From Thermoplasmatales archaeon SW_10_69_26 (GTDB lineage Archaea; Thermoplasmatota; SW-10-69-26), in the NCBI GenBank assembly GCA_003009755.1, contig PXUB01000004.1, positions 1 through 61,756 on the forward strand: 61,756 bases of DNA. Direction: 5' to 3'. Shown here piece after piece: positions 1 to 61,756 of the stretch (position 1 is its first letter; the number at the start of each line of letters is the position of its first letter). A program made the position numbers and the translations under genes. Under the pieces are notes generated by a model. It worked only from the letters and a program-made list of their open reading frames with translations, searched no databases and was not told where the DNA came from.

Positions 1-13
1 GGCGGATCCTCGC

Positions 14-36
14 GAGAGTCCGGATCTTCGATCCGG
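14..36. other. Short GC hairpin at window edge
   Basis: A CCGGATC/GATCCGG inverted repeat with a three-base loop lies within the first 40 bases. It may be a terminator or leftover of a gene outside the window. It does not fit a tRNA T-arm because the loop is not TTCRANN. The rest of the first 110 bases shows nothing I can name. Confidence 0.3.
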
Positions 37-110
37 GCGAACCTTCGTCTCGGCTCCGCGCTTTCACCGCCTGAGGGCGGCGAGAGCCTAACCCAAGCAT
101 CGCCGGCAGT

Positions 111-1235
111 CTAGGGCGGGGTCCGCTCGACGAGGTCGCTCATGACCTCGGTGAACTCGCCCGTTTCCTCGTAGATGCGCAGCTGGCGGTCGGCGCCGGT
201 CTCGCCGCGCTGGACGATCTCCTCGATCGTGGCCATCTCCTCCTTGAGGCCCCGGTCCTGGACGACATCGTCGACGAGCGCGAGCGTGTCCTTGACGGCG
301 CTCTCGACGGACATCGTCTCGACCTCGCCATCGTCGCCGACGCGGATCAGATCGGCCTCGAGCCCGTCGCGGAGGGCCCGCCAGCGGTTCTCGTCGATGA
401 CCTCGGGGATGTGCTGGATCGGACGCTCCTCGCCCTGCTCGAAGTCCCGGGCCAGGCGCACGACGAGCGCCTGGGTGAGCGCGGCGACGGCGATCGATTC
501 GTCGACCGTCGTCGGCAGGTCCGGGATGCGCACCTCGACCGTACCGATATCGGGTCTCGGGCGCACGTCCCACCAGATCTTCGTGACGTCCTCGATCGAG
601 CCGCCGGCCGCGAGCGTGTCGAGGGCCGCCTGGAAGTCCGCGAAGCTCGAGAACTCGCGGGGGATCCCGGTGCGGGGCAGGGCGTCGAAGATGCGGACGC
701 GCGTGGATTTCAGCCCCGTGGAGACGCCGCGCCAGAAGGGGCTGTTCGAGGAGAGGGCGAGCAAGATCGGCAAGAACGGGCGCAGGCCGTTGTTGATGTA
801 GATGGCCTGGGGCGCGTTCTCGACGGCGACGTGCGTGTGCTGGCCGAAGATCAGCTCGCGCTTGGCCGGCCACTGCACGTCGTCGATCAGCTCGTCGTAG
901 CGCGGCCGGTCGGTGTAGTCCTGCTCCTCCCACAGCGCGAAGGGGTGCGTGCCGGCGGCGGCGATCGTGTAGCCCTTGTCGGCCATCGTGTCGATGAGGG
1001 CGCCGCGCAGCCGGCTGACGTCCTCGCGCAGCTCGTCGATGTCGGCGCAGATGTCCGAGGTCGTCTCGACGAGGGCTTGGAACAGCTCGCTTTGCAGGTT
1101 CTCCTCGATGCCGGGCCCGGCCTTGCCCATGACCTCGTCGATGCGGGACACGAGCTCGCCTGTCTCGGGGTCGAGGATCTGGAACTCCTCTTCGACCCCG
1201 AGCGTGAACGGCTCGCTGGAGCCGAACTCGGTCAT
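111..1235 (-). CDS. Carboxylate-amine ligase, GCS2/YbdK family
   Basis: A 374-residue protein that begins with the family signature GVEEEFQ at about residues 13-19, where the acidic cluster binds Mg-ATP and substrate. The length matches the YbdK/type 2 glutamate-cysteine ligase family (about 370 residues). Members join a carboxylate to an amine with ATP; some make gamma-glutamylcysteine, but the substrate cannot be read from sequence. The ATG at 1235 is preceded by a good Shine-Dalgarno (plus-strand CCTCC at 1242-1246). A possible TATA box lies near 1323-1329 on this strand, giving a leader of roughly 65 bases. The gene diverges from pdxS and appears monocistronic. The family call is firm; the product is not. 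Confidence 0.88.
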   Translation of the reverse strand: MTEFGSSEPFTLGVEEEFQILDPETGELVSRIDEVMGKAGPGIEENLQSELFQALVETTSDICADIDELREDVSRLRGALIDTMADKGYTIAAAGTHPFALWEEQDYTDRPRYDELIDDVQWPAKRELIFGQHTHVAVENAPQAIYINNGLRPFLPILLALSSNSPFWRGVSTGLKSTRVRIFDALPRTGIPREFSSFADFQAALDTLAAGGSIEDVTKIWWDVRPRPDIGTVEVRIPDLPTTVDESIAVAALTQALVVRLARDFEQGEERPIQHIPEVIDENRWRALRDGLEADLIRVGDDGEVETMSVESAVKDTLALVDDVVQDRGLKEEMATIEEIVQRGETGADRQLRIYEETGEFTEVMSDLVERTPP

Positions 1236-1388
1236 CGCCAGCCTCCTGCTCGTCGACGGCCGGCGGGCTCACCGCCGGTGCTCCGTCGGAGCTTGCTCAC
1301 ACCTCGCCATCGCCTCGCGTTGTTAAGTCTTCTTCCTCTTGGGACGGCCCGGTGGCCTCCCTGGACGAGAGGGGAGCGGGGCAACGCC

Positions 1389-1396
1389 TTTATCTT
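1389..1396 (+). promoter_or_regulatory. TATA box of pdxS
   Basis: TTTATCTT is centred about 24 bases before the ATG at 1417. This puts the transcription start on or next to the start codon, so the pdxS mRNA is probably leaderless. Confidence 0.6.
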
Positions 1397-1416
1397 GCAA
1401 GGCTATCCCCCTGGTG

Positions 1417-2433
1417 ATGGGCCAGAACCTCGACATCGAGGAGTTGCGCCACGGGACCGACCTCGTGAAGCGAGGGTTCGCTCGGATGCAGAAGGGCGGC
1501 GTCGTCATGGACGTCACCACGCCCGAGGAAGCCCGCGTCGCCGAGGAGGCCGGCGCCGTGGCCGTCATGGCGCTCGAGCGCGTCCCGGCCGATCTCCGCG
1601 CCGAGGGCGGTGTCGCTCGCATGAGCTCCCCCGAGGTCATCGAGCAGATCCTCGACACCGTCACGATCCCCGTCATGGCCAAGGCCCGCATCGGCCACTC
1701 CGTCGAGGCACAGCTCCTCGAGGAGCTGGGCGTCGACATGATCGACGAGTCCGAGGTCCTCACGCCCGCCGACCCGTTCTTCCACATCGACAAGCAGGAC
1801 TTCGACGTCCCGTTCGTGTGCGGAGCCACGAACCTCGGCGAGGCCGTGCGCCGCATCTACGAGGGCGCGGCCATGATCCGCACGAAGGGCGAGGCGGGGA
1901 CCGGCAACATCGTCGAGGCCGTCCGCCACCGCCGCCTGATGCAGGACGCCATCGACCGGCTGGACGAGATGGGCAAGGACGAGCTGTACGAGCTGGCCGA
2001 GCACTACGCCGAACCGTTCCACCAGCTCCAGCACTCCGCCCGCGAGGAGCAGGGCCTCGAGCGCGAGGGCCAAGGCGAGGCCATCTTCGCCGGCGAGACC
2101 GGCGAGGAGATCACCGAGGGCCTCTTCGACGTCCTGGTCGAGATCCGTCGCGAGGGCCGGCTGCCGGTCGTGGACTTCGCCGCCGGCGGCATCGCGACAC
2201 CCGCCGACGCTTCGCTCATGATGCAGCTGGGCAACGACGGCGTCTTCGTCGGGTCCGGCATCTTCAAGAGCCAGGACCCCGAGCCGCGAGCCCGCGCCAT
2301 CGTCGAGGCGACGACGCACTTCGACGAGGCCGACCGGGTCGTCGACGTCTCCAAGGGCCTGGGTTCGGCCATGAGCGGCCAGAACGTCGAGGCGATGGAC
2401 GAAGAGGAGAAGCTGCAGGCCCGCGGCACCTGA
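1417..2433 (+). CDS. pdxS: Pyridoxal 5'-phosphate synthase lyase subunit PdxS
   Basis: PdxS condenses ribose 5-phosphate, glyceraldehyde 3-phosphate and ammonia into PLP; the ammonia normally comes from the glutaminase PdxT. The 338-residue protein shows Asp32 in the GGVVMDV motif, the Schiff-base lysine Lys89 in [10 protein letters not shown] and the phosphate-loop TKGEAGTG. It is about 45 residues longer than bacterial PdxS because of an insert after the [10 protein letters not shown] region; archaeal PdxS proteins of methanogens carry a similar insert. The ATG at 1417 is preferred over the adjacent GTG at 1414 because of the TATA box spacing. No pdxT is present in this window. Confidence 0.96.
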
Positions 2434-2491
2434 ACGGGTGCATGTTCGGGCCGGGGAGGTCCTTTCTAGGCGTCCCCAGGGAGGGGCCGCC

Positions 2492-2806
2492 ATGCCCCCA
2501 GCCGCCGTCTGCGATGCCTGCGGTGCTCGCTCGACCCGCGGTGGCCGCGTCCGACGGTTCAACGAGCTCGGGCTCGGAGCCGAGAACCGGCGGAAGGCGA
2601 TCCACCTGTGCGAGGAATGCCTCCATCGGCGCCAGGAACGGCGATGGCATCTCGATCACGAGATGGGCCAGCGCGTGTTCGAGGCACTGCGCGGGCGCAC
2701 AAGCGCCTCCTCCCAGCGCTACAGCTACCTGATCGAGGCGGACGACCGCATCCACCTGATGCGGTTGCAGCCCTCCTGGGTCGACGATCACGCCGCCGAC
2801 ACGTAG
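2492..2806 (+). CDS. Small zinc-ribbon protein, paralogue 1
   Basis: A 104-residue protein with two knuckles, CDAC near residue 6 and CEEC near residue 40, which would form one zinc ribbon. A basic HRRQERRWHLDHE stretch and an RYSYLIEADDRIHLMRL segment follow. The ATG at 2492 directly follows a purine-rich GGGAGGGG sequence, which decides the start. The next gene encodes a diverged copy with the same NELGLG/TELGLG and YSYL...HLMRL/HLVRL segments, so the two are a tandem duplication. Function unknown; a nucleic-acid or protein-binding adaptor is possible. Confidence 0.7.
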   Translation: MPPAAVCDACGARSTRGGRVRRFNELGLGAENRRKAIHLCEECLHRRQERRWHLDHEMGQRVFEALRGRTSASSQRYSYLIEADDRIHLMRLQPSWVDDHAADT

Positions 2807-2828
2807 ATGTGCGTGACCGGGCACCGTC

Positions 2829-3164
2829 TTGGGGGTGCCGGAGAGAACGAGGTGCATGCAGCAGCGCTGCCTCACGCGTGGCAAGTCGGCCGGGGACGGG
2901 GAGACGATCGAGACGTTCACCGAGCTCGGGCTCGGCCCGCACGAGGACGGGGGCGACCTGCATCTGTGTCGGGACTGCCTGGGTCAGCGCCGAGCCACGG
3001 ACTGGCCGCCGGACACCCAGGTGACCAAGCGCGTGCTCAGCGTCCTCGAGAACGCCGCCAAGCGCCACCCCCAGGGACGGTACAGCTACCTGCGGGACAC
3101 CGAGGAGGGGGTCCATCTCGTGCGGCTCGACAACGAGTGGGCCCGCCGCCACGCCGAGCACTGA
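2829..3164 (+). CDS. Small zinc-ribbon protein, paralogue 2
   Basis: About 110 residues, related to the preceding gene over FTELGLG, LCRDCL, GRYSYLRD and VHLVRLDNEW. The second knuckle CRDC is intact. The first is unusual: it reads C-x4-C (CMQQRC) instead of CxxC. The start is uncertain. A TTG at 2829 or GTG at 2835 keeps both cysteines of the first knuckle, whereas the ATG at 2856 would drop one. The spacing after the first copy is short, so co-transcription is likely. Function unknown. Confidence 0.65.
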   Translation: MGVPERTRCMQQRCLTRGKSAGDGETIETFTELGLGPHEDGGDLHLCRDCLGQRRATDWPPDTQVTKRVLSVLENAAKRHPQGRYSYLRDTEEGVHLVRLDNEWARRHAEH

Positions 3165-3239
3165 GCGCCCGAGCCCGGCTTCACCGCCACCCAGCACGGG
3201 GCGGGAAACCTTGACAACCTGGACGGCGATGGGTCGACG

Positions 3240-4883
3240 ATGCCGTCGGCCCGCTTGCCCCTCCTCGTGCTCGCGCTGGTGATCGTCCAACCGCTGGCCG
3301 GATGCGTCGGCACGGGCGGCGAGAACGTCTCGAACCGATCGGCTCCCACGGCCGATGGTGCGGCCGACGAGATCGCCTTCGAGCAGATCCACCACCCCGA
3401 CGAGATCCGCGAGCGCGTGACCGAGCTCGCCGACCGCGATCCCGTCGACGCCCAGCGGATCGGGACCACGCTGGAGGGCCGAGGGATCGACCTGGTCACG
3501 GTGGGCGAGGGCCCGATCGAGCTGTGGATCGTCGGCCGCCAGCACGGCGACGAGCCCACCGGCGGCGAAGCGATCCTGTTGGCGATCGAGGCGCTGACCG
3601 CCCCCGACGCCGAGCTGCCCTCGGATGCGCCGGAGGTCGTGGAGACCTTCCGCGAGCACCGCGATGAGCTGCGCGAACGCGTGACGTTCCACTTCGTCCC
3701 GGTCGGCAACCCGGACGGCGCGGCCGCCTACGAGCGCGGCACCGCGACCGGGGCCGACCCGAACCGGGACCACTTCGCCTTCGCCCACCCGTTCTCGCGA
3801 GCGCTGCGGGAGGCCTTCTGGGACCGCATGCCCGACGCCTGCCTGGACCTGCACAACATGGGCACCGGCGCCACCGACTTCGACGCCTACGGCGCCGAGG
3901 GTCCCTTGCTCGAGGCCGAGCCCTACGAGAGGGCCGTCGCCGACGCGAACCTCGCCGTGCGCGAGGTGGACGCCGCCGGCGGCAACGGCGGCGTCTACAA
4001 CGAGAACTACCGGTCGCCGGAGCCGGCCGACGATCAGCCGAACCCGACCGCCTTCCATCCCGGGACCCACGACGCTTTCTGCACCTCGCGGGGTGCCCCC
4101 GGCTGGACGCCGGAGGGCGCCATCGAGGGCGGCTCGAACGGCGCCGAGGACGACATCTTCGCCTGGTCGACCCGGCTGCACCAGGTCACGATCGCGGCCC
4201 ACGCGCTGCACTGGGCGGGCCTCTACGACGCCAGCGAGGCCGACGTCTGGAAGGCCGAGGGCGTGGCCGAGGCCACCACCGAGCACACGTTCACGCTCGA
4301 GGACCCCGGCGAGGTGACGTTGCAGACGGTCTGGCGGCAGGCCTCGACGCCTGGCGATCACAACGCCGCCCCGGTCCGGTTCACGGTGACGACGCCGGAG
4401 GGCGACACCCACGAGGGCCGCACCCCCCATCCCGAGGCCTGGACCAGCACCGTGCACCTCGAAGACGGCGAGCCCGGCGAGTACGAGCTGTCCATCACCG
4501 GTGCCTCGGACGCCCGCTACGAGGTGCGCGCCTACAGCGTCCCCGACCGGGCCCCGCTCGTGGAGGTCGACCGCCACGAGGATGGGTTGGCGGTGCAGGC
4601 CACCGGCGAGCGGTCGGTCCAGCTGCAGGTCTCGGACGTGTTCGCGCCGGCCGAGGTGGCCCCCGGCGACTTCGCGCCGACGGCGGAGGCGGTGCACGAG
4701 TTGAACGGGACGGTCGGCGAGCGCACGGTGGCCGAGTTCAGCCTCACGCTGGCGCCCGGCGAGACCGTGAGCCTGGCCGAGCCCGACCGCCTCGAGGCTC
4801 GGGGCCCCTACCACGTGACGGCCAGCGCCGGCGATCGCGTGCAGACCGTGGTCGAGGACGCGTTCAACCCGGCGCCGGACTGA
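3240..4883 (+). CDS. M14-like zinc carboxypeptidase lipoprotein
   Basis: 547 residues. A hydrophobic signal ends in a lipobox LAGC at residues 19-22, so the protein is probably lipid-anchored outside the cell. The catalytic domain has the M14 zinc ligands: H and E in RQHGDEPTGGE near residue 100 and the third histidine in CLDLHNMG near residue 205. NPDG and DPNRDHF motifs typical of the family lie between them. From about residue 345 a beta-rich region follows, with two domains resembling peptidase C-terminal Ig-like modules. It would trim peptides or amidated substrates at the surface. Family call good; substrate unknown. Confidence 0.85.
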   Translation: MPSARLPLLVLALVIVQPLAGCVGTGGENVSNRSAPTADGAADEIAFEQIHHPDEIRERVTELADRDPVDAQRIGTTLEGRGIDLVTVGEGPIELWIVGRQHGDEPTGGEAILLAIEALTAPDAELPSDAPEVVETFREHRDELRERVTFHFVPVGNPDGAAAYERGTATGADPNRDHFAFAHPFSRALREAFWDRMPDACLDLHNMGTGATDFDAYGAEGPLLEAEPYERAVADANLAVREVDAAGGNGGVYNENYRSPEPADDQPNPTAFHPGTHDAFCTSRGAPGWTPEGAIEGGSNGAEDDIFAWSTRLHQVTIAAHALHWAGLYDASEADVWKAEGVAEATTEHTFTLEDPGEVTLQTVWRQASTPGDHNAAPVRFTVTTPEGDTHEGRTPHPEAWTSTVHLEDGEPGEYELSITGASDARYEVRAYSVPDRAPLVEVDRHEDGLAVQATGERSVQLQVSDVFAPAEVAPGDFAPTAEAVHELNGTVGERTVAEFSLTLAPGETVSLAEPDRLEARGPYHVTASAGDRVQTVVEDAFNPAPD

Positions 4884-4898
4884 CGGCGGGGCTGGTGA

Positions 4899-5459
4899 TC
4901 AGATGCAGTTCGGAGTCAACCGGGGACGCTCCTCGGGCGCTTGGCCAGCCCCCTCCAACTGGGTCGAGACGTGATGGATGTTGTTCGCCGTCGCGTATTC
5001 GGGGAGAACACGTAGCTCCCAGGTGCCCGATCGGGGGTCCTGGAGGGTGACCCGCCGTTCTTCAGCCGGACGGCCCTCCTCCGTAGGACGGTGCGGGTCG
5101 GCCTCGGAGGGAGGGCTGACCTCGATCGTGGCGTACCCCGCGCCAGGCTGGGTTCCGTTCACGGCGGGCGCGGACACGGTGAAGGCCGCCCGCGTCGTTG
5201 CCTGGGGGACATCGATCACGAACTTCTCGCATCCCTCCGCGACGAGGACGCCGCCGTGGGTTGCCGTTCCCGCCCCCAGCGTGAACGTGACGGAATCGTG
5301 GGCTGAGGCGTTCCACGTCTCGGCTTCCCCACCCGCCTCCCCTCGAGGCTCGTTCGAGGGGGCAACCGGCTGTCCCCCGTCCCCGGTGATGCAACCGGCG
5401 GAAACGAGGAGGACAAATGTGAGGAAGAAGAAAGAGGAGAACGCAATCTTCGCCTTCAT
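4899..5459 (-). CDS. Secreted lipoprotein of unknown function
   Basis: The ATG at 5459 gives a 186-residue protein with a clear signal peptide (about 20 hydrophobic residues) and lipobox VSAGC. The mature part is beta-rich: a TFTLGAGTATHGG segment, a TIEVSPPSEADP segment and a GTWELRVLPEYA segment read like one jelly-roll or pre-peptidase-type domain. It has one N-x-S sequon. A TATA-like TTTATGC lies on this strand near 5496-5503. The gene is convergent with the M14 peptidase, 15 bases between stops. No family recognised. Confidence 0.75.
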   Translation of the reverse strand: MKAKIAFSSFFFLTFVLLVSAGCITGDGGQPVAPSNEPRGEAGGEAETWNASAHDSVTFTLGAGTATHGGVLVAEGCEKFVIDVPQATTRAAFTVSAPAVNGTQPGAGYATIEVSPPSEADPHRPTEEGRPAEERRVTLQDPRSGTWELRVLPEYATANNIHHVSTQLEGAGQAPEERPRLTPNCI

Positions 5460-5693
5460 GTCGAGGAACCTTCGCTCTGGATATGCTCCTCCTTGTGCAT
5501 AAAGGTGAGCTAGCGTTGCGAACCGGTTGGTCATCGATGGACGGTGGTCCCTGCTCGACCGCCGTAGCTGCCGGGAGGTCCGATTCCATCCTGTTTCTCT
5601 GGGGGAATCGCCAGCCTCCTCCAGGCCAGCCGCAGGGCGCCCCGGCCTGGCGACCCGGGGATCGACACAGCAACGCCCACCGCCGTCCTCGTC

Positions 5694-6044
5694 TCAGTAC
5701 TCGGGTGGGGCGTACACGCTGAGCAGCACCAGCTCCTCCTCGCCCACGCTTTTGACCCAGTGCTGGACGTCGGCCGGGATGTGGATCATGGTCCCCTCGG
5801 GGCAGGCCTTCTCGCGCGGGGGCTGATCGGGGCCATCGGCCCACAGGCGGACCTGGGCGGTGCCTTCGACGACGAAGGCCACCTGGTCGCTGTCTGGGTG
5901 CTCGTTGGGGCCGCCGGCCACGCGCCCGGGCTCGACGGTGTGCAGCACGGTCTGGGCCCGATCGGTAGCGTTCAGCACGTCGAAGAACCCGCCGCGGGCC
6001 TCCTCGATCGTCGTCCAAAGCTCCTCGTCGGTAGCCGAAGGCAT
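5694..6044 (-). CDS. Cupin-domain protein
   Basis: 116 residues forming a single cupin barrel. Motif 1 is GGPNEHPDSDQVAFVVEGTAQV and motif 2 is the PADVQHWVKSVGEE region, so a metal site with His, Glu/Gln and His ligands is likely. The ATG at 6044 lies about 27 bases after a TATA box, consistent with a leaderless mRNA. Members bind small molecules or act as dioxygenases or isomerases; the substrate is not apparent. The 234-base gap to the lipoprotein gene downstream holds nothing I recognise. Confidence 0.85.
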   Translation of the reverse strand: MPSATDEELWTTIEEARGGFFDVLNATDRAQTVLHTVEPGRVAGGPNEHPDSDQVAFVVEGTAQVRLWADGPDQPPREKACPEGTMIHIPADVQHWVKSVGEEELVLLSVYAPPEY

Positions 6045-6066
6045 CGCCGAGCCAAGCCAAGCACCG

Positions 6067-6075
6067 CGTTAAGAC
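6067..6075 (-). promoter_or_regulatory. TATA-like box of the cupin gene
   Basis: On the minus strand this reads GTCTTAACG, centred 27 bases before the ATG at 6044. Confidence 0.5.
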
Positions 6076-6365
6076 TCGCGGCCCCCGCCACGGTTGGATC
6101 GTCTCCGCCCGATCAATCGCTTGCTTCCTTCGGTCCCCTTGTTTCGGTTGTTTCGACTGGAACCGTTGGTTCGCTTGCGTTGCCTCCACCTCGCCAGTCA
6201 GCGCTTCCCTTGCTTCCTCTGTTTCAACTGGAACGGGTGCATCCGTTGGACCTTTTATCTCGGCCGTTGCCCGCCATGAAAGACGGCTCGACCCGCGGGG
6301 TCCTTCCCTCCACGGAGACGGGGCCGCGTTCCCGTGGGCAGGCGCTCTGTGCCGTCTCGAGCGCC
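6076..6365. other. Intergenic A/T-richer island with imperfect 14-base repeat
   Basis: About 300 bases without a convincing gene. Base composition is lower in GC than the surroundings. GTTTCGACTGGAAC and GTTTCAACTGGAAC occur about 75 bases apart as near-identical direct repeats. A TATA-like CTTTTATC near 6251-6258 on the plus strand sits about 25 bases before an ATG at 6277, but the frame opened there simply runs antisense through the next gene. On the minus strand an open frame rich in Gln, Lys and Glu crosses the region without a credible start. A small RNA or decayed gene is possible. Confidence 0.3.
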
Positions 6366-6779
6366 TTATCCATCCCGCTCTGTGCTCTCCGTGTCCTGTT
6401 CTCCCATCTCGACGCCGGGCGTGCCCTCGAAGGCCCACTCGGTCTCGGTGTCCTCCTCGTCGCCGTAGTCGACCCGGTCGGGGTCCTCCAAGAGGTCGCC
6501 CTCGAAAGTGAACCCGTCCGAGAGCGTGATGTCGTAGGTGATCTGGCGACCGCCGGTCTCGAGCGGGATGTCGACGATCTCGTCGGCCTCCTCGATCGTC
6601 TCGCCCAGGCGCTGCTCCTCCCAGCGGGTCATCTCCTCGTCGACGTCCTCGAGCGCGGTCTGGATGACGAACAGCTCGCCGCCGCGCTCGAGCGTGAGGG
6701 AGACCTCGACGCCTGCGCCCAGCTCGGCCTCCCACCGGCTGTTCTCCTCGACGTCCTCCAGGCGTTCGCCCTCGATCAC
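6366..6779 (-). CDS. Hypothetical acidic protein, coupled to upstream zinc-ribbon membrane protein
   Basis: 137 residues from a GTG at 6779 that overlaps the stop of the preceding gene as GTGA, so translation is probably coupled. The protein is soluble, acidic and rich in beta-prone segments (VEVSLTLERGGELFVIQ, ITYDITLSDGFTFEGDLL) with a helical EEADEIVDIPLE stretch between them and an acidic C-terminus. No family recognised. The coupling suggests it works with the zinc-ribbon membrane protein. Confidence 0.65.
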   Translation of the reverse strand: MIEGERLEDVEENSRWEAELGAGVEVSLTLERGGELFVIQTALEDVDEEMTRWEEQRLGETIEEADEIVDIPLETGGRQITYDITLSDGFTFEGDLLEDPDRVDYGDEEDTETEWAFEGTPGVEMGEQDTESTERDG

Positions 6780-7159
6780 GGTTGCCCCCCCGGCGTCTTG
6801 CGGCGGGCGGCCTCGAGCAGGCCCACGCCCAGCGCGATCGGGACAACGGCTTGGCCGATGGCGCGCGCGGCTCGGCCGCCGTCGCCGGTGGCGACGCCGC
6901 CGAAGGCCACGATGCCGCCGGCGACGATCATGACGGTCGCGGCGAACCCGAGCAACAGCGCCATCGTGGTGTCGCCTTGCTCGGGCTCGTCCTGCACGAT
7001 GTCGGCCCCGTGGGCCCGGCGATCCTCGCGGTAGCGTTCGAGGTCCTCGCGGTTGGCGAACGATCGCGTGCGGAGCGGCTCCAGGCAGTGCGGGCACGTG
7101 CGCTGGTCGGGGTCCTGGATCGACCCGGCGCAGCGCTGACAGGCCTGCAGGTCCGCCAT
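6776..7159 (-). CDS. Zinc-ribbon membrane protein
   Basis: 127 residues. An N-terminal zinc ribbon (CQRC and CPHC, residues 7-23) is followed by a short polar linker and two transmembrane helices (about residues 67-87 and 96-116). Zinc-ribbon plus two-helix proteins of this type are common in archaea and usually uncharacterised. The ATG at 7159 is about 29 bases from a TATA box, so the mRNA is probably leaderless. It heads a two-gene operon with the GTGA-overlapping gene downstream. Confidence 0.75.
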   Translation of the reverse strand: MADLQACQRCAGSIQDPDQRTCPHCLEPLRTRSFANREDLERYREDRRAHGADIVQDEPEQGDTTMALLLGFAATVMIVAGGIVAFGGVATGDGGRAARAIGQAVVPIALGVGLLEAARRKTPGGQP

Positions 7160-7183
7160 CGGGTCCCCATCGCGGTCACCAGG

Positions 7184-7192
7184 GTTTAACGG
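7184..7192 (-). promoter_or_regulatory. TATA box of zinc-ribbon membrane protein operon
   Basis: Minus-strand CCGTTAAAC, centred about 29 bases before the ATG at 7159. Confidence 0.5.
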
Positions 7193-7256
7193 TTGGGCCG
7201 GGACCGACGAGGCTTGCCAGCGGTGCGTTTAGGTGGGGGGCCCTGATGGGGGCACG

Positions 7257-8321
7257 ATGTCCACGGACGAACGCGTCGTCGTGGCCGGGGCCGGGTTCGC
7301 AGGCGTGAACATCGCCAAGTCGCTCGCGGACGAGCGCGAGGTCGTCCTGGTCGCCCCCACCGATCAGTTCGTCTATCTGCCGATGATCCACGAGGTGCTC
7401 TCGGAGACCTCGCGCCCCGGCGACGTCTCGATCCCACTGGCCGATCTGGCCCCCCAGGCCGAGCACGTGCACGCCCGCGGCGAGCGGGTCGAGGGCGATC
7501 GGTTGATCACCGGCGACGGGGAGGAGCTGGCCTTCGACAAGCTCGTCGTCGCCATCGGGGCCCAGCCGGCCGACTTCGGGATCGAGGGCGTGGCCGAGCA
7601 CGGTCTCTCGATGTACAGCGTCGGCGACGCGATGCGGGCCAACGGCACCCTCAAGCAGGCCGCCGCCGAGGTCGAGGGCACCCTCGACGTGAACGTCGTG
7701 GGCGCCAGCTTCACCGGCGTCGAGGTCGCCGCCGAGATCGCCGACCTGCTCGACGACCACGACGTGGACCGCCGGGTCCAGCTCATCGAGGCCCGCGAGG
7801 GGATCTTCCCCCAGCAGTCCGAGAAGTTCCGACGGGGCGTCTGCGAGGGGCTCGAGCGCCTGGACCTGGACCTCGAGCTGGGTACGATGGTGGACGCGGT
7901 CACCGAGGACACCGTGCACGTGACCACGCCGGAGGGGGAGCGGGCGATCCCCAGCGACGTCACGTTCTGGTGCGCCGGCGTCGAGCCGCGATCGATCGAG
8001 AACGTGGATCAAAACGTCGACCGACGGCTGGTCTCCAACGGCCGGGAGGACGTGCTCGTGGCCGGCGACGCCGCCAGCTTCCCGGAGGACGTGCAGGTGC
8101 CCAAGCTGGCGCAGACGGCCGAGGACCAGGCTGACGTCGTCGTGCAGAACGTGTTGAACCCGGACGACCCGGTCCGCTACGATCCCCAGGTGCGGGGCTT
8201 GGTCGTCGCCATCGGGCAGGGCTACGCCGTGGCCGAGCTCGAGCACGGCCCCGTGTTCACGGGGCGGATCCCTTGGCACGTCAAGCGCAACCTGTACAAG
8301 GCCAAGATGACGCTGGCGTGA
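7257..8321 (+). CDS. NAD(P)/FAD-dependent oxidoreductase, NDH-2/sulfide-quinone reductase-like
   Basis: 354 residues. An N-terminal Rossmann motif VVVAGAGFAGVNIAKSL binds FAD, and a second nucleotide site NVVGASFTGVEVAAEI lies near residue 150. The C-terminal GDAASF motif near residue 275 contacts the flavin, as in type II NADH dehydrogenases. Such proteins pass electrons from NADH to quinone at the membrane without pumping protons. The ATG at 7257 is favoured by a TATA-like GTTTAGG about 28 bases upstream. A sulfide-quinone reductase role is less likely because the catalytic cysteines of that family are not evident. Confidence 0.85.
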   Translation: MSTDERVVVAGAGFAGVNIAKSLADEREVVLVAPTDQFVYLPMIHEVLSETSRPGDVSIPLADLAPQAEHVHARGERVEGDRLITGDGEELAFDKLVVAIGAQPADFGIEGVAEHGLSMYSVGDAMRANGTLKQAAAEVEGTLDVNVVGASFTGVEVAAEIADLLDDHDVDRRVQLIEAREGIFPQQSEKFRRGVCEGLERLDLDLELGTMVDAVTEDTVHVTTPEGERAIPSDVTFWCAGVEPRSIENVDQNVDRRLVSNGREDVLVAGDAASFPEDVQVPKLAQTAEDQADVVVQNVLNPDDPVRYDPQVRGLVVAIGQGYAVAELEHGPVFTGRIPWHVKRNLYKAKMTLA

Positions 8322-8912
8322 TCACCGCGGCGTGGGTGTGCCCTCGGACCCGGAGACCAGCCGCAGCGTGAGCGGGTAGCGGTACCGTCGGCCCTCGCTG
8401 GCCTTGATCGCTGCGACGATCGGCAACAAGAAGACACCGATGGCGAACACGATCGCGATCGGGACGATGGCGATCAGGCCGAGCCCGACGGTCGCGATGG
8501 TCAAGATGAGGGCCGCCAGGCCGCCGACGATCGTGTAGATGAGGACGGAGATCTGGAAGTTCAACGACTCGCGGGCCTGGTCGGCGACGAACGGGTGGTC
8601 CTCGCGCTTGACCAGCCACACGACGAGAGGGCCCAAGATCGGGGGCACGCCGACGAGCACGACCAAGCTGGCCAGGTGGGCGCCGGCGGCCCAGTTCGTG
8701 GCGTCTTGATCGCTCATCCCGCCCGGCCCGCCGCCGCGTGGGGCGTCGTCGGTCGGCGGCCGGCGGGTCCCCTGGCGGGCCTGCTCGTGGTCGGGCGAGG
8801 GCGCCTGCGGGGGCGAGGATCCCGCCGGTTCCTCCTCGGGTGGCCACGTCTCGATGTCCTCGTCGTCCGGCTGGGAGCCCCCTGGGTCCCCGCTTTCCCG
8901 TTCGGCGGTCAT
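8322..8912 (-). CDS. DUF4870-type membrane protein
   Basis: 196 residues. The first 65 are a Pro, Asp and Glu-rich disordered segment. From about residue 70 come the family features: NWAAGAHLASLVVLVGVPPILGP, the polar WLVKREDHPFVADQARESLNFQI segment and two further transmembrane helices, ending in a YRYPLTLRLV tail. It resembles the Tic20/DUF4870 group of small membrane proteins with unknown role. Its stop is immediately next to the stop of the flavoprotein gene. A start at the internal ATG (residue 66) would leave only the conserved domain. Confidence 0.8.
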   Translation of the reverse strand: MTAERESGDPGGSQPDDEDIETWPPEEEPAGSSPPQAPSPDHEQARQGTRRPPTDDAPRGGGPGGMSDQDATNWAAGAHLASLVVLVGVPPILGPLVVWLVKREDHPFVADQARESLNFQISVLIYTIVGGLAALILTIATVGLGLIAIVPIAIVFAIGVFLLPIVAAIKASEGRRYRYPLTLRLVSGSEGTPTPR

Positions 8913-8925
8913 CGCTGATGCACAG

Positions 8926-9165
8926 CTATGCGGACCGAAAACGGTTGCCCTCTCGGTTCACGAGCGAGACCACCTCGTCGCCGGGCCGTGGCGGAGGCCT
9001 CTCCTCGGTGTCGGTCCCTTGAAGCTCGTCGTCGGCGGCTTCCTCGCCTGCCCAGCCGGCGACGGCGATGGTGACGAGGACCAGCCCGACGAGCCAGGTC
9101 CAGCGCATCGACCCACGAGAGTTCGTCTGTGGCATGAGGCGTTCGGGGGGCCCGGGGGGTCTCAC
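8926..9165 (-). CDS. Small membrane-anchored protein downstream of TatD-like hydrolase
   Basis: Up to 79 residues from a GTG at 9165 that overlaps the stop of the hydrolase gene as GTGA. Internal ATGs at residues 11 and 20 are alternatives. A single transmembrane segment RWTWLVGLVLVTIAVAGWA is followed by an acidic linker and a segment DEVVSLVNREGNRFRS that could be a small beta domain. No family recognised. The overlap argues for co-translation with the hydrolase. Confidence 0.6.
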   Translation of the reverse strand: MRPPGPPERLMPQTNSRGSMRWTWLVGLVLVTIAVAGWAGEEAADDELQGTDTEERPPPRPGDEVVSLVNREGNRFRSA

Positions 9166-10016
9166 GCGTCCGTCTGGATCCCGTACGCCTGGCGGGGCAC
9201 CTCGACGTGGATGCGTCGCCAGCTTTCATCGTCGATGAGGCCGGCCTCGTACAGCTGGTGGGTGCGGCGGGGGACCAGCTTGGGGCCAAGCACGGCGCCG
9301 GGCCGTGAGGGGTCGTCGAGGTAGTCGGTCTCCATCATGAACCGGTCGTCGTCCTCGAGCGCGGCCTCGAGGTTGTCCTCGCTGGCGATGATCGAGGGCA
9401 CGAGCCCGTGGTTGTCGTCCTCGTCGACGATCGGGGGCGAGAAGTGCTTGACGACCCGTGATCGGTCGAGCCCGGCTTCCTCGGCCCACTCGGCCCACTG
9501 GGCGAAGGTCTCCCGGTCGCCGGGTTCTGTGTGGAGGATGGCGGCCACGTCGTTCTCGGCGGCGATCTGCAGGCCCTCGCGGAACATCTCGTTCGCCGTC
9601 TCCCAGACGTCGTCGGGGACCTCGTAGTGCGGGCGGCCGATCTCGCCCAGCGCGACGACGCGGTCCCGCGAGAGCAGGTCCTCGGCGGCTTCGAGGCCGG
9701 CTTGGTAGGCCTCAGCAGCCTCATCGATGTCCCGGTCGCCGTCGAGGCTCTTCGTGAACTCGGCCGGGTGCGGACCCAGGCTGACGTAGGTTTCGACGTC
9801 GGTGACCTGCTCGGCCTCCTCGGCGAGCGTGATCGTTTGCTCCATGAGCCCGCGGTGACCCCCGACCGTGGTCGGGGGCAGGCCGTCGGCTGGCTTGTGG
9901 ATCACGACGAGGTGGGTGCCGCCGGCGCGCTCGAACTCCTTGACCGCCTCGACGCCTTTGCCGTCGGGGGACAGGTGCATATGATCGTCAAGGATCGGGA
10001 GCTCGGGAACGGACAT
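9162..10016 (-). CDS. TatD-like metal-dependent hydrolase (TIM-barrel)
   Basis: 284 residues. The amidohydrolase-type metal site is seen as DDHMHLSPDG at the N-terminus, VALGEIGRPHYE at about residue 125, ILHTE near residue 160, KHFSPP near residue 197 and METDYLDDPSRPG near residue 240. This is the archaeal branch of predicted TIM-barrel hydrolases related to TatD DNases, but with its own motifs; whether it cuts DNA is unknown. The ATG at 10016 is chosen because upstream residues are not conserved-looking and the barrel begins directly after it. Confidence 0.85.
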   Translation of the reverse strand: MSVPELPILDDHMHLSPDGKGVEAVKEFERAGGTHLVVIHKPADGLPPTTVGGHRGLMEQTITLAEEAEQVTDVETYVSLGPHPAEFTKSLDGDRDIDEAAEAYQAGLEAAEDLLSRDRVVALGEIGRPHYEVPDDVWETANEMFREGLQIAAENDVAAILHTEPGDRETFAQWAEWAEEAGLDRSRVVKHFSPPIVDEDDNHGLVPSIIASEDNLEAALEDDDRFMMETDYLDDPSRPGAVLGPKLVPRRTHQLYEAGLIDDESWRRIHVEVPRQAYGIQTDA

Positions 10017-10232
10017 CGGGACCAGCGACACGCTCCCGGCTCTTGAGAGTACGGCCGACCGAGGACACCACCGAGGCCCTGCGAATGCGGAGGCCGCGTC
10101 CCCGGGCCCACCAGGTACGGCTCGGCCTCGGCAGAGCCCGACCGACGGCAACCACCGCCGAGGTCGGGCGGATCCGCGGGATCGGGCCCTTCGGCCGAGC
10201 TTCGCCCCATGACCGAAGACCCTGGAGATGGG

Positions 10233-11099
10233 TCAACACCCAGATGCACCGCTGGCTGCGCGCCGCGCTCGTGTACGCCCTCGGCATCGGGCTCGTCCTG
10301 TTCGGGGTCGCGGGCCTCGTGTTGCCCTTCCACCCGGGCCTGGTCGTGATCGCGCTCGGGTTGGGCGTCTTGTCCTTGGAGTCCAAGACGGCCCGGCGGG
10401 CTCGCCAGCGGTTCCTCGCCTGGCTGGCCGAGCGCGAGATCGAATCCGAGCGATTCGATCGTTGGCGCTCGCGCATCGAGGCGTGGGCCCCGGAGGACGA
10501 TCCCGCGGACGGTGGGGGCTGCGAGGACGGTGAGGGGCCCGGCGAGGGCGGCGAGCAGGAACGAGAACCGCGGGGCTGAGCGAGAGGGGAAGACGGGAGA
10601 AGAAAGGGGAAGCGCGCCCCTTGCGAGCGCCCGTGCAGACGAGCTTGCCGGAGCCGAAGAGGAGCACGACGACCTTGGGATCGTCCAGCCGGTAAACCAG
10701 GCCAGGGAACTGCTCGGGCTCGTACTCGACGTACTCGAGGCCGAGCCCGATCGCGATCGCGTTGAGGTTCAGGTCGGACTCGAGGTCGGCGGAGGCGACG
10801 ATGTTCTGGACCTGGATGTCCGGCTCGCGGTTGACCTTGACGCCGGCGTCCTCGATGCGCTGGGTGACGATGTTCACCGCGCGCTCGACGTCGTCGACGC
10901 TTTTGGCCCCCGTGCAGACGACCTTCCCGCTGCGGAAGAGGAGGGCCGCGGTCTTGGGATCCTTGAGCCGGCAGACCAGGCCGGGGAACTGCTCGGGCTC
11001 GTACTCGGCGTTGTCGAGCGCGAGCGCGATGCTCTGAAGGTCGAGCTCCGTGTCGAGGGAGGTCGACGCGACAACGTTCTCGATCTTGATCTTCGTCAT
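10233..11099 (-). CDS. tbp: TATA-binding protein, 3' end lost (run-on frame)
   Basis: TBP binds promoter TATA boxes and recruits TFB and RNA polymerase. The ATG at 11099 sits about 25 bases from a strong TATA box. Residues 1-159 (down to 10623) are a normal archaeal TBP: repeat 1 with [12 protein letters not shown] and [10 protein letters not shown], and repeat 2 with [12 protein letters not shown] and GKLVCTGAR. Repeat 2 then stops: its last helix, about 22-25 residues, is absent. A hairpin and pyrimidine tract follow immediately and no stop codon occurs until 10233. The run-on 129 residues are Arg/Pro-rich antisense of the PGPGW gene. Other frames do not restore the helix. Either a decayed gene, a deletion, or an assembly error; another intact TBP is probably elsewhere. 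Confidence 0.85.
10244..10579 (+). CDS. PGPGW-like two-helix membrane protein
   Basis: 111 residues. Two hydrophobic helices surround the turn [20 protein letters not shown], which matches the small PGPGW-type membrane protein family. A basic amphipathic stretch ([18 protein letters not shown]) and an acidic, Gly-rich tail follow. ATG 10244 is the only good start close to the first helix. Almost the whole gene lies antisense to the run-on reading frame of the truncated TATA-binding protein, but this strand has the codon pattern of a real gene. Confidence 0.7.
10604..10622 (-). terminator. Hairpin and pyrimidine tract at the broken end of tbp
   Basis: An AAGGGG/CCCCTT stem with a seven-base loop starts at the base after the last TBP-like codon. 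On the minus strand it is followed by about 25 bases that are nearly all C and T (10580-10603). This resembles the arrangement after the 31-residue peptide gene at 13.8 kb, so it may be the original tbp terminator. Confidence 0.45.
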
Positions 11100-11120
11100 G
11101 ATGACTCCCGGCAACCCGCG

Positions 11121-11129
11121 TATAAAAAG
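11121..11129 (-). promoter_or_regulatory. TATA box of tbp
   Basis: Minus-strand CTTTTTATA, centred about 25 bases before the tbp ATG at 11099. A second AT-rich element, CTTTTAAAAGG, lies about 12 bases further upstream and could be a regulatory site. Confidence 0.7.
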
Positions 11130-11338
11130 CTCCTTTTAAAAGCCTTATGTAGGTGGGCGAGGTCGTCGTTCCCCTGGTGAACCCGTCCCGTGAACGGAGG
11201 TTCGTGAAGACAGGCCGTTGTCTCCCGGACGGGGTGAAACGGCGATCCCTGGTTGCCCTGGACGGTGACACACCGCCTCCGACTCGCCGGTAACAAGCGG
11301 TCTGCATTATACCCTCCCGGGTATCCCGGGGTGCCGAG

Positions 11339-11578
11339 GTGGTGCCCATCGCTGACGACGCCCCGAACCCCGAGTACTTGGATGCGTTCTTGCAAGGAGC
11401 CCGGTTCGCGCTGTTCGCCCTCGAGGGACGGGTGAAGGAGTCCTCGACCTCCTTGTCCCCCGAACTCGCCGACTCGATCGACGAGGTGCACGAGATGGTG
11501 TCCACGACGCGGAAGGGCATCCAGGCACGGGATACGTCCTCGGTCTCGGCGCCTACGCGCTTCCTCGGGAAAAACTAG
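11339..11578 (+). CDS. Small hypothetical helical protein
   Basis: 79 residues from a GTG at 11339, which lies about 30 bases after a TATA-like ATTATA (11306-11311), so probably leaderless. The sequence is mostly helical (PEYLDAFLQGARFALFALEGRVKE and ELADSIDEVHEMVSTTRKGIQA) and soluble. No family recognised. It ends 27 bases before the HD phosphohydrolase gene and may be its operon partner. Confidence 0.55.
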   Translation: MVPIADDAPNPEYLDAFLQGARFALFALEGRVKESSTSLSPELADSIDEVHEMVSTTRKGIQARDTSSVSAPTRFLGKN

Positions 11579-11605
11579 AAACAGCCCCGAGCCCTGCTCG
11601 GGGAC

Positions 11606-12847
11606 GTGTCCGGTTCCCGGCCCCGAGCCCGCCAGTTGAGCGCCCAGCGGGACGAGGCCAAGCGCATCAAGGACCCGATCCACGATTTCATCGTGGTCGA
11701 GCCGTACGCGCTGGATCTGCTCGACCAGCCGGCGATGCAGCGGTTGCGCTACGTTCGCCAGACGGGCACGGCCCACCTGGTCTATCCGGGCGCCAACCAC
11801 ACCCGCTTCGAGCACTCGCTGGGCTGCCACCACCTGGCACACGTGGCCGCCGACGCCTTGGATCTCTCGGCCGACCGGACGCGGCTGCTGGGAGCGACGG
11901 CGCTGTTGCACGATCTCGGTCACGGCCCGTTCTCGCACACCTCCGAGCTCGTGACCGAGAGCCGGTCCGGGCGCTCGCACGAGCAGCGGTCGGTGGACAT
12001 CCTGCACGAGCAGTTCACCGAGCCGCTGGAAGCCCACGGGGTCGACCCCGACGAGGTCGAGCAGCTCATCCTGGGCGAGCACAAGCTGAAGGCGTTGGTC
12101 TCCGGGCCCTTGGACGTCGACCGCATCGACTACCTGCTGCGCGATGGGCACTACACGGGCGTGGCGACCAGCGTGGACGCGTTGCGGTTGATGGCCACGG
12201 TCGCGATGCACGAGGACCGCATCGTCACCTCGCGCGACGGGCTGGGCGCGGCCGAGAGCCTGCTGGTCAACCGTTTCGCCATGCACTCGGCGGTGTACTA
12301 CCACCACACCTGCCGCGCCGGCGAGCTGTTGCTCGAGCGCGCGATGCTGGAGTTGGTGGACTCCGGCGAGCTGTCCGTCGACGAGCTGGCGCGCATGGAC
12401 GACTACCAGCTGGTGAGCCTGCTGCGCAAGCACGAGGGCGAGGCCGGTCGCATGGCTCGGCGCGTGCTCGACCGCGAGTTGCCGAAGGTCGCCTTCGAGG
12501 TGCCCTACCGGGCGCTCGACGAGCGCTGGGTCGAGGCGATCACCGGGGACCTCGAGGAGCTTTTGACCCTCGAGGAGCAGGTGGCCGACCACGCCGACGT
12601 CCCGCGCCGCCACGTGCAGGTCGATGCGCCCTCGCCGCCGGGGTTGCCCGAGACCGAGGCCCAGATCGTGGGCCCCGGGGGCGAGACCGAGCCGCTGTCG
12701 CAGGCCTCCACGCTCGTCCGATCGTTGGCCGACGCCTACCGCGATCACTGGCACTTCCGCGTGTACGCCCCTCGGGAAAGCCACGAGTCGGTCGAGGAGG
12801 CCGTGCCGAAGCTCGTGCGGCTGGAGACGCCGCTGGACGAGTTCTAG
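11606..12847 (+). CDS. HD-domain phosphohydrolase (dNTPase-like)
   Basis: 413 residues. The N-terminal KRIKDPIHDFI, LRYVRQTG and NHTRFEHSLGCHHLA segments are typical of the HD superfamily group related to dGTPase and SAMHD1. The metal site HD is in LLHDLGHGPFSH at about residue 112, and a further Asp is in VDRIDYLLRDGHYTG near residue 175. It probably hydrolyses deoxynucleoside triphosphates or a nucleotide phosphate. The start is a GTG at 11606; the first 20 residues are not conserved. The C-terminal 100 residues include a linker and a small domain ending in FRVYAPRESHESVEEAV. Confidence 0.87.
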   Translation: MSGSRPRARQLSAQRDEAKRIKDPIHDFIVVEPYALDLLDQPAMQRLRYVRQTGTAHLVYPGANHTRFEHSLGCHHLAHVAADALDLSADRTRLLGATALLHDLGHGPFSHTSELVTESRSGRSHEQRSVDILHEQFTEPLEAHGVDPDEVEQLILGEHKLKALVSGPLDVDRIDYLLRDGHYTGVATSVDALRLMATVAMHEDRIVTSRDGLGAAESLLVNRFAMHSAVYYHHTCRAGELLLERAMLELVDSGELSVDELARMDDYQLVSLLRKHEGEAGRMARRVLDRELPKVAFEVPYRALDERWVEAITGDLEELLTLEEQVADHADVPRRHVQVDAPSPPGLPETEAQIVGPGGETEPLSQASTLVRSLADAYRDHWHFRVYAPRESHESVEEAVPKLVRLETPLDEF

Positions 12848-12889
12848 GGACCCGATCCCGCGCCGGGTCGGCGCGCCCGAGCCGGCAGC

Positions 12890-13771
12890 TTACGCGCGGC
12901 CGGCGGCGATGAGGTGGTCGGCCAGGCGGTCGCTGATGGGGTACCCGGTCTCGTCCTCGAAGACGGCGAACATGGGGGAGGGGTTGCACTCGAGGAACCA
13001 GGGGTCGCCCTCCTCGTCGAGGATGAGGTCCAGGCCCGTGTAGGTCATCTGGGAGGCCTCCCTCGCCGTCCGGCAGAGCTCTTCGACGTCGTCGGCGAGC
13101 TCGACGGGTTCGACCTCGGTCTCGGCGGCGCGGTAGTCGACGCGTTCGTCGGGGTCGAAGCGGAAGCGACCGGCCGCGATCGTGTCGTCGATGACGAACA
13201 CGCGGTGGTGGTCGCCGTCGACGAGCCGCTGCAGGAACACGGGCTCGGTGTCGAAGGCCTCGCGTCGTTCGCGGACGACCTCGGGCGTGACCTCGAGCAC
13301 GTGGCGGCGGCCGCCGCGGGGCTTGTAGACGACGCGGTCGTGCTGCTCGGCGAACGCGATGGCGTCCTCGGGGTCGGTGGTGACCTGGAAGGCGGGAACC
13401 GGGACGCCGGCGTCCTCCATGCGAGCCAGCTGGTAGCTTTTGCGAAGGTGGTCGTAGACGGAGCGGGGTGGGTTGACGACGGTCGACGCCTCGGCCAGGA
13501 TCTCGAGGATCGAGCCGATCGTGATCGCTTTCTCGGTCTCGGCGGCGTGCCAGGAGCGGTAGCGGTCGTAGAAGGCATCCCACTGCTCGGGCGTGGGTTC
13601 GTCGGGTAGGATGGGGTCCCACAGGCCCAGCCGGCGGGCGTACCAGGCGGCCACGTCGTCGACGGGTTCGCCGTCGATCTGCAACGAGGGGGTCTCGTCG
13701 ACGGCCAGCGTCACGGACAGCTCGCTGGGATCCTGGGTGGGGACCGATGAGACCGATGCGCAAGGGATCAA
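12890..13771 (-). CDS. ATP-grasp peptide ligase, graspetide (plesiocin/microviridin-type) maturase
   Basis: 293 residues from a TTG at 13771; GTG 13714 is an alternative. ATP-grasp ligases of RiPP clusters activate Asp/Glu side chains of a precursor and join them to Ser/Thr (ester) or Lys (amide). Seen here: a DDVAAWYARR segment near residue 40 matching the VWYRR motif of these enzymes, VVNPPRS near 100, the ATP-binding YKPRGGRRH near 150, DGDHHRVFVIDD near 190, and a C-terminal Mg site FLECNPSP followed by EDETGYPISDRLADHL. That last segment is characteristic of microviridin-type maturases. It lacks about 50 residues of the usual N-terminal domain. It follows the 31-residue peptide gene after a hairpin, which strongly suggests its substrate. 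Confidence 0.8.
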   Translation of the reverse strand: MIPCASVSSVPTQDPSELSVTLAVDETPSLQIDGEPVDDVAAWYARRLGLWDPILPDEPTPEQWDAFYDRYRSWHAAETEKAITIGSILEILAEASTVVNPPRSVYDHLRKSYQLARMEDAGVPVPAFQVTTDPEDAIAFAEQHDRVVYKPRGGRRHVLEVTPEVVRERREAFDTEPVFLQRLVDGDHHRVFVIDDTIAAGRFRFDPDERVDYRAAETEVEPVELADDVEELCRTAREASQMTYTGLDLILDEEGDPWFLECNPSPMFAVFEDETGYPISDRLADHLIAAGRA

Positions 13772-13809
13772 CTCGGGAACGGGAGAGAGGAGAAGAAAGA
13801 AGAGACGAG

Positions 13810-13827
13810 AGCTCGCGAGGGCGAGCT
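13810..13827 (-). terminator. Attenuator-like hairpin between peptide and ligase genes
   Basis: A perfect seven-base stem AGCTCGC/GCGAGCT with a four-base loop overlaps the first base of the peptide stop codon. On the minus strand it is followed by a run of nearly 30 C and T bases (13782-13809). RiPP operons often place a partial terminator here so that the precursor is made in excess over the enzyme. Confidence 0.5.
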
Positions 13828-13922
13828 TAGAAGGGGCACTCCTCGCCGAGGGCTTGCGTCGTCTGCCTGGGCTCGGGCTCGGGCGGTTCGCTGTCGTTGA
13901 CGGGTTCGAAGAGCTCACTCAT
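13827..13922 (-). CDS. Putative graspetide precursor peptide
   Basis: A 31-residue peptide: ATG at 13922, TAA at 13827-13829. It starts MSELFEPVNDSEPPEPEP and ends RQTTQALGEECPF. The segment TTQALGEE at residues 21-28 fits TTxxxxEE, the core motif I recall for plesiocin-type (group 2) graspetides, in which the two Thr form esters with the two Glu. The N-terminal part is acidic and Pro-rich and would be the leader. A TATA box, a short leader with GGGAGA about 8 bases before the ATG, a hairpin after the stop and an ATP-grasp ligase downstream all support a real gene. It contains one Cys (residue 29) and no other likely acceptor. The longer open frame that crosses it in another phase is not coding-like there. 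Confidence 0.75.
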   Translation of the reverse strand: MSELFEPVNDSEPPEPEPRQTTQALGEECPF

Positions 13923-13958
13923 GTGTGGTTCTCCCGTGGCTGGCTATCGCGTTCGTCG

Positions 13959-13966
13959 ATATAATG
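13959..13966 (-). promoter_or_regulatory. TATA box of the graspetide locus
   Basis: Minus-strand CATTATAT lies about 40 bases before the peptide ATG. Transcription would start near 13936, leaving a leader of about 13 bases that includes a GGGAGA ribosome-binding sequence. The locus therefore has its own promoter, separate from the cysS-side genes. Confidence 0.65.
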
Positions 13967-14045
13967 GTTGCGATGGACGGGCTCGGACGGCTGGGGTCGA
14001 CGTCGATCGGTTCGCCCGGCGGCGTGACGGGGAAGCGGGCCCGGT

Positions 14046-14378
14046 CTACAGCGTGTCCTCGACATCGAAGTCGAGGGTATCCCACTCGTCGGTCTCGGCT
14101 TTGATGCCGATCTGGTGCGCCCCGTCCTCGATCTCGTCGTCGGAGACGACCCGCACCTCGACTCCCTTGTCGAGGTCGAAGGGGCTGTCCTCGGTGATGT
14201 CCTCGGCGGGGATCGGATCTCCGTCGAGCTCGAAGGCGATGTCGACGGGGGTCCCGTCGATCTGGACCTCGGGCGGGGCCACGATCGTGGCCGTCGCCAG
14301 GTTGTTCTTGAGCTTGAAGGCGAACCCGCCTTCCTCGCGTGCCTCGAGGCTGTCGTCGACGTAGAGCTTCTTCAGCAT
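14046..14378 (-). CDS. Conserved-looking small beta-rich protein
   Basis: 110 residues from ATG 14378, starting MLKKLYVDDSLEARE. The body alternates short beta strands (FAFKLKNNLATATIVAPPEVQIDG, VDIAFELDGDPI, VEVRVVSDDEI, HQIGIKAETDEWDTLDFDVEDTL). The start and the KNNLATATI segment remind me of a small archaeal protein family sometimes mis-named as HMG-CoA reductase; I do not assign a function. A GC hairpin lies in the 60-base gap to the upstream gene, so it may be transcribed separately. Confidence 0.6.
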   Translation of the reverse strand: MLKKLYVDDSLEAREEGGFAFKLKNNLATATIVAPPEVQIDGTPVDIAFELDGDPIPAEDITEDSPFDLDKGVEVRVVSDDEIEDGAHQIGIKAETDEWDTLDFDVEDTL

Positions 14379-14405
14379 GAACGACGGGACGCGCACGATA
14401 GCACC

Positions 14406-14423
14406 GACCCCCCAGAGGGGGTC
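14406..14423 (-). terminator. GC hairpin between two small genes
   Basis: A perfect GACCCCC/GGGGGTC stem with a four-base loop lies just after the stop of the gene ending at 14438 and before the ATG at 14378. It could terminate the cysS transcript or sit in the leader of the next gene. Confidence 0.4.
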
Positions 14424-14437
14424 CGCCCGGTAAGAAC

Positions 14438-14827
14438 CTATCCTTGGTCGTCGGGCGGGCTGAGCTCGTCGGGCGGCGAGATGTGGGCCTCGACGAACGC
14501 TGTGAGTTCGGCCAGCGCCTCCACGAGGTCGTCCTCGTCCGTGCCGAGCTCGGCGTTGGCGATCGCGGTGAAGCGCTCGCGCTTGGCCGGGTCGATCCCG
14601 GTGTCGGTCTCGTCGGCCACGCGCAGGATGCTTTTGGCGGCGGTCGCGGCGAGCAGCTTGGTCGGGCGACCCAGGTCGCTGTCGAGCGTGACGCGGGCGC
14701 CGTGCAGGTACTCGAAGGGCCGCTCGAAAGGCCCGGCGTCGGGGACGACGTCCCGGTCGGGGACCATGTCCTCCTCGATCTCGGGCCAGTCGGCGTCGTC
14801 GGGGACGTCGGCTATGCGGTCCGCCAT
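14438..14827 (-). CDS. Hypothetical acidic protein overlapping cysS
   Basis: 129 residues from ATG 14827, overlapping the 3' end of cysS by 16 bases, so it is in the same operon. It is mostly helical: GRPTKLLAATAAKSILRVADE and AKRERFTAIANAELGTDEDDLVEALAELTAFVEAHI, with a Pro/Asp-rich N-terminus. No family recognised. Confidence 0.65.
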   Translation of the reverse strand: MADRIADVPDDADWPEIEEDMVPDRDVVPDAGPFERPFEYLHGARVTLDSDLGRPTKLLAATAAKSILRVADETDTGIDPAKRERFTAIANAELGTDEDDLVEALAELTAFVEAHISPPDELSPPDDQG

Positions 14828-16216
14828 CGGGGTCCCTCCTCGGTGTCCTCGACCTCGATGTCCATCTCGGCGAGCTCGTCGCGGACCTCGTCGGCGATCT
14901 CGTAGACCTCGTGGTCGCGTGCCATCTCGCGGACCTCCAACAGCAGATCCAGCAGCTCGGGCTCGCGGCCGCCGGGGCCCTCCTCCGCGGGCACGACGGC
15001 GAACACGTCGTCCAGCAGCTCGTAGAAACCCTCGACGGCGTCGGTGACATCCGGGTGGGGCGTCGTCTCGTCGAGGTAGGTGTTGAGTTCACGCACGAGC
15101 TCGTGAGCGTGCGCCAGGGCGCCGGGCGTGTCGAAGTCGTCGTTCATGGACGCACGGACGCCCTCGCGGGCGTCCTCGATCGCGCCGAGCAGCTGCTCGT
15201 CACGGTCCGCGCGCCCGTCGTCTCGGGTTGGGGTGTCCTGGAAGCGTTGCAGCGGGCCGACGAGCCGGTCGAGGCTGCGTTCGGCCTCCTCGAGGGCCTT
15301 CCAGGAGAAGTCGATCGGGGAGCGGTAGTGGGTCTGCGCGACGAGCAGGCGGACGGCTTCGGCCCGGTGCTCGTCGAGGACCTCCTCGGCGGTGACGAAG
15401 TTGCCCAGGCTCTTGGACATCTTCTCGTCCCCGACGGTCACGAAGCCGGTGTGCATCCAGTACTTGCAGAAGGGCGTCTCGCCGGTGGCGGCCTCGGATT
15501 GCGCGATCTCGTTCTCGTGGTGGGGGAACTCGAGGTCCTGGCCGCCGCCGTGGATGTCGATGCGGGGGCCCAGGATCGAGGTGGCCATCACGCTGCACTC
15601 GATGTGCCAGCCGGGTCGTCCCTCGCCCCAAGGGCTGTCCCAGGAGGGCTCACCGGGCTTGGCCTTCTTCCACAGCGCGAAGTCGCGGGGGTCGTCCTTG
15701 CCTTCGCCCTCGACGTCGCGGTGCTCCTCGAGGAGGGCCTCGGGGTCCATGTTCGACAGCTTGCCGTAGTCGTCGAAGCTGTCGACGTCGAAGTACAGGT
15801 TGCCCTCGGCCTCGTAGGCGTGCCCGTTGTCCTGGATGGCCCGGTTGGTGTCGATGACGTGCCGGATGTGGTCGGAGACCTTGGGCCAGTGGTGGGCGCG
15901 CTCGAGCCTCGTCGAACAGGGCCTCGGCCTTCGCGTGCTCGCGGAGGGCGACCTCGAGCGGGTCCTCGCCGGTCTCCTCGGCGTAGTCGATGATCTTGTC
16001 CTCGACGTCGGTGATGTTCTGGACGTGGATGACGTCGTAGCCCTCGTGCTCGAGCCAGCGGCGCACGATGTCGAACGCGATGTAGGTGCGCGCGTGCCCG
16101 GCGTGGATGTCCGTGTAGGGGGTGAGCCCGCAGACGTACAGGCGAACCTTGTCCTCCGCGAGAGGCTCGAAGGTCTCCTCCTCCCCCGTCAGGCTGTTCG
16201 AGATGCGCAAAGGCAT
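14812..16216 (-). pseudogene. cysS: Cysteinyl-tRNA synthetase with a one-base frameshift
   Basis: CysRS attaches cysteine to tRNA-Cys. The first part (ATG 16216) shows MPLRISNSLTGEEETF, the zinc and ATP site YVCGLTPYTDIHAGHART (HIGH motif HAGH) and NITDVEDKII. Near 15905-15912 the frame breaks: after LFDE one extra base (within plus-strand CCTC at 15907-15910) shifts it. Removing one base gives a continuous 467-residue protein, the normal length, continuing ERAHHWPKVSDHIRHVIDTN. The second part carries GWHIECSVM, HHENEIAQSEA and the KMSKS motif. A real mutation, a read error and programmed shifting are all possible; an essential gene argues for a read error unless another copy exists. Confidence 0.88.
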
Positions 16217-16361
16217 CGCGTGGGAGCAAGGCGCGCTGGTTGAAAAGCCTCCCGGCGGGGGCAGCCTCGTGTGCTGGTCGCGGCGGGTTCTCGATCGCCC
16301 TCGCGGGCCCTCGGGCCCTGGCGGTCCCCGAACCCTTCATGCGGGAGGCGGCTTCGTGGGT

Positions 16362-16673
16362 GTGGCCGAGCATCGCTGGCAGATCGAGTGCACGATGACG
16401 CCCGACGAGGCCGAGCGCGAGCTGGTCGACACGGTCGAGGGCCTCGTCGACGAGGCCGAGGTCATCGAGCACATCGAGACGGTCGGGTTCTTCGGGTGGA
16501 CGCTGCGGATGCCGGATGGGCGCGCCGTGGGCCTCTCGGTGCCCCAGCCGGGTGGCCCGGACAAGCTGGTCGTCCGCAGCGAGCACGAGGAACTGGGCGA
16601 GCGCGTGGCCAAGCGGCTGACGGGCTCGGGCCCGCTGGAGGGCCGCTCGGTGTCTCACGTCGATCGCGGCTGA
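16362..16673 (+). CDS. Small hypothetical protein
   Basis: About 103 residues from GTG 16362; a GTG at 16356 and ATG at 16395 are alternatives. It has a helical N-terminal half (TPDEAERELVDTVEGLVDEAEVIEHIE) and a beta part with GWTLRMPDGRAVGLSVPQPGGPDKLVVRS. No family recognised. It is divergent from cysS, so both probably have promoters within the 145-base gap. Confidence 0.6.
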   Translation: MAEHRWQIECTMTPDEAERELVDTVEGLVDEAEVIEHIETVGFFGWTLRMPDGRAVGLSVPQPGGPDKLVVRSEHEELGERVAKRLTGSGPLEGRSVSHVDRG

Positions 16674-16724
16674 GCCCGGCCCAGGGTCTTTCGGGGCCGG
16701 CGGTGCTGTCCGTCGAGAACAGCG

Positions 16725-17165
16725 ATGCAGATCGACGAGATCGAGACGGTGCTCGACGGGATCGTGCACGGCGAGACGCAGCGCGGCGACGACGAGTACG
16801 AGTTGACGGTCGCCGGGATCCATCGCCTCCACGAGCCCGGTCACATCGACTTCGGGGGCGGGGAGACGACCGAGCCGGAGACCGAGCCGCTGGACACCAA
16901 GAAGCGCCACGCCGAGGACGAGTACGGCTGGTGGAACCTCGAGCCGGGCACCTACCTCCTCGCGTACAACGAGACGCTGGACCTGCCGGACGCCTCGCTC
17001 GTGCTGCAGCCGCGGCCGGCGCTGGCCGAGATGGGCGTCTCCCACCCGACGATGATCGTCGACTCGCTGCCGCGCGTGCCGCTGGCCGTGCCGCCGGCGG
17101 GCGCCCGCATCAAGGAGAACGCCCGCGTCAGCCGCCTGGTCCCGGTGACCGAGGGCCGACGGTAA
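16725..17165 (+). CDS. dUTPase/dCTP deaminase-fold protein
   Basis: 146 residues. The segments LEPGTYLLAYNETLDLPD, LQPRPALAEMGVSH and VDSLPRVPLAVPPAGARIKENARVSRL follow the order of dUTPase-superfamily motifs: the RSS/A-like strand and the loop that holds the pyrimidine. Members clean dUTP out of the nucleotide pool or deaminate dCTP. Sequence motifs are weaker than in standard Dut or Dcd proteins, so this may be a divergent relative. The ATG at 16725 has no clear Shine-Dalgarno. Confidence 0.65.
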   Translation: MQIDEIETVLDGIVHGETQRGDDEYELTVAGIHRLHEPGHIDFGGGETTEPETEPLDTKKRHAEDEYGWWNLEPGTYLLAYNETLDLPDASLVLQPRPALAEMGVSHPTMIVDSLPRVPLAVPPAGARIKENARVSRLVPVTEGRR

Positions 17166-17272
17166 CCGGCCCAGCTCGCGGGGGCTGGCACAGCACCGCG
17201 TCCCCGGTCGACGATTCGAGGGTCTGGCATCCGCTGACCGCGGGCTCGACACCGAAGATCGAGCGATCCGCC

Positions 17273-18739
17273 TCAGCCTGAGGCCCCGCTCGCGGCCACG
17301 CGACCGGCGCGGGCGTCGCCGGTCGCGGTGAGGGCCAGGCACGTCGGGTGGATGGCGACCTCGCCGTTCCCGACGCGGGACTCGCAGGCGGTGGCGTCGC
17401 CGGTCGTCGCGCCCCCGGTCCCGCCGACCGCGACGTGGGTGCACTCGGCGTCGCCGCCGAGGTGCGCGCACGGCGGGTCGAAGGGGTCCGAGGTCTCGCT
17501 GTCGAGGGCCTCGGTGCTGGTGGGGACGTAGGCGGGTCGACCGCTCAGGGCGGCGACGGGGTCGACCATGCCGTGGCCGTAGGCTTCGTCGTGGCCGTCG
17601 TCGCCGAGGTCGCGGGCGGTCTCGTTGAGGCGGTCGCGGACGTCGGCAGGCGTCATCGAGGGGTCCTGATCGAGCAGCATGGCACCGGTGGCGGTCACGT
17701 GCGGGGCGGCCATGCTCGTCCCGGAGTAGAAGCCGTAGGCGCCGGGCAGGGTGGAGAGCACGAGGCTGCCGGGCGCGGCGAGCTCGACCTGGGGTCCCCG
17801 GCAGCTGTAGTCGGCCGCCTGCAACGCAGGGTCGGTGGCGGCGACGGCGAGGGCTTCCGCGTGGATCGCAGGGTGTCGCACGCACTCGCTGGGATCGGAC
17901 TGTTGCGCGTTGCCGGCGGAGACGACGACGAGCACGCCGGCCTCCCAGGCCTGCCGGATCGCTTCGTGGAGCGGCTCCCAGTGGATGGTGCAGTGGCCGC
18001 TGAGGTTGATGACGTCGGCGCCGGCGTCGACGCTGTCGACGATGGCAGAGGCCATGTCGCTGCAGAACCCGCCGTCGGGACCGAACACGCGCGTGACGAA
18101 GAGGTCGGCCATCGTCATGCCGGCGACGCCGCGGTCGTTGTCGCGGATCGCCGAGGCGATCCCGGTCACGTGGGAGCCGTGGCCGGTCGTGTCCACGGGG
18201 TTGTCGTCGCCGTCGATGTAGTCGTGGCCCATCGTGACCCGGTCGGTGGGGAGGTCGGGATGCTGGATCGCGATGCCGCTGTCGACGACGGCGATCGTCG
18301 GCGAAACGTCGGGTCCGGCGATCGCCCAGGCTTGCGGGGCGTTGAGCTCGAGGGGACCCCACTGGGCGCCGAGGTAGGCGTCCAGCGGCACCTCGGCCGT
18401 CGGCGTGCGCGCGGCCGGCTGGCCCCGGGGATCGGGCGAGGGGGCCTGACCCGCCTCGGTCTCGAAAGCCTCGGGGTCCTCGAGCGCGAGCACGGCGAAC
18501 CCGAGGTGGGCGTCGGTGCGGACGAGGTGCCCGCCGGCGGCCTCGAGGCCCTTACGGAGCTCGGCGTCGGTCAACGCGTCGGTGTCGACGGTGTAGCGGT
18601 CCTCGGGAGCCGGGTCCGAGCCGGGATCGGTCTCGAGCCCGAGCCCTCCGCTAGCGACGGCCACGATCGCGACGACTGCGACGAGCAGCCATCCCATCGA
18701 CGGAGCTGTGCCTCCCGTTCGTTCGAGGTCGGCCTCCAC
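17273..18739 (-). CDS. Secreted subtilisin-like serine protease (S8)
   Basis: 488 residues with the complete catalytic set: Asp153 in VVDSGIAIQHPD, His187 in TTGHGSHVTG, oxyanion Asn277 in VVSAGNA and Ser342 in YSGTSMAAPHV. A signal or anchor helix is at residues 15-33, then a 90-residue prodomain-like region. The C-terminal 90 residues contain several cysteines (CAHLGGDAEC, ACES, TCLA) and could be disulfide-bonded. It would act outside the cell. The GTG at 18739 follows a TATA-like stretch near 18772-18782 on this strand; ATG 18697 is an alternative start. Confidence 0.93.
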   Translation of the reverse strand: MEADLERTGGTAPSMGWLLVAVVAIVAVASGGLGLETDPGSDPAPEDRYTVDTDALTDAELRKGLEAAGGHLVRTDAHLGFAVLALEDPEAFETEAGQAPSPDPRGQPAARTPTAEVPLDAYLGAQWGPLELNAPQAWAIAGPDVSPTIAVVDSGIAIQHPDLPTDRVTMGHDYIDGDDNPVDTTGHGSHVTGIASAIRDNDRGVAGMTMADLFVTRVFGPDGGFCSDMASAIVDSVDAGADVINLSGHCTIHWEPLHEAIRQAWEAGVLVVVSAGNAQQSDPSECVRHPAIHAEALAVAATDPALQAADYSCRGPQVELAAPGSLVLSTLPGAYGFYSGTSMAAPHVTATGAMLLDQDPSMTPADVRDRLNETARDLGDDGHDEAYGHGMVDPVAALSGRPAYVPTSTEALDSETSDPFDPPCAHLGGDAECTHVAVGGTGGATTGDATACESRVGNGEVAIHPTCLALTATGDARAGRVAASGASG

Positions 18740-18852
18740 CGTGCCACCAGCCCGCGAAGACCTGCGTGGAGGGAAAAAGCTGTCCCCCGCACCGACGGGG
18801 GCCCCAGGCCCCGGGGCCAGCTGTTAAGAGGAACCTGGGGCTACGGGCAGGC

Positions 18853-19782
18853 GTGCCCGACGACCACGAGGAGCTGTCGCCGCCGCCCGGCCAAGACGAG
18901 CCCAGCCCCGCAGGGCCGGCCGGCGACCCCGACAGCGTCGTCCCGGCCACCGAGGCGCAGAAGGAGCAGGCCAAGCGCCAGTTCGAGCTCAAGATGCGCG
19001 TGCGGGAGACGCTGGACGACATCGATCAGACGATCTGCATCATGAGCGGCAAGGGCGGGGTTGGCAAGTCGACCCTCGCGGTCAACCTCGCCGTCGCCTT
19101 CGCGCAAGCCGGCCTGGATACCGGGTTGGGCGATTTCGACTTCACCAACCCGAACGATCCCACGATGTTGGGCCTCTCCGGCGAGCACATGGAGGCCTAC
19201 GACGAGGATCTGGTCAAGCCCAAGCAGGCGCGGGACAACCTGCGCATGGTGTCGACGGGGTTCCTCGTGGAGGGCGAGGCCCCGATCGCCTGGCGAGGCC
19301 CGATCAAGATGGGCGTGATGCGGCAGTTCCTCGCCGACCTCAAGTGGGATCACCTGGACGTGTTCGTCGTCGACCTGCCCCCGGGGACGAGCGACGAGGC
19401 GTTGAGCGTGGCGCAGACGTTCCCGAGCGGGACGCCGTGCATCATCGTCACCACGCCGCAGGAGACCTCGGCGGAGAACGTCCGCCAGAACGTGGAGTTC
19501 TGTGAGAAGAACGGCCTGGAGGTCGTCGGCGTCGTCGAGAACTTCGCCGGCATGCGGTGCCCCAGCTGTGGCGACCACGTCGAGGCCTTCCCCGGCGACG
19601 GCGGCGATCGGTTGGCGCGCGAGGCCGGCACCGAGGTCCTGACCCGCCTGCCGTTGGTGCCGGCCATCTCGCAGGCCCAGGACGAGGGCACGCCCGCCGT
19701 CGAGATGGAGCCGTCCAACGCGGCCGGCGACCGGCTCGTCGAGCTGGCGGACGATCTGCAGGACCGCGTGCTGGCCAACTGA
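18853..19782 (+). CDS. Mrp/NBP35-family P-loop ATPase (Fe-S carrier)
   Basis: 309 residues. Mrp/ApbC/NBP35 proteins are dimeric ATPases that hold and pass on Fe-S clusters. Seen here: the deviant Walker A MSGKGGVGKSTLAVNLA near residue 65, the switch DFDFTNPNDPTMLGL, Walker B VFVVDLPPGTSDEAL and the cluster-binding CPSC in MRCPSCGDHVEAF near residue 240. The GTG at 18853 is supported by an AT-rich GTTAAGAG about 26 bases upstream; the first 40 residues are a variable Pro-rich tail. It diverges from the subtilase gene. Confidence 0.93.
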   Translation: MPDDHEELSPPPGQDEPSPAGPAGDPDSVVPATEAQKEQAKRQFELKMRVRETLDDIDQTICIMSGKGGVGKSTLAVNLAVAFAQAGLDTGLGDFDFTNPNDPTMLGLSGEHMEAYDEDLVKPKQARDNLRMVSTGFLVEGEAPIAWRGPIKMGVMRQFLADLKWDHLDVFVVDLPPGTSDEALSVAQTFPSGTPCIIVTTPQETSAENVRQNVEFCEKNGLEVVGVVENFAGMRCPSCGDHVEAFPGDGGDRLAREAGTEVLTRLPLVPAISQAQDEGTPAVEMEPSNAAGDRLVELADDLQDRVLAN

Positions 19783-19833
19783 TCCAGGCCCCTTCACGAA
19801 CGCTTTTGACGGGGGCAGCGACTGGAGAGGACG

Positions 19834-21222
19834 ATGCAGCTCCGGCGCTGTCTCGTGATCGGGGCGCTGGTCGCCTTGGTCGTGGGGCTCGGCCCCGCCG
19901 CCTGGAGCCAGCAGGTCCCCCAGGCGACCTGCCTGGACTGCCACGAGGGGGAGGGCATGGAGTACGCTGTCGTCACCTCCACGCCCTTCATCGAGATCCC
20001 GGCCGGGAACACGACCGAGTACGACGTGACGGTCGCCAACCCGTGGCTGCACGACATCGCGAGCTCGCTCGTCACGGTCAACCTCACCGAAGCGCCGGGG
20101 TTGTCCTTCGACAAGCCGGACGACATCTCCCGCAACGAGTCGATGGAGGTCCCGCCCGGCGAGGCACGGAACGTCAGCTTCCCGGTGCAGGCGGGCGCGA
20201 CGGCGGTCGTCGCGACGATGACGCAGACCGAGGACGTCAGCGAACGCGGGGCCAACGACGTCGACAGCCGCCTGGTGTTGCCGGACGGGACGGTCGTCGG
20301 TGCCGGGCACGACGGGATCGACTCCGGCGATCCTGCGGGTCTGAACCTGCCCGAGCGCGAGCCCTCGAAGGCCAACACGGTCGAGCGGATCATCGTGCGC
20401 GACGACCGGTTGGCCACGACCGGGGGCTGGAACTTCACGATGGAGCGCGTCGGCGGTGACGGGACCGATCCCGTCGAGGCGCAGGTCGACGTGTACTACA
20501 ACGCGACGCCGACCCAGTCCCAGCGCATCACGGACACGATCGGCCCCAACGCGGCCGATAGCGCCACCTTCGACATCAAGGGCAGCCAGGAAGGCGAGGC
20601 GACGATCACGTACACGGTCACCGTGACCGACTACTACGAGCATCCCGACGGCGTGCAGTCCCAAGACGAGGGCAACGCGACCCTCGAGGGTGAGCGTACG
20701 TTCACCGTCGGCCAGACGCTCGAGACCGGCGATGCCGGGCCTGCGGTCCCGCCCGAGCCGCCGATCAACTGGATCTTGAACGCCCGCATCTGGGGCGAGG
20801 CCACCGGCTTCATCGGCCTGTTCTTGATCCCGTTCTCGCTCGTTCTCGGTGGCGCGTTCGGCCGCAAGAACGTCTTGTGGATGAACAAGATCACGCAGTC
20901 GGCGCGTCTGCGTGTTCTGTGGCACAACGCGCTGTCGTTCATCCTGCTCGGGGTCTCGATCATCCACCTGATCTTGTTCCTGATCGAGCCGGTGTACAGC
21001 TGGAGCGTCGGCTTCGTGTGGGGCGGGACCGCCAGCCTGGCCCTCGTCGGCTTGGGGATCACCGGCGCCTACCAGCGGAGGATCGCTCGCGAGATCGGGT
21101 ACGCGAAGTGGAGACTGTTGCACATCGCGATGGCGACGACGTTCGTGGCCGCGACGATGGCGCACGTGCTCATCGACGGCGCCCACTTCGACTTCCTGCG
21201 GAACGCGATCGGGCTGAACTGA
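19834..21222 (+). CDS. Exported c-type cytochrome with C-terminal b-type membrane domain
   Basis: 462 residues. A signal peptide (residues 1-25) is followed by a haem-c motif CLDCH at residues 34-38. A long extracellular beta-rich region with several N-x-S/T sequons covers residues 45-300. The C-terminal 150 residues hold four helices with spaced histidines (LWHNALSFILLGVSIIHL, LLHIAMATTFVAATMAHVLIDGAHFD), as in cytochrome b561 or ferric-reductase-like domains that bind two haems. It could carry electrons across the membrane to an outside acceptor. The ccm genes at 32-38 kb would be needed to attach the haem c. Function inferred. Confidence 0.72.
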   Translation: MQLRRCLVIGALVALVVGLGPAAWSQQVPQATCLDCHEGEGMEYAVVTSTPFIEIPAGNTTEYDVTVANPWLHDIASSLVTVNLTEAPGLSFDKPDDISRNESMEVPPGEARNVSFPVQAGATAVVATMTQTEDVSERGANDVDSRLVLPDGTVVGAGHDGIDSGDPAGLNLPEREPSKANTVERIIVRDDRLATTGGWNFTMERVGGDGTDPVEAQVDVYYNATPTQSQRITDTIGPNAADSATFDIKGSQEGEATITYTVTVTDYYEHPDGVQSQDEGNATLEGERTFTVGQTLETGDAGPAVPPEPPINWILNARIWGEATGFIGLFLIPFSLVLGGAFGRKNVLWMNKITQSARLRVLWHNALSFILLGVSIIHLILFLIEPVYSWSVGFVWGGTASLALVGLGITGAYQRRIAREIGYAKWRLLHIAMATTFVAATMAHVLIDGAHFDFLRNAIGLN

Positions 21223-21276
21223 GGGGCGATCTGGGGCCCGTGACCCCGTGCGGCAGCGTCTCCCCCCACCACAGGG

Positions 21277-21284
21277 TTAAATAG
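21277..21284 (+). promoter_or_regulatory. TATA box of the S19e ribosomal operon
   Basis: TTAAATAG lies about 40 bases before the GTG at 21322, leaving a leader of about 15 bases. That leader contains GGAGG at 21311-21315, so this highly expressed operon uses a Shine-Dalgarno instead of a leaderless start. Confidence 0.65.
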
Positions 21285-21321
21285 GAGTCCTTGAGTAGCT
21301 CGTCATCCCTGGAGGACCAGC

Positions 21322-21777
21322 GTGACCACCGTCTACGACGTTCCCGCTCAGCCGCTCATCGAACGGATCTCCTCCGAGATGGAGGACGAGGACGCCGTCG
21401 AGCCCCCAGAGTGGACGCCCTTCGTCCGCACGGGCGCTCACAAGGAACGGCCCCCCGAGCAGGAGGGCTGGTGGTTCACGCGGACCGCGGCTGTCCTCCG
21501 CAAGGTGTACCTGGAAGGCCCGATCGGCACCGAGCGCCTGTCCACCCACTTCGGCGGCAAGCGACGGTCTGGGTCCTCCCCGCACCACGCCGTGAAGGGA
21601 AGCCGCAGCATCATCCGAACCATCCTCCAACAGCTCGAGGAGGCTGACCTGGTCGAACAGACGGAAGGTCAATCGGGCCGTACGGTGACGCCCGAAGGCC
21701 AAAGCTTCTTGGACAACCTGGCACACGATGTGCAACAGGACCTGGCCGACGACCGTCCCGAACTGGCCAAGTACTAG
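21322..21777 (+). CDS. rps19e: 30S ribosomal protein S19e
   Basis: 151 residues. The sequence begins VYDVPAQPLIERISSEM and contains WTPFVRTGAHKERPPEQEGWWFTRTAAVLRKVY, the core of the S19e family, an archaeal/eukaryal small-subunit protein. The C-terminal part is a winged-helix-like IIRTILQQLEEADLVEQ. The start is GTG with a strong Shine-Dalgarno six bases upstream. First gene of the S19e-PDCD5-L39e-L31e-aIF6 cluster. Confidence 0.97.
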   Translation: MTTVYDVPAQPLIERISSEMEDEDAVEPPEWTPFVRTGAHKERPPEQEGWWFTRTAAVLRKVYLEGPIGTERLSTHFGGKRRSGSSPHHAVKGSRSIIRTILQQLEEADLVEQTEGQSGRTVTPEGQSFLDNLAHDVQQDLADDRPELAKY

Positions 21778-21787
21778 GTGAGCGACA

Positions 21788-22120
21788 ATGGATGAGGACG
21801 CCGACCTGGACGAGCTCCGAGAACGCAAGCGTCGCCAGCTCGAGAAGAAGGCTCAGCAGGAGGAAGCTGAGCAGGCTCGCCAAGAGCAGGCCGACATGCA
21901 GAAGAAAGCGATCCTCCGCAAGGTGCTCGACTCCGACGCCCGTGAACGCCTGGAACGGATCCGGATGGCCCGGCCCGACAAGGCCGACCGGATCGAGAAG
22001 CAGCTGATCCAGCTGGCCGCTTCCGGCCGCATCCAGCAGAAGATCACGGACGAGCAGCTCAAGGAGATCCTCGCCAAGTCGCAGTCCGGGAGCCGAGACA
22101 TCAACATCGAGCGACGGTGA
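21788..22120 (+). CDS. PDCD5-like DNA-binding protein
   Basis: 110 residues. Archaeal homologue of human PDCD5/TFAR19. A charged coiled-coil N-terminus ([28 protein letters not shown]) leads to the helical-bundle core [37 protein letters not shown] and [11 protein letters not shown]. Its exact role is unknown, though the family interacts with chaperonin and nucleic acid. It starts 10 bases after the S19e stop and its stop overlaps a possible upstream GTG of L39e. Confidence 0.95.
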
Positions 22121-22125
22121 TCGAC

Positions 22126-22281
22126 GTGGGCAAGAAGACTCTCGCCAAGAAGAAACGCCTCGCCAAAGCACAGAAACGCAACCGCCGCGTGCCCGCCTGG
22201 GTCGTCATGAAGACGGACCGCGAGTTCACCCAGCACCCCAAACGGCACAACTGGCGGCGAAGCAACCTCCAGAAGGAGTAA
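22126..22281 (+). CDS. rpl39e: 50S ribosomal protein L39e
   Basis: 51 residues, the family's normal length. It starts with GTG at 22126 and reads [19 protein letters not shown], then [27 protein letters not shown]39e lies in the peptide exit tunnel of archaeal and eukaryal ribosomes. A GTG three codons upstream (22117) overlaps the PDCD5 stop as GTGA and is an alternative start. The gene is short and easily missed. Confidence 0.95.
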
Positions 22282-22287
22282 CCTGCC

Positions 22288-22563
22288 TTGGCTGAGGACG
22301 AGTACCAAGAGCGGGTCTACACGATCCCGCTGCGATCCCGTACGCAACAGGTCCCCCAAACCAAGCGCGCCCCGCGTGCCCTGGAGGCGGTCAAGGAGTT
22401 CGTCGCCCGCCACCTCAAGGCCGACGAGGCCGACGTCTGGATCGACGACCCCGTCAACGACCGGATCTGGTCGAACGGGCGTGAGCAGCCGCCCGCGAAG
22501 CTCCGGGTCCGGGCGATCCGCTTCGAGGACGGCGTCGTCGAGGTCTCCCTCCCCGAGGAGTGA
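22288..22563 (+). CDS. rpl31e: 50S ribosomal protein L31e
   Basis: 91 residues from a TTG at 22288. EDEYQERVYTIPLRSRTQQVPQTKRAPRALEAVKEFVARHLK and VWIDDPVNDRIWSNGREQPPAKLRVRA are the L31e core. The preceding L39e stop region contains AAGGAG about 9 bases before the TTG, which supports this start. Part of the same operon. Confidence 0.97.
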   Translation: MAEDEYQERVYTIPLRSRTQQVPQTKRAPRALEAVKEFVARHLKADEADVWIDDPVNDRIWSNGREQPPAKLRVRAIRFEDGVVEVSLPEE

Positions 22564-22591
22564 CGGGGATCCGCGGGCCAGGTGGCGTCTG

Positions 22592-23257
22592 TTGCTGATC
22601 CAAACCGAGTTCCAAGGTCGGGAGAGCCTTGGTGTCTACTGCCGCTCCACCGACGACCGCTGCCTGATCCCGCCGAACGTCTCTGACTCGATCCTCGAGG
22701 AAGCCGAGGACGCGCTGGAGGTCCCCGTGGACACCGTCACGGTGGGCGGGACGAGCATCCTCGGCGCGTTGACCGCGATGAACAGCAACGGTATCCTCGT
22801 CGCGGACATCATCTCCGAGCGTGAGCGCACCCGACTCGAGGACGCCGGCTTGGCCGTCGGCGAGCTCGGCGGCGTGGTGAACGCCGCCGGCAACGCGGTG
22901 CTATGCAACGATCACGGGGCGATCGTCGACCCCCGATGCCCGAGCGACCTGCTGGACACCATCGAGGAGACGCTGGACGTCCCCGTCGAGATCGGGACCG
23001 TGGGCGGCGTCCGTACCCCGGCCGCCGCGTCGCTGGTGACCAACGAGGGCGCGCTCGTGCATCCCAAGGCCACCGAGGCCGAGATCGCGACGGTCGAGGA
23101 GCTGCTCGACGTAGCCTCGATGCCGGGCACCGTGAACCACGGCTCGCCCTACGTTGGCTCCGGCGTCGTCGCCAACAGCCACGGCGCCCTCATCGGTACG
23201 ACGACGACGGGTCCCGAGCTCAACCGGCTCGAGGACGCACTGGGGTACCTCGACTGA
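22592..23257 (+). CDS. eif6: Translation initiation factor aIF6
   Basis: 221 residues, the normal length. aIF6 binds the large subunit and blocks subunit joining. The pentein-fold repeats show as GVYCRSTDDRCLIPP, TVTVGGTSILGALTAMNSNGILVAD, VNAAGNAVLCNDHGAIVDPR and YVGSGVVANSHGALIGTTTTGPEL. No ATG or GTG lies near the first strand; a TTG at 22592 (TTG CTG ATC) is the best start and follows a weak GGTGG. It closes the ribosomal cluster; genes often found next in other archaea (L18a/LX, prefoldin) are absent. Confidence 0.95.
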   Translation: MLIQTEFQGRESLGVYCRSTDDRCLIPPNVSDSILEEAEDALEVPVDTVTVGGTSILGALTAMNSNGILVADIISERERTRLEDAGLAVGELGGVVNAAGNAVLCNDHGAIVDPRCPSDLLDTIEETLDVPVEIGTVGGVRTPAAASLVTNEGALVHPKATEAEIATVEELLDVASMPGTVNHGSPYVGSGVVANSHGALIGTTTTGPELNRLEDALGYLD

Positions 23258-23324
23258 GCCTCGGGCTCGATGCCTCAACCGTGAGCCAAGAAGAACCAAG
23301 TACCCCCCAGCGTACGGGTTGGTG

Positions 23325-24461
23325 ATGCGGAGGCTCGCCCTCGCTGTTGGGATCGTAGCGATCGCCGTTGGACTCGCCGGCTGCATCGGAGGCAGCGGCG
23401 ACGAGACGGACGCCCAGACGCAGTCCGTACCCGAGGATCCTAGCGAACCCACGATCGACGATCCCAACGTCTCGTTCTCGGACGACGACCAGCTGTACGC
23501 GTTCCCCCACGAGGAGGTGCACGAGACGCGGTTCGAGAACGGCAGCTTCTCGCCGGCTACGTGCTTCACGTGCCCAAGCAGCGAGCAGCGGATCGACGTC
23601 ACCTCCATGCTGGCCGCCGAGGGCCCCTCCTTCCTGCAGGTGACCGTCAACCAGTCCGCCCGCGTGATCTCGGGCGTCACGGTCTCGATCGAGGCCGACG
23701 GCGCCGAGGTGTACGAGGCCAACAGCAGCTCCCGGGAGGCCAGCGCGGTCGTGGCCCCCCAGGGCGGCACCGTCGAGGTCGTCGTCGAGAACCTGTTGCC
23801 CGACGCCAGCGCCGAGAACGCCTACGAGTTGCGCATCCAGGTGGACGCCAACCGGACCCTGGTCGGCGACGACGTGCCGGTGGAAGTGGCCGCGCCCCAG
23901 GATCCGCCCGGTCTGGTCGTCGAACCCGAGGACCTCGAGGGCGAGGCGCGCCTGATGGTGTGGGGTGGCGACGACGGGTTCCTGGGCCACTACCCGATCG
24001 ACGGGCGGACGACGATCAACGTCACGGAGGCTGCAAGCGGTCCGCTGGTCGTCTACCTCGCCGGAGCAGAGGGCCTGGTCTCCCTGGCGCCGGTGAACGC
24101 CTCCGCCACGGACGCCAGCCTGCGTGGGCTGGGCACCTCGTCCCAGGAGGCCGTGACGGACATCGCCAGCGGCGAGGTCCAGGTCGTCGCCGAGCCGGAC
24201 GTGGTCCCGATCCAGGCCGGTCTGTTCATCCAAGGTCAACAGGAGGCGGGAACCGAGTACGCCGGCCAGCTCACCAACGGGGACGGCACGCTGGTCGACT
24301 TCGAGTCCGGCGGCTACTACACCGGGAACGGCGCGCGCTTCGAGTTCCCCGGCGAGCGTGGAGACGCCGACCTGGGGCCCGGCGAGTACGTGGGCACGTT
24401 CCAGTTCTCGCAGGCGACCGGCGGCGAGGCCGGCGTGACGTGGATCACCTACGAGCGGTAG
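23325..24461 (+). CDS. Secreted lipoprotein with CxxC motif
   Basis: 378 residues from ATG 23325. Signal peptide and lipobox LAGC at about residues 17-20. The mature protein begins acidic, then has CFTC near residue 83 followed by beta-rich Ig-like segments (VISGVTVSIEADGAEVYE, GGTVEVVVENLLPD, NVTEAASGPLVVYL) and many N-x-S/T sequons. The N-terminal CxxC pair could bind a metal or form a disulfide. No family recognised. It starts 67 bases after aIF6 but is unlikely to be functionally tied to it. Confidence 0.75.
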   Translation: MRRLALAVGIVAIAVGLAGCIGGSGDETDAQTQSVPEDPSEPTIDDPNVSFSDDDQLYAFPHEEVHETRFENGSFSPATCFTCPSSEQRIDVTSMLAAEGPSFLQVTVNQSARVISGVTVSIEADGAEVYEANSSSREASAVVAPQGGTVEVVVENLLPDASAENAYELRIQVDANRTLVGDDVPVEVAAPQDPPGLVVEPEDLEGEARLMVWGGDDGFLGHYPIDGRTTINVTEAASGPLVVYLAGAEGLVSLAPVNASATDASLRGLGTSSQEAVTDIASGEVQVVAEPDVVPIQAGLFIQGQQEAGTEYAGQLTNGDGTLVDFESGGYYTGNGARFEFPGERGDADLGPGEYVGTFQFSQATGGEAGVTWITYER

Positions 24462-24509
24462 GGCCCAGGCTGGCCAACGAGCAGGTGCGGTCCCGCGAGG
24501 TGACCGGGG

Positions 24510-25343
24510 TCAGTCGAGGCCGAGCAGGTTCTTGACCTTCGTTTTGAGGCCCTCGGCCTTGGGGAGCAGCTCCTTGTCGCGGATCTCCTCGACGCGGACG
24601 CGGACCTCGCGGGCGCCCTCCTCGGCCTGGTCGGCGGCCTCGTCGAGCTTGTTCTTGAACACCGGCAGGCCCGCCTGGATCTGCCCCTCGATGCGGACGA
24701 GCGCGTCGTCGGCGGCTTCTCGCAGCACGACGACGTTGCCCTGCACGTCCTCGAGGAAGGCCTCGGCGTCCTCGCGGGCCTTCAGCGGTAGGATGCGGGC
24801 CTCAGCCAGCACCTCGTCCTCGAACTTGACGCGGGCGTCCGTGATGCCCTCCTCGAGAACGACGCGAGCCTCCGACAGGCGCTTGGCGACCTCGTCGCTG
24901 GCCTCGAGCGTGCTCTCTTGGATGCGCTCGGCGGACTCCACGACGCCGGGCTTGCCCGGGTCCATGTCCTCGAGCGTCTCCTCCACCTCGGCTCGGACAT
25001 CCGAGCCTGCGACGGCATCCTGCCAGGCCTCCACGCGGTCGGCGTCGACGCCGGCCGCGGCCGCGATCTCCATCGGATCCTCGGCTTGGAGGCTCTCCGG
25101 GGCGCGGATCCCGGCGTCGACGAGTCGCTCGAGGTCCTCATCGGAGACGTCCTCGAGGTCGGCCAGGGCGATGATGCCGCGGGCTTGGTCGACGAAGTCC
25201 TCGAGCGTGGCCTCGGGGATGTCGACGTGGTCGGCCAGCTCGTCGGCGTCGGCCGCCGCCAGGGCGGGGATCTCGGCGATCCCGGCCTCGGTGAGCTTGT
25301 CCTGGCGGGCGGGGCCCAGTCCCTTGAGGGCCGTGAGGTCCAT
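24510..25343 (-). CDS. Helix-hairpin-helix and coiled-coil protein
   Basis: 277 residues. The first 100 contain repeated HhH-like helix-turn-helix units: LKGLGPARQDKLTEAGI, LADLEDVSDEDLERLVDAGI and IAAAAGVDADRVEAWQDA. These resemble the DUF4332/RuvA-type DNA-binding folds. Residues 110-277 are a long coiled coil rich in Glu, Ala and Arg ending in KGLKTKVKNLLGLD-like basic residues. It may bind DNA and scaffold other proteins. It faces the lipoprotein gene convergently. Confidence 0.72.
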   Translation of the reverse strand: MDLTALKGLGPARQDKLTEAGIAEIPALAAADADELADHVDIPEATLEDFVDQARGIIALADLEDVSDEDLERLVDAGIRAPESLQAEDPMEIAAAAGVDADRVEAWQDAVAGSDVRAEVEETLEDMDPGKPGVVESAERIQESTLEASDEVAKRLSEARVVLEEGITDARVKFEDEVLAEARILPLKAREDAEAFLEDVQGNVVVLREAADDALVRIEGQIQAGLPVFKNKLDEAADQAEEGAREVRVRVEEIRDKELLPKAEGLKTKVKNLLGLD

Positions 25344-25410
25344 GCGCGGTTATCGGGGACGCCGGCTTTAGTCCTTCCCAACCCTGGGGGCGAGGGCTGG
25401 GTCGAAGAAG

Positions 25411-25497
25411 CGCCGGGGAGGAGATTCGAACTCCTGTGGGCTGTAACGCCCAGTGGCTCTCGAAGCCACCGCCTTGCCCGGGCTAGGCTACCCCGGC
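25411..25497 (-). tRNA. tRNA-Ser (anticodon CGA)
   Basis: 87 bases. Acceptor stem GCCGGGG/CCCCGGC; D-arm GCC...GGC; anticodon arm GTGGC-TTCGAGA-GCCAC with anticodon CGA; long class II variable arm with stem GGGC/GCCC, which identifies a serine tRNA; T-arm AGGAG-TTCGAAT-CTCCT. Discriminator base G. The CCA end is not encoded and there is no intron. It reads the common UCG codon of this GC-rich genome. Confidence 0.95.
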
Positions 25498-25570
25498 GTT
25501 CCGCGGGACGGTCCCGCGATGCGAGCGATGGGGGCCTCTCCGTTAAGGGTTTCGTTGACGGGTGGCCGGG

Positions 25571-27856
25571 TCAGCGCCGGTCGCGCACGTCCTCGAGGAT
25601 CAACCGCTGTTCGGAGCGGGCCACGGTCTCGCGCACGCGGTCGACGGCGTCGATGTTGGCGGAGATGCTGGAGATCCCCCATTCGACGAGCTTCTCGGCG
25701 AAGTCGGGGTCCGAGCCGGCTTGCCCGCAGATCGAGGTGGCGACGTCGTGGTCGTTGCAGACGTCGATCACGTGCTCGATCAGGCGGCCGACGCCGGAGT
25801 GGAACTCGTCGAAGAGGTTGGCGACGTTGCCGTTGTTGCGGTCGACGGCGAGCGTGTACTGGGTGAGGTCGTTGGTGCCGAAGCTGACGAAGTCGAGCCC
25901 TTCCTCGACGAACTCGTCGATGATGAGCGCGGAGGCCGGCGTCTCGATCATGATGCCGAACGAGACGTCGGGGTCCTCGGGGTCGAGCCCGACGTCGCGG
26001 GCGATCTGTTTGGCCTCGCGCAGCTCGCTGGGGTGCTGGACGAGGGGGAGCATGACGCCGATGTTCTCGTAGCCGTCGGCGCGCAGGCGACGGATCGCCT
26101 CGAACTGGGCGCGCAGGAGCTCGGGTTGGCCCAGGTCGCGGCGGATGCCGCGCCAGCCGAGCATCGGGTTGGCTTCGTCGGGTTCGTCGTCGCCGCCGGG
26201 CAGTTGGCGGAACTCGTCGGTTGGGGCATCGAGCGTGCGGACCCAGACGGGCCGGGGTTGGAAAGCGTCGGCGACGCCGCGGATGTCCTCGGCGAGGTGG
26301 TCGGCGAAGGCGTCGGTGCCCTCCTCGTCGATGACGGTCATGGGGTGGCGGCCGAGGCCGAGCACGATGTGCTCGACGCGGAGCAGGCCGACCCCGTCGG
26401 CGTCGGTGGCGCGAGCGCGGTCGGTGGCCTCGGGCATGGAGATGTTGACCTTGACCTCGGTCGCGGTCGGCACGCGGGCGGGACCGGCGGCCTGGGTTGG
26501 GGTGGTCTCGGTCGGGGTCTCGTCGGTCTCGCTGGTCTGCTGGATGCCGGCTTCGACGCTGCCGCGGTCGCCGTCGACGGTGACCTGTTGGCCCTCGGAG
26601 AGGACCGAGGTGGCGTCCTTGGCGCCGACGACGCAGGGGACGCCCAGCTCGCGGCCGACGATCGCTGCGTGGCAGGTCATGCCGCCTTCGTCGGTGACGA
26701 TCGCGGTGGCGCGGCGCATCGCGGGCACCATGTCGGGCGTCGTCATCGAGGTGACGAGGACGTCGCCTTCCTCGCATCGGTCGAGCTCGTCGGAGGAGTC
26801 CAGCCGGGCCACGGGGCCCGCGCCGGTTCCAGGCGAGGCGCCCAGGCCCTCGATCAGCAGCTCGGTGTCCTGGGTCGGGCTGGTGGTGTCGTTCATGGTT
26901 TCCGGTTCCTTGATCGTGGTCACGGGCCGGGTCTGGAGGACGAACAGCTCGCCCTCCTCCCAGGCCCACTCGACGTCTTGGGGTTCGCCGTAGTGGTCCT
27001 CGAGCGTGCGGGCGAGCCCGGCCAGTCGGTCGAGGTGGGTCTCGTCGAGCACGCGGTCGTCGGCGCGGCCGTCGGTCGTGCGCTCGAGGGTGCCCTGGCC
27101 GTCGTCGGCGCGCACGATCTCGGTGTCCTTGGTCGCGATCGTGGCGTCCTGGACGGTGCCTTCGCGGCTGAGCACGTAGTTGTCGGGGCTCACGCGCCCG
27201 CTGACGACGCCCTCGCCCAGGCCCCAGGCAGCCTCGACGATGATGCGGTCGTCGCCGGTCGTCGGGTGGCGGGTGAACAGGACGCCGGCGCGGTCGGCGT
27301 CGACCATGCGCTGGACGACGACGCCCATCCGCACCTTCTCGTGCGGGAAGTCGTTCTTCACGCGGTAGTAGATCGCTCGCGGGGTGAACAGGGAGGCCCA
27401 GCACTCCTGCACGCGTCGGACGACCTCGTCGGGACCGTCGACGTGGAGGAAGGTCTCCTGTTGGCCGGCGAAGCTGGCCTCGGGCAGGTCCTCGGCGGTG
27501 GCCGAGGAGCGGATCGCCACGTCGGCGTCGCCGTCCTCCTCGAGCCGGTCGTAGGCGTCCACGATGTCCGAGCGGATGCGCTCGGGGACCTCGCGGTCGA
27601 GGATCAGCTGCTGCACGCGGTCGGCGGCGTCGGCGAGCGCGTCGTTGTCGTCCACGTCGACGTCCGAGAGCAGGCCGTCGATCTTCTCGCCGATCCCGGC
27701 CTCCTCGATGAAGGCGGCGTAAGCGCCGCTCGTGACGAAGAAGGCGGTCGGGACGGGTAGCCCGACGCTCATCATCTCGGCGAGGTTGGCTCCCTTGCCG
27801 CCGATCCGTTCGAGCGCGTCCTCGCCGGTGTCGCTGGCCCAGGCTACGTAACTCAT
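25571..27856 (-). CDS. ppsA: Phosphoenolpyruvate synthase
   Basis: 761 residues. PpsA makes PEP from pyruvate and ATP (with AMP and phosphate) for gluconeogenesis. The N-terminal nucleotide domain has GGKGANLAEM, VAIRSSATAEDLPEASFAGQQETFL and VVVQRMV. The central phosphohistidine is His396 in GGMTCHAAIVGREL. The C-terminal PEP domain carries SFGTNDLTQYTLAVDRN and SICGQAGSDPDFAEKLVEWGISSIS. Its ATG overlaps the stop of the XRE regulator gene as ATGA (27853-27856), so the two are co-translated. Confidence 0.97.
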   Translation of the reverse strand: MSYVAWASDTGEDALERIGGKGANLAEMMSVGLPVPTAFFVTSGAYAAFIEEAGIGEKIDGLLSDVDVDDNDALADAADRVQQLILDREVPERIRSDIVDAYDRLEEDGDADVAIRSSATAEDLPEASFAGQQETFLHVDGPDEVVRRVQECWASLFTPRAIYYRVKNDFPHEKVRMGVVVQRMVDADRAGVLFTRHPTTGDDRIIVEAAWGLGEGVVSGRVSPDNYVLSREGTVQDATIATKDTEIVRADDGQGTLERTTDGRADDRVLDETHLDRLAGLARTLEDHYGEPQDVEWAWEEGELFVLQTRPVTTIKEPETMNDTTSPTQDTELLIEGLGASPGTGAGPVARLDSSDELDRCEEGDVLVTSMTTPDMVPAMRRATAIVTDEGGMTCHAAIVGRELGVPCVVGAKDATSVLSEGQQVTVDGDRGSVEAGIQQTSETDETPTETTPTQAAGPARVPTATEVKVNISMPEATDRARATDADGVGLLRVEHIVLGLGRHPMTVIDEEGTDAFADHLAEDIRGVADAFQPRPVWVRTLDAPTDEFRQLPGGDDEPDEANPMLGWRGIRRDLGQPELLRAQFEAIRRLRADGYENIGVMLPLVQHPSELREAKQIARDVGLDPEDPDVSFGIMIETPASALIIDEFVEEGLDFVSFGTNDLTQYTLAVDRNNGNVANLFDEFHSGVGRLIEHVIDVCNDHDVATSICGQAGSDPDFAEKLVEWGISSISANIDAVDRVRETVARSEQRLILEDVRDRR

Positions 27857-28305
27857 CTGGATGATCCTCCGTCTGCGTCCGCGTCGACCCCTTCGAGGAG
27901 GGATTCCCGCTTGGCGCGGTACTGGGAGACCGCCTCGGCGGCGATGGCTTCCGTCTCCTCGGGGGTGAGGTCCAGGGCGCGACCTGCGGCGTCGAACCCG
28001 CCGGGGTCGGGTGTCGAGGTGGCCTTCTCCGAGCGGGCGGTGGCCTGGCGGACGTGGTGTGCCAAGGCCATCACACGCGCGAACCGATCGACGACGCCGA
28101 GCGTCGGGTTCGATTGTCCGGATTCGATGCGGGAGAGGGACTCGCGGCGCACGCCCAACCGTGGCGCTAGCCAGGATTGGGTGAAGCCGTGGTGTTCGCG
28201 GGTCGAGCGGATCACGTCGCCGGCGCCGTCGCCGACGACGACCTCTCCGGCGAGCTCGACCGCGACGCTCCGGACCCCATCACTCATGTGATGCTGACCC
28301 CACAA
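27853..28305 (-). CDS. XRE-family helix-turn-helix regulator, coupled to ppsA
   Basis: About 144-150 residues. The HTH is GDVIRSTREHHGFTQSWLAPRLGVRRESLSRIESGQSNPTL, a classic XRE domain with the RRESLSRIESGQ recognition helix. A helical C-terminus may sense a ligand or dimerise. Start uncertain: ATG 28287, or TTG 28305 which has GGGGAGGA just upstream. A TATA-like CTTATGG lies near 28320. It precedes ppsA with a four-base overlap, so it probably controls the switch to gluconeogenesis and perhaps its own operon. Confidence 0.85.
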   Translation of the reverse strand: MWGQHHMSDGVRSVAVELAGEVVVGDGAGDVIRSTREHHGFTQSWLAPRLGVRRESLSRIESGQSNPTLGVVDRFARVMALAHHVRQATARSEKATSTPDPGGFDAAGRALDLTPEETEAIAAEAVSQYRAKRESLLEGVDADADGGSSR

Positions 28306-28369
28306 ACATCCTCCCCGCCATAAGCGTTGCCGCCAGGGTAGAGGCCTTTGTGAGGTTCACCTAACGCAG

Positions 28370-29077
28370 TCAGAGGCTGTGTTCGGTCTCGTGGGGTCCC
28401 TCTTCGCCTTCCTCTTCGGCGTCGTCGGCCTCGGCCTCCTCGTCTTCGGCTCCCTCGAGGACCTCGGCCTCCTCGGCCTCCTCCTCTTCGAGCTCCTCCT
28501 CTTCTTCCTCCTCTTCGAGCTCGGTCGAGCCGATGGCGGTCGCGCCCTTCATCATTTCCTCGATGTTCTTGGGGACCTCGCCCTCGACCTCGCGGTCGCA
28601 GGGGATCGGGAGCTTCATGTAGGCGCGGCGGAGGGACTCCTTGGCGACGTCGTAGAACTGCCAGTGGGTGCGGACCGTGATGATCGGCTGGCCCACGTCG
28701 ATCCGGGCCGCGGCGCCGACCGGCTTGCCGAACGAGTTGCGCATCCCGCTGGAGATCCGGTCGGCCCCGGCGCCGGCCGCCTGCTTGTTGTGGCGGACGA
28801 CGTGGTGGGGGTAAACGCGCACCTTGATGTGGTACCCGAGCGACCCGCAGTTCTTCACGAGGGCTCGGTTGGCCGCGACGCGGGCGGCCTCGAGGGCACC
28901 GTGACGGATCTGGCACTTCTCGCCCGCCTTGAGGTGCAGGACAGCATCGAAGTCGCCCTGCTTGTTGCCCAGCTCGAACTGGGTCAAGCGGAGGCCAGGC
29001 ACCCCGTCGATGTACTCTTTGCGGGTGTAGGCCTGGCTGTTGACTTCCCGGTACATGCTGCCTGGCTGTTCGCCCAT
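28370..29077 (-). CDS. rpl10e: 50S ribosomal protein L10e (uL16) with acidic C-terminal extension
   Basis: 235 residues against a usual 165-175. Residues 1-175 are normal uL16 (YREVNSQAYTRKEYI, CQIRHGALEAARVAANRAL, HIKVRVYPHHVVRHNKQAAGAGADR). The last 55 or so are almost entirely Glu, Asp and Ala, for example ELEEEEEEEELEEEEAEEAEVLEGAE. Acidic tails are known for P-stalk proteins, not for uL16. The tail frame has the same codon style and ends with HETEHSL. A downstream ATG at codon 8 is an alternative start. TATA-like AT-rich sequence lies upstream near 29110-29120. Confidence 0.95.
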   Translation of the reverse strand: MGEQPGSMYREVNSQAYTRKEYIDGVPGLRLTQFELGNKQGDFDAVLHLKAGEKCQIRHGALEAARVAANRALVKNCGSLGYHIKVRVYPHHVVRHNKQAAGAGADRISSGMRNSFGKPVGAAARIDVGQPIITVRTHWQFYDVAKESLRRAYMKLPIPCDREVEGEVPKNIEEMMKGATAIGSTELEEEEEEEELEEEEAEEAEVLEGAEDEEAEADDAEEEGEEGPHETEHSL

Positions 29078-29138
29078 CGTTGGTGCGCCTCGTCCGGTCG
29101 GAGTAAGAGGAAAGTGAAAAAGCTTGCGTGCGTGGACC

Positions 29139-29307
29139 CGCCGGCTGTCTGGTTAAGCAGGGGCCGCGAAGGACACGAAGGATCGCCGAGGCCACGAAGG
29201 GCCTGTGACTTCGCCGCCGGGCGGCCTTGTCACGGCAGCTGCTCCCCGTTGTGCTCTGGCGTCCCCTCGCGTCCTTGGTGGTCCCCCCCGTTTCTTATCC
29301 TTACAGC
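29139..29307. repeat. Dispersed intergenic repeat, copy A
   Basis: 169 bases about 95% identical to 39088-39255, ending TTTCTTATCCTTACAGC. It contains GCGAAGGACACGAAGG-type direct repeats and a hairpin: GTGAC (29205-29209) pairs with GTCAC (29229-29233), with an inner GCCGCC/GGCGGC stem. It occupies most of the 330-base gap before the gene at 29408. It encodes no protein I can defend; a small RNA, a non-autonomous mobile element or a promoter cassette are possible. Confidence 0.75.
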
Positions 29308-29407
29308 CCCGTGGACCCGGCCCCGAGCGGGGGAGGCTGGGTCGGCTGCGGCACGGCCATCGGGCGTCGAGCCCGCGGGACCGGCTCCGAGCGAAAACGC
29401 AACGCTG

Positions 29408-29602
29408 ATGAACGGACACCGGAGTCAGCCGGTGATGCCCCCAGGAGTCGAGGAGGAGCACGTTCCGGCCACGCCTGCCATCGGGATCACGTTGATCCTG
29501 CTGGGCCTGATGTTGATCCTCGGCATCCTGGACCTGGACACCCTGCTGGGCGTGGGTGGGGTCGTGATCGGTGTGCTGATCCTGCTTGGCGAGTTCGCCT
29601 GA
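29408..29602 (+). CDS. Small two-helix membrane protein
   Basis: 64 residues from ATG 29408. After a 27-residue polar N-terminus come two hydrophobic helices, TPAIGITLILLGLMLILGIL and LLGVGGVVIGVLILLGEFA. No family recognised. It stands alone between repeat copy A and the convergent zinc-ribbon gene. Confidence 0.5.
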   Translation: MNGHRSQPVMPPGVEEEHVPATPAIGITLILLGLMLILGILDLDTLLGVGGVVIGVLILLGEFA

Positions 29603-29630
29603 GGCGGATCCCTCGGAGAGAATCAGAGCC

Positions 29631-29783
29631 TCAATCGTCGGACTGTTCTTGCTGCCTCTGGGCCACCCGCTTGTTCCCACATGTGTTGCACACGTAGACG
29701 GGCCCCGGACTGCCGGGATCGTCGAACTTGAACTTGTTCTCCGAGGCCTGGATGACCTTCCCGCAGTCAGCACACTGCAGCAT
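29631..29783 (-). CDS. Small zinc-ribbon protein
   Basis: 50 residues from ATG 29783: MLQCADCGKVIQASENKFKF and VYVCNTCGNKRVAQRQQEQSD. Two CxxC knuckles form one zinc ribbon. The ATG is about 26 bases from a TATA-like AAGCTTATTG on this strand, consistent with a leaderless mRNA. It shares a very short divergent promoter region with aglB. Function unknown. Confidence 0.7.
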   Translation of the reverse strand: MLQCADCGKVIQASENKFKFDDPGSPGPVYVCNTCGNKRVAQRQQEQSDD

Positions 29784-29804
29784 CGGCGGCGGCAGTACCG
29801 AGAA

Positions 29805-29819
29805 CACAATAAGCTTAAC
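29805..29819. promoter_or_regulatory. Overlapping divergent TATA boxes (zinc ribbon / aglB)
   Basis: The 59 bases between the two start codons contain one AT-rich island. On the minus strand AAGCTTATTG (29805-29814) is about 26 bases from ATG 29783. On the plus strand CTTAAC (29814-29819) is about 26 bases from GTG 29842. The two boxes share the AAGCTTAA core. Confidence 0.6.
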
Positions 29820-29841
29820 TCCTGGACCGGTTCGGCCGCCG

Positions 29842-32478
29842 GTGGTCCTGAACGACATCCGGGAGAAAGTCCCGGACCGGGTCGAGAAGCTCGTCCACGT
29901 CTCCTGGGAGTGGGTCGTGGTCGCCGTTCTGGCTCGGTTCATGTTCGTGACGCGGATGAAAACCTTCGACGAGTTCAACACCGACGCCGGAGTGTGGTTC
30001 TTCGGCACCGACGCCTACTACCACACCCGCCACGTCGTCTACACCGTCGCGAACTTCCCGAAGACGCTCGACTACGATGCCTTGACCCAGTACCCGCTGG
30101 GGACGACCGCCGGGCAGTTCGGGACCCTGTTCGACCAGATCGCGGCCGCGATGGCGTGGCTGTTGGGCCTCGTCGTGGACGGGGGTGCCCCCACGCGGGA
30201 CACCATCCTCGACGTGATGACCGCCTACCCGGCCATCCTCGGCGCGGTGGCGATCGTGCCGATCTACCTGGTCGTGCGGGACATGTTCGGTCGGGCGCCG
30301 GCGCTGTTCGCCGCCGTGGCGACCGCGCTGATCCCGGGCTCGTTCCTGATCCGCACGATCGCCGGCTTCAGCGACCACCACGGGCTCGAGATCGTGCTCT
30401 CGACGACCGCCGTCTGGGCCAGCTACCGCGCGTTCACCGCGTGGGAGGCCCGCGAGCTCACGCTCGAGGGCGTCGCCGACGACCCGGCGAGCCTCTACCA
30501 CGACCACCGGGGCGCGCTGGGGGTCTCGCTGTTGGCTGCCTTGGCCTTCTGGGCCTACCTGGCCGCGTGGCCGCCGGGCGTCCTGTTCGTCGGCATCGTC
30601 GGCCTGTGGTTCGTGCTGCAGACGATGGTCGAGACCGCCCGCGGGCAGGATCCGATCGATCCGATCGTGACCGGCGCGACCGTGTTCGGGTTCCTGAGCC
30701 TGATGATGATCCCCTACGCGCTGGGTAGCCCCCGCGGGGGGTTCTCCGCGTTGGACTTCACCTGGATGCAGCCCTCGGCTCCGCTGTTGGCCGGGCTCGG
30801 TCTGGTCGGGCTCGGCGCGCTGACGTGGGTCTGGCGGGACCGCGAGCTGCCGGACCCGGCCTACCCGTTCGCCGCGATCGGCGCTGGCCTGGCCGGCCTC
30901 GCCGTGCTGTGGGTGCTGTTGCCGGACCTCGTCGGGGAGACCCTGTCGGGCACCTCGTGGGTGACCGGGATCGGCGTCGACCCGACCCGCCGAACGATCC
31001 GGGAAGCCCAGCCGGCGGAGTTCGGCCGCCTGGGCAGCCAGTTCGGCTGGCTGTACATCAGCGCGGGCGTGGCCTTCGTGCTCGCCCTCGTCGGCGTCTT
31101 CGCCAAGCCCGAGCGGCGGACGAACACGCTGGTCGTCGTCTGGGCCACCCTGATGACGATGGGCACGTTCACGCAGTCGCGGTTCCTCTACTACCTGGCC
31201 GTCGCGGTCATCGTCCTGAACGGGTACCTCGCGTCCCGGTTGTTCGACGCCGCCGACGTCTTCGCCCGCGAGTCCCGCGAGCTCGACGAGGACGCCGAGC
31301 TGGGGTGGACCGGGTCCCACACAGCCGTCGTGGTCGTGCTCGCGCTGATCTTGCTGCCGACGAACGTGACCGGGTTCTGGGCGCCCTGCGACGGGTCGAC
31401 GAACGCCTGGTCGGCCGCCGGCTGCTTCGGCGGACCGGGCGAAAGTCGCCTGTGGTCGGAGGAGCTGGGCTGGATGGAGGACAACACGGCCGATCCCCAG
31501 CTGGGCTTGCGGGACACCTTCGAGCAGCCCGACGCCGAGCGCTACGCGTATCCGCAGGACATGTACGGCGTGTTGTCCTGGTGGGACTACGGGCACCAGA
31601 TCCTCTACGACGGCGAACGGGCGCCGGTCGCCAACCCCTTCCAGCAGCAAGCGCCGCTGGCCAGCCAGATCTTCACCGCGCCCAACGAATCCCGCGCGCT
31701 CGACCACTTGGACGAGTACCTGGGCGACGACAACCACGCCCGCTACCTCATGATCGACGACGCGATGGCTGCCACGAAGCTCGGGGCCATCACCGTGTGG
31801 GCGGGCGAGCGCGACACCTACGAGGAGGGGCAGCTCCGCACCTACGACGCCGAGCAGCAACAGCGCCCGCTCGAGTTGCGCAGCCCCAGCGACGAGGTGC
31901 GCAGCTGGTTCCTGCAGGACGTCTACCACAACGACGGGGACGGCATGCACCACTTCCGGCTCGTCAAGGAGCATCCCCAGTTCACGCTCATCGGCAGCTC
32001 GGCCCAGGTCACCGACCAGGGCTCGCGCGTCTCCGGGTACAACACGTTCCTGGCGCGCGGCTCGTGGGACGATCTCAGCGACATCCAGCGTGACCAGGCC
32101 TACCCCGGGCGGGGCGACACCGTCATCTACGACGCCCAGCCCGAGTCGCGGTTGAAGACCTACGAACGGGTGCCGGGCGCTCACCTCGTCGGCGAGGCCG
32201 CGCCCGGCACGACCGTGAACGCCTCCCTGGACCTGGAGGCGAAGACGAGCGGGCGTCCGTTCACCTACGAGGTGAGCCAGGAGGTCGGCGAGGACGGCCG
32301 GTTCAACCTGACGGTCGCCTACAGCACGGACGACACCGTCGGGCCCGCCGAGGGCGGCACCGACCAAGCCGTCGAGGCTGTCGGCTCCTACACGGTGGAG
32401 ATCGGGAGCCAGACGACCCAGGTCGACGTGCCCGAACCGGCCGTGCTGGACGGGCAGCCGGTCCCGGTCGGGTCCTAG
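29842..32478 (+). CDS. aglB: Archaeal oligosaccharyltransferase AglB (STT3)
   Basis: 878 residues. AglB moves lipid-linked glycans to Asn of N-x-S/T sites on the outer face of the membrane. The N-terminal half is polytopic with the metal-binding FFGTDAYYHTRHV (Asp57) and SDHHG. The catalytic WWDYG is at residues 580-584, followed by a soluble globular domain ending in beta-rich EYEVSQEV-type modules. The GTG at 29842 fits the TATA box, so the mRNA is leaderless. Many exported proteins in this window are rich in sequons and are likely substrates. Confidence 0.95.
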   Translation: MVLNDIREKVPDRVEKLVHVSWEWVVVAVLARFMFVTRMKTFDEFNTDAGVWFFGTDAYYHTRHVVYTVANFPKTLDYDALTQYPLGTTAGQFGTLFDQIAAAMAWLLGLVVDGGAPTRDTILDVMTAYPAILGAVAIVPIYLVVRDMFGRAPALFAAVATALIPGSFLIRTIAGFSDHHGLEIVLSTTAVWASYRAFTAWEARELTLEGVADDPASLYHDHRGALGVSLLAALAFWAYLAAWPPGVLFVGIVGLWFVLQTMVETARGQDPIDPIVTGATVFGFLSLMMIPYALGSPRGGFSALDFTWMQPSAPLLAGLGLVGLGALTWVWRDRELPDPAYPFAAIGAGLAGLAVLWVLLPDLVGETLSGTSWVTGIGVDPTRRTIREAQPAEFGRLGSQFGWLYISAGVAFVLALVGVFAKPERRTNTLVVVWATLMTMGTFTQSRFLYYLAVAVIVLNGYLASRLFDAADVFARESRELDEDAELGWTGSHTAVVVVLALILLPTNVTGFWAPCDGSTNAWSAAGCFGGPGESRLWSEELGWMEDNTADPQLGLRDTFEQPDAERYAYPQDMYGVLSWWDYGHQILYDGERAPVANPFQQQAPLASQIFTAPNESRALDHLDEYLGDDNHARYLMIDDAMAATKLGAITVWAGERDTYEEGQLRTYDAEQQQRPLELRSPSDEVRSWFLQDVYHNDGDGMHHFRLVKEHPQFTLIGSSAQVTDQGSRVSGYNTFLARGSWDDLSDIQRDQAYPGRGDTVIYDAQPESRLKTYERVPGAHLVGEAAPGTTVNASLDLEAKTSGRPFTYEVSQEVGEDGRFNLTVAYSTDDTVGPAEGGTDQAVEAVGSYTVEIGSQTTQVDVPEPAVLDGQPVPVGS

Positions 32479-35010
32479 TCAGGGTTCGGTCGCCACGCGC
32501 ACGGCGAACCCGGTCGCGATCAGCGGGATCGAGGCCCACACCAGGTTGACGGCGGGCAGGCGCTCGACGCCCATGGCCACGGCCTCGACCTCGCCGGTCA
32601 GGTCCGCCGGCCGGGGGCCGTTGGCCTCGATCCAGGTCGCGTTGGCGCCCGGTTGGTCGACGCGGATCGCCAACGGCGTGCTCGTGTCGGCGTTCAAGGC
32701 CACGTCGCCCCACCAGGCGCGGGCCGAGGGCGAGCCCTCCGGCACGAAGCTGCCCTGCCCGGCCAACCCGGTGGAGGGCGAGTACGACAGCGCCAGCGTC
32801 TCCTCGGCGACGAAGCCCTCGCCGCGCGTCACGTGCACGGTGGCGCTAACCCGGTCCGTGCGGCCGTCGCCGTCCCCGTCCTCCAAGGCTCCGTCGACGA
32901 GCTCGACCTCGTGGGCACCCACATCGGCCGGCTGCCCGCGGACGACGGGCTCGCCCTGGTCGAACGTCCAGGTGCTGGCACCGTAGGTGGACAAGGCGAC
33001 GCCGAGCACGAGCACGGCCAACCCGGCGTGGATCAATGGCACGCCGACGGTTACCAAGGAGCCCTGCTCCGTGCTGCGGCGGTCGACGAGGCCCGCCAGG
33101 AGGGCTGCCAGGGCGCCAAGGCCGTAGCCGACGGCTAGCACGCCCAACGCGGGGCCGACCCATCGCCCGGCTCGCCCGCGCGTCTCGACGAAGGGAGCCA
33201 CGATCGCACCCAGGCTGGCCGCCAGCCCGACCACGAGGTAGCCCGGCGGCGACGCCAGGGACAGGCCAGCCACGGTGACGGCGCCTGGCCAGGCCCACTG
33301 CACCAGGCCCAGCAGGCCCGCCCCCCCCAGCAGTCCGGCCCGCCAGCGCGCCCGGCGGTCGCCTTGCGGGGTGGCTCGACGCAGGTACACCACGCCGAGG
33401 GCGCCCAGCGTGACCAAGCCGACGGGCACGGCGGCCCACGCCCACGAGCCGGTGAGGAACCGAGCCAGCAGGCCCACGCCCAGGCCGCCGCCGACGGAGA
33501 CCCGCCGGGTGGACCACGCGCCGGGGTGGAAGGCCAACCCGACGAGGCCGAGCACGGCCGCGCCGAGGTAGGGAGCTCGCGCCCAGTACACGTCGGCGCG
33601 GTAGCCGTTCACGCCGAGCACGAGCAACAGCCCGCTCGCCACCGCGATCAACGCCAACAGGGCGGCGGCCAGCGTCAGCTGACCTCCGCGCGTCCGGGCC
33701 GAGACGGGCGTGTCCTCCGGCGAGCGCAGCAGCCCGTACGCCAGCGGGACGGCGGCGACGGCGACGACGAGCATCACGCCGACCAGCGGGCGACCGAAGC
33801 TGAGAGCCCCGGCCGTGGCGGCGAGGACCTGCACGGTCTGCGTCGGCGCCAGCAGGCCGGCGAGCCCGATCGCGGCGTACACGCCGGCCACCACGCCCCA
33901 CCAACGCCCGCCCTCGTCGGTCTCGCGGGCGTGGAAGGCCGCCATCGCGCTCGTGGCGGCGCCGAGACCGAGGGCGAACAGGCGGGTGGCGAAGGCGGGC
34001 TGGAAGCCGGCCTCGACGGCGGCCGTCAGCCGCTGCATCGGGTCCTCGATGGCGACCGACAACCCGACCGGCAGGAACGCGTGCACGCTCGACCACAACC
34101 CGGTGCGGGTGACGAAGGAGCCGAACAGGACGAGCACGAAGGCCAACACGGCCGAACTCGGCGTCAACAGTCCCAGCCATCCGCGCCGGTTCACGGGGGC
34201 CGCGTGCAGGTACACCGTCAACGCCAGGAACGGGAGCAGGTTGGCGACCTCGACGGGGTCCCAGATCCAGTACCCGCCGAAGGAGAGGACGTTGTAGGCC
34301 CACAACCCGCCAAGCGTGAGCGCCGCCAGGAAGGACAGCCACGCGGCCCGGGCCCACGGGCGGGCCCGCTGGCGGGTGTTCTCGCCGGTGAACAGGTGCA
34401 CCAGGCCGTAGGCGAAGGGGATCGCGGTCAGGCCGTAGGCGAGGAACTCGACGACGGGGTGGATGCTCATGTACGGGCTCTCGAGCAAGGGGTTGAGGCC
34501 GTCGCCGGCCGGGCGCAGGCTCGTCGGCGAGGGGCCGGAGGCCCCCAGCTGGAAGCCCTCCTCGGCGGTGAGGCCGTAGAGGGCGGTCTCCGCGCCCAGG
34601 TGAAGGGCGACAGGTGCCACGAGCAGCACCGTGGCGACGAGCAACAGCACGGTGCGGGCCCGCCGCCAGGCGCGGCCGGTGGCGCGGCGGGTCTCGAACG
34701 CGGTGGCGGTGGCGATCACGCCCGACCACAGGAGGAACGTGCCGGCTTGGCCGCCCCAGACGCCGGCGACGCGCAGCCACCAGGGGTAGGAGCGGTCGAC
34801 GTTCTCCCAGACGTAGAAGACCGACAGGTCCCCGCGGAGGAACGCCCAGACGAGCACGAGCAGGCTCAGACCCGTGGCGGCCGCGGCCGCGGTCGGGAGG
34901 CGCCGGGCGGCGGGTCGGAACCGTGGCCAGGCGTGGCTGGCGGCGCTGGCGAGCAGGGCCAGCGTGGTGGCGGCGGCCGCCAACCAAACGGTCCCGGTGA
35001 CCGGCGTCAT
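32479..35010 (-). CDS. ccmF: Cytochrome c maturation haem lyase CcmF
   Basis: 843 residues with about 15 membrane helices. CcmF joins haem to apocytochrome c. Family motifs: WGGQAGTFLLWSGVI near residue 85 and the WWD-type haem-handling FGGYWIWDPVEVANLLPFLALTVYLHA near residue 255. The last 150 residues form an extracytoplasmic domain rich in beta strands. ATG 35010 overlaps the stop of the upstream TlpA-like gene as ATGA. The stop directly abuts that of aglB. Confidence 0.92.
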   Translation of the reverse strand: MTPVTGTVWLAAAATTLALLASAASHAWPRFRPAARRLPTAAAAATGLSLLVLVWAFLRGDLSVFYVWENVDRSYPWWLRVAGVWGGQAGTFLLWSGVIATATAFETRRATGRAWRRARTVLLLVATVLLVAPVALHLGAETALYGLTAEEGFQLGASGPSPTSLRPAGDGLNPLLESPYMSIHPVVEFLAYGLTAIPFAYGLVHLFTGENTRQRARPWARAAWLSFLAALTLGGLWAYNVLSFGGYWIWDPVEVANLLPFLALTVYLHAAPVNRRGWLGLLTPSSAVLAFVLVLFGSFVTRTGLWSSVHAFLPVGLSVAIEDPMQRLTAAVEAGFQPAFATRLFALGLGAATSAMAAFHARETDEGGRWWGVVAGVYAAIGLAGLLAPTQTVQVLAATAGALSFGRPLVGVMLVVAVAAVPLAYGLLRSPEDTPVSARTRGGQLTLAAALLALIAVASGLLLVLGVNGYRADVYWARAPYLGAAVLGLVGLAFHPGAWSTRRVSVGGGLGVGLLARFLTGSWAWAAVPVGLVTLGALGVVYLRRATPQGDRRARWRAGLLGGAGLLGLVQWAWPGAVTVAGLSLASPPGYLVVGLAASLGAIVAPFVETRGRAGRWVGPALGVLAVGYGLGALAALLAGLVDRRSTEQGSLVTVGVPLIHAGLAVLVLGVALSTYGASTWTFDQGEPVVRGQPADVGAHEVELVDGALEDGDGDGRTDRVSATVHVTRGEGFVAEETLALSYSPSTGLAGQGSFVPEGSPSARAWWGDVALNADTSTPLAIRVDQPGANATWIEANGPRPADLTGEVEAVAMGVERLPAVNLVWASIPLIATGFAVRVATEP

Positions 35011-36257
35011 GCCTGATCCCCGCTGTTCTCGGTGAGGAGCCCCTCGAGGATGGCCACGACGCGGTCGTGGTCGGCGACGCCGGTCTCGACGTGGCGGATC
35101 ACGCCCTGCGCGTCGACGATGACCTCGGTCGAGAGCGTGCCCACGCCGTAGTCGCTGGCGACCTCCCCCTGCTCGTCCACGGCGACCGGCCACGTGATGC
35201 CGTGCTCGTCGACGAACGACCCCAGCGACGAGGGCGACTCCCACGGATCGACGCCGATCGAGACGATCTGCACCCGGTCGCCGAACTCGTCGCGCAGCTG
35301 GGTGAGGTGGCCGGCGTTCTCGGCGCAGCTGGGGCACCACGTCGCGAAGAACTCGACGACGACGGGGTGGCCCAGCATGGCGTCGAGGCTGATCGTCTCG
35401 CCCGCGAGCGTCGTCAGCTCGAAGGAGGGAGCCCGCGTCTGGCCCTCGGGCGGTCCACGGACGTCGACCAGGTTCGCGTACACGGTGTAGGTCTCGCCGG
35501 CGCGGGGGTGGTTGCCGTCGACGGTGAAGGTCCGGTCGCCCGCCTCGACCACGGTGAGGTAGGTGTCGAGGTCGGCGGCCTGCACGCTCGTGCCGGCCTG
35601 GGCCTGGTGGCGGACGACGAGGTGATCCTCGGTCCAGTCGACGAGCTCGGATCCGAACAGGCAAAAGCGCTCGTTGCACCAGTCGTCGACCGCGAGCTGG
35701 CGACCGACGTCCTCGTCGGTGGGCTCGATCTCGAAGGAGCCGTTGGCGGTCGGGCTCCCGTTCCACGTGTGTCCGTAGGCCCGCGAGCTATCGACGATGC
35801 GCGGCAGCTGTTGGACCCGCTCGTGCTCCTCGACGAGGGCCTCGCGGTGGGGTCCCCAGGCTTGCACGTCCTCGACCAGGCGGTGCTCGTCCTCGGTCAG
35901 CCCCTTGAGGTGGTCGACGAGGGCGTCGGTGAGCGGGCTCGCGTTGGCGAACGCCGGTGGGAGATGGGCCGGGCGATCGCCGGCGAGCACGTAGCGCTGG
36001 CGGGCATCGGGGCAGCCTCGGGCGCCGAGGGCGGGCAACCGATCGCCGCACAGCTCGGTGGTGTCGGTGTCGGTGTCGGGCCAGGCAACGTCCCCGCCGT
36101 CGGCGACGACGAGCTCGATCTCGGCCAAGTCGCCGCGACGAGCCGTCAGCTGGGTCGAGGGACCGGAGATGCAGCCGGTGAAGACCGAGCCGACCACGAG
36201 GAGGGCGACGAGCCACGCCCCCGCGCTCGCCGTCGAGCGGCCATCTGGGGGGCCCAC
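35007..36257 (-). CDS. Lipoprotein with C-terminal TlpA/CcmG-like thioredoxin domain
   Basis: 416 residues from GTG 36257 (TATA-like CGTTTTTGAAGG about 26 bases upstream). Signal and lipobox FTGC near residue 29. Residues 30-265 are a domain I do not recognise, with cysteines (ELCGDR, RGCPDAR, WCNERFC) that could pair. Residues 270-416 are a TlpA/ResA/CcmG-type thioredoxin domain with active site WCPSC, FFATWCPSCAENAGHL. It would keep apocytochrome cysteines reduced for haem attachment. Coupled to ccmF by an ATGA overlap. Confidence 0.85.
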   Translation of the reverse strand: MGPPDGRSTASAGAWLVALLVVGSVFTGCISGPSTQLTARRGDLAEIELVVADGGDVAWPDTDTDTTELCGDRLPALGARGCPDARQRYVLAGDRPAHLPPAFANASPLTDALVDHLKGLTEDEHRLVEDVQAWGPHREALVEEHERVQQLPRIVDSSRAYGHTWNGSPTANGSFEIEPTDEDVGRQLAVDDWCNERFCLFGSELVDWTEDHLVVRHQAQAGTSVQAADLDTYLTVVEAGDRTFTVDGNHPRAGETYTVYANLVDVRGPPEGQTRAPSFELTTLAGETISLDAMLGHPVVVEFFATWCPSCAENAGHLTQLRDEFGDRVQIVSIGVDPWESPSSLGSFVDEHGITWPVAVDEQGEVASDYGVGTLSTEVIVDAQGVIRHVETGVADHDRVVAILEGLLTENSGDQA

Positions 36258-36409
36258 GCCGACGCGAGGAAGCGACTCCTTCAAAAACGTTGCCGGATAT
36301 GGCCCCACCGGATGCGGCTCCCAGGGACGCTGTCTCGCCCGTCCTCGTGGCCAGGCCCCCACGAGCACGGCTATCCCGCCCCACGGAGCCGCCCTGCGGG
36401 GGCTCACCC

Positions 36410-37039
36410 GTGAGCTCGCTCGTGCGCGTCCGCGACCTCGTGCACGTCTACGACCGCCGACCGGTCCTGTCGGTGCCCGAGCTCGACGTGCCCGCCGGCC
36501 GATGGCACGTGGCCGGCCCCAACGGCGCCGGCAAGACGACCCTCCTGGGCATCCTGTCGACGTTGATCCGCCCCACGCGCGGGGAGATCGCGGTCGCCGG
36601 TCACCCCTTGCCCGAGCAGGCCCGCCAGGCGCGGGCCCGCCTGGGCTACGTCGGCCACGAACCCAGCCTGCACCCCGACCTGGCCGCCCGCGAGGCCCTG
36701 GCCATGCACGCGGGGTTCCACGAGGTCCCCCAGGCCCGCGTGGACGAGGCGCTGGCGACGTGGAGCCTAGCCGAACGGGGCTCGCGGTCGGTAGCCGAGC
36801 TGTCCTTCGGCCAACGCCGCCGGCTGGACCTGGCTCGGGCCCTGCTGCACGAGCCCGAGGTCCTCCTCCTCGACGAGCCGGCCCGCGGCCTCGACGAGGC
36901 CGGCCAAGCCACGCTGGCAGACCAGCTGGCCGGGGACGGCCCCGAGCTGGTCCTCGTCGGGGCGCCCGAACGGGCTCCTGTCGAGGTCGACGGGAAGATC
37001 CAGCTGGCCGACGGACGTGTGCAGGAGGCGCCGGCGTGA
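36410..37039 (+). CDS. ccmA: Haem export ABC transporter ATPase CcmA
   Basis: 209 residues from GTG 36410. Walker A GPNGAGKTT near residue 38, signature LSFGQRRRLDLARALL near residue 137, Walker B VLLLDEPARGLDEAG. With CcmB and CcmC it forms the CcmABCD complex that loads haem for cytochrome c biogenesis. The frame is open to 36290 but the extra N-terminus is Pro/Arg-rich and unlike the family, so GTG 36410 is preferred. The stop overlaps ccmB as GTGA. Confidence 0.87.
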   Translation: MSSLVRVRDLVHVYDRRPVLSVPELDVPAGRWHVAGPNGAGKTTLLGILSTLIRPTRGEIAVAGHPLPEQARQARARLGYVGHEPSLHPDLAAREALAMHAGFHEVPQARVDEALATWSLAERGSRSVAELSFGQRRRLDLARALLHEPEVLLLDEPARGLDEAGQATLADQLAGDGPELVLVGAPERAPVEVDGKIQLADGRVQEAPA

Positions 37040-37692
37040 TCGGCTCGCTGCTGGGGCACCACCTGCGGTGGCTGGCCTCGGCCCGCGACGTGGTCGCCAC
37101 GGCCCTGCTAGCCGTGGCCGTCGTCGGGCTCGTGGGCCTGTTGGCTCTCCACGATGCGCCCGACAGCGCCCGGGCCGCGGCCGCCATCGTGTGGCTGGTC
37201 GCCGCCATCGGTGGCCTGCTGGCCGGGGCCCGCGTCATCGCCGCCGAACGCCAAGGCGGCGGCCTGCGCGGCGTGCTGTTGGCGCCGGTCGACCGGCGGG
37301 ACGTGTTCCTGGCCCGCGGGTTGGCCTTGGGCTTGATCGCGGGCCTGGCCACCGCCGCCGCGCTCGCCGCGACGGTCGTGTTCTTCCCGACGCTGCCCGG
37401 CCACGGCGATCCCCGGCTCGTAGCCATCCCTGTGATCGCGGCGATCGGGCTCGGCCCGCTGGGCGCCTTGACGGGGCTGGCCTCGCTGTCGACCAGCGTC
37501 GGCGAGCTGCTGGCCACCGGGCTGGCGTTGCCGGTCTCGGGCCCGCTGATCGTGGCCGGCCTCCACGCCACCGAGGACCTGCTGGCGCGCTCGGCCGGCT
37601 GGGAGGCAAGCCTTACCTTCGCCACCGGGTATGCCGTGATGGTGGCTGCGCTCGCCTACCTCGTCAGCGAGCCCGCGACGGAGGTGGCCTGA
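37036..37692 (+). CDS. ccmB: Haem exporter membrane subunit CcmB
   Basis: 218 residues with six hydrophobic helices. AERQGGGLRGVLLAPVDRRDVFLARGLALGL is the family-defining region, and the C-terminal half (IGLGPLGALTGLASLSTSVGELLA) is also typical. GTG 37036 overlaps the ccmA stop and the stop overlaps the ccmC ATG, so the three are co-translated. Confidence 0.88.
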   Translation: MIGSLLGHHLRWLASARDVVATALLAVAVVGLVGLLALHDAPDSARAAAAIVWLVAAIGGLLAGARVIAAERQGGGLRGVLLAPVDRRDVFLARGLALGLIAGLATAAALAATVVFFPTLPGHGDPRLVAIPVIAAIGLGPLGALTGLASLSTSVGELLATGLALPVSGPLIVAGLHATEDLLARSAGWEASLTFATGYAVMVAALAYLVSEPATEVA

Positions 37693-38360
37693 TGGATCGC
37701 GAGCGCTGGCTGGCCCCGATCCTGGCCGCCGGCGCCGGCCTCGTCGGCGCCGCGATCGCGGCCTCGCCCACCCCGCCCGAGTGCCTCCCCGGCACCCGTG
37801 TGCCGGGCTGCTGGGAGTACGCGCTCGGGCAACGCCTTCTCTACGTGCACGTGCCCTTAGCCTGGGTCGCCTACCTCGGGTTCATCGGAGCCACGATTGG
37901 CGCCGTGCTCGTCCTCGCAAGGGACAGCGAGCCCGCCGGCCGCTGGATGCGGGCCGCCAACGAGACCACCACGATCTTCGCCGCCAGCGCGCTCGCCGCC
38001 GGGTTGGCCTGGAGCTACGAGTTCCCGATCTACGACCCCTTGGCGGACGCCAAGGTGCAAGCCACGATCGTGCTCGTGGCCGCCCTCGTCGGCCTGTGGA
38101 CGCTGGCCGCCAGCGCCAACCCCGCCCAGCGCGACCGCCTGGTTGCCAGCCTGACCCCGGTCGCCTTCCTGAGCGTGCCCGCCAGCTACTACGCCTCCCG
38201 GCTCGTGTCCCCGCACCCGGACTTCCTGCGGGAGACCGAGCTCACCCTCGTCACCGGCCTGCTGCTGGCCGCCGCCACGGTCGGCTTCGCCCTCCTGTGG
38301 CTGGGCATCACGTGGCTGCGGCAACGCACCCTCCGCCTGGAGGAACGACCCCTATGGTGA
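37692..38360 (+). CDS. ccmC: Haem-handling protein CcmC, atypical WWD region
   Basis: 222 residues, six helices. The first conserved histidine is in YVHVPLAWVAYLGF and the second in LVSPHPDF. Between them, where CcmC normally has the haem-holding tryptophan-rich WWD motif, this protein reads LAWSYEFPIYDPLADAKVQA, with a single Trp and the Asp kept. Gene order (A-B-C-D) and both histidines support CcmC. Its start overlaps the ccmB stop and its end overlaps the next small gene by 7 bases. Confidence 0.82.
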   Translation: MDRERWLAPILAAGAGLVGAAIAASPTPPECLPGTRVPGCWEYALGQRLLYVHVPLAWVAYLGFIGATIGAVLVLARDSEPAGRWMRAANETTTIFAASALAAGLAWSYEFPIYDPLADAKVQATIVLVAALVGLWTLAASANPAQRDRLVASLTPVAFLSVPASYYASRLVSPHPDFLRETELTLVTGLLLAAATVGFALLWLGITWLRQRTLRLEERPLW

Positions 38361-38500
38361 GCCCCCAACTCCTGCTCGGCCTCGGCCTCGCGCTCCCGCT
38401 CGTCGCGATCGGCGGCTACGTCGCCTGGCTCAGCCAACGCGTCACGGAGCTCGAAGAACGCGTCGAAGAGGACGCTGGCCCAGCGACACGTGACGAATAA
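38354..38500 (+). CDS. CcmD-like small membrane protein
   Basis: 48 residues from ATG 38354. One N-terminal membrane helix (LLLGLGLALPLVAIGGYVAWL) followed by a charged coiled coil SQRVTELEERVEED. Size, topology and position after ccmC match CcmD, which is too short to identify by sequence alone. Overlaps ccmC. Confidence 0.65.
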   Translation: MVSPQLLLGLGLALPLVAIGGYVAWLSQRVTELEERVEEDAGPATRDE

Positions 38501-38501
38501 G

Positions 38502-38542
38502 GTGGACCACAGAGGCACAGAGGAGACAGAGGTCCACAGAGG
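38502..38542. repeat. ACAGAGG repeats enclosed by an inverted repeat
   Basis: GTGGACC (38502-38508) pairs with GGTCCAC (38531-38537). Between and after them are CACAGAGG, CACAGAGG, GACAGAGG and CACAGAGG units. It starts 2 bases after the CcmD-like stop, so it could act as a terminator or RNA-processing hairpin. Similar ACAGAGG-type repeats occur in many environmental genomes. Confidence 0.55.
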
Positions 38543-38599
38543 AGGGACGGTCGGCAGAGAGGGGTAGCAAGGCAGGAGAGGACGATGGAGGCGGGGGAC

Positions 38600-38930
38600 G
38601 GCGAGGTCGGACAGTTCGCGTGCGAGTGTCCGCAGCTCGCACGTCGTTCTCGAAGACCAGCGGTGTAACCGTCTTGACGGCGATGGGCGGGACGCCGGCG
38701 GTCGACGACCATCGTGGTGACCTCGTCCAACCCAGCTTGCCTACGCGGCGGCAGGATGGGGAGGTCGCCTCCGTGTTCCAGCTACCACCGCAGGCGCGCG
38801 TGGCGGGGTGCAGGACGCGATTGTCCCCCTCGGAGACGACGTGAATGTCCCCCACCTCGTCCAGCGCGATCCGGGGATGCCATCCTTCCTCGGCCAACCC
38901 GGATCGGGCCCAGCCATCGTCGGGATCCGT
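38600..38930 (-). pseudogene. Decayed fragment of a repeat-rich surface protein
   Basis: On the minus strand one frame reads EEGWHPRIALDEVGDIHVVSEGDNRVLHPATRACGGSWNTE (about 38910-38770), a unit typical of beta-propeller-like repeat proteins (WxPxIALD.xGxxHV...). Then other frames continue with LDEVTTMVVD and PPIAVK, QDGYTAGLRERR, as a second diverged unit would. No single frame spans it, so at least two frameshifts have accumulated. Together with the neighbouring repeats this is a decayed stretch between ccm and sdh. Confidence 0.4.
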
Positions 38931-39087
38931 TGTGGTGGTTGCCAACCGCGACCGCCGCTGGCTTTTGCTATCCTCCGACCCCCGCTTTCCCCCTTGGTGC
39001 CCTCTGCTTGCCCACTCCCCTGCGTGCCCCTCCCCGTTTCCACGGGAACCGCCGGAAACGTCGAGCCTACCCCGTCGGGGACGACGG

Positions 39088-39255
39088 CGCCGGCTGTCTC
39101 GCTAAGCAGGGGCCGCGAAGGACACGAAGGATCGCCAAGGCCACGAAGGGCCTGTGACTCGCCGCCGGGCGGCGTTGTCACGGCAGCTGCTCCACGTTGT
39201 GCCCTGGCGTCCCCTCGCGTCCTTGGTGGTCCCCCCCATTTCTTATCCTTACAGC
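39088..39255. repeat. Dispersed intergenic repeat, copy B
   Basis: 168 bases matching 29139-29307 with about eight substitutions and one deleted base. It again lies in a long intergenic gap and ends with TTTCTTATCCTTACAGC, about 60 bases before the sdhC-like ATG. The inner hairpin is conserved in spite of the changes. Confidence 0.75.
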
Positions 39256-39316
39256 GCGACGACGGCGGTAGGGTAGGTTTTTAGGCTTGGTCCTGTTGTC
39301 GCTGCCGCAGGAGACC

Positions 39317-40144
39317 ATGGCCGCTCCCACGGAGCAACGCGACGAGGGCGGGATCTTCGGAACGCAGCGCGAGGACCTCTGGTGGGTTCCCCCCACGATC
39401 ATCGCGATCGGGTTCACCGCGTTCATCGTCTACTCCACCTGGGCCGCCTGGGTCGGGGAGCACTTCTTCACGGGGCTCCCCGAAGCGGCCGCTGCCGCCC
39501 AGGGGACCAACTACCTCTCCCCGTTCTACTCGCCGTGCCTGTTGCAAGGCTGCGAGCACGGATTCCTCGCCGGCGTCATCCCGCTCGAGATCGGCACGAT
39601 CTCGCCCGCGTTCTTCATCCTGTGGGCCCCGCTCGGGTTCCGCGCCACCTGCTATTACTACCGTAAGGCGTACTACCGATCCTACTTCGCCGATCCCCCC
39701 GCTTGCGCAGTCGACGAACCCCGCGACGACTACCAGGGGGAGACATCGTTCCCCTTCATCCTCCAGAACATCCACCGCTACTTCCTGCCGTTCTCGTTGG
39801 CGCTCGTCGGGTTCCTCACCTACGACGCCATCCTGGCGTTCAAGTTCTCCGGCGGCTGGGGCATCGGCGTCGGCTCGATCGTGCTCAGCCTGAACGCGAT
39901 CCTGCTGGCGACGTACACCTTCGGCTGCCACTCGCTGCGCCACCTCGTCGGCGGCGGCAAGGACTGCTTCACGTGCGACGAGGGCGACGAGACGGTCGCG
40001 AAGAAGAGCTGGGACTTCGTGACGTTCTGGAACGAGAACCACATGCTGTGGGCCTGGTTGTCCCTGTTCTGGGTCGCCTTCGCCGACCTGTACGTCCGGC
40101 TGGTGTCGATGGGCGTGATCCAGGACCTCCACATCGTCTTCTGA
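39317..40144 (+). CDS. Succinate dehydrogenase membrane anchor (cytochrome b-like)
   Basis: 275 residues, five hydrophobic helices. Position before sdhA and sdhB makes it the membrane anchor. Histidines suited to haem or quinone sites include QNIHRYFLPFSLALVGF and FGCHSLRHL; a loop CFTC follows. The layout reminds me of the single-anchor SDH of actinobacteria, but I am not certain. ATG 39317 has GGAG six bases upstream, and a TATA-like GTTTTTAGG lies near 39276-39284. Confidence 0.75.
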   Translation: MAAPTEQRDEGGIFGTQREDLWWVPPTIIAIGFTAFIVYSTWAAWVGEHFFTGLPEAAAAAQGTNYLSPFYSPCLLQGCEHGFLAGVIPLEIGTISPAFFILWAPLGFRATCYYYRKAYYRSYFADPPACAVDEPRDDYQGETSFPFILQNIHRYFLPFSLALVGFLTYDAILAFKFSGGWGIGVGSIVLSLNAILLATYTFGCHSLRHLVGGGKDCFTCDEGDETVAKKSWDFVTFWNENHMLWAWLSLFWVAFADLYVRLVSMGVIQDLHIVF

Positions 40145-40154
40145 GGATGATCCC

Positions 40155-42008
40155 ATGACCGAGGACCTCGACAACGTCACCGAACACACCGTCGACGTGC
40201 TGGTCGTCGGCGCCGGCGGAGCCGGGCTCCGAGCCGCGATCCAGTCCGCGGAAGAGAGCGCCGAGACCGCCGTCGTCACGAAGAGCTTGCTCGGCAAGGC
40301 CCACACGGTCATGGCCGAGGGCGGCTGCGCCGCCGCGCTCCGCAACGTGGACGAGCGCGACAACTGGAAGGTGCACTTCCGCGACACCGTGCGCGGCTCC
40401 AAGCTGCTCAACGATTGGCGCATGGCCGAGTACCACGCCAAGGAAGCCCCGGACCGCGTGCGCGAGCTCGAGAAGTGGGGCGCCACGTTCGACCGCAACG
40501 AGGAGGGCTGGATCAACCAGCGCCCGTTCGGCGGTCACGAGTACAACCGGCTGGCCCACGTCGGCGATCGCACCGGCCTCGAGCTGATCCGCACCCTGCA
40601 AGACAAGGCCGTCCACACGGACGATCTGGACGTCTTCCAGGAGACCACGGTCACGAAGCTGTTCAAGGACGGCGGCCGGATCGCCGGCGCGCTCGCCTAC
40701 GACCGCGACACCGGCGGTCTTCACCTGTTCCAGGCCGACGCCGTCATCCTGGCCGGCGGCGGCTTCGGTCAATGCTACAAGTACACGTCCAACAGCTGGG
40801 AGTACACCGGCGACGGCATGGCGCTCGCCTACGAGGCCGGCGCCGAGCTGATGGACATGGAGTTCGTCCAGTTCCACCCGACCGGCATGGTGTGGCCCCC
40901 CAGCGTGCGCGGCCTCCTCGTCACCGAGGGCGTCCGCGGCGAGGGCGGCATCCTGCGCAACAGCGAGGGCGAGCGCTTCATGTTCGACTACGTCCCCCCG
41001 ATCTACGAGGGGGAGTTCGCCGCGGACGAGGACGAGGTTCTCCGATGGCTCGACGATGACGACGACGCCCGTCGCCCGCCCGAGCTGCTCACCCGCGACG
41101 TCGTCGCGAAGGCGATCCACGACGAGAACGAGGCCGGCCGCGGCAGCCCGCACGGCGGCGCGTTCCTCGACATCTCCTGGCGCGACGACGAGTACATCCA
41201 CAAGAAGCTGCCCTCGATGGTCGAGCAGTTCGAGGAACTGGCCGGCGTCGACATCACCGAGGAGCCGATGGAGGTCGGCCCGACCATGCACTACGCCATG
41301 GGCGGCGTCCGCGTCGACCCGGAGACCGAGATGACGAACGTGCCCGGCCTCTTCGCCGCCGGCGAGAACGCCGCCGGCCTGCACGGCGCCAACCGCCTGG
41401 GCGGCAACTCCCTGTCCGACCTGCTCGTCTTCGGGAAGCGCTCGGGCGAGCACGCCGCCACCTACGTCGAGGAGCTCGACGATGCACCCGCCATCGACCA
41501 CGACGAGGTCGAGACCGCCATCGACGAGCTGATGGCGCCGCTCGAGAACGACGAGGGGGCCGACCCCTACGACCTGCACGAGGAGCTGCAAGAGGTCATG
41601 GACGAGGGCGTCCAGATGATCCGCGAAGCCGACAACATGGAGGCCGCCATCGACCAGCTCGAGGACCTGTGGGAGCGGGCCCGAAAGCTCAGCGTCCCCG
41701 GCGGCACCAGCTACAACCCCGGCTGGCACCGGGCCGTCCACGTGCCGAACATGATCCTCACGAGCCTCGCGGTCGCCCGCTCGGCCCTCATGCGCGAGGA
41801 GTCCCGCGGTGCCCACGTCCGCACCGACTTCCCCGAGAAGGACGAGGAGTGGGGCGATGTCAACATCGTCATCCGGGAGGAGGACGGCGAGATGTCGCTC
41901 GTGACCGAGCCCTCGCCCGAGCGACCCGAGAAGATCCAAGAGATCATCGACGCTGACCCCGAGGAGGTCAGCTCCGAGGCCTACGGTGCGAAAGAGGTGA
42001 TGCCCTGA
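40155..42008 (+). CDS. sdhA: Succinate dehydrogenase flavoprotein subunit
   Basis: 617 residues. Oxidises succinate to fumarate in the TCA cycle. FAD motif VLVVGAGGAGLRAAIQSAE; the histidine for covalent FAD is in GKAHTVMAEGG; catalytic region HPTGMVWPPSVRGLLVTEGVRGEGG; NRLGGNSLSDLLVFGKRSGEHAA near the C-terminus. Starts 10 bases after the anchor gene and overlaps sdhB by one base. Confidence 0.97.
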   Translation: MTEDLDNVTEHTVDVLVVGAGGAGLRAAIQSAEESAETAVVTKSLLGKAHTVMAEGGCAAALRNVDERDNWKVHFRDTVRGSKLLNDWRMAEYHAKEAPDRVRELEKWGATFDRNEEGWINQRPFGGHEYNRLAHVGDRTGLELIRTLQDKAVHTDDLDVFQETTVTKLFKDGGRIAGALAYDRDTGGLHLFQADAVILAGGGFGQCYKYTSNSWEYTGDGMALAYEAGAELMDMEFVQFHPTGMVWPPSVRGLLVTEGVRGEGGILRNSEGERFMFDYVPPIYEGEFAADEDEVLRWLDDDDDARRPPELLTRDVVAKAIHDENEAGRGSPHGGAFLDISWRDDEYIHKKLPSMVEQFEELAGVDITEEPMEVGPTMHYAMGGVRVDPETEMTNVPGLFAAGENAAGLHGANRLGGNSLSDLLVFGKRSGEHAATYVEELDDAPAIDHDEVETAIDELMAPLENDEGADPYDLHEELQEVMDEGVQMIREADNMEAAIDQLEDLWERARKLSVPGGTSYNPGWHRAVHVPNMILTSLAVARSALMREESRGAHVRTDFPEKDEEWGDVNIVIREEDGEMSLVTEPSPERPEKIQEIIDADPEEVSSEAYGAKEVMP

Positions 42009-42829
42009 TGGCAGCCCCCGCCGAGACCACGCAAGCCGATCAGCCCTCCAGCGGGCCCGAGGAACCGCCCCGCGGCGGCCAGGCCACGTTCGAGGTTTGG
42101 CGCGGCGACGAGGACGACGGTGAGTTCGAGACGTTCGAGGTCGAGACCCAGCCCGGCATGGTCGTCCTCGACGCGATGCACGAGATCCAGGCCGACCAGG
42201 CCCCCGATCTGGCGGTGCGCTGGAACTGCAAAGCCGGCAAGTGCGGCTCCTGCAGCGCCGAGGTCAACGGCCATCCCAAGCTGATGTGCATGACGCGGCT
42301 CGAGGACCTGGAGGAGGGCCCGATCCACGTCGCGCCGATGAAGACGTTCCCCGTCGAGAAGGACCTCGTCTGCGACGTCTCCTGGAACTACGAGCAGAAC
42401 GAGGAGATCGAGCCCTTCGACGGGCGCGAGCTGGAGACGCCCGCGGAGAAGGAGAAGGGCGAGTTCCGGATGCAGCAGGAGGATTTGGACCGCGTCCAGG
42501 AGTTCCGCAAGTGCATCGAGTGCTACCTGTGCCAGGACGTCTGCCACGTTCTGCGCAACCACGACAAGTACGACGCCTTCCAGGGTCCCCGCTTCATGAT
42601 CCGCTACGCCGGCGTCGAGATGCACCCGGCCGACGACGGGGACCGCGTCGAGGAGATCTGGGACGAGGGCGGCATCGGGTACTGCAACATCACCAAGTGC
42701 TGCACGGACGTGTGCCCGGCCGACATCGAGATCACCGACAACGGGATCATCCCGATGAAGGAGCGCGTCGCCAGCGAGAAGTTCGACCCGCTGGCCATGC
42801 TCTGGCAGAAGGTCCGCGGCGAGGACTGA
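42008..42829 (+). CDS. sdhB: Succinate dehydrogenase iron-sulfur subunit
   Basis: 273 residues. The 2Fe-2S site is CKAGKCGSCSAEVNG...MC near residues 76-97. The 4Fe-4S and 3Fe-4S ligands are in CIECYLCQDVCHV and CNITKCCTDVCPADIEITDNGIIPMKERV. Carries electrons from SdhA to quinone. ATG overlaps the sdhA stop. Confidence 0.96.
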   Translation: MAAPAETTQADQPSSGPEEPPRGGQATFEVWRGDEDDGEFETFEVETQPGMVVLDAMHEIQADQAPDLAVRWNCKAGKCGSCSAEVNGHPKLMCMTRLEDLEEGPIHVAPMKTFPVEKDLVCDVSWNYEQNEEIEPFDGRELETPAEKEKGEFRMQQEDLDRVQEFRKCIECYLCQDVCHVLRNHDKYDAFQGPRFMIRYAGVEMHPADDGDRVEEIWDEGGIGYCNITKCCTDVCPADIEITDNGIIPMKERVASEKFDPLAMLWQKVRGED

Positions 42830-42933
42830 CGCGCGCCCGGTCCCCCCTCGGCCCCTGCGACCGGACCGGGGATCTCGGGCCGTTTCCAGGGCGCTGTCTG
42901 AGCCCGCGGCGGCCGCTTCGAGGGTCCCGAGAC

Positions 42934-43365
42934 TCAGGCGCCGTCCAATCCGTCGCGGATCCGTTCCAGGATCTCGACCTGTCGGTCGAGCACGCCGGTC
43001 TGGCGATCGAGCTCCACTTGCACGGCGTCGAGCTTGCTCGTCCGGCCGTCGGCTTCGACGAGCGCGTCCTCGATGACGTCGAGCTTGTCGAGCTTCCGGC
43101 CGTTGGTCTCGACCGCATCGCGGACACCGCCGACCTGCTGGCGGCCAGCGCCAGCCAGCAAGGTGCCCATCCCCACGACCACGGTGACGATGGCTCCGGT
43201 CGTCGCGCCGACCTCGCCGACGAAGTTCCACCAGCCGCGCAGCTCCCCGACGATCGAGACGACGGTCACGATGAAGCCCAGGATGGTCACCATCCACCCG
43301 ATGCGGATGACCGTCTCCATGTCCGGCTCGGGAAGCATACCCCCATATCGTTCACGCATGACCAT
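42934..43365 (-). CDS. Membrane protein with C-terminal coiled coil
   Basis: 143 residues from ATG 43365, which fits a TATA-like GGTTTTAGATT about 26 bases upstream (leaderless); ATG 43359 is also possible. Two helices, IGWMVTILGFIVTVVSIVG and GATTGAIVTVVVGMGTLLAG, are followed by a 65-residue coiled coil with heptad-like VETNGRKLDKLDVIEDALVEADGRTSKLDAVQVELDRQTGVLDRQVEILERI. No family recognised. Confidence 0.65.
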   Translation of the reverse strand: MVMRERYGGMLPEPDMETVIRIGWMVTILGFIVTVVSIVGELRGWWNFVGEVGATTGAIVTVVVGMGTLLAGAGRQQVGGVRDAVETNGRKLDKLDVIEDALVEADGRTSKLDAVQVELDRQTGVLDRQVEILERIRDGLDGA

Positions 43366-43465
43366 GTAGATTACGCACGGGACCGAATCTAAAACCCTTC
43401 TCCGGCGGTCGCGTGGACGCGGGGAACCCGAACCGTTTCGTCCCCCGAGCAGCGTCCGGTCGACG

Positions 43466-44197
43466 ATGTCACAGCGATCACCCGACCTCGAGGGACGCGT
43501 TGCAGCGATCACCGGCGCCAGCAGCGGGATCGGCGAAGCCACCGCCCGCCGGCTGGCCGCCGAAGGCATGGACGTAGCTGTCGGTGCCCGCCGCGGCGAC
43601 CGGTTGGGCAAGCTCGCCGACGAGATCGAGGCCGAGCACGGCGTCGAGGCGCTGGCGGTCGAGACCGACGTCCGCTCGATGGTGGACGTGCACGGTTTCG
43701 CCGACGCCGTCGAGGACGCTCTGGGACCGGTGGATCTGTTGTTCGCGAACGCCGGCACCGGCGAAGGCGGTCGCGTCGAGGCGACCAGCGAGGAGGCGTT
43801 CGAGACGACGATCGACGTCAACCTCGTCGGCGCCTTCCGCACGGCCAAGGCCTTCCTGCCGCTGATCCGAGACGCCGAGGGCACGCGCACGATCGTGTTC
43901 ACGGGCAGCGTCTCCGGCACGGTGCCGATGGCGGGCTCCTCGGCCTACGTGGCCAGCAAGCACGGCGTCCGCGGGTTCGCGCGCTCGCTGGCGCAAGAGG
44001 TCGCCGACGAGGGCATCCGCACGACGGCGATCAACCCCGGCTACGTCAACACGCGCTGGCACGAGGGCCATCCGCGCGCCGACGACATGGTGCAGCCGGA
44101 GGACGTCGGGGAGCTCGTCGTGACGCTGGCCACGATGAACGACACCGCGATGATCGACGACGTGCGGGTGTGGCCGGCCAAGATGTACAGCGAGTAG
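43466..44197 (+). CDS. Short-chain dehydrogenase/reductase (SDR)
   Basis: 243 residues. Classical SDR: TGASSGIGEATA (cofactor loop), DVRS near residue 68, NAG at 95-97 and the catalytic Ser148, Tyr161 and Lys165 in SVSGTVPMAGSSAYVASKHG. It oxidises or reduces a hydroxyl/ketone with NAD(P); the substrate cannot be told. ARR after the second strand suggests NADP preference. Confidence 0.92.
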   Translation: MSQRSPDLEGRVAAITGASSGIGEATARRLAAEGMDVAVGARRGDRLGKLADEIEAEHGVEALAVETDVRSMVDVHGFADAVEDALGPVDLLFANAGTGEGGRVEATSEEAFETTIDVNLVGAFRTAKAFLPLIRDAEGTRTIVFTGSVSGTVPMAGSSAYVASKHGVRGFARSLAQEVADEGIRTTAINPGYVNTRWHEGHPRADDMVQPEDVGELVVTLATMNDTAMIDDVRVWPAKMYSE

Positions 44198-44275
44198 AGC
44201 CCAGCGTGTAGCTCGGCCGACGCGAACAAGACCGGTGGGCGGTGGGTTCAAGTTGCTCGCGGTAACGGTGACAGG

Positions 44276-44920
44276 ATGGTGAGCTCTGTGCCGTCCGACA
44301 CCGACGAGGGCTCGAGCGGTCCGCGGATCGAGGGGCCCCTCCGAGTCGACGGCATCGCTCGGATCGCGCGAGGGGTTCGTTGCACGGGAGACGTGCACGC
44401 CCCCGCCGGTCTCGAGCTCGGGGCAGACGCGATCGTGGAGGGCGACGTCTACACCGACGGCTCGGTCGAACGGGAGACCGGCGCCCACATCGCTGGGGGG
44501 GTCTTCCCCGCCCGCGGACCGGACCCGAGCCTCGAGGACCTGGGCGAGGCGTTGGCGATGGTGGACACGCTCCTGCGGGACGCCGAGACCGAGGCCGGGC
44601 TCGACGAGTCCGGCGTCGCGTTCGTGCGCGAGCAGGTTGCCCGGACCTGTCTGGACCATCCGCCCGAGGAGGCCTGGCCCCACCACGTGATCCATCAGGT
44701 GCTCTACGGGCAGGTCCTCGCCAGCGCGCACCCGCTCTCGGTCGAGACCAAGGACCGCGAGGCCTCGATCGTGCGGATCCGGGAGACGACCGAGCGATCG
44801 ACCCAAGCGGTGGCCCGCGTGGCCGAGCGTCTGGGGCAGGCGGCCCGCCCGAGCCTCGAGCTGCATCCGCTGTCCGCGCCGGACACGCGCGGGGACGCGG
44901 TGTTGCTCGTCGAGCCGTGA
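44276..44920 (+). CDS. Bactofilin-like beta-helix protein with C-terminal helical domain
   Basis: 214 residues. Residues 17-78 form short hexad-like beta turns (IEGPLRVDGIARIARGVRCTGDVHAPAGLELGADAIVEGDVYTDGSV) as in bactofilin/polymer-forming proteins. Residues 85-214 are helical and do not match that family. It could be a small scaffold with a separate effector domain. The resemblance is moderate. Confidence 0.55.
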   Translation: MVSSVPSDTDEGSSGPRIEGPLRVDGIARIARGVRCTGDVHAPAGLELGADAIVEGDVYTDGSVERETGAHIAGGVFPARGPDPSLEDLGEALAMVDTLLRDAETEAGLDESGVAFVREQVARTCLDHPPEEAWPHHVIHQVLYGQVLASAHPLSVETKDREASIVRIRETTERSTQAVARVAERLGQAARPSLELHPLSAPDTRGDAVLLVEP

Positions 44921-44973
44921 TCGGCCGGGCTTCGACCGAAGAGTTATGAACCGCGTCCGTGCATCCTTCCCCC

Positions 44974-46122
44974 ATGCCTGAGGCCTACATCCTGGATGCC
45001 GTGCGTACGCCGTTCGGCCGGGAGGACGGGGTCCTCTCCGAGTGGCGACCCGACGACCTGCTCGGGTACACCGCGCGCGAGTTCCTGGATCAGCACACCT
45101 TCGACGAGGAGCTGTTGGAGGACTTCGTCGTCGGTTGCGTGACGCAGGTGGACGAGCAGGGCGTCAACATCGCCCGCATGGCCGGCCTCATCGCCGAGTT
45201 GCCCCTCGACACCGGCGGCGTCTCCCTCAACCGGATGTGCGGCAGCGGTCAGCAGGCGCTCAACTTCGGCTCGATGGCCGTCATGAGCGGTCAACACGAC
45301 CTCGTGCTGACCGGCGGCGTCGAGTCGATGAGCCGGGTCCCGATCAGCTCGGACGCGGACACGTTCAGCGAGAAGCTGCAGGAGAAGTGGGACGTGCTCC
45401 ACCAGGGCGAAAGCGCCGAGCGCATCGCCGACGAGTGGGGCCTCACGCGAGAGGAGCTCGACGAGTTCGCGCTCGAGAGCCACCAGCGCGCCATCGACGC
45501 CCAGGACCGTGGCTTCCTCGCCAACGAGATCACGCCGGTTCCGCGCGAGCCGTGGAACGAGGACGCCAAGGCCGTCGAGCACGACGAAGGTCCCCGCCGG
45601 GGGACGACGCTGGAGAAGCTGGGCCAGCTGCCGACGGTGTTCCGCGAGGAGGGCGGCAAGCTGACGCCGGGCAGCTCGAGCCAGATCACCGACGGAGCCG
45701 CGGTCACGCTCGTCGGCAACGAGGCCATGGTCGACGAGACCGGCATCGAGCCGCGGGCTCGCATCGTGCAGACCGCCGTCGCCGGCGTCGACCCCGAGAT
45801 CATGCTGACCGGTCCGATCCCGGCCACGCGCGAGGTGCTGGACAAGGCCGACCTGGAGCTGTCCGACATGGACACGGTCGAGGTCAACGAGGCCTTCGCC
45901 AGCGTCCCTCTGGCGTGGATGGACGAGTACCCGGACTACCCCTACGAGCAGATGAACCCCAACGGCGGCGCGATCGCCTTGGGCCACCCGTTGGGCGCCA
46001 CCGGGCAAAAGCTCGTCCAGACCGCCCTGAACCAGCTCGAGGAGACCGGCGGCCGCTACGGGCTCGTCACGATGTGCATCGGGTTCGGCCAGGCGACGGC
46101 GACCATCATCGAGCGCGTGTAG
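44974..46122 (+). CDS. Acetyl-CoA C-acetyltransferase (thiolase)
   Basis: 382 residues from ATG 44974, with a TATA-like GAGTTATGAA about 28 bases upstream. Catalytic Cys89 in LNRMCGSGQQA, His in GGAIALGHPLGATG and the second Cys in VTMCIGFGQATA are all present. It may split acetoacetyl-CoA or ketoacyl-CoA in fatty acid breakdown, or join acetyl-CoA units for isoprenoids or storage. No beta-oxidation partner is adjacent. Confidence 0.95.
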   Translation: MPEAYILDAVRTPFGREDGVLSEWRPDDLLGYTAREFLDQHTFDEELLEDFVVGCVTQVDEQGVNIARMAGLIAELPLDTGGVSLNRMCGSGQQALNFGSMAVMSGQHDLVLTGGVESMSRVPISSDADTFSEKLQEKWDVLHQGESAERIADEWGLTREELDEFALESHQRAIDAQDRGFLANEITPVPREPWNEDAKAVEHDEGPRRGTTLEKLGQLPTVFREEGGKLTPGSSSQITDGAAVTLVGNEAMVDETGIEPRARIVQTAVAGVDPEIMLTGPIPATREVLDKADLELSDMDTVEVNEAFASVPLAWMDEYPDYPYEQMNPNGGAIALGHPLGATGQKLVQTALNQLEETGGRYGLVTMCIGFGQATATIIERV

Positions 46123-46200
46123 GCTGCGGCTGCCCGACGGGGGCCATCTAGGCGTTGGCAAACGCCAGCTCCCTGCCATCCCGCCGCTACCTCGCGTGCG

Positions 46201-46968
46201 CTAACCTTGCTCGGGATCGTGGCGGGTGTCGCGCAGGAAGCGCGTGATCTCCTCGCCGAAGGGCTCCCGTCGCCAGGTGCGGGCGGCGACGACGTGGCCG
46301 GCGTGCGGGATGATCCACAGATCGGCCTCGGGGATCGTCTCGTACATCTCGACGGCCTCCTCGACGGGCACGATCGGATCGCGGTCCCCGGCGACGACGA
46401 GCGTGGGCGCCTGGATCTCGGCCAGCTGTTCGCGGGTGACCCGGTGGGCCTCGGGGTCGTTGCGCGACAGGCGAGCCGCGCGGGCGACGACGGTCTGCCA
46501 GGCGTCCTCGCCGCCCTGGGGTTCGTGGATGCGGGCCAGCCACTCGGCCATGCCGACCGATCGCCAGTACCCGGGATCGTCGAGGCGCAGGTCGTCAACG
46601 ACGTCCTTGGTGTCCCGCCGGTAGCCGGCGCGGAAGGACACCAGCCGGTCGACGAGCTCGGGCCCTTCCAGCGCCAGGCGCAGGGCGACGGCGCCGCCCA
46701 TCGAGGAGCCGACGACGTGGGCTCGGTCGACGTCGGCGTCGGCCAGCATCGCCTCGACCGCCTCCCTCATCTCGCGTACCGTCAGGGTCTCCCCCGCGAG
46801 CGGTGTCCGGCCGTGGCCGGGCAGATCGGGCGCCAGCACGCGGAAGCGCTGGGTGAGGGCCTCGCGGTGGACGTTCCACTCCTGGTGGGCCATGCCGCCG
46901 CTGTGTAGCAGGACGAGCGGGTCGCCGTCGCCGTCGTCGAGGTAGTGGGGGACCGAGCTCACGAGCAA
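46201..46968 (-). CDS. Alpha/beta hydrolase
   Basis: 255 residues. Oxyanion loop LLHSGGMAHQEWN, nucleophile Ser in VVGSSMGGAVAL near residue 89, acid Asp in VVAGDRDPIVP and His in IPHAGHVVA. Substrate not clear; the family includes esterases and lactonases. Start is TTG 46968 or GTG 46962, both placed about 26-30 bases after a TATA-like CGCTTAGG near 46995-47002. Confidence 0.9.
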   Translation of the reverse strand: MLVSSVPHYLDDGDGDPLVLLHSGGMAHQEWNVHREALTQRFRVLAPDLPGHGRTPLAGETLTVREMREAVEAMLADADVDRAHVVGSSMGGAVALRLALEGPELVDRLVSFRAGYRRDTKDVVDDLRLDDPGYWRSVGMAEWLARIHEPQGGEDAWQTVVARAARLSRNDPEAHRVTREQLAEIQAPTLVVAGDRDPIVPVEEAVEMYETIPEADLWIIPHAGHVVAARTWRREPFGEEITRFLRDTRHDPEQG

Positions 46969-47125
46969 GCCTCGGCGAGGCAGACGGCTCCTGCACCTAA
47001 GCGTTGCAGCTGGCGGATGGGTTCCGCCATCGCGGCGGCTCCGCGTGCGGGGCCGAGCCCTCGACAGGGACGAACGACCGACACCGACGACCGCGTCGCT
47101 CGTCCTCTTGCCGGCTACGTCTTGG

Positions 47126-47761
47126 CTAAATGTGGGAGACGTAGCCGGCGATGAAGACGTAGTGGAAGGCGCTGCCGGCGAGCACGAACAGGTGCCAGAT
47201 GCCGTGGGCGCCGACCGTCTCGGGCATCGGGTCCGGCCGCTCGGTGGCGTAGATGATGGCTCCGATCGTGTAAGCCAAGCCTCCGCCGGCCAGCCAGGCC
47301 AGCGCGGACCAGGAGAAGACGCTGACCATCGGCTTCAGGGCGACGAGCGCGGTCCAGCCCATCGCGAGGTAGATGCCCACGACCGCCCACCGCGGGAGGT
47401 CGAGGAACACGTTGCGGGTCACGATGCCGACCGCCGTCAGGCCCCACACGATGCCGAACAGCGTCCAGCCCCAGCCGGCCGGCAACGCCAGCAGGGCGAC
47501 GGGCGTGTAGGTGCCCGCGATCAACAGGAAGATCGCCGTGTGGTCCAGCCGGCGGAGCACGCGTCGGACGCGGCCTTCGCCAGGCACGCCGTGATGCAGC
47601 GTGCTCGCCAGGTACAACACGGTCAACGAGGCCCCGTACACGGCCATCGCGGCCGTCGCCATGGCGCCCTCGGCTTGGTAGACGAGGTACACCAGACCGA
47701 CGAGGGACAGGACCGCGCCGAGCCCGTGGGAGACCGCGTTGAACGGCTCGTGGATCCCCAT
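47126..47761 (-). CDS. Haemolysin III/PAQR-type membrane protein
   Basis: 211 residues from ATG 47761, starting MGIHEPFNAVSHGLGAVLSL. Seven helices with the family's conserved STLHHGVPGEGRVRRVLRRLDHTAIFLLIAGTYTP and HGIWHLFVLAGSAFHYVF histidine motifs, which in PAQR proteins bind zinc. A TATA-like GGAGTTAAG lies about 30 bases upstream. The proposed role in this family is hydrolysis of lipid-type amides; not tested here. Confidence 0.92.
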   Translation of the reverse strand: MGIHEPFNAVSHGLGAVLSLVGLVYLVYQAEGAMATAAMAVYGASLTVLYLASTLHHGVPGEGRVRRVLRRLDHTAIFLLIAGTYTPVALLALPAGWGWTLFGIVWGLTAVGIVTRNVFLDLPRWAVVGIYLAMGWTALVALKPMVSVFSWSALAWLAGGGLAYTIGAIIYATERPDPMPETVGAHGIWHLFVLAGSAFHYVFIAGYVSHI

Positions 47762-47838
47762 CGGGCCCTGGTTTCCATCTGGGTCCACTTAACTCCACGG
47801 TCGAAGGGTCCAGCGGCCCTCCGCAGACGCGGACCTTC

Positions 47839-48726
47839 TCAGGCGGGTTCGCTGGCGACGGGCTGGGCGTCCTCGCCGTCCTCCTCGCCGTTCATGTACA
47901 CGGTGCGGATCGGGTAGGGGATGTCGTAGCCGTCCTCGTCGAGGGCCTCCTTGACGGCGCGCGCGACGTCGCCCTTGGTCGCCAGCATGGCACCCCGACC
48001 GGCGCGCTGGAGCCAGAAGCGGACGTTGAGGTTGACGCTGGAGCCGCCCAGGTCGGTCACGAAGACCTCGGGCGCGGGGTCGTCGAGGACCTCGTCGACG
48101 GTTCCCGCGGCTTCGAGGGCGGTGTCGATCGCGCCCTCGATGTCGTCGTCGTAGCCGATGCCGACGGCGACCTCGAGACGGCGCGTGGGGTGGTAGCTGT
48201 ACACCGTGATGTTGTTGGTGAGCACCTGCTGGTTGGGAGCCTCGACCTTGAGCCCGTCGAAGGTGCGGACCTTGGTGCAGCGGATGCTGATCTCCTCGAC
48301 GGTGCCCTCGACGCCGTTGACCTCGACGACGTCGCCGCGGGCGAACGGGTGCGTCGTGAGCAGGATCAGGCCCGAGATGAAGTTCGCGATCGTCGACTGC
48401 ATGGCGAAGGCGACGGCGAACCCGATGGCGCCGACGGCGACCATCAGCGCGCTGAGGCTCACGCCGGCGACGGAGAGGCCGGCGATGACGGCCACCAGCA
48501 GGACGGTGTACTGCACGATGCGGCCCCAGGAGTCGCCGGCGCGGTCGTCGCCGCTGGCTCGCGTGAAGGCCGTCTTCGCCCACTTGCGAGCGAGGGAGGA
48601 AGCCAAGACGCCTAAGGTGAACACGATCACCGCGAACAAGAGGTTCGGGAGGTGGGTGATCGCCTGATCCGACCAGCGGGAGAAGGCAGCCGTCACCTTT
48701 CGGCGCGACACCGGCAACCAGGACAT
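47839..48726 (-). CDS. mscS: MscS-type mechanosensitive channel
   Basis: 295 residues from ATG 48726. Three helices, the pore helix VAVGAIGFAVAFAMQSTIANFISGL, and the beta domain HPFARGDVVEVNGVEGTVEEISIRCTKVRTFDGLKVEAPNQQVLTN. It opens under membrane tension to release solutes on osmotic downshock. A TATA-like GTTTTCATACC is about 28 bases upstream. C-terminus acidic. Confidence 0.95.
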   Translation of the reverse strand: MSWLPVSRRKVTAAFSRWSDQAITHLPNLLFAVIVFTLGVLASSLARKWAKTAFTRASGDDRAGDSWGRIVQYTVLLVAVIAGLSVAGVSLSALMVAVGAIGFAVAFAMQSTIANFISGLILLTTHPFARGDVVEVNGVEGTVEEISIRCTKVRTFDGLKVEAPNQQVLTNNITVYSYHPTRRLEVAVGIGYDDDIEGAIDTALEAAGTVDEVLDDPAPEVFVTDLGGSSVNLNVRFWLQRAGRGAMLATKGDVARAVKEALDEDGYDIPYPIRTVYMNGEEDGEDAQPVASEPA

Positions 48727-48861
48727 GTTCGCCCGAGACAACCTGGTCCGGTATGAAAACGCTTGGTCGGGGGAGCCGGGATGGGCGGATACGCGTCACG
48801 CGGTTGATCAGCAGATCCCGATCGAACCGGGGGACAGCGGTGGTCGCGAGACCCGCCCGCC

Positions 48862-49065
48862 TCAGGTCTCCTTGCCATCCTCGTCGAGCCACTTCATGAA
48901 CTCGAACGGGGTCGAGCAGGCCTCGCAGCGGTACTGGGCGTTGGCGACCACGGTCCCGAAGGCGGACACGAGCTCGGTGTCCTCGCTGCCGCAGTGCGGG
49001 CACTCCGGGTGCTCGGGCAGGTGGCCATCCTTGCGGGCGGGCACGGGTCCAGGTACACACGCCAC
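48862..49065 (-). CDS. Stand-alone zinc ribbon resembling the PaaD C-terminal domain
   Basis: 67 residues from GTG 49065. CPHCGSEDTELVSAFGTVVANAQYRCEACSTPFEFMK matches the layout of the zinc-ribbon end of PaaD (phenylacetyl-CoA epoxygenase assembly factor), but the rest of PaaD is missing and no paa genes are nearby. It may simply be a small metal-binding accessory protein. Confidence 0.7.
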   Translation of the reverse strand: MACVPGPVPARKDGHLPEHPECPHCGSEDTELVSAFGTVVANAQYRCEACSTPFEFMKWLDEDGKET

Positions 49066-49237
49066 GGCATCAATGCCACGGTGGCTGGACCCCTCGGCTC
49101 CCGTTCCCTGGTCCTCCGCTTGCGAGCCTTCGGGGATCGGCCGCGGTGCTCTGCTCCGCTGCTCGGGTGTGCGCCTCTCCGCTCGCTCCGCCCGACAACG
49201 CTGTACCTTTTTCCCAGGGCAGGGTTTCGCGGCCTGC

Positions 49238-49789
49238 GTGCCGGAGGCGCTGCGCGACCTCGGCGAGATCCTGCCCGCGCTGGGCTTCGCCAGCGTCGGG
49301 GCTCTTGGGGCCGGCGCGCTGCTGGGCGCGATGACGCCTCACTTGCGGGCCGCGCCCGGCGTGCTCGTGATCGTGCCCGGCCTGATGGCGTTGCGCGGCA
49401 ACATCAACGGGGCGATGGGCGCCCGCCTGGGCTCGGCCGTGCACCTGGGCCTGCTCGAGCCGGAGGACCCGTTCGGTCCCGTCGCGCGGGCCAACGTCCT
49501 CGCCTCCTTGTGCCTGTCTCTGGCCGTCGGTGCCGCCGTCGGGGGCCTGGGCTGGCTTCTGTCGGTGATCGCGGGTCTGCCGGCGATCTCGCTCGTCCGG
49601 TTGACGCTGATCGGCGCCGTGACGGGGTTGCTCTCCGGGTTGGCGTTGGCCGTCGTGACGCTCGCGATCGTGGTGACCGCCACGCTGCGCGGCATCGACC
49701 CCGACAACGTGACGGGGCCGCTGCTCACCGTCGTCGGCGACGTCATCACGATGGGCATCCTGTTCGTGGTGCTGGGGGTGCTGGGGTGA
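49238..49789 (+). CDS. SLC41/MgtE-like transporter, first half
   Basis: 183 residues, five helices. It carries PGLMALRGNINGAMGARLGSAVHLGLLEPE, the ion-pathway motif of the MgtE/SLC41 membrane domain (P..P..L.GN..M..R). GTG 49238 lies about 28 bases after a TATA-like CTGTACCTTTTTC. Its stop overlaps the next gene as GTGA. The next gene encodes a paralogous half, so they probably form a heterodimer that moves Mg2+ or another divalent ion. Confidence 0.82.
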   Translation: MPEALRDLGEILPALGFASVGALGAGALLGAMTPHLRAAPGVLVIVPGLMALRGNINGAMGARLGSAVHLGLLEPEDPFGPVARANVLASLCLSLAVGAAVGGLGWLLSVIAGLPAISLVRLTLIGAVTGLLSGLALAVVTLAIVVTATLRGIDPDNVTGPLLTVVGDVITMGILFVVLGVLG

Positions 49790-50346
49790 GCCAGCGCGCC
49801 GAGATGGGGGCGATCGTCCGCAACCAGGCGCCCGTGCTGGTGTTCACGGCGGCCGTCACGCTCGTCACGGGGCTCGTCCTCCGCTTCGAGGAGGGCGAGT
49901 TGTTCGCTCGGCCCTGGCTGCTGGCGCTGGTTCCCGTCGTCAACGCCCTCGGCGGGAACCTCGGCGCGGTGCTCGGGTCGCGGTTGACCAGCGCCCTGCA
50001 CCTGGGCCTGGTGGAACCGGCGATCCAGCGGGGCCCGTTGACCGACGACGTCGGGTTGATCGCGACCGCCAGCGCGATCGTGTACGGGACCCTGGCGCTC
50101 GCGCTCGGGGTCGCCGGACCCCACGTCGAGGCGCTGCCCGCCCTGGCGCTGCCCGACGCGTTCGCCGTCGTGCTCGGGTCGGGCCTGCTGTTGACGGCCG
50201 GCGTGATAGGTTTAAGCGTCGGCTCGGCGTTGCTCGCCTACCGGCGCGGGTTGGACCCCGACGACATCGTGATCCCGATCGTGACGAGCCTCACCGACCT
50301 TCTGGGCGTGTTCGCGCTGCTCGGCGTCGCCGAGGTGGTCCTGTGA
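49786..50346 (+). CDS. SLC41/MgtE-like transporter, second half
   Basis: 186 residues. VPVVNALGGNLGAVLGSRLTSALHLGLVEPA is the same motif as in the first half, and DPDDIVIPIVTSLTDLLGVFALLGVAE matches DPDNVTGPLLTVVGDVITMGILFVVLGV there. Overlaps both neighbours by GTGA, so the four-gene operon is tightly co-translated. Confidence 0.82.
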   Translation: MSQRAEMGAIVRNQAPVLVFTAAVTLVTGLVLRFEEGELFARPWLLALVPVVNALGGNLGAVLGSRLTSALHLGLVEPAIQRGPLTDDVGLIATASAIVYGTLALALGVAGPHVEALPALALPDAFAVVLGSGLLLTAGVIGLSVGSALLAYRRGLDPDDIVIPIVTSLTDLLGVFALLGVAEVVL

Positions 50347-50972
50347 AACCCACGGAACAGGAGAAGTTCGAGGAGATCGAGTACGAACCGCAGAGCGTCC
50401 GGCAGATCCTCACCCGGATGAAGGACGTCGCCGAGCTCATCGTCGACCTAGCCTACAGCGCCGTCATCTTCGACGACGACGAGATCGCCGAGGAGGTGCG
50501 CTACCTCGAGGCGCACATGGACACGCTGAACTACAAGATCCGGCTCTCCTGCATGTTGGCGGCCCGCAGCGTCGACGACGCCGAGCGGTTGACCGGCATC
50601 CTGCAGGTCGCGGCCGCCGCCGAGCACATGAGCAACGCGGCCGGCGACATCGTGGACTTGCTCGACACCGTCGACACGCGGCCGTTTTTGCCCCGCATCC
50701 TGTCCGGCGGCGTCGAGAAGATCAAGCTGTTCCGCGTGCCGGAGGACTCCCACCTGGCCGAGGCCACCCTCGCCGAGAACGAGGTCGAGACGGCGACCGG
50801 GATGCGCGTGATCGCGATCCGCCGCGGCGAGCGCTGGTCCTTCGGCCCCGACGGCGACCAGCGCATCGAGACCGAAGACACGCTGCTGTTGCGCGGCACC
50901 GACGACGGGTTCGAGCACTTCAAACGCTTCTCGCGGACCGGCGAGACGAGGGATCGCCATGACGACACATGA
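50343..50972 (+). CDS. PhoU and TrkA-C domain regulator, copy 1
   Basis: 209 residues. Residues 15-110 are a PhoU-like helical bundle (IVDLAYSAVIFDDDEIAEEVRYLEAHMD); residues 125-195 are a TrkA-C/RCK-C domain (LAEATLAENEVETATGMRVIAIRRGERW...DTLLLRG). RCK-C domains bind nucleotides or ions and gate channels. Position after the split transporter suggests it controls that transporter. GTG 50343 overlaps the preceding stop. Confidence 0.85.
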   Translation: MKPTEQEKFEEIEYEPQSVRQILTRMKDVAELIVDLAYSAVIFDDDEIAEEVRYLEAHMDTLNYKIRLSCMLAARSVDDAERLTGILQVAAAAEHMSNAAGDIVDLLDTVDTRPFLPRILSGGVEKIKLFRVPEDSHLAEATLAENEVETATGMRVIAIRRGERWSFGPDGDQRIETEDTLLLRGTDDGFEHFKRFSRTGETRDRHDDT

Positions 50973-51543
50973 ACGCATCGAGCACCACGTGCTCGGCCTC
51001 AAGGACACCAGCGAGATGATGGTCGACCTGGCGCTGAGCAGCGTCATCTATTACAACGAGGAGCTGGCCGAGGAGGTCCGCCTGCTCGAGGATCACGCCG
51101 ACGAGCTGCAGAAACGCGTGCAGCGCGACGCCGTCGACGGCGCCGTGCAGAACCTGCTCAACCCCGACCAGGCGCTGGCCTTGGTGCAGCTCAGCGAGGC
51201 GGCCGAGACGATCGCCGACGCCGGCCGCGAGATCGCCGACGTCGTGCTGCGCGACGTCGAGCCGCATCCGGTGCTCGCGCAGAGCGTGGAGGACAGCGAC
51301 GTCGTGATCGCTCGCGTCGAGGTCGCCGCCGACGCCCCCCTCGAGGGACGGGCGCTGGGCGAGGAGCGCGTGCAATCCGAGACCGGCATGCACGTGTTCG
51401 CGATCCGTCGCGAGGATCGCTGGATCCCGGGCCCCGAGGCCTCGGATATCGTCGAGGACGGCGACGTTCTGTTGGCCAGCGGCCCCGAGAAGGGCCGAGG
51501 CAAGCTCCAGGCGCTTTGCCGCGGGGACGCGGCCGAGGATTGA
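50959..51543 (+). CDS. PhoU and TrkA-C domain regulator, copy 2
   Basis: 194 residues, same two-domain layout: MMVDLALSSVIYYNEELAEEVRLLEDHADEL and LEGRALGEERVQSETGMHVFAIRREDRW...DVLLASG. It overlaps copy 1 by 14 bases. The two copies are diverged, which fits one regulator for each half-transporter or a regulatory heterodimer. Confidence 0.85.
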   Translation: MTTHERIEHHVLGLKDTSEMMVDLALSSVIYYNEELAEEVRLLEDHADELQKRVQRDAVDGAVQNLLNPDQALALVQLSEAAETIADAGREIADVVLRDVEPHPVLAQSVEDSDVVIARVEVAADAPLEGRALGEERVQSETGMHVFAIRREDRWIPGPEASDIVEDGDVLLASGPEKGRGKLQALCRGDAAED

Positions 51544-51618
51544 GGACCCTCGAAGGCTCCTTTTCGGGGAAGGCCGGGGGACCGTCCCCCGGCGCGAGGG
51601 GGGAGCCCCGATGGATCG

Positions 51619-52098
51619 CTACCACGTATACAGTCGCAAGTGGTACTCGTTGACGGCCGAGCGCAGCGGCATCAGCCGAAGCTCGCGGGCGTCCTCGCCG
51701 AGCTCACCGCGCAAGCCCCCGGACCCGCTGCCGCGCCAGCAGTCGAGGATGCGGCCGGTGTCGTCGAACGAGCAGACGAACCACGAAGCGAGGGGCGTGA
51801 CCACGCCGTTGGTCACCTCGAAGACGGTCCCGTTCTCGTAGCCCTCCATCGTGTCGGAGATGTCGACGTCGTGGAACGCCACATCTTCCAGCTCAGGGCA
51901 CGACCCCTGCCAGGCGCACTGCTTGGCCTGGTAGTAGGAGGGCCAGCCGGCCGGGATCACGTTGTCCTCGGTGACGGAGGCTGTCTCCAATGTCGACCAT
52001 GCGCTGACGCTCGCCGCCGTGGTCGTCGCGCCCGCGGTCAACGTTGCAACGAACAGGGCGACAACGACCGCCGTGAACCGGACTGGGCCTCGCCGCAT
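51619..52098 (-). CDS. Secreted hypothetical protein
   Basis: 159 residues from ATG 52098, leaderless by a TATA-like CGCTTTTGTACC about 28 bases upstream. Signal peptide (VRFTAVVVALFVATLTAGA). The mature domain has three or four cysteines (QCAWQGSCPE, VCSFDDTGRILDCW) that could form disulfides, and TVFEVTNGVVTPLAS beta segments. No family recognised. Confidence 0.65.
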   Translation of the reverse strand: MRRGPVRFTAVVVALFVATLTAGATTTAASVSAWSTLETASVTEDNVIPAGWPSYYQAKQCAWQGSCPELEDVAFHDVDISDTMEGYENGTVFEVTNGVVTPLASWFVCSFDDTGRILDCWRGSGSGGLRGELGEDARELRLMPLRSAVNEYHLRLYTW

Positions 52099-52196
52099 CG
52101 CCCCCTCGTCCCTCGTCGTGGGGTACAAAAGCGTTCAGGCCACGGCCGACCCCGAACGTTGAAACGTCGGACCAGCGAGCGCGGGCGGGCGCTCGC

Positions 52197-53423
52197 TCAT
52201 TGAAGCAGCGTAGGGTCGACCTCTTCCTCGAGGAGCAGCTCCTCCCGGCCGGAGAAGTCCTTCTTCTGGCCGATGATCTTGCGGATGATGCCCGCCTGGG
52301 TGACGTCGCCGACGAACACGGCGCCGACCGGTCGGTCGCGGAAGAAGATCACGCGCCGGTAGTTGCCGTCATCGTAGACACGGTCGATCTTCTTGTCGCC
52401 GAGCACGCTGCCGACGCTCATGATGAAGAAGTCGAAGTGGTTGATCGAGTAGGTGTCGACCAGCTCGAACTCCTCGAGGTCCTCGTCCTCGTCCTTCGTC
52501 ATGTTGCGCCCAGCGACCGCGCCCTGCTCCTTGGCCGAGGCCCAGGAGCCGTTCTGGTTGACGCGGTCGAGCACCACGTCGTAGTACTGGGCGATGTCGC
52601 CCGCGGCGTAGATGTCCTCGACGCTGGTCCGCATGTACTCGTCGGTGAGGATCCCCTCGCCGATCTTCACGCGGGACCCACGCAGGAACTCGTGGTTGTA
52701 GTGCAGGCCGATGGCGACGCCGGCGGCGTCGCAGGGGTAGGTCTTGCCGGAGGAGCCCACGCACTCGGTGACGCGGCCTTCCTGCGTGTCGAACTGCTCG
52801 ACCTCCTCGTGGAAGATGCACTCGACGCCGAACTCGGCCAGGCCCTTCTCGACGACCTCGGAGCCTTCCTTGGAGATGCCTTGCCGCCACCAGCGGTTGC
52901 CGCGCATCAGGTAGCGCGTGTTGGCGCCGTGCTTGCCGAAGATGACCGCCTGGTCGATGCCGAGCAGGCCGGCCCCGATGACGACGGCGTCGTCGGCGTC
53001 CTTGGCGACCTTCTTGAGCCGGTCGGCGTCGTCGAGCGTCCAGAAGGTGTGGATGCCCTCGGCATCGCTGTTCGGGACGGGCAGCCGTCGGGGGGTCCCG
53101 CCGGAGGCGACGAGCAGCTTGTCGAACGAGTACCGGGAGCCGTCGTGGCAGACGACGCGACGCTCGGCGTCGCGGATCTCCGTGACGCGCGTGTTCGTGC
53201 GGAGGTCGATGTCGTGCTTCTCGTAGAACTCACGGTCGTGCATCATGAGGTCCTCGCGGTCCTTGTCGCCTTTCGCGAGGTCCTTCGTAGCTACCCGGTT
53301 GTACAGCGGGACGGGTTCGTCCGTGACGATGGTGATCTCGCCGGAGGGATCGTTCTCTCGGATTTCCTCGGCCGCGGTGGCGCCCGCGATGCCGTCACCG
53401 ATGATGACGTACTCCCGGCCCAT
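52197..53423 (-). CDS. NAD(P)/FAD oxidoreductase (nitrite/rubredoxin reductase-like)
   Basis: 408 residues. FAD site YVIIGDGIAGATAAEEIREND; NYN-like PLYNRVATKDLAKG; NAD site AVVIGAGLLGIDQAVIF; second FAD contact YAAGDIAQY. The layout is that of NirB/rubredoxin-NAD reductase flavoproteins. No partner rubredoxin or reductase is next to it. ATG 53423 fits a TATA box exactly, so the mRNA is leaderless. The protein ends with an extra 60-residue segment beginning FVGDVTQAGIIRKIIG. Confidence 0.88.
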   Translation of the reverse strand: MGREYVIIGDGIAGATAAEEIRENDPSGEITIVTDEPVPLYNRVATKDLAKGDKDREDLMMHDREFYEKHDIDLRTNTRVTEIRDAERRVVCHDGSRYSFDKLLVASGGTPRRLPVPNSDAEGIHTFWTLDDADRLKKVAKDADDAVVIGAGLLGIDQAVIFGKHGANTRYLMRGNRWWRQGISKEGSEVVEKGLAEFGVECIFHEEVEQFDTQEGRVTECVGSSGKTYPCDAAGVAIGLHYNHEFLRGSRVKIGEGILTDEYMRTSVEDIYAAGDIAQYYDVVLDRVNQNGSWASAKEQGAVAGRNMTKDEDEDLEEFELVDTYSINHFDFFIMSVGSVLGDKKIDRVYDDGNYRRVIFFRDRPVGAVFVGDVTQAGIIRKIIGQKKDFSGREELLLEEEVDPTLLQ

Positions 53424-53446
53424 TCGGCCGCGCGATGCAGGTTTCG

Positions 53447-53455
53447 ACTTAAGGG
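53447..53455 (-). promoter_or_regulatory. TATA-like box of the flavoprotein gene
   Basis: Minus-strand CCCTTAAGT centred about 28 bases before ATG 53423. Confidence 0.5.
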
Positions 53456-53611
53456 TTTTCTCTGGGGAGCGATGGCGAGACCCGTGGGATCCAGCGCCAC
53501 GCGCAGAGGGCCAACCCCGGCACAGTACGGGCCCCGCGAGGGGGCCCTTGGACCCCGGACGCAAGGGACGGAGGCGAAGATGTAAAGGAAGGGGGCGGGG
53601 GAGGATGGAGC

Positions 53612-56600
53612 GTGCTCGGGCCTCGGTCGGCGCGCCCTCCCGGAGACGACAGCAGCTGTGCCAGGGGCGAGTCCGAGGCTCGTGGCGGTGACGAGGCGGT
53701 CGCCCAGGTGCTCGAGGCCGTCGTCATCGGGGTCGTGATCCTCGGCGCCACCTTCTTCGCCGTCTCGTTCCAGGCACCGCCCTCCCCCGATCAGAACCCG
53801 GGCACCGAGCAGACCCAGCAGACGACGTACGGGGCGCTGAACTCGCTGAACGACCTCTACATCGACGATGCCCGCTACAACCACAGCGCGTTGTCGCTGG
53901 CGCTGGCCGAGGCGGCTGCGGGGAACAAGACACCGCTGGTCGAGTCGATCGGGGCGTTCATGCCCGCCCAGGCCAAGTTCTGCGTCCACCTGAACAACGG
54001 GCACGACCGGATCGAGCTGCACTGTCCCAGCGACCCCGGCGGGTCGGCGGTCGGCGTCTCGTACCCGATCGAGCCGAACTGGCGGTTCCACTACGGCGAG
54101 ACCGACCTGCGATACGTGGACCAGGGCGGCGACGTGCAGCTGGGCGTCAAACAGATCCCGATCATGAACGCCCACACGGTCCACGACGAGGGCGAGTACG
54201 TGAACGTCTCGATCGGCGGCGAGCAGGCCTGGCGGCCCGGCACGGACGGCACCGAGCCCTCCTCCGAGCCGTTCTCGGCGTTCCGGGACAGCGCCTACGC
54301 GAGCCTCCTGCAAGGCGACGACGACGCCGATTACCCGTCCGCGTCGATCTACATGGAGTGCCTGCGGCCGAGCCTCAATGCCCACGAACCCTGCTACGCG
54401 TCGGACCTGGCGCGCAACATGTCGGGGTACCAGCCGTTCGCGAGCGGCTCCGATGGCGAGATCCTCCGCTTCACCGTCGACAACACCGGCCCGGGCACGG
54501 TCCCGGCGAACACGGTCCTCGAGATCGACTTCCCCGTCGGGCTCGATCTCAACCGGCCGCTGGAGAACACCTCCGGGTTCGCGAACGTGACGATCGACGG
54601 CGAGGATTCCTCGAGCCCGGAGACGGTGCGGGCCGAGATCGACAGCGAGCTCGGCACCGGGAACGTCAGCATGGACATCGAGGTCAACGTGACCGACACC
54701 CGGTACGCCTACAAGCACGTGGACGCGCGCCTGTCCGACGGGGCGGTCTCCCACAGCCAACTGCTGTTGCGCGTGCAGAACAAGACGGCCGGTGAATGGA
54801 CCGGCGGGGACGATCGGCGTGTCATGATCTCGACGCCGAAACCGGCGGGATCGGCCGACGCGGGCTCGCCGACCGGACGATGGGGCGTCGTGATGCCGAT
54901 CCCCTACGCGCGGACGTCGCTCGACGACGTGCAGTTCTCGGTGACGGATGGCGACGAGCTGCTGGACGCCACGTCCTGGCCGGACGACTTCAACCCGCCT
55001 CCGGCGACCGGTACGGGCGAGAGCCGGTCGGTGCTCGACGGCACGATCCACGACGCGGCCTCGGACGAGTTCTCCTGGTCGATCTCGCCGAACCTCGACT
55101 ACCGCGGGTACACGTTCGCCGAGTTCCAGTTCGAGGTGACCAGCGACGGGACCCAGACGCGCGCCTCCGAGCGGTTCCCCACCGCCCAGCCGGAGGCCAC
55201 GTTCGACAGCTTCGACCCGCCGCCGGCGTCGATCCAGACGAAGCCGGGTATCTGGTGGCGGGCCCATCCGCCGGCCGACGGCGGCGGAGGCTGCGGTGCC
55301 GGCGGATCGGGCTGCCCGGGGTACGCCAACGAAGCGAACCTCAGCGCCTCGGACACGACGGAGACCCGGGCGTTCGCGACGGCGCTCGACTGGCGAAACG
55401 TCCCGCTCGAGGGCGAGGCCAACTACACGCTGGCGGACCTCAAGGACACGGACCGCCAGGGGGTCCGGGACGCGCTGCGCGCCACGGGTGTCTCGAGCAA
55501 CCCCGACCGCTTGGCACCCGGCGACACGACGAACATCCACATCAACACGAAGGACCTGGCGCACTACGTCGCGGACACGACCAGCCTCAGCGACATGAAG
55601 CTGGAGTCCAAGATCTACGCCCCGTGGGGCATCCCGAACCGGACCCCCGTGGAGACGATCGACCACGGCCGCGTGGCTGGCGGCGTCGAGGCCCCCAACG
55701 ACATCCTGCCGCTCTACCTCGACGGCGACAACGTCGAGGACTTCTTGACCGCGTCGACGGACGGGAACGTGTACGGCGTGCACGCGGACTCCGGGGAAGC
55801 GATCGCCAGCTACGTGTTCGGCCTGCCCGAGGGCAGCGGGGCCGGCCAGGCGACCCCGACCGTGCTCTCCCACGGGACCGAGAGCGGCGGCGACGACGTC
55901 ATCGCCGTCGGGACCAGCTCCGACGTCGATCAGTTCTACACGATCGACGGCGACCTCGAGCAGCGGTGGAAGGCGACCAAGCCCGGCGAGAACCGCGAGA
56001 CGCGCTCCATCCACGTCGGGGACGACGTCACCGGCGACGGCCATCCCGAGGTCCTCCTGGCGACGAACGCGAAGAACGTCTCCGAACCGACCGCCCACGA
56101 GCAGGCCCGGTTGACGCTGTGGGAGGGCCAGGACCTCGACGGCGACGGCAACGGCGACCTCCTCGACGGCTGGGGCTGGGACTACGACAACCGCGACTTC
56201 GGCGTCGTCGTCAACGGCGAACCCTCCGAGATGGGGATGGCGAAGATGGGCGTCGACGGCCAGAAGGGCGTCTGGACCGACACGGGGCCCAACGCCGGGA
56301 CGAACGTGATGTACGTGAAGAACCAGACCGAGGAAGCGGTCAAGGACGGCGACGTCGCCGGCGCCGCCACGCAATTCCAGAACACCACGATCACGGAGGA
56401 GGGATCGGGGTTCTACGGGTTCTCCGAGAACGGCAACGAGCTGTTGAACCTCTCCGGGGTCCGCGTCGTCCGCGCGGAGACGGTCGAGGAGATCACCGAC
56501 GGATCCAAGCACTCCGGGATCGCGATCGGGGGCGCCAACGGGTGGACTTGGGGCCTCAACGCCTCGGGCACCTCGTACCCCGTGACCGGGGAAGAGGTGG

Positions 56601-59485
56601 CCGGGATCGAGAGCCGGACCGACGTCTCGATGGGCAACAAGCTCGACGGCTACCTGCTCGGGCGCTTCCAGGGCGAGTCCAGCAGCTACATGCAAGCCAC
56701 GAGCAGCGCCTTCACCGCCCGGGAGACGGTCTGGTGGGATGGCGAGGACATGGTCGCCGTCGACACGCCCGAGGGTGGCTACCGATCCAACGAGACCGCG
56801 ATCTCCTGGTGGGCCGGCACCAAGGGCGGCATCCTACGCTCGACGGACCGGCTCGAGACGATCGAGAACAAGGGCGGAGGCGTCTCCTACCTCGTCGGCC
56901 AGATCGTCTCCGACGGCCCGTCCGCGGCGGACGTCTCCCGCGGTGGGGGCGAGAACGTGCAACTGTCGTCGGTCAACTTCACCGGCGTCCACGCCGTCGA
57001 CGAGGACAACGCCTGGTTCGTCGGTCAGGGCGTGGCCGGCACCGACCTGGAGGGGAAAGGCATCATCCTGCGCACGTACGACGGCGGCGAGTCCTACCAG
57101 GCCGTCGAGGTGACCTGCGGGAGCCTGACGTGCAACCTGCAGGACATCGACCACGACGGCAAGCACCTGTGGGTCGCCGGCGGCGACGGGACCGTGCTCG
57201 TCAGCAACGTGAGCGGCATGGCCGAGCAGACGCGCCTCGAGGGCGAGGCAGACGTCGTCGACGACGGCGGCCACGGGGCCATCGAGATCCCGCTGCGCTC
57301 GGAAACCAACGTCTCCATCGACAACGTCACCGTCACCTGGGACCCGCGGACGTCGGTGACCTACGGGGAGGCGGTCCAGCTGGCCAACGGGACCTCCGGC
57401 GACCGCGACCTCTGGCACGCCGACAAAGGATGCCCGAGCGTGCTCGGGGATCCCTACACCGAGGCGGATCCCTACACCGAGGAGGACACCTGCTCGGAGA
57501 CGTGGGGGTACGATCACGCGAACACGCTTCGCGTGCGCGACTACGTCCAAGACAGCGGCGACGGGGTCAACCGAACGCTCGACGGGACGGGCAACCTGAC
57601 GATCGGACCGTTCACGGACGGCGTGACCGGGTACTACGGCCCCGACTGGTACAACAACTCGGTGAACCTCCCGTTGACCTTCCACGTCAACCTGACCTTC
57701 AGCGACGCCACGGAGGACACCTACACCGTCCACATCAACAAAAGCGGCGGCATCAACACGGCCGAGGCCAGCGCGGCGAACTGGACGTACCCCTCGCAAC
57801 TGCCGAACGGTCAGTCCTTCTCCACGCCCTCGTGCTTCGGGCGGACGACGGATGGCTGCCCGACGATCGAGAGCATCAACGTCACGAACGTGGGCACGGC
57901 CAACGCCCCCTCCTACGTGGGGGTCGCGGCCGGCCACGCCGCCGCCAACGGCACCGCGCTGTACCAGCTCGCGAAGGGGTCGGCGTCCTGGTCGGCGAAG
58001 TCCATGCCCATCTCGGAGAACCTGAACGACGCCGCGGTCGCCCCCCAGGATCCCAGTCGATGGGTCGTGGGAGCCGCCGACGGCCGGGTGCTCGTCAGCT
58101 ACGACGGCGGCAAGCAGTGGCAATCGCTACCCTCCGATATGACGGTCACGAAGGCGGTCGACCTGACGGACCCCAGCCTCGGGCACCTCGTCGGCGGTCA
58201 AGGCACGGGCGAGTACCACACGTTGAACGGGTACGTCTCCAGCGGAACCGTCGAGACCGTCGACCTCTACGACGAGGCCAACCACGGCGGGATGGCGCTC
58301 GAGAAGGTCAACATCTCGTCCCTGCCGACGATCGCCTTCGATCGAGGCGGCGACACCCCGGTCGAGATCGAGGTCTGGGACGAGAACGCCGGGTCGTGGG
58401 GGACCGTGTACGAGCCCGGGTCCGGCAAGCAGACCTACAACTTCACCGCGGCGACGACGAATGTCACCCTACGGTTCCAACTGGCTGCGGAAAGCCTGCG
58501 CAAGCAGTCGCCGCTCGTGCGTGGCGACATCCAACTGCAGGGCCACGACGACGACAACCTGACCGCGGCCTCGAGCGTCTCCTTCGGGTTCGCCCTGACG
58601 GACCGCAGCCAGTTCGGCAGCGGGCTCGACCAGGTCAACTACGACGCCGGCCACGGGTACATGATGCTGAAGACCGTCCAGAACCCCTGGTTGCTCCAGT
58701 TGGGCAACGAGGACGAGGGCGACTGGTCCACGGTGCGCAACGGGACCGTGGGTGCTCGCGTGGCGGACATGCAGGTCGACACCAACGGCACGATCTGGGT
58801 CGTCACCGAGGGCATCTACGATCACGACGCAGCGACGGACGCGACGACGGTCCAGGACGCGGCATGCGGCAGCGACACCGACTGCTTCGACAACACGCTG
58901 TACGCGATCGATCCCTCCACCGGGGAGGTGGCGTCGTGGTGGGATCCGATGCACTTCTCCCAGCCCCCCCAGGAGCTGGCCGTCGGTGACGACAGCCTCT
59001 CGGTCGTGACGGGGAACGAGAACCAGGAATCCTACGTCCACTGGATGGAGTTCGACGACCCGCGCAAGGACAACAACGTGTCCTTCGGTTTCAAGGAGGA
59101 GGCGCCCTTGGACCTGATCACGTCCGACGCCTGGCCCTCGCACACGCAGGGTCAGGACGACCCGATCGTCTCGGCCAAGCACTCCGCCGACGGCACCGGA
59201 GCCATCTACGGGTTCCGCGCGCCCGGCCTTGGCTTCAACTGGGAGGACATGCCCGCCCTCAACGACGAGTTCACCATCACCTACGACGTGCCGGCCGACG
59301 CCCTGTACGGAAGCCGTGTCGTGGTGACCGAGGTGCGCTGGACGACGGACGACGAGCACGGGACCGAGATCGTGCAGACCGGCCGGTTGCACGACACGTT
59401 CGGCGTCACGCCGGGCGGGGGCGAGATGCCGCTGGTACCCACGTACACGCTGGAGGTCGTGGCTTGGATCGAAGACTGGCGCTAG
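53612..59485 (+). CDS. Giant pilin-like surface protein with propeller-type repeats
   Basis: 1957 residues from GTG 53612, a TATA-like ATGTAAAGG about 28 bases upstream. A short N-terminus then GGDEAVAQVLEAVVIGVVILGATFF (residues 25-49) looks like a class III (archaellin/pilin) signal: charged, cleavage after Gly, then a hydrophobic helix. The rest is exported: FG-GAP/VCBS-like DVTGDGHPEVLLAT near residue 805, BNR-type RTYDGGESYQAVEV and VSYDGGKQWQSLPSD units, and dozens of N-x-S/T sites. It would be a surface or filament-associated protein glycosylated by AglB. Exact role unknown. Confidence 0.8.
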   Translation: MLGPRSARPPGDDSSCARGESEARGGDEAVAQVLEAVVIGVVILGATFFAVSFQAPPSPDQNPGTEQTQQTTYGALNSLNDLYIDDARYNHSALSLALAEAAAGNKTPLVESIGAFMPAQAKFCVHLNNGHDRIELHCPSDPGGSAVGVSYPIEPNWRFHYGETDLRYVDQGGDVQLGVKQIPIMNAHTVHDEGEYVNVSIGGEQAWRPGTDGTEPSSEPFSAFRDSAYASLLQGDDDADYPSASIYMECLRPSLNAHEPCYASDLARNMSGYQPFASGSDGEILRFTVDNTGPGTVPANTVLEIDFPVGLDLNRPLENTSGFANVTIDGEDSSSPETVRAEIDSELGTGNVSMDIEVNVTDTRYAYKHVDARLSDGAVSHSQLLLRVQNKTAGEWTGGDDRRVMISTPKPAGSADAGSPTGRWGVVMPIPYARTSLDDVQFSVTDGDELLDATSWPDDFNPPPATGTGESRSVLDGTIHDAASDEFSWSISPNLDYRGYTFAEFQFEVTSDGTQTRASERFPTAQPEATFDSFDPPPASIQTKPGIWWRAHPPADGGGGCGAGGSGCPGYANEANLSASDTTETRAFATALDWRNVPLEGEANYTLADLKDTDRQGVRDALRATGVSSNPDRLAPGDTTNIHINTKDLAHYVADTTSLSDMKLESKIYAPWGIPNRTPVETIDHGRVAGGVEAPNDILPLYLDGDNVEDFLTASTDGNVYGVHADSGEAIASYVFGLPEGSGAGQATPTVLSHGTESGGDDVIAVGTSSDVDQFYTIDGDLEQRWKATKPGENRETRSIHVGDDVTGDGHPEVLLATNAKNVSEPTAHEQARLTLWEGQDLDGDGNGDLLDGWGWDYDNRDFGVVVNGEPSEMGMAKMGVDGQKGVWTDTGPNAGTNVMYVKNQTEEAVKDGDVAGAATQFQNTTITEEGSGFYGFSENGNELLNLSGVRVVRAETVEEITDGSKHSGIAIGGANGWTWGLNASGTSYPVTGEEVAGIESRTDVSMGNKLDGYLLGRFQGESSSYMQATSSAFTARETVWWDGEDMVAVDTPEGGYRSNETAISWWAGTKGGILRSTDRLETIENKGGGVSYLVGQIVSDGPSAADVSRGGGENVQLSSVNFTGVHAVDEDNAWFVGQGVAGTDLEGKGIILRTYDGGESYQAVEVTCGSLTCNLQDIDHDGKHLWVAGGDGTVLVSNVSGMAEQTRLEGEADVVDDGGHGAIEIPLRSETNVSIDNVTVTWDPRTSVTYGEAVQLANGTSGDRDLWHADKGCPSVLGDPYTEADPYTEEDTCSETWGYDHANTLRVRDYVQDSGDGVNRTLDGTGNLTIGPFTDGVTGYYGPDWYNNSVNLPLTFHVNLTFSDATEDTYTVHINKSGGINTAEASAANWTYPSQLPNGQSFSTPSCFGRTTDGCPTIESINVTNVGTANAPSYVGVAAGHAAANGTALYQLAKGSASWSAKSMPISENLNDAAVAPQDPSRWVVGAADGRVLVSYDGGKQWQSLPSDMTVTKAVDLTDPSLGHLVGGQGTGEYHTLNGYVSSGTVETVDLYDEANHGGMALEKVNISSLPTIAFDRGGDTPVEIEVWDENAGSWGTVYEPGSGKQTYNFTAATTNVTLRFQLAAESLRKQSPLVRGDIQLQGHDDDNLTAASSVSFGFALTDRSQFGSGLDQVNYDAGHGYMMLKTVQNPWLLQLGNEDEGDWSTVRNGTVGARVADMQVDTNGTIWVVTEGIYDHDAATDATTVQDAACGSDTDCFDNTLYAIDPSTGEVASWWDPMHFSQPPQELAVGDDSLSVVTGNENQESYVHWMEFDDPRKDNNVSFGFKEEAPLDLITSDAWPSHTQGQDDPIVSAKHSADGTGAIYGFRAPGLGFNWEDMPALNDEFTITYDVPADALYGSRVVVTEVRWTTDDEHGTEIVQTGRLHDTFGVTPGGGEMPLVPTYTLEVVAWIEDWR

Positions 59486-61548
59486 ACGATCAGGCAGCCT
59501 CGCAGATCCTGGGCTTCATCGTCGGGCTCACCGTGGTGACCGCCTCGCTGGCGATCGCCACGTACTTCATCGTGACCGTGCCCGAGAGCGGAGCCGACGA
59601 GCAGTCCCAGAAGCTGCAGGGCGGGACCCATCGGGCCGCCGAGACCCTGACCCAGACCCCGGGCCAACCCGCGAACTGGGACGAGAACTTCGACAAGGAC
59701 AAGCTCCGCCGCGTCGGGTTGCTGGAGCCTGGAACCGACAGCTACGCCGATCGGCATAAGATCGAGAAGATCCAGGACGGGAACCTGACGGGGACGGACA
59801 TCCTCGACAGTTGGGATCTCAACGCCACGGACACGGCCGTGCGGATCGAGGGACGGGTCCAATCCGTGCCGCTGGGCGAGACCCCGACCGTGGACACGTA
59901 CGGCGTCGTGGCCTCCAACGTCTCGAAGACCGATCTCGGCACGGAGATCCCCAGCCACAGCGAGGACGCTGCCGAGCTGTACGCCAAGACGAACGACGGC
60001 TACACGTACGAGAAACACAACTGGAAGTTCGCCGCCCAGACGCACCCCGATACCGGGCTGGGCACGACGGTGCCCGACCACGCCTGGTTCGTCGAGACCC
60101 AGCTGATCCCGAAGCTGGCCGGCATCGAAGCCACGCACTCGACGGCCGACCACGGCAACGGCGAGTGGGAGGACGCCAGGGCGAGCGTGGACGCCTTCAA
60201 CAACTACACCGGCGAGTTCAACGGCGGCCCGGACAGCGCGACGCGATGGCACGTCGTCGCCGACGGCGAACCCTGGGGGCTACCGGGGAACCCGCCAAGC
60301 GAGGTGGAGGACCACGCGCTGGCGATCAACTGGCACAAGCAGAACGGTGGCAGCGACGCCAACGGCGTCGGCCTGTGGCGCACCGCGCAAGGCGACCGCA
60401 GCACGGCGCTGCTGGGCGGGTTCGACGCCGGCGATGCCGACCACGCCACGCTCTCGTTCCGCCACCACCTGCGGGTCAACACCGACGATCTGGATCTGTG
60501 CGAGACGGTGGACGACACGGACTGCGACATGGTGCGCCCCTCGATCCTGTTCTGGAACACGACCGCCGATCGCTGGTCCCGCATCGCCCAGAACGCCAGC
60601 GGGTGCCCGGCCTCGGGCTGGAACGACACGGCTGACAGCATGGAGGCCACGTGGGGCACGGACTCGATCGATCTGTGCGAGGCGCTGGACAACTCCGACG
60701 ACAAGCTGTGGTTGTCCCTGATGTGGGACAGCGACTGCTTCGGGCCAAGCGGCGGCAACCAGACCTGTTCGAACGACAACGTCGCCCAGGGGTGGTTCGT
60801 GGACAACATCGAGCTCACCGCCGACGGCACCACCGTGTACGAGACCGGCTTCGAACCGCCCGAGGACAGCTCCGGGCAGGCGCTGTTCGTCTCCAACGGC
60901 GTCGACCACAACCGCACCTACGAACCGGGGCCCGACAAAAGCGAGGAGAACACCGTCGCCTACCTGCGGAACATGGTGCAGGACGGCGGCAACATCGTCG
61001 CGTTGTCGCCCGAGGACGCCCAACCCGGCGACTGGTTGTCCCCCATGGGCCTGTCTTCGATCGGGACCGCGCCCGATCAGGACGTCTCGACCGACGAGCC
61101 CGGCAGCATCGTTCTGCGGTACCCCAACGAGCTCCCGCAGGACGCGCCGGACTACGTCCGCGAGAACGTCACCTGGCTCGCCGGCACGCCCAACGTCCCG
61201 TACAGCGACTACACCGCGCCCGACGAGAACCTGACCGTCGTCCAATCCGGCCCCGACGGGAACGCCACCCTGCTGCAAGGCACGCCGTTCCCGGGCGGCG
61301 GCCAGGTCGCCGCGCTGTCGTACAACTACACGCACTTCGACAACTCGTCGCTGCGCGCGGACCTGTGGGAGAACCTGCACGGCAGCTCGGTGTTCATCCA
61401 CCCGACGTTCACCGTCGGCGACGAGCTGCCCGAGCCGGGCAGGAGCGAGGTCGCCAGCGCCCAGCGCGTCATGCTGGTCGAAGCGACACCCGACGGGCGC
61501 TACGTGGTCCCGCTGGAGACCACGGTGTGGATGTGGAACCGAGGCTAG
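59464..61548 (+). CDS. Second large pilin-like surface protein
   Basis: 694 residues from TTG 59464, overlapping the preceding gene by 22 bases. The N-terminus ALDDQAASQILGFIVGLTVVTASLAIATYF repeats the DxAxxQxL pattern of the giant protein's pilin-like segment. The ectodomain contains a jelly-roll-like unit ending GWFVDNIELTADG near residue 450 with paired cysteines, and a C-terminal alpha/beta-like YLRNMVQDGGNIVALSPED segment that resembles glutamine-amidotransferase-fold modules. Many sequons. Likely assembles with its neighbour. Confidence 0.75.
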   Translation: MDRRLALDDQAASQILGFIVGLTVVTASLAIATYFIVTVPESGADEQSQKLQGGTHRAAETLTQTPGQPANWDENFDKDKLRRVGLLEPGTDSYADRHKIEKIQDGNLTGTDILDSWDLNATDTAVRIEGRVQSVPLGETPTVDTYGVVASNVSKTDLGTEIPSHSEDAAELYAKTNDGYTYEKHNWKFAAQTHPDTGLGTTVPDHAWFVETQLIPKLAGIEATHSTADHGNGEWEDARASVDAFNNYTGEFNGGPDSATRWHVVADGEPWGLPGNPPSEVEDHALAINWHKQNGGSDANGVGLWRTAQGDRSTALLGGFDAGDADHATLSFRHHLRVNTDDLDLCETVDDTDCDMVRPSILFWNTTADRWSRIAQNASGCPASGWNDTADSMEATWGTDSIDLCEALDNSDDKLWLSLMWDSDCFGPSGGNQTCSNDNVAQGWFVDNIELTADGTTVYETGFEPPEDSSGQALFVSNGVDHNRTYEPGPDKSEENTVAYLRNMVQDGGNIVALSPEDAQPGDWLSPMGLSSIGTAPDQDVSTDEPGSIVLRYPNELPQDAPDYVRENVTWLAGTPNVPYSDYTAPDENLTVVQSGPDGNATLLQGTPFPGGGQVAALSYNYTHFDNSSLRADLWENLHGSSVFIHPTFTVGDELPEPGRSEVASAQRVMLVEATPDGRYVVPLETTVWMWNRG

Positions 61549-61585
61549 ACTGCCGGACGTGTTTTGCTTAAGCTCTCGCGCCGGT

Positions 61586-61613
61586 CTCGGCAGACCGGGC
61601 ACGGTCTGCCGAG
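61586..61613. terminator. Perfect 11-bp hairpin
   Basis: CTCGGCAGACC (61586-61596) and GGTCTGCCGAG (61603-61613) pair perfectly around a six-base loop, 38 bases after the surface-protein stop. It has no T tract. It may be a terminator, or lie just outside the terminus of the insertion sequence that begins nearby (GGGTGCTGAACGGGACC at about 61613-61629). Confidence 0.5.
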
Positions 61614-61690
61614 GGTGCTGAACGGGACCTCTCAATCACCGTCTAACCGTTCGCGGCCAACGCCTCCCGCCAAGGCCCCCATCCCCAGGC

Positions 61691-61756
61691 ATGAGCAACG
61701 ACGACCTCCCCGGCGTTCTCTCCTTCCTCGAGCGCTTCCCCGACGAGGACACCTGC
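61691..61756 (+). mobile_element. IS1595-like transposase, 5' fragment cut by the window end
   Basis: ATG 61691 opens a frame reading MSNDDLPGVLSFLERFPDED, then TC. The FLERFPDEDTC segment closely resembles the N-terminus of IS1595-family transposases, where a zinc ribbon follows a few residues later. Only 22 residues are visible, so this is tentative. Confidence 0.5.

Follow-up and report, generated by a model that had tools for sequence, protein, structure and literature searches.

A probable plesiocin-type graspetide locus with a disrupted synthetase gene in a Thermoplasmatota archaeon, and its relatives in archaea and bacteria

Group 2 graspetides, with plesiocin, are a known type, and bacterial loci carrying the TTxxxxEE core are many. 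In the chemistry of the family, as set out in two papers (PMC13097080, PMC12291112), a carboxylate is phosphorylated and then attacked by a nucleophile, and the esters of plesiocin form a hairpin with one ring inside another; inhibition of serine proteases by plesiocin is also on record (PMC13097080). For archaea, the latter paper, a 2026 survey, predicts a graspetide group 36 that is confined to 'Thermoprotea' (PMC13097080). A survey of archaeal RiPPs makes no mention of graspetides, and the word "grasp" is absent from it (PMC12144867). An earlier, preliminary description of the locus considered here was aware of no characterised archaeal graspetide, and none was found in the literature open to view, that is, outside subscription papers and supplements; within the same bounds no report of graspetides from Thermoplasmatota was found.

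The locus lies in the window, a 61,756-base stretch of DNA analysed as a whole, from a halophile-like archaeon of the Thermoplasmatota. It resembles the plesiocin system (PsnA2/PsnB) in its TTxxxxEE core, in a precursor gene that adjoins the synthetase gene, and in a ligase for which PsnB is the best PDB match by both sequence and fold. It differs in that the precursor lacks the canonical leader motif and has one core where plesiocin has four, the N-terminus of the synthetase is disrupted in the assembly, and the host is archaeal. The microviridin enzymes MdnB and MdnC share the superfamily and the chemistry, but their core motif and leader differ, they are weaker fold matches than PsnB, and they occupy their own branch of the tree. 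With high probability the window locus represents a minimal graspetide cluster of group 2 (the plesiocin type), in which an ATP-grasp synthetase gene follows a precursor gene. This assignment, already proposed in the preliminary description, is upheld by the PDB search, the fold, the phylogeny, the conserved adjacency of TTxxxGEE and a negative control.

The precursor gene (nt 13827-13922, minus strand) encodes a 31-residue, acid-rich peptide, MSELFEPVNDSEPPEPEPRQTTQALGEECPF, with a net charge of -7. Its core motif, TTQALGEE (nt 13839-13862, minus), is the sole TTxxxxEE site across all six frames of the window; the open reading frame itself is as originally claimed. The promoter-like TTATAT (nt 13959-13964, minus) and the ribosome-binding-like GGGAG (nt 13931-13935, minus), which lies 8 nt ahead of the ATG, both spotted by eye, agree with the TATA box and ribosome-binding sequence reported before. 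Folding gave a 7-bp hairpin (nt 13810-13827) past the precursor stop codon, followed by a pyrimidine tract (whole element nt 13782-13827, minus). Compared with shuffled sequences the hairpin is not significant (z -1.5); together with the tract it is a possible terminator or attenuator between precursor and synthetase. The intergenic gap to the displaced start of the synthetase (TTG 13763), on the shared strand, is about 64 nt. No transporter, protease or regulator gene was recognised in the flanks of the pair, where the genes are annotated in part. Just upstream of the precursor and on the same strand is a short protein (nt 14049-14378, minus) with a match at 2.9e-15 to PF25653, the model of the N-terminal domain of HMG-CoA reductase. 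Elsewhere in the window, 3.4 kb from the precursor, there is a subtilase (nt 17276-18739, minus; Peptidase_S8, 4.5e-45) that probably begins with a membrane or signal segment; nothing ties it to the precursor.

The body of the synthetase occupies nt 12893-13714 (minus; stop codon 12890-12892), read in-frame from GTG 13714, and the frame is open with a third-position GC of about 0.9 from about nt 13740 to 12893. The longer ORF at nt 12890-13918 was rejected as the ligase, its first part overlapping the precursor in another frame and lacking homology. The translation contains WYARR and FLECNPSPMFAVFEDETGYPISDRLADHL, the two segments named in the preliminary description of an ATP-grasp gene downstream of the peptide. 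Pfam returned only RimK-like and related ATP-grasp domains. Among NCBIfam models, TIGR04187 (GRASP_SAV_5884, a ribosomal-peptide maturase model) ranked first at 3e-29, ahead of MptN (1e-20) and RimK (6e-16), all under their curated cut-offs; for TIGR04187 the score was 102 bits against a cut-off of 350, a value exceeded by no match in 15 bacterial genomes searched with the same model. A PDB sequence search gave 7drm (PsnB, the plesiocin synthetase) as the top match (E 1.5e-32, runner-up 1.2e-17), and no RimK entry was among the matches at E <= 0.001. An AlphaFold2 model of the truncated chain, built on aligned sequences of the window and the loci, reached a pLDDT of 86. A fold search with this model again returned PsnB as best match (E 2.9e-20, TM 0.83), ranks 1-14 being all PsnB, followed by PruB, AMdnB, MdnC and CdnC, with LysX and RimK appearing from rank 31 (E ~1e-12 to 1e-10).

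A maximum-likelihood tree of 62 enzymes, including graspetide synthetases and RimK/MptN-type rows, placed the window ligase among the former, and a branch with support of 100/99 splits it off from the latter. A grouping with RimK, which would have spoken against the preliminary description, was not seen. The six enzymes from Thermoplasmatota make up a single clade (94/84 in this tree, 94/90 in a smaller one). The window ligase sits on a long branch (1.7-2.1, where the median is 0.4), a possible sign of relaxed selection, and an AU test did not reject its placement with the actinobacterial clade instead of with the archaeal one (p 0.195); for both reasons the Thermoplasmatota clade is suggestive, not firm. 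The best ligase identities to the window, 36-37%, are with Pseudonocardia lacus and P. humida. Three rows initially labelled RimK-like (L005, L010 and L024) were placed with the maturases, and all match TIGR04187.

These three rows come from other loci. L005 (G006:C36) and L010 (G006:C31), both ATP-grasp proteins from one genome that belongs to the same class as the window, match TIGR04187 at 3e-51 and 8e-48; no obvious precursor was seen in the stretches examined around their ligases. L024 (G245:C82) is a different ATP-grasp RiPP-like locus from a Thermoplasmatota-assigned draft (65% complete), with contamination possible. Its ligase (nt 1471-2511, minus) matches TIGR04187, MvdC and grasp-with-spasm models, and several of its small ORFs (nt 828-1004, 1173-1373, 2776-2928 and 2962-3141) start with K(I/V)FGL(K/R)Y.

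The start of the window synthetase is displaced, a feature absent from the preliminary description. Aligned N-termini of homologues read xxGIIGP/S..D.Q, then a helix, then D..xFP; in the window a TTG followed by RIGLIGP (nt 13740-13763, minus) carries this N-terminal motif in a frame different from that of the body. Scored with a seven-column family motif, the start at TTG 13763 ranked first of 113,853 six-frame window positions, and under a longer twelve-column motif it ranked 14th of 107,713. The body resumes at about DPSELSVTL, out of frame with the RIGLIGP strand, and the first in-frame start codon past the lesion is GTG 13714. By manual count on alignments, about 74 nt are absent between strand and body relative to homologues such as that of P. 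lacus, consistent with the change of frame. Because the strand is out of frame and this segment is gone, the window sequence, as assembled, encodes no complete synthetase: the enzyme is without its first strand-helix-strand through a frameshifting deletion, and the intact reading frame that belongs to a group 2 cluster is absent from the assembly. Past the lesion there is no stop codon, codon periodicity is kept, and the gene outside its N-terminus looks intact. The disrupted copy is therefore in decay, wrongly assembled, or expressed from a start codon inside the gene, and the lesion itself is either an assembly error or a recent disabling of the gene. The claim that the pair makes a bicyclic ester peptide in its host went too far, since peptide production is not supported for a ligase that is frameshifted or truncated as assembled; we consider the odds that the window copy is active in its host to be slightly better than even.

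A search of 390 Thermoplasmatota genomes found close homologues of the ligase in three further genomes (G025, G266 and G104), with tandem synthetases in G266 and G104, and no clear homologue of the window synthetase in six genomes of the same family or class. A single-sequence query of genome contigs had returned nothing, and species genomes were scanned with an alignment profile, which recovered the same three archaea (Thermoplasmatota MAGs by name) and 26 bacterial relatives. At 25 of the 29 relatives (archaeal 3/3, bacterial 22/26) a TTxxxGEE lies no more than 1 kb from the ligase, in line with the earlier expectation that the small ORF would recur beside homologues, and TTxxxxEE is found at one of 29 RimK-like loci used as a negative control, that one lacking GEE. 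Four of the bacterial relatives (L048, L055, L060 and L069) have no recognisable precursor next to them; of these, L055 ends at a contig edge. Bacterial precursors often carry several to many copies of TTxxxGEE. The exact octapeptide TTQALGEE recurs in precursors of P. lacus (L062, where it is repeated), P. humida (L070), Thermomicrobiales (L068) and Hydrogenedentota (L072); the first three loci differ from the window in having several cores and an LFIxDL-type leader, and those of Pseudonocardia have long acidic tails. Viral contigs, searched with two patterns, held no relative.

The precursors of the archaeal relatives are MSDFWKDKKYTTMAIGEEDEPWWPPIY at the G266 locus (L041), MSNWNPKWYTTLAIGEEDDPWWPIVA at that of G104 (L042), and MPGNNGKGGKKKNEPEVTTLAIGEEDGSGDVVVL at that of G025 (L043/L083), which has a second precursor, MPADQAYANANYHAAFQGYQVTTLAIGEEDGSGDVVVL, at another contig end. 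Like the window, these loci have miniature precursors and ligases of one clade, with the core TT[LM]AIGEE in place of TTQALGEE; unlike the window, G266 and G104 have a second synthetase and a histidine kinase, and G104 and one G025 precursor are accompanied by an ABC-2 exporter. A TTxA-hydrophobic-GEE DNA pattern run over the 390 genomes of the phylum gave eight sites, three of which, inside frames of 613, 88 and 258 aa, were dropped as chance. Contamination is unlikely because the contigs carry archaeal genes: by Pfam, TBP on that of the window and eIF2-gamma on that of G266, and by reading, an archaeal-type GluRS (G104) and an MBF1-like gene (G025).

All five Thermoplasmatota precursors are 26-38 aa long. 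A leader motif LFIx[DE]L stands ahead of the core in 20 of 22 bacterial precursors and in none of the five archaeal ones, so that the short leader remarked on in the preliminary description is both correct and general across the phylum's precursors. Of this motif the window precursor retains LF alone, at a spacing of 17 residues from TT; in bacteria the spacing is 16 or more. Its single core copy had been called unusual, which it is not, since some bacterial relatives likewise have one. The two precursors of G025 differ at their N-termini and are identical in core and tail, VTTLAIGEEDGSGDVVVL, an arrangement opposite to that common in RiPPs. Moving the leader to the C-terminus has been tried in engineered fuscimiditide constructs, which makes recognition from the precursor tail conceivable (PMC13003496). 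The ends of the G025 contigs C8 and C196 (end of L083 and start of L043) share a near-identical stretch, CTGCTCAAAAAAAA..CTGGGGGAGC, which suggests a tandem precursor array split by assembly.

Directly ahead of the tandem synthetases is a dCache-HAMP-PAS-HATPase sensor histidine kinase (L041:954-3131 in G266, where Pfam gave the domains, and L042:28-2199 in G104, an evident homologue of the former), a possible signalling link. A DrrAB-like ABC ATPase and ABC-2 permease are near a precursor in G104 and G025, in the latter on a contig other than that of the ligase. Tentatively, the Thermoplasmatota loci may represent a leader-independent branch of group 2, with a constant core and tail behind a variable N-terminus, cyclisation by a synthetase that has a paralogous partner (G266 and G104), ABC-2 export and possibly sensing of the peptide, as an archaeal signal, by the dCache kinase. 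G025 also has two copies, 83% identical, of a block that includes a TATA-like element (L043:177-271 and 410-497); they precede a 41-aa Cys-containing peptide ORF (262-387, plus) and a secreted-looking 190-aa ORF that adjoins the precursor.

Three other readings of the window pair were weighed. That it is a decaying or dead remnant, with no product from a synthetase hit by the deletion of about 74 nt, is a real but lesser possibility: the N-terminal motif is out of frame, a segment is missing relative to all homologues, the ligase branch is long, and the six genomes searched from the same family or class yielded no clear synthetase homologue. Set against these points, the frame is otherwise open with strong third-position GC, every family-invariant column is retained, the precursor is intact, the truncated chain still models at a pLDDT of 86, and an assembly error is possible because the source is a draft of 49 contigs. 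An amino-acid ligase of the RimK/MptN/LysX type next to an unrelated small ORF would fit the Pfam names, and two of the archaeal relatives score better on MptN or RimK models than on TIGR04187, but sequence, fold, tree and neighbours all point to PsnB-type enzymes and make this very improbable. LysX and ArgX, whose fold the window ligase shares, take a small acidic carrier as their substrate; the peptide might be a LysW-like carrier or tag of this kind, extended on its Glu residues with no cyclisation. The conserved element is instead TTxxxGEE, including both Thr and often repeated within a bacterial precursor, and the Glu pair lies within the peptide rather than at its C-terminus, so this reading too has very little to recommend it.

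For the group 2 assignment, the computational support lies in homology, the core motif and an adjacency conserved in archaea and bacteria. If it acts as PsnB does, the synthetase would phosphorylate both Glu side chains of TTQALGEE, both Thr hydroxyls would attack to give two nested side-chain esters, and the product would be a small bicyclic hairpin, 36 Da lighter. Predicted monoisotopic masses would fall from 3502.55 (unmodified) to 3466.53 for the window peptide (-36.02 Da), from 1322.58 to 1286.56 for its tryptic fragment QTTQALGEECPF, from 3118.45 to 3082.43 for the G104 peptide, and from 3362.53 to 3326.51 for that of G266. Esterification, ring pattern, removal of the N-terminal (leader) part and export in archaea are presumed, and the archaeal product may act in protease inhibition or signalling.

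TIGR04187 also matches the control genome of Sulfolobus acidocaldarius, below cut-off, and this match is perhaps related to the predicted group 36. Given that group (PMC13097080) and this match, the presence of graspetides in archaea is in itself no novelty, and its newness had been over-stated. Group 36, likewise a prediction in archaea, is a distinct group, and a segregation-like protein of its own co-occurs with it (PMC13097080). What the present loci do is carry plesiocin-type clusters into the Thermoplasmatota. Their miniature substrates, which lack the usual leader, would offer a test of how graspetide synthetases recognise a precursor, and the kinase and exporter neighbours make a role in archaeal peptide signalling or protease inhibition testable.
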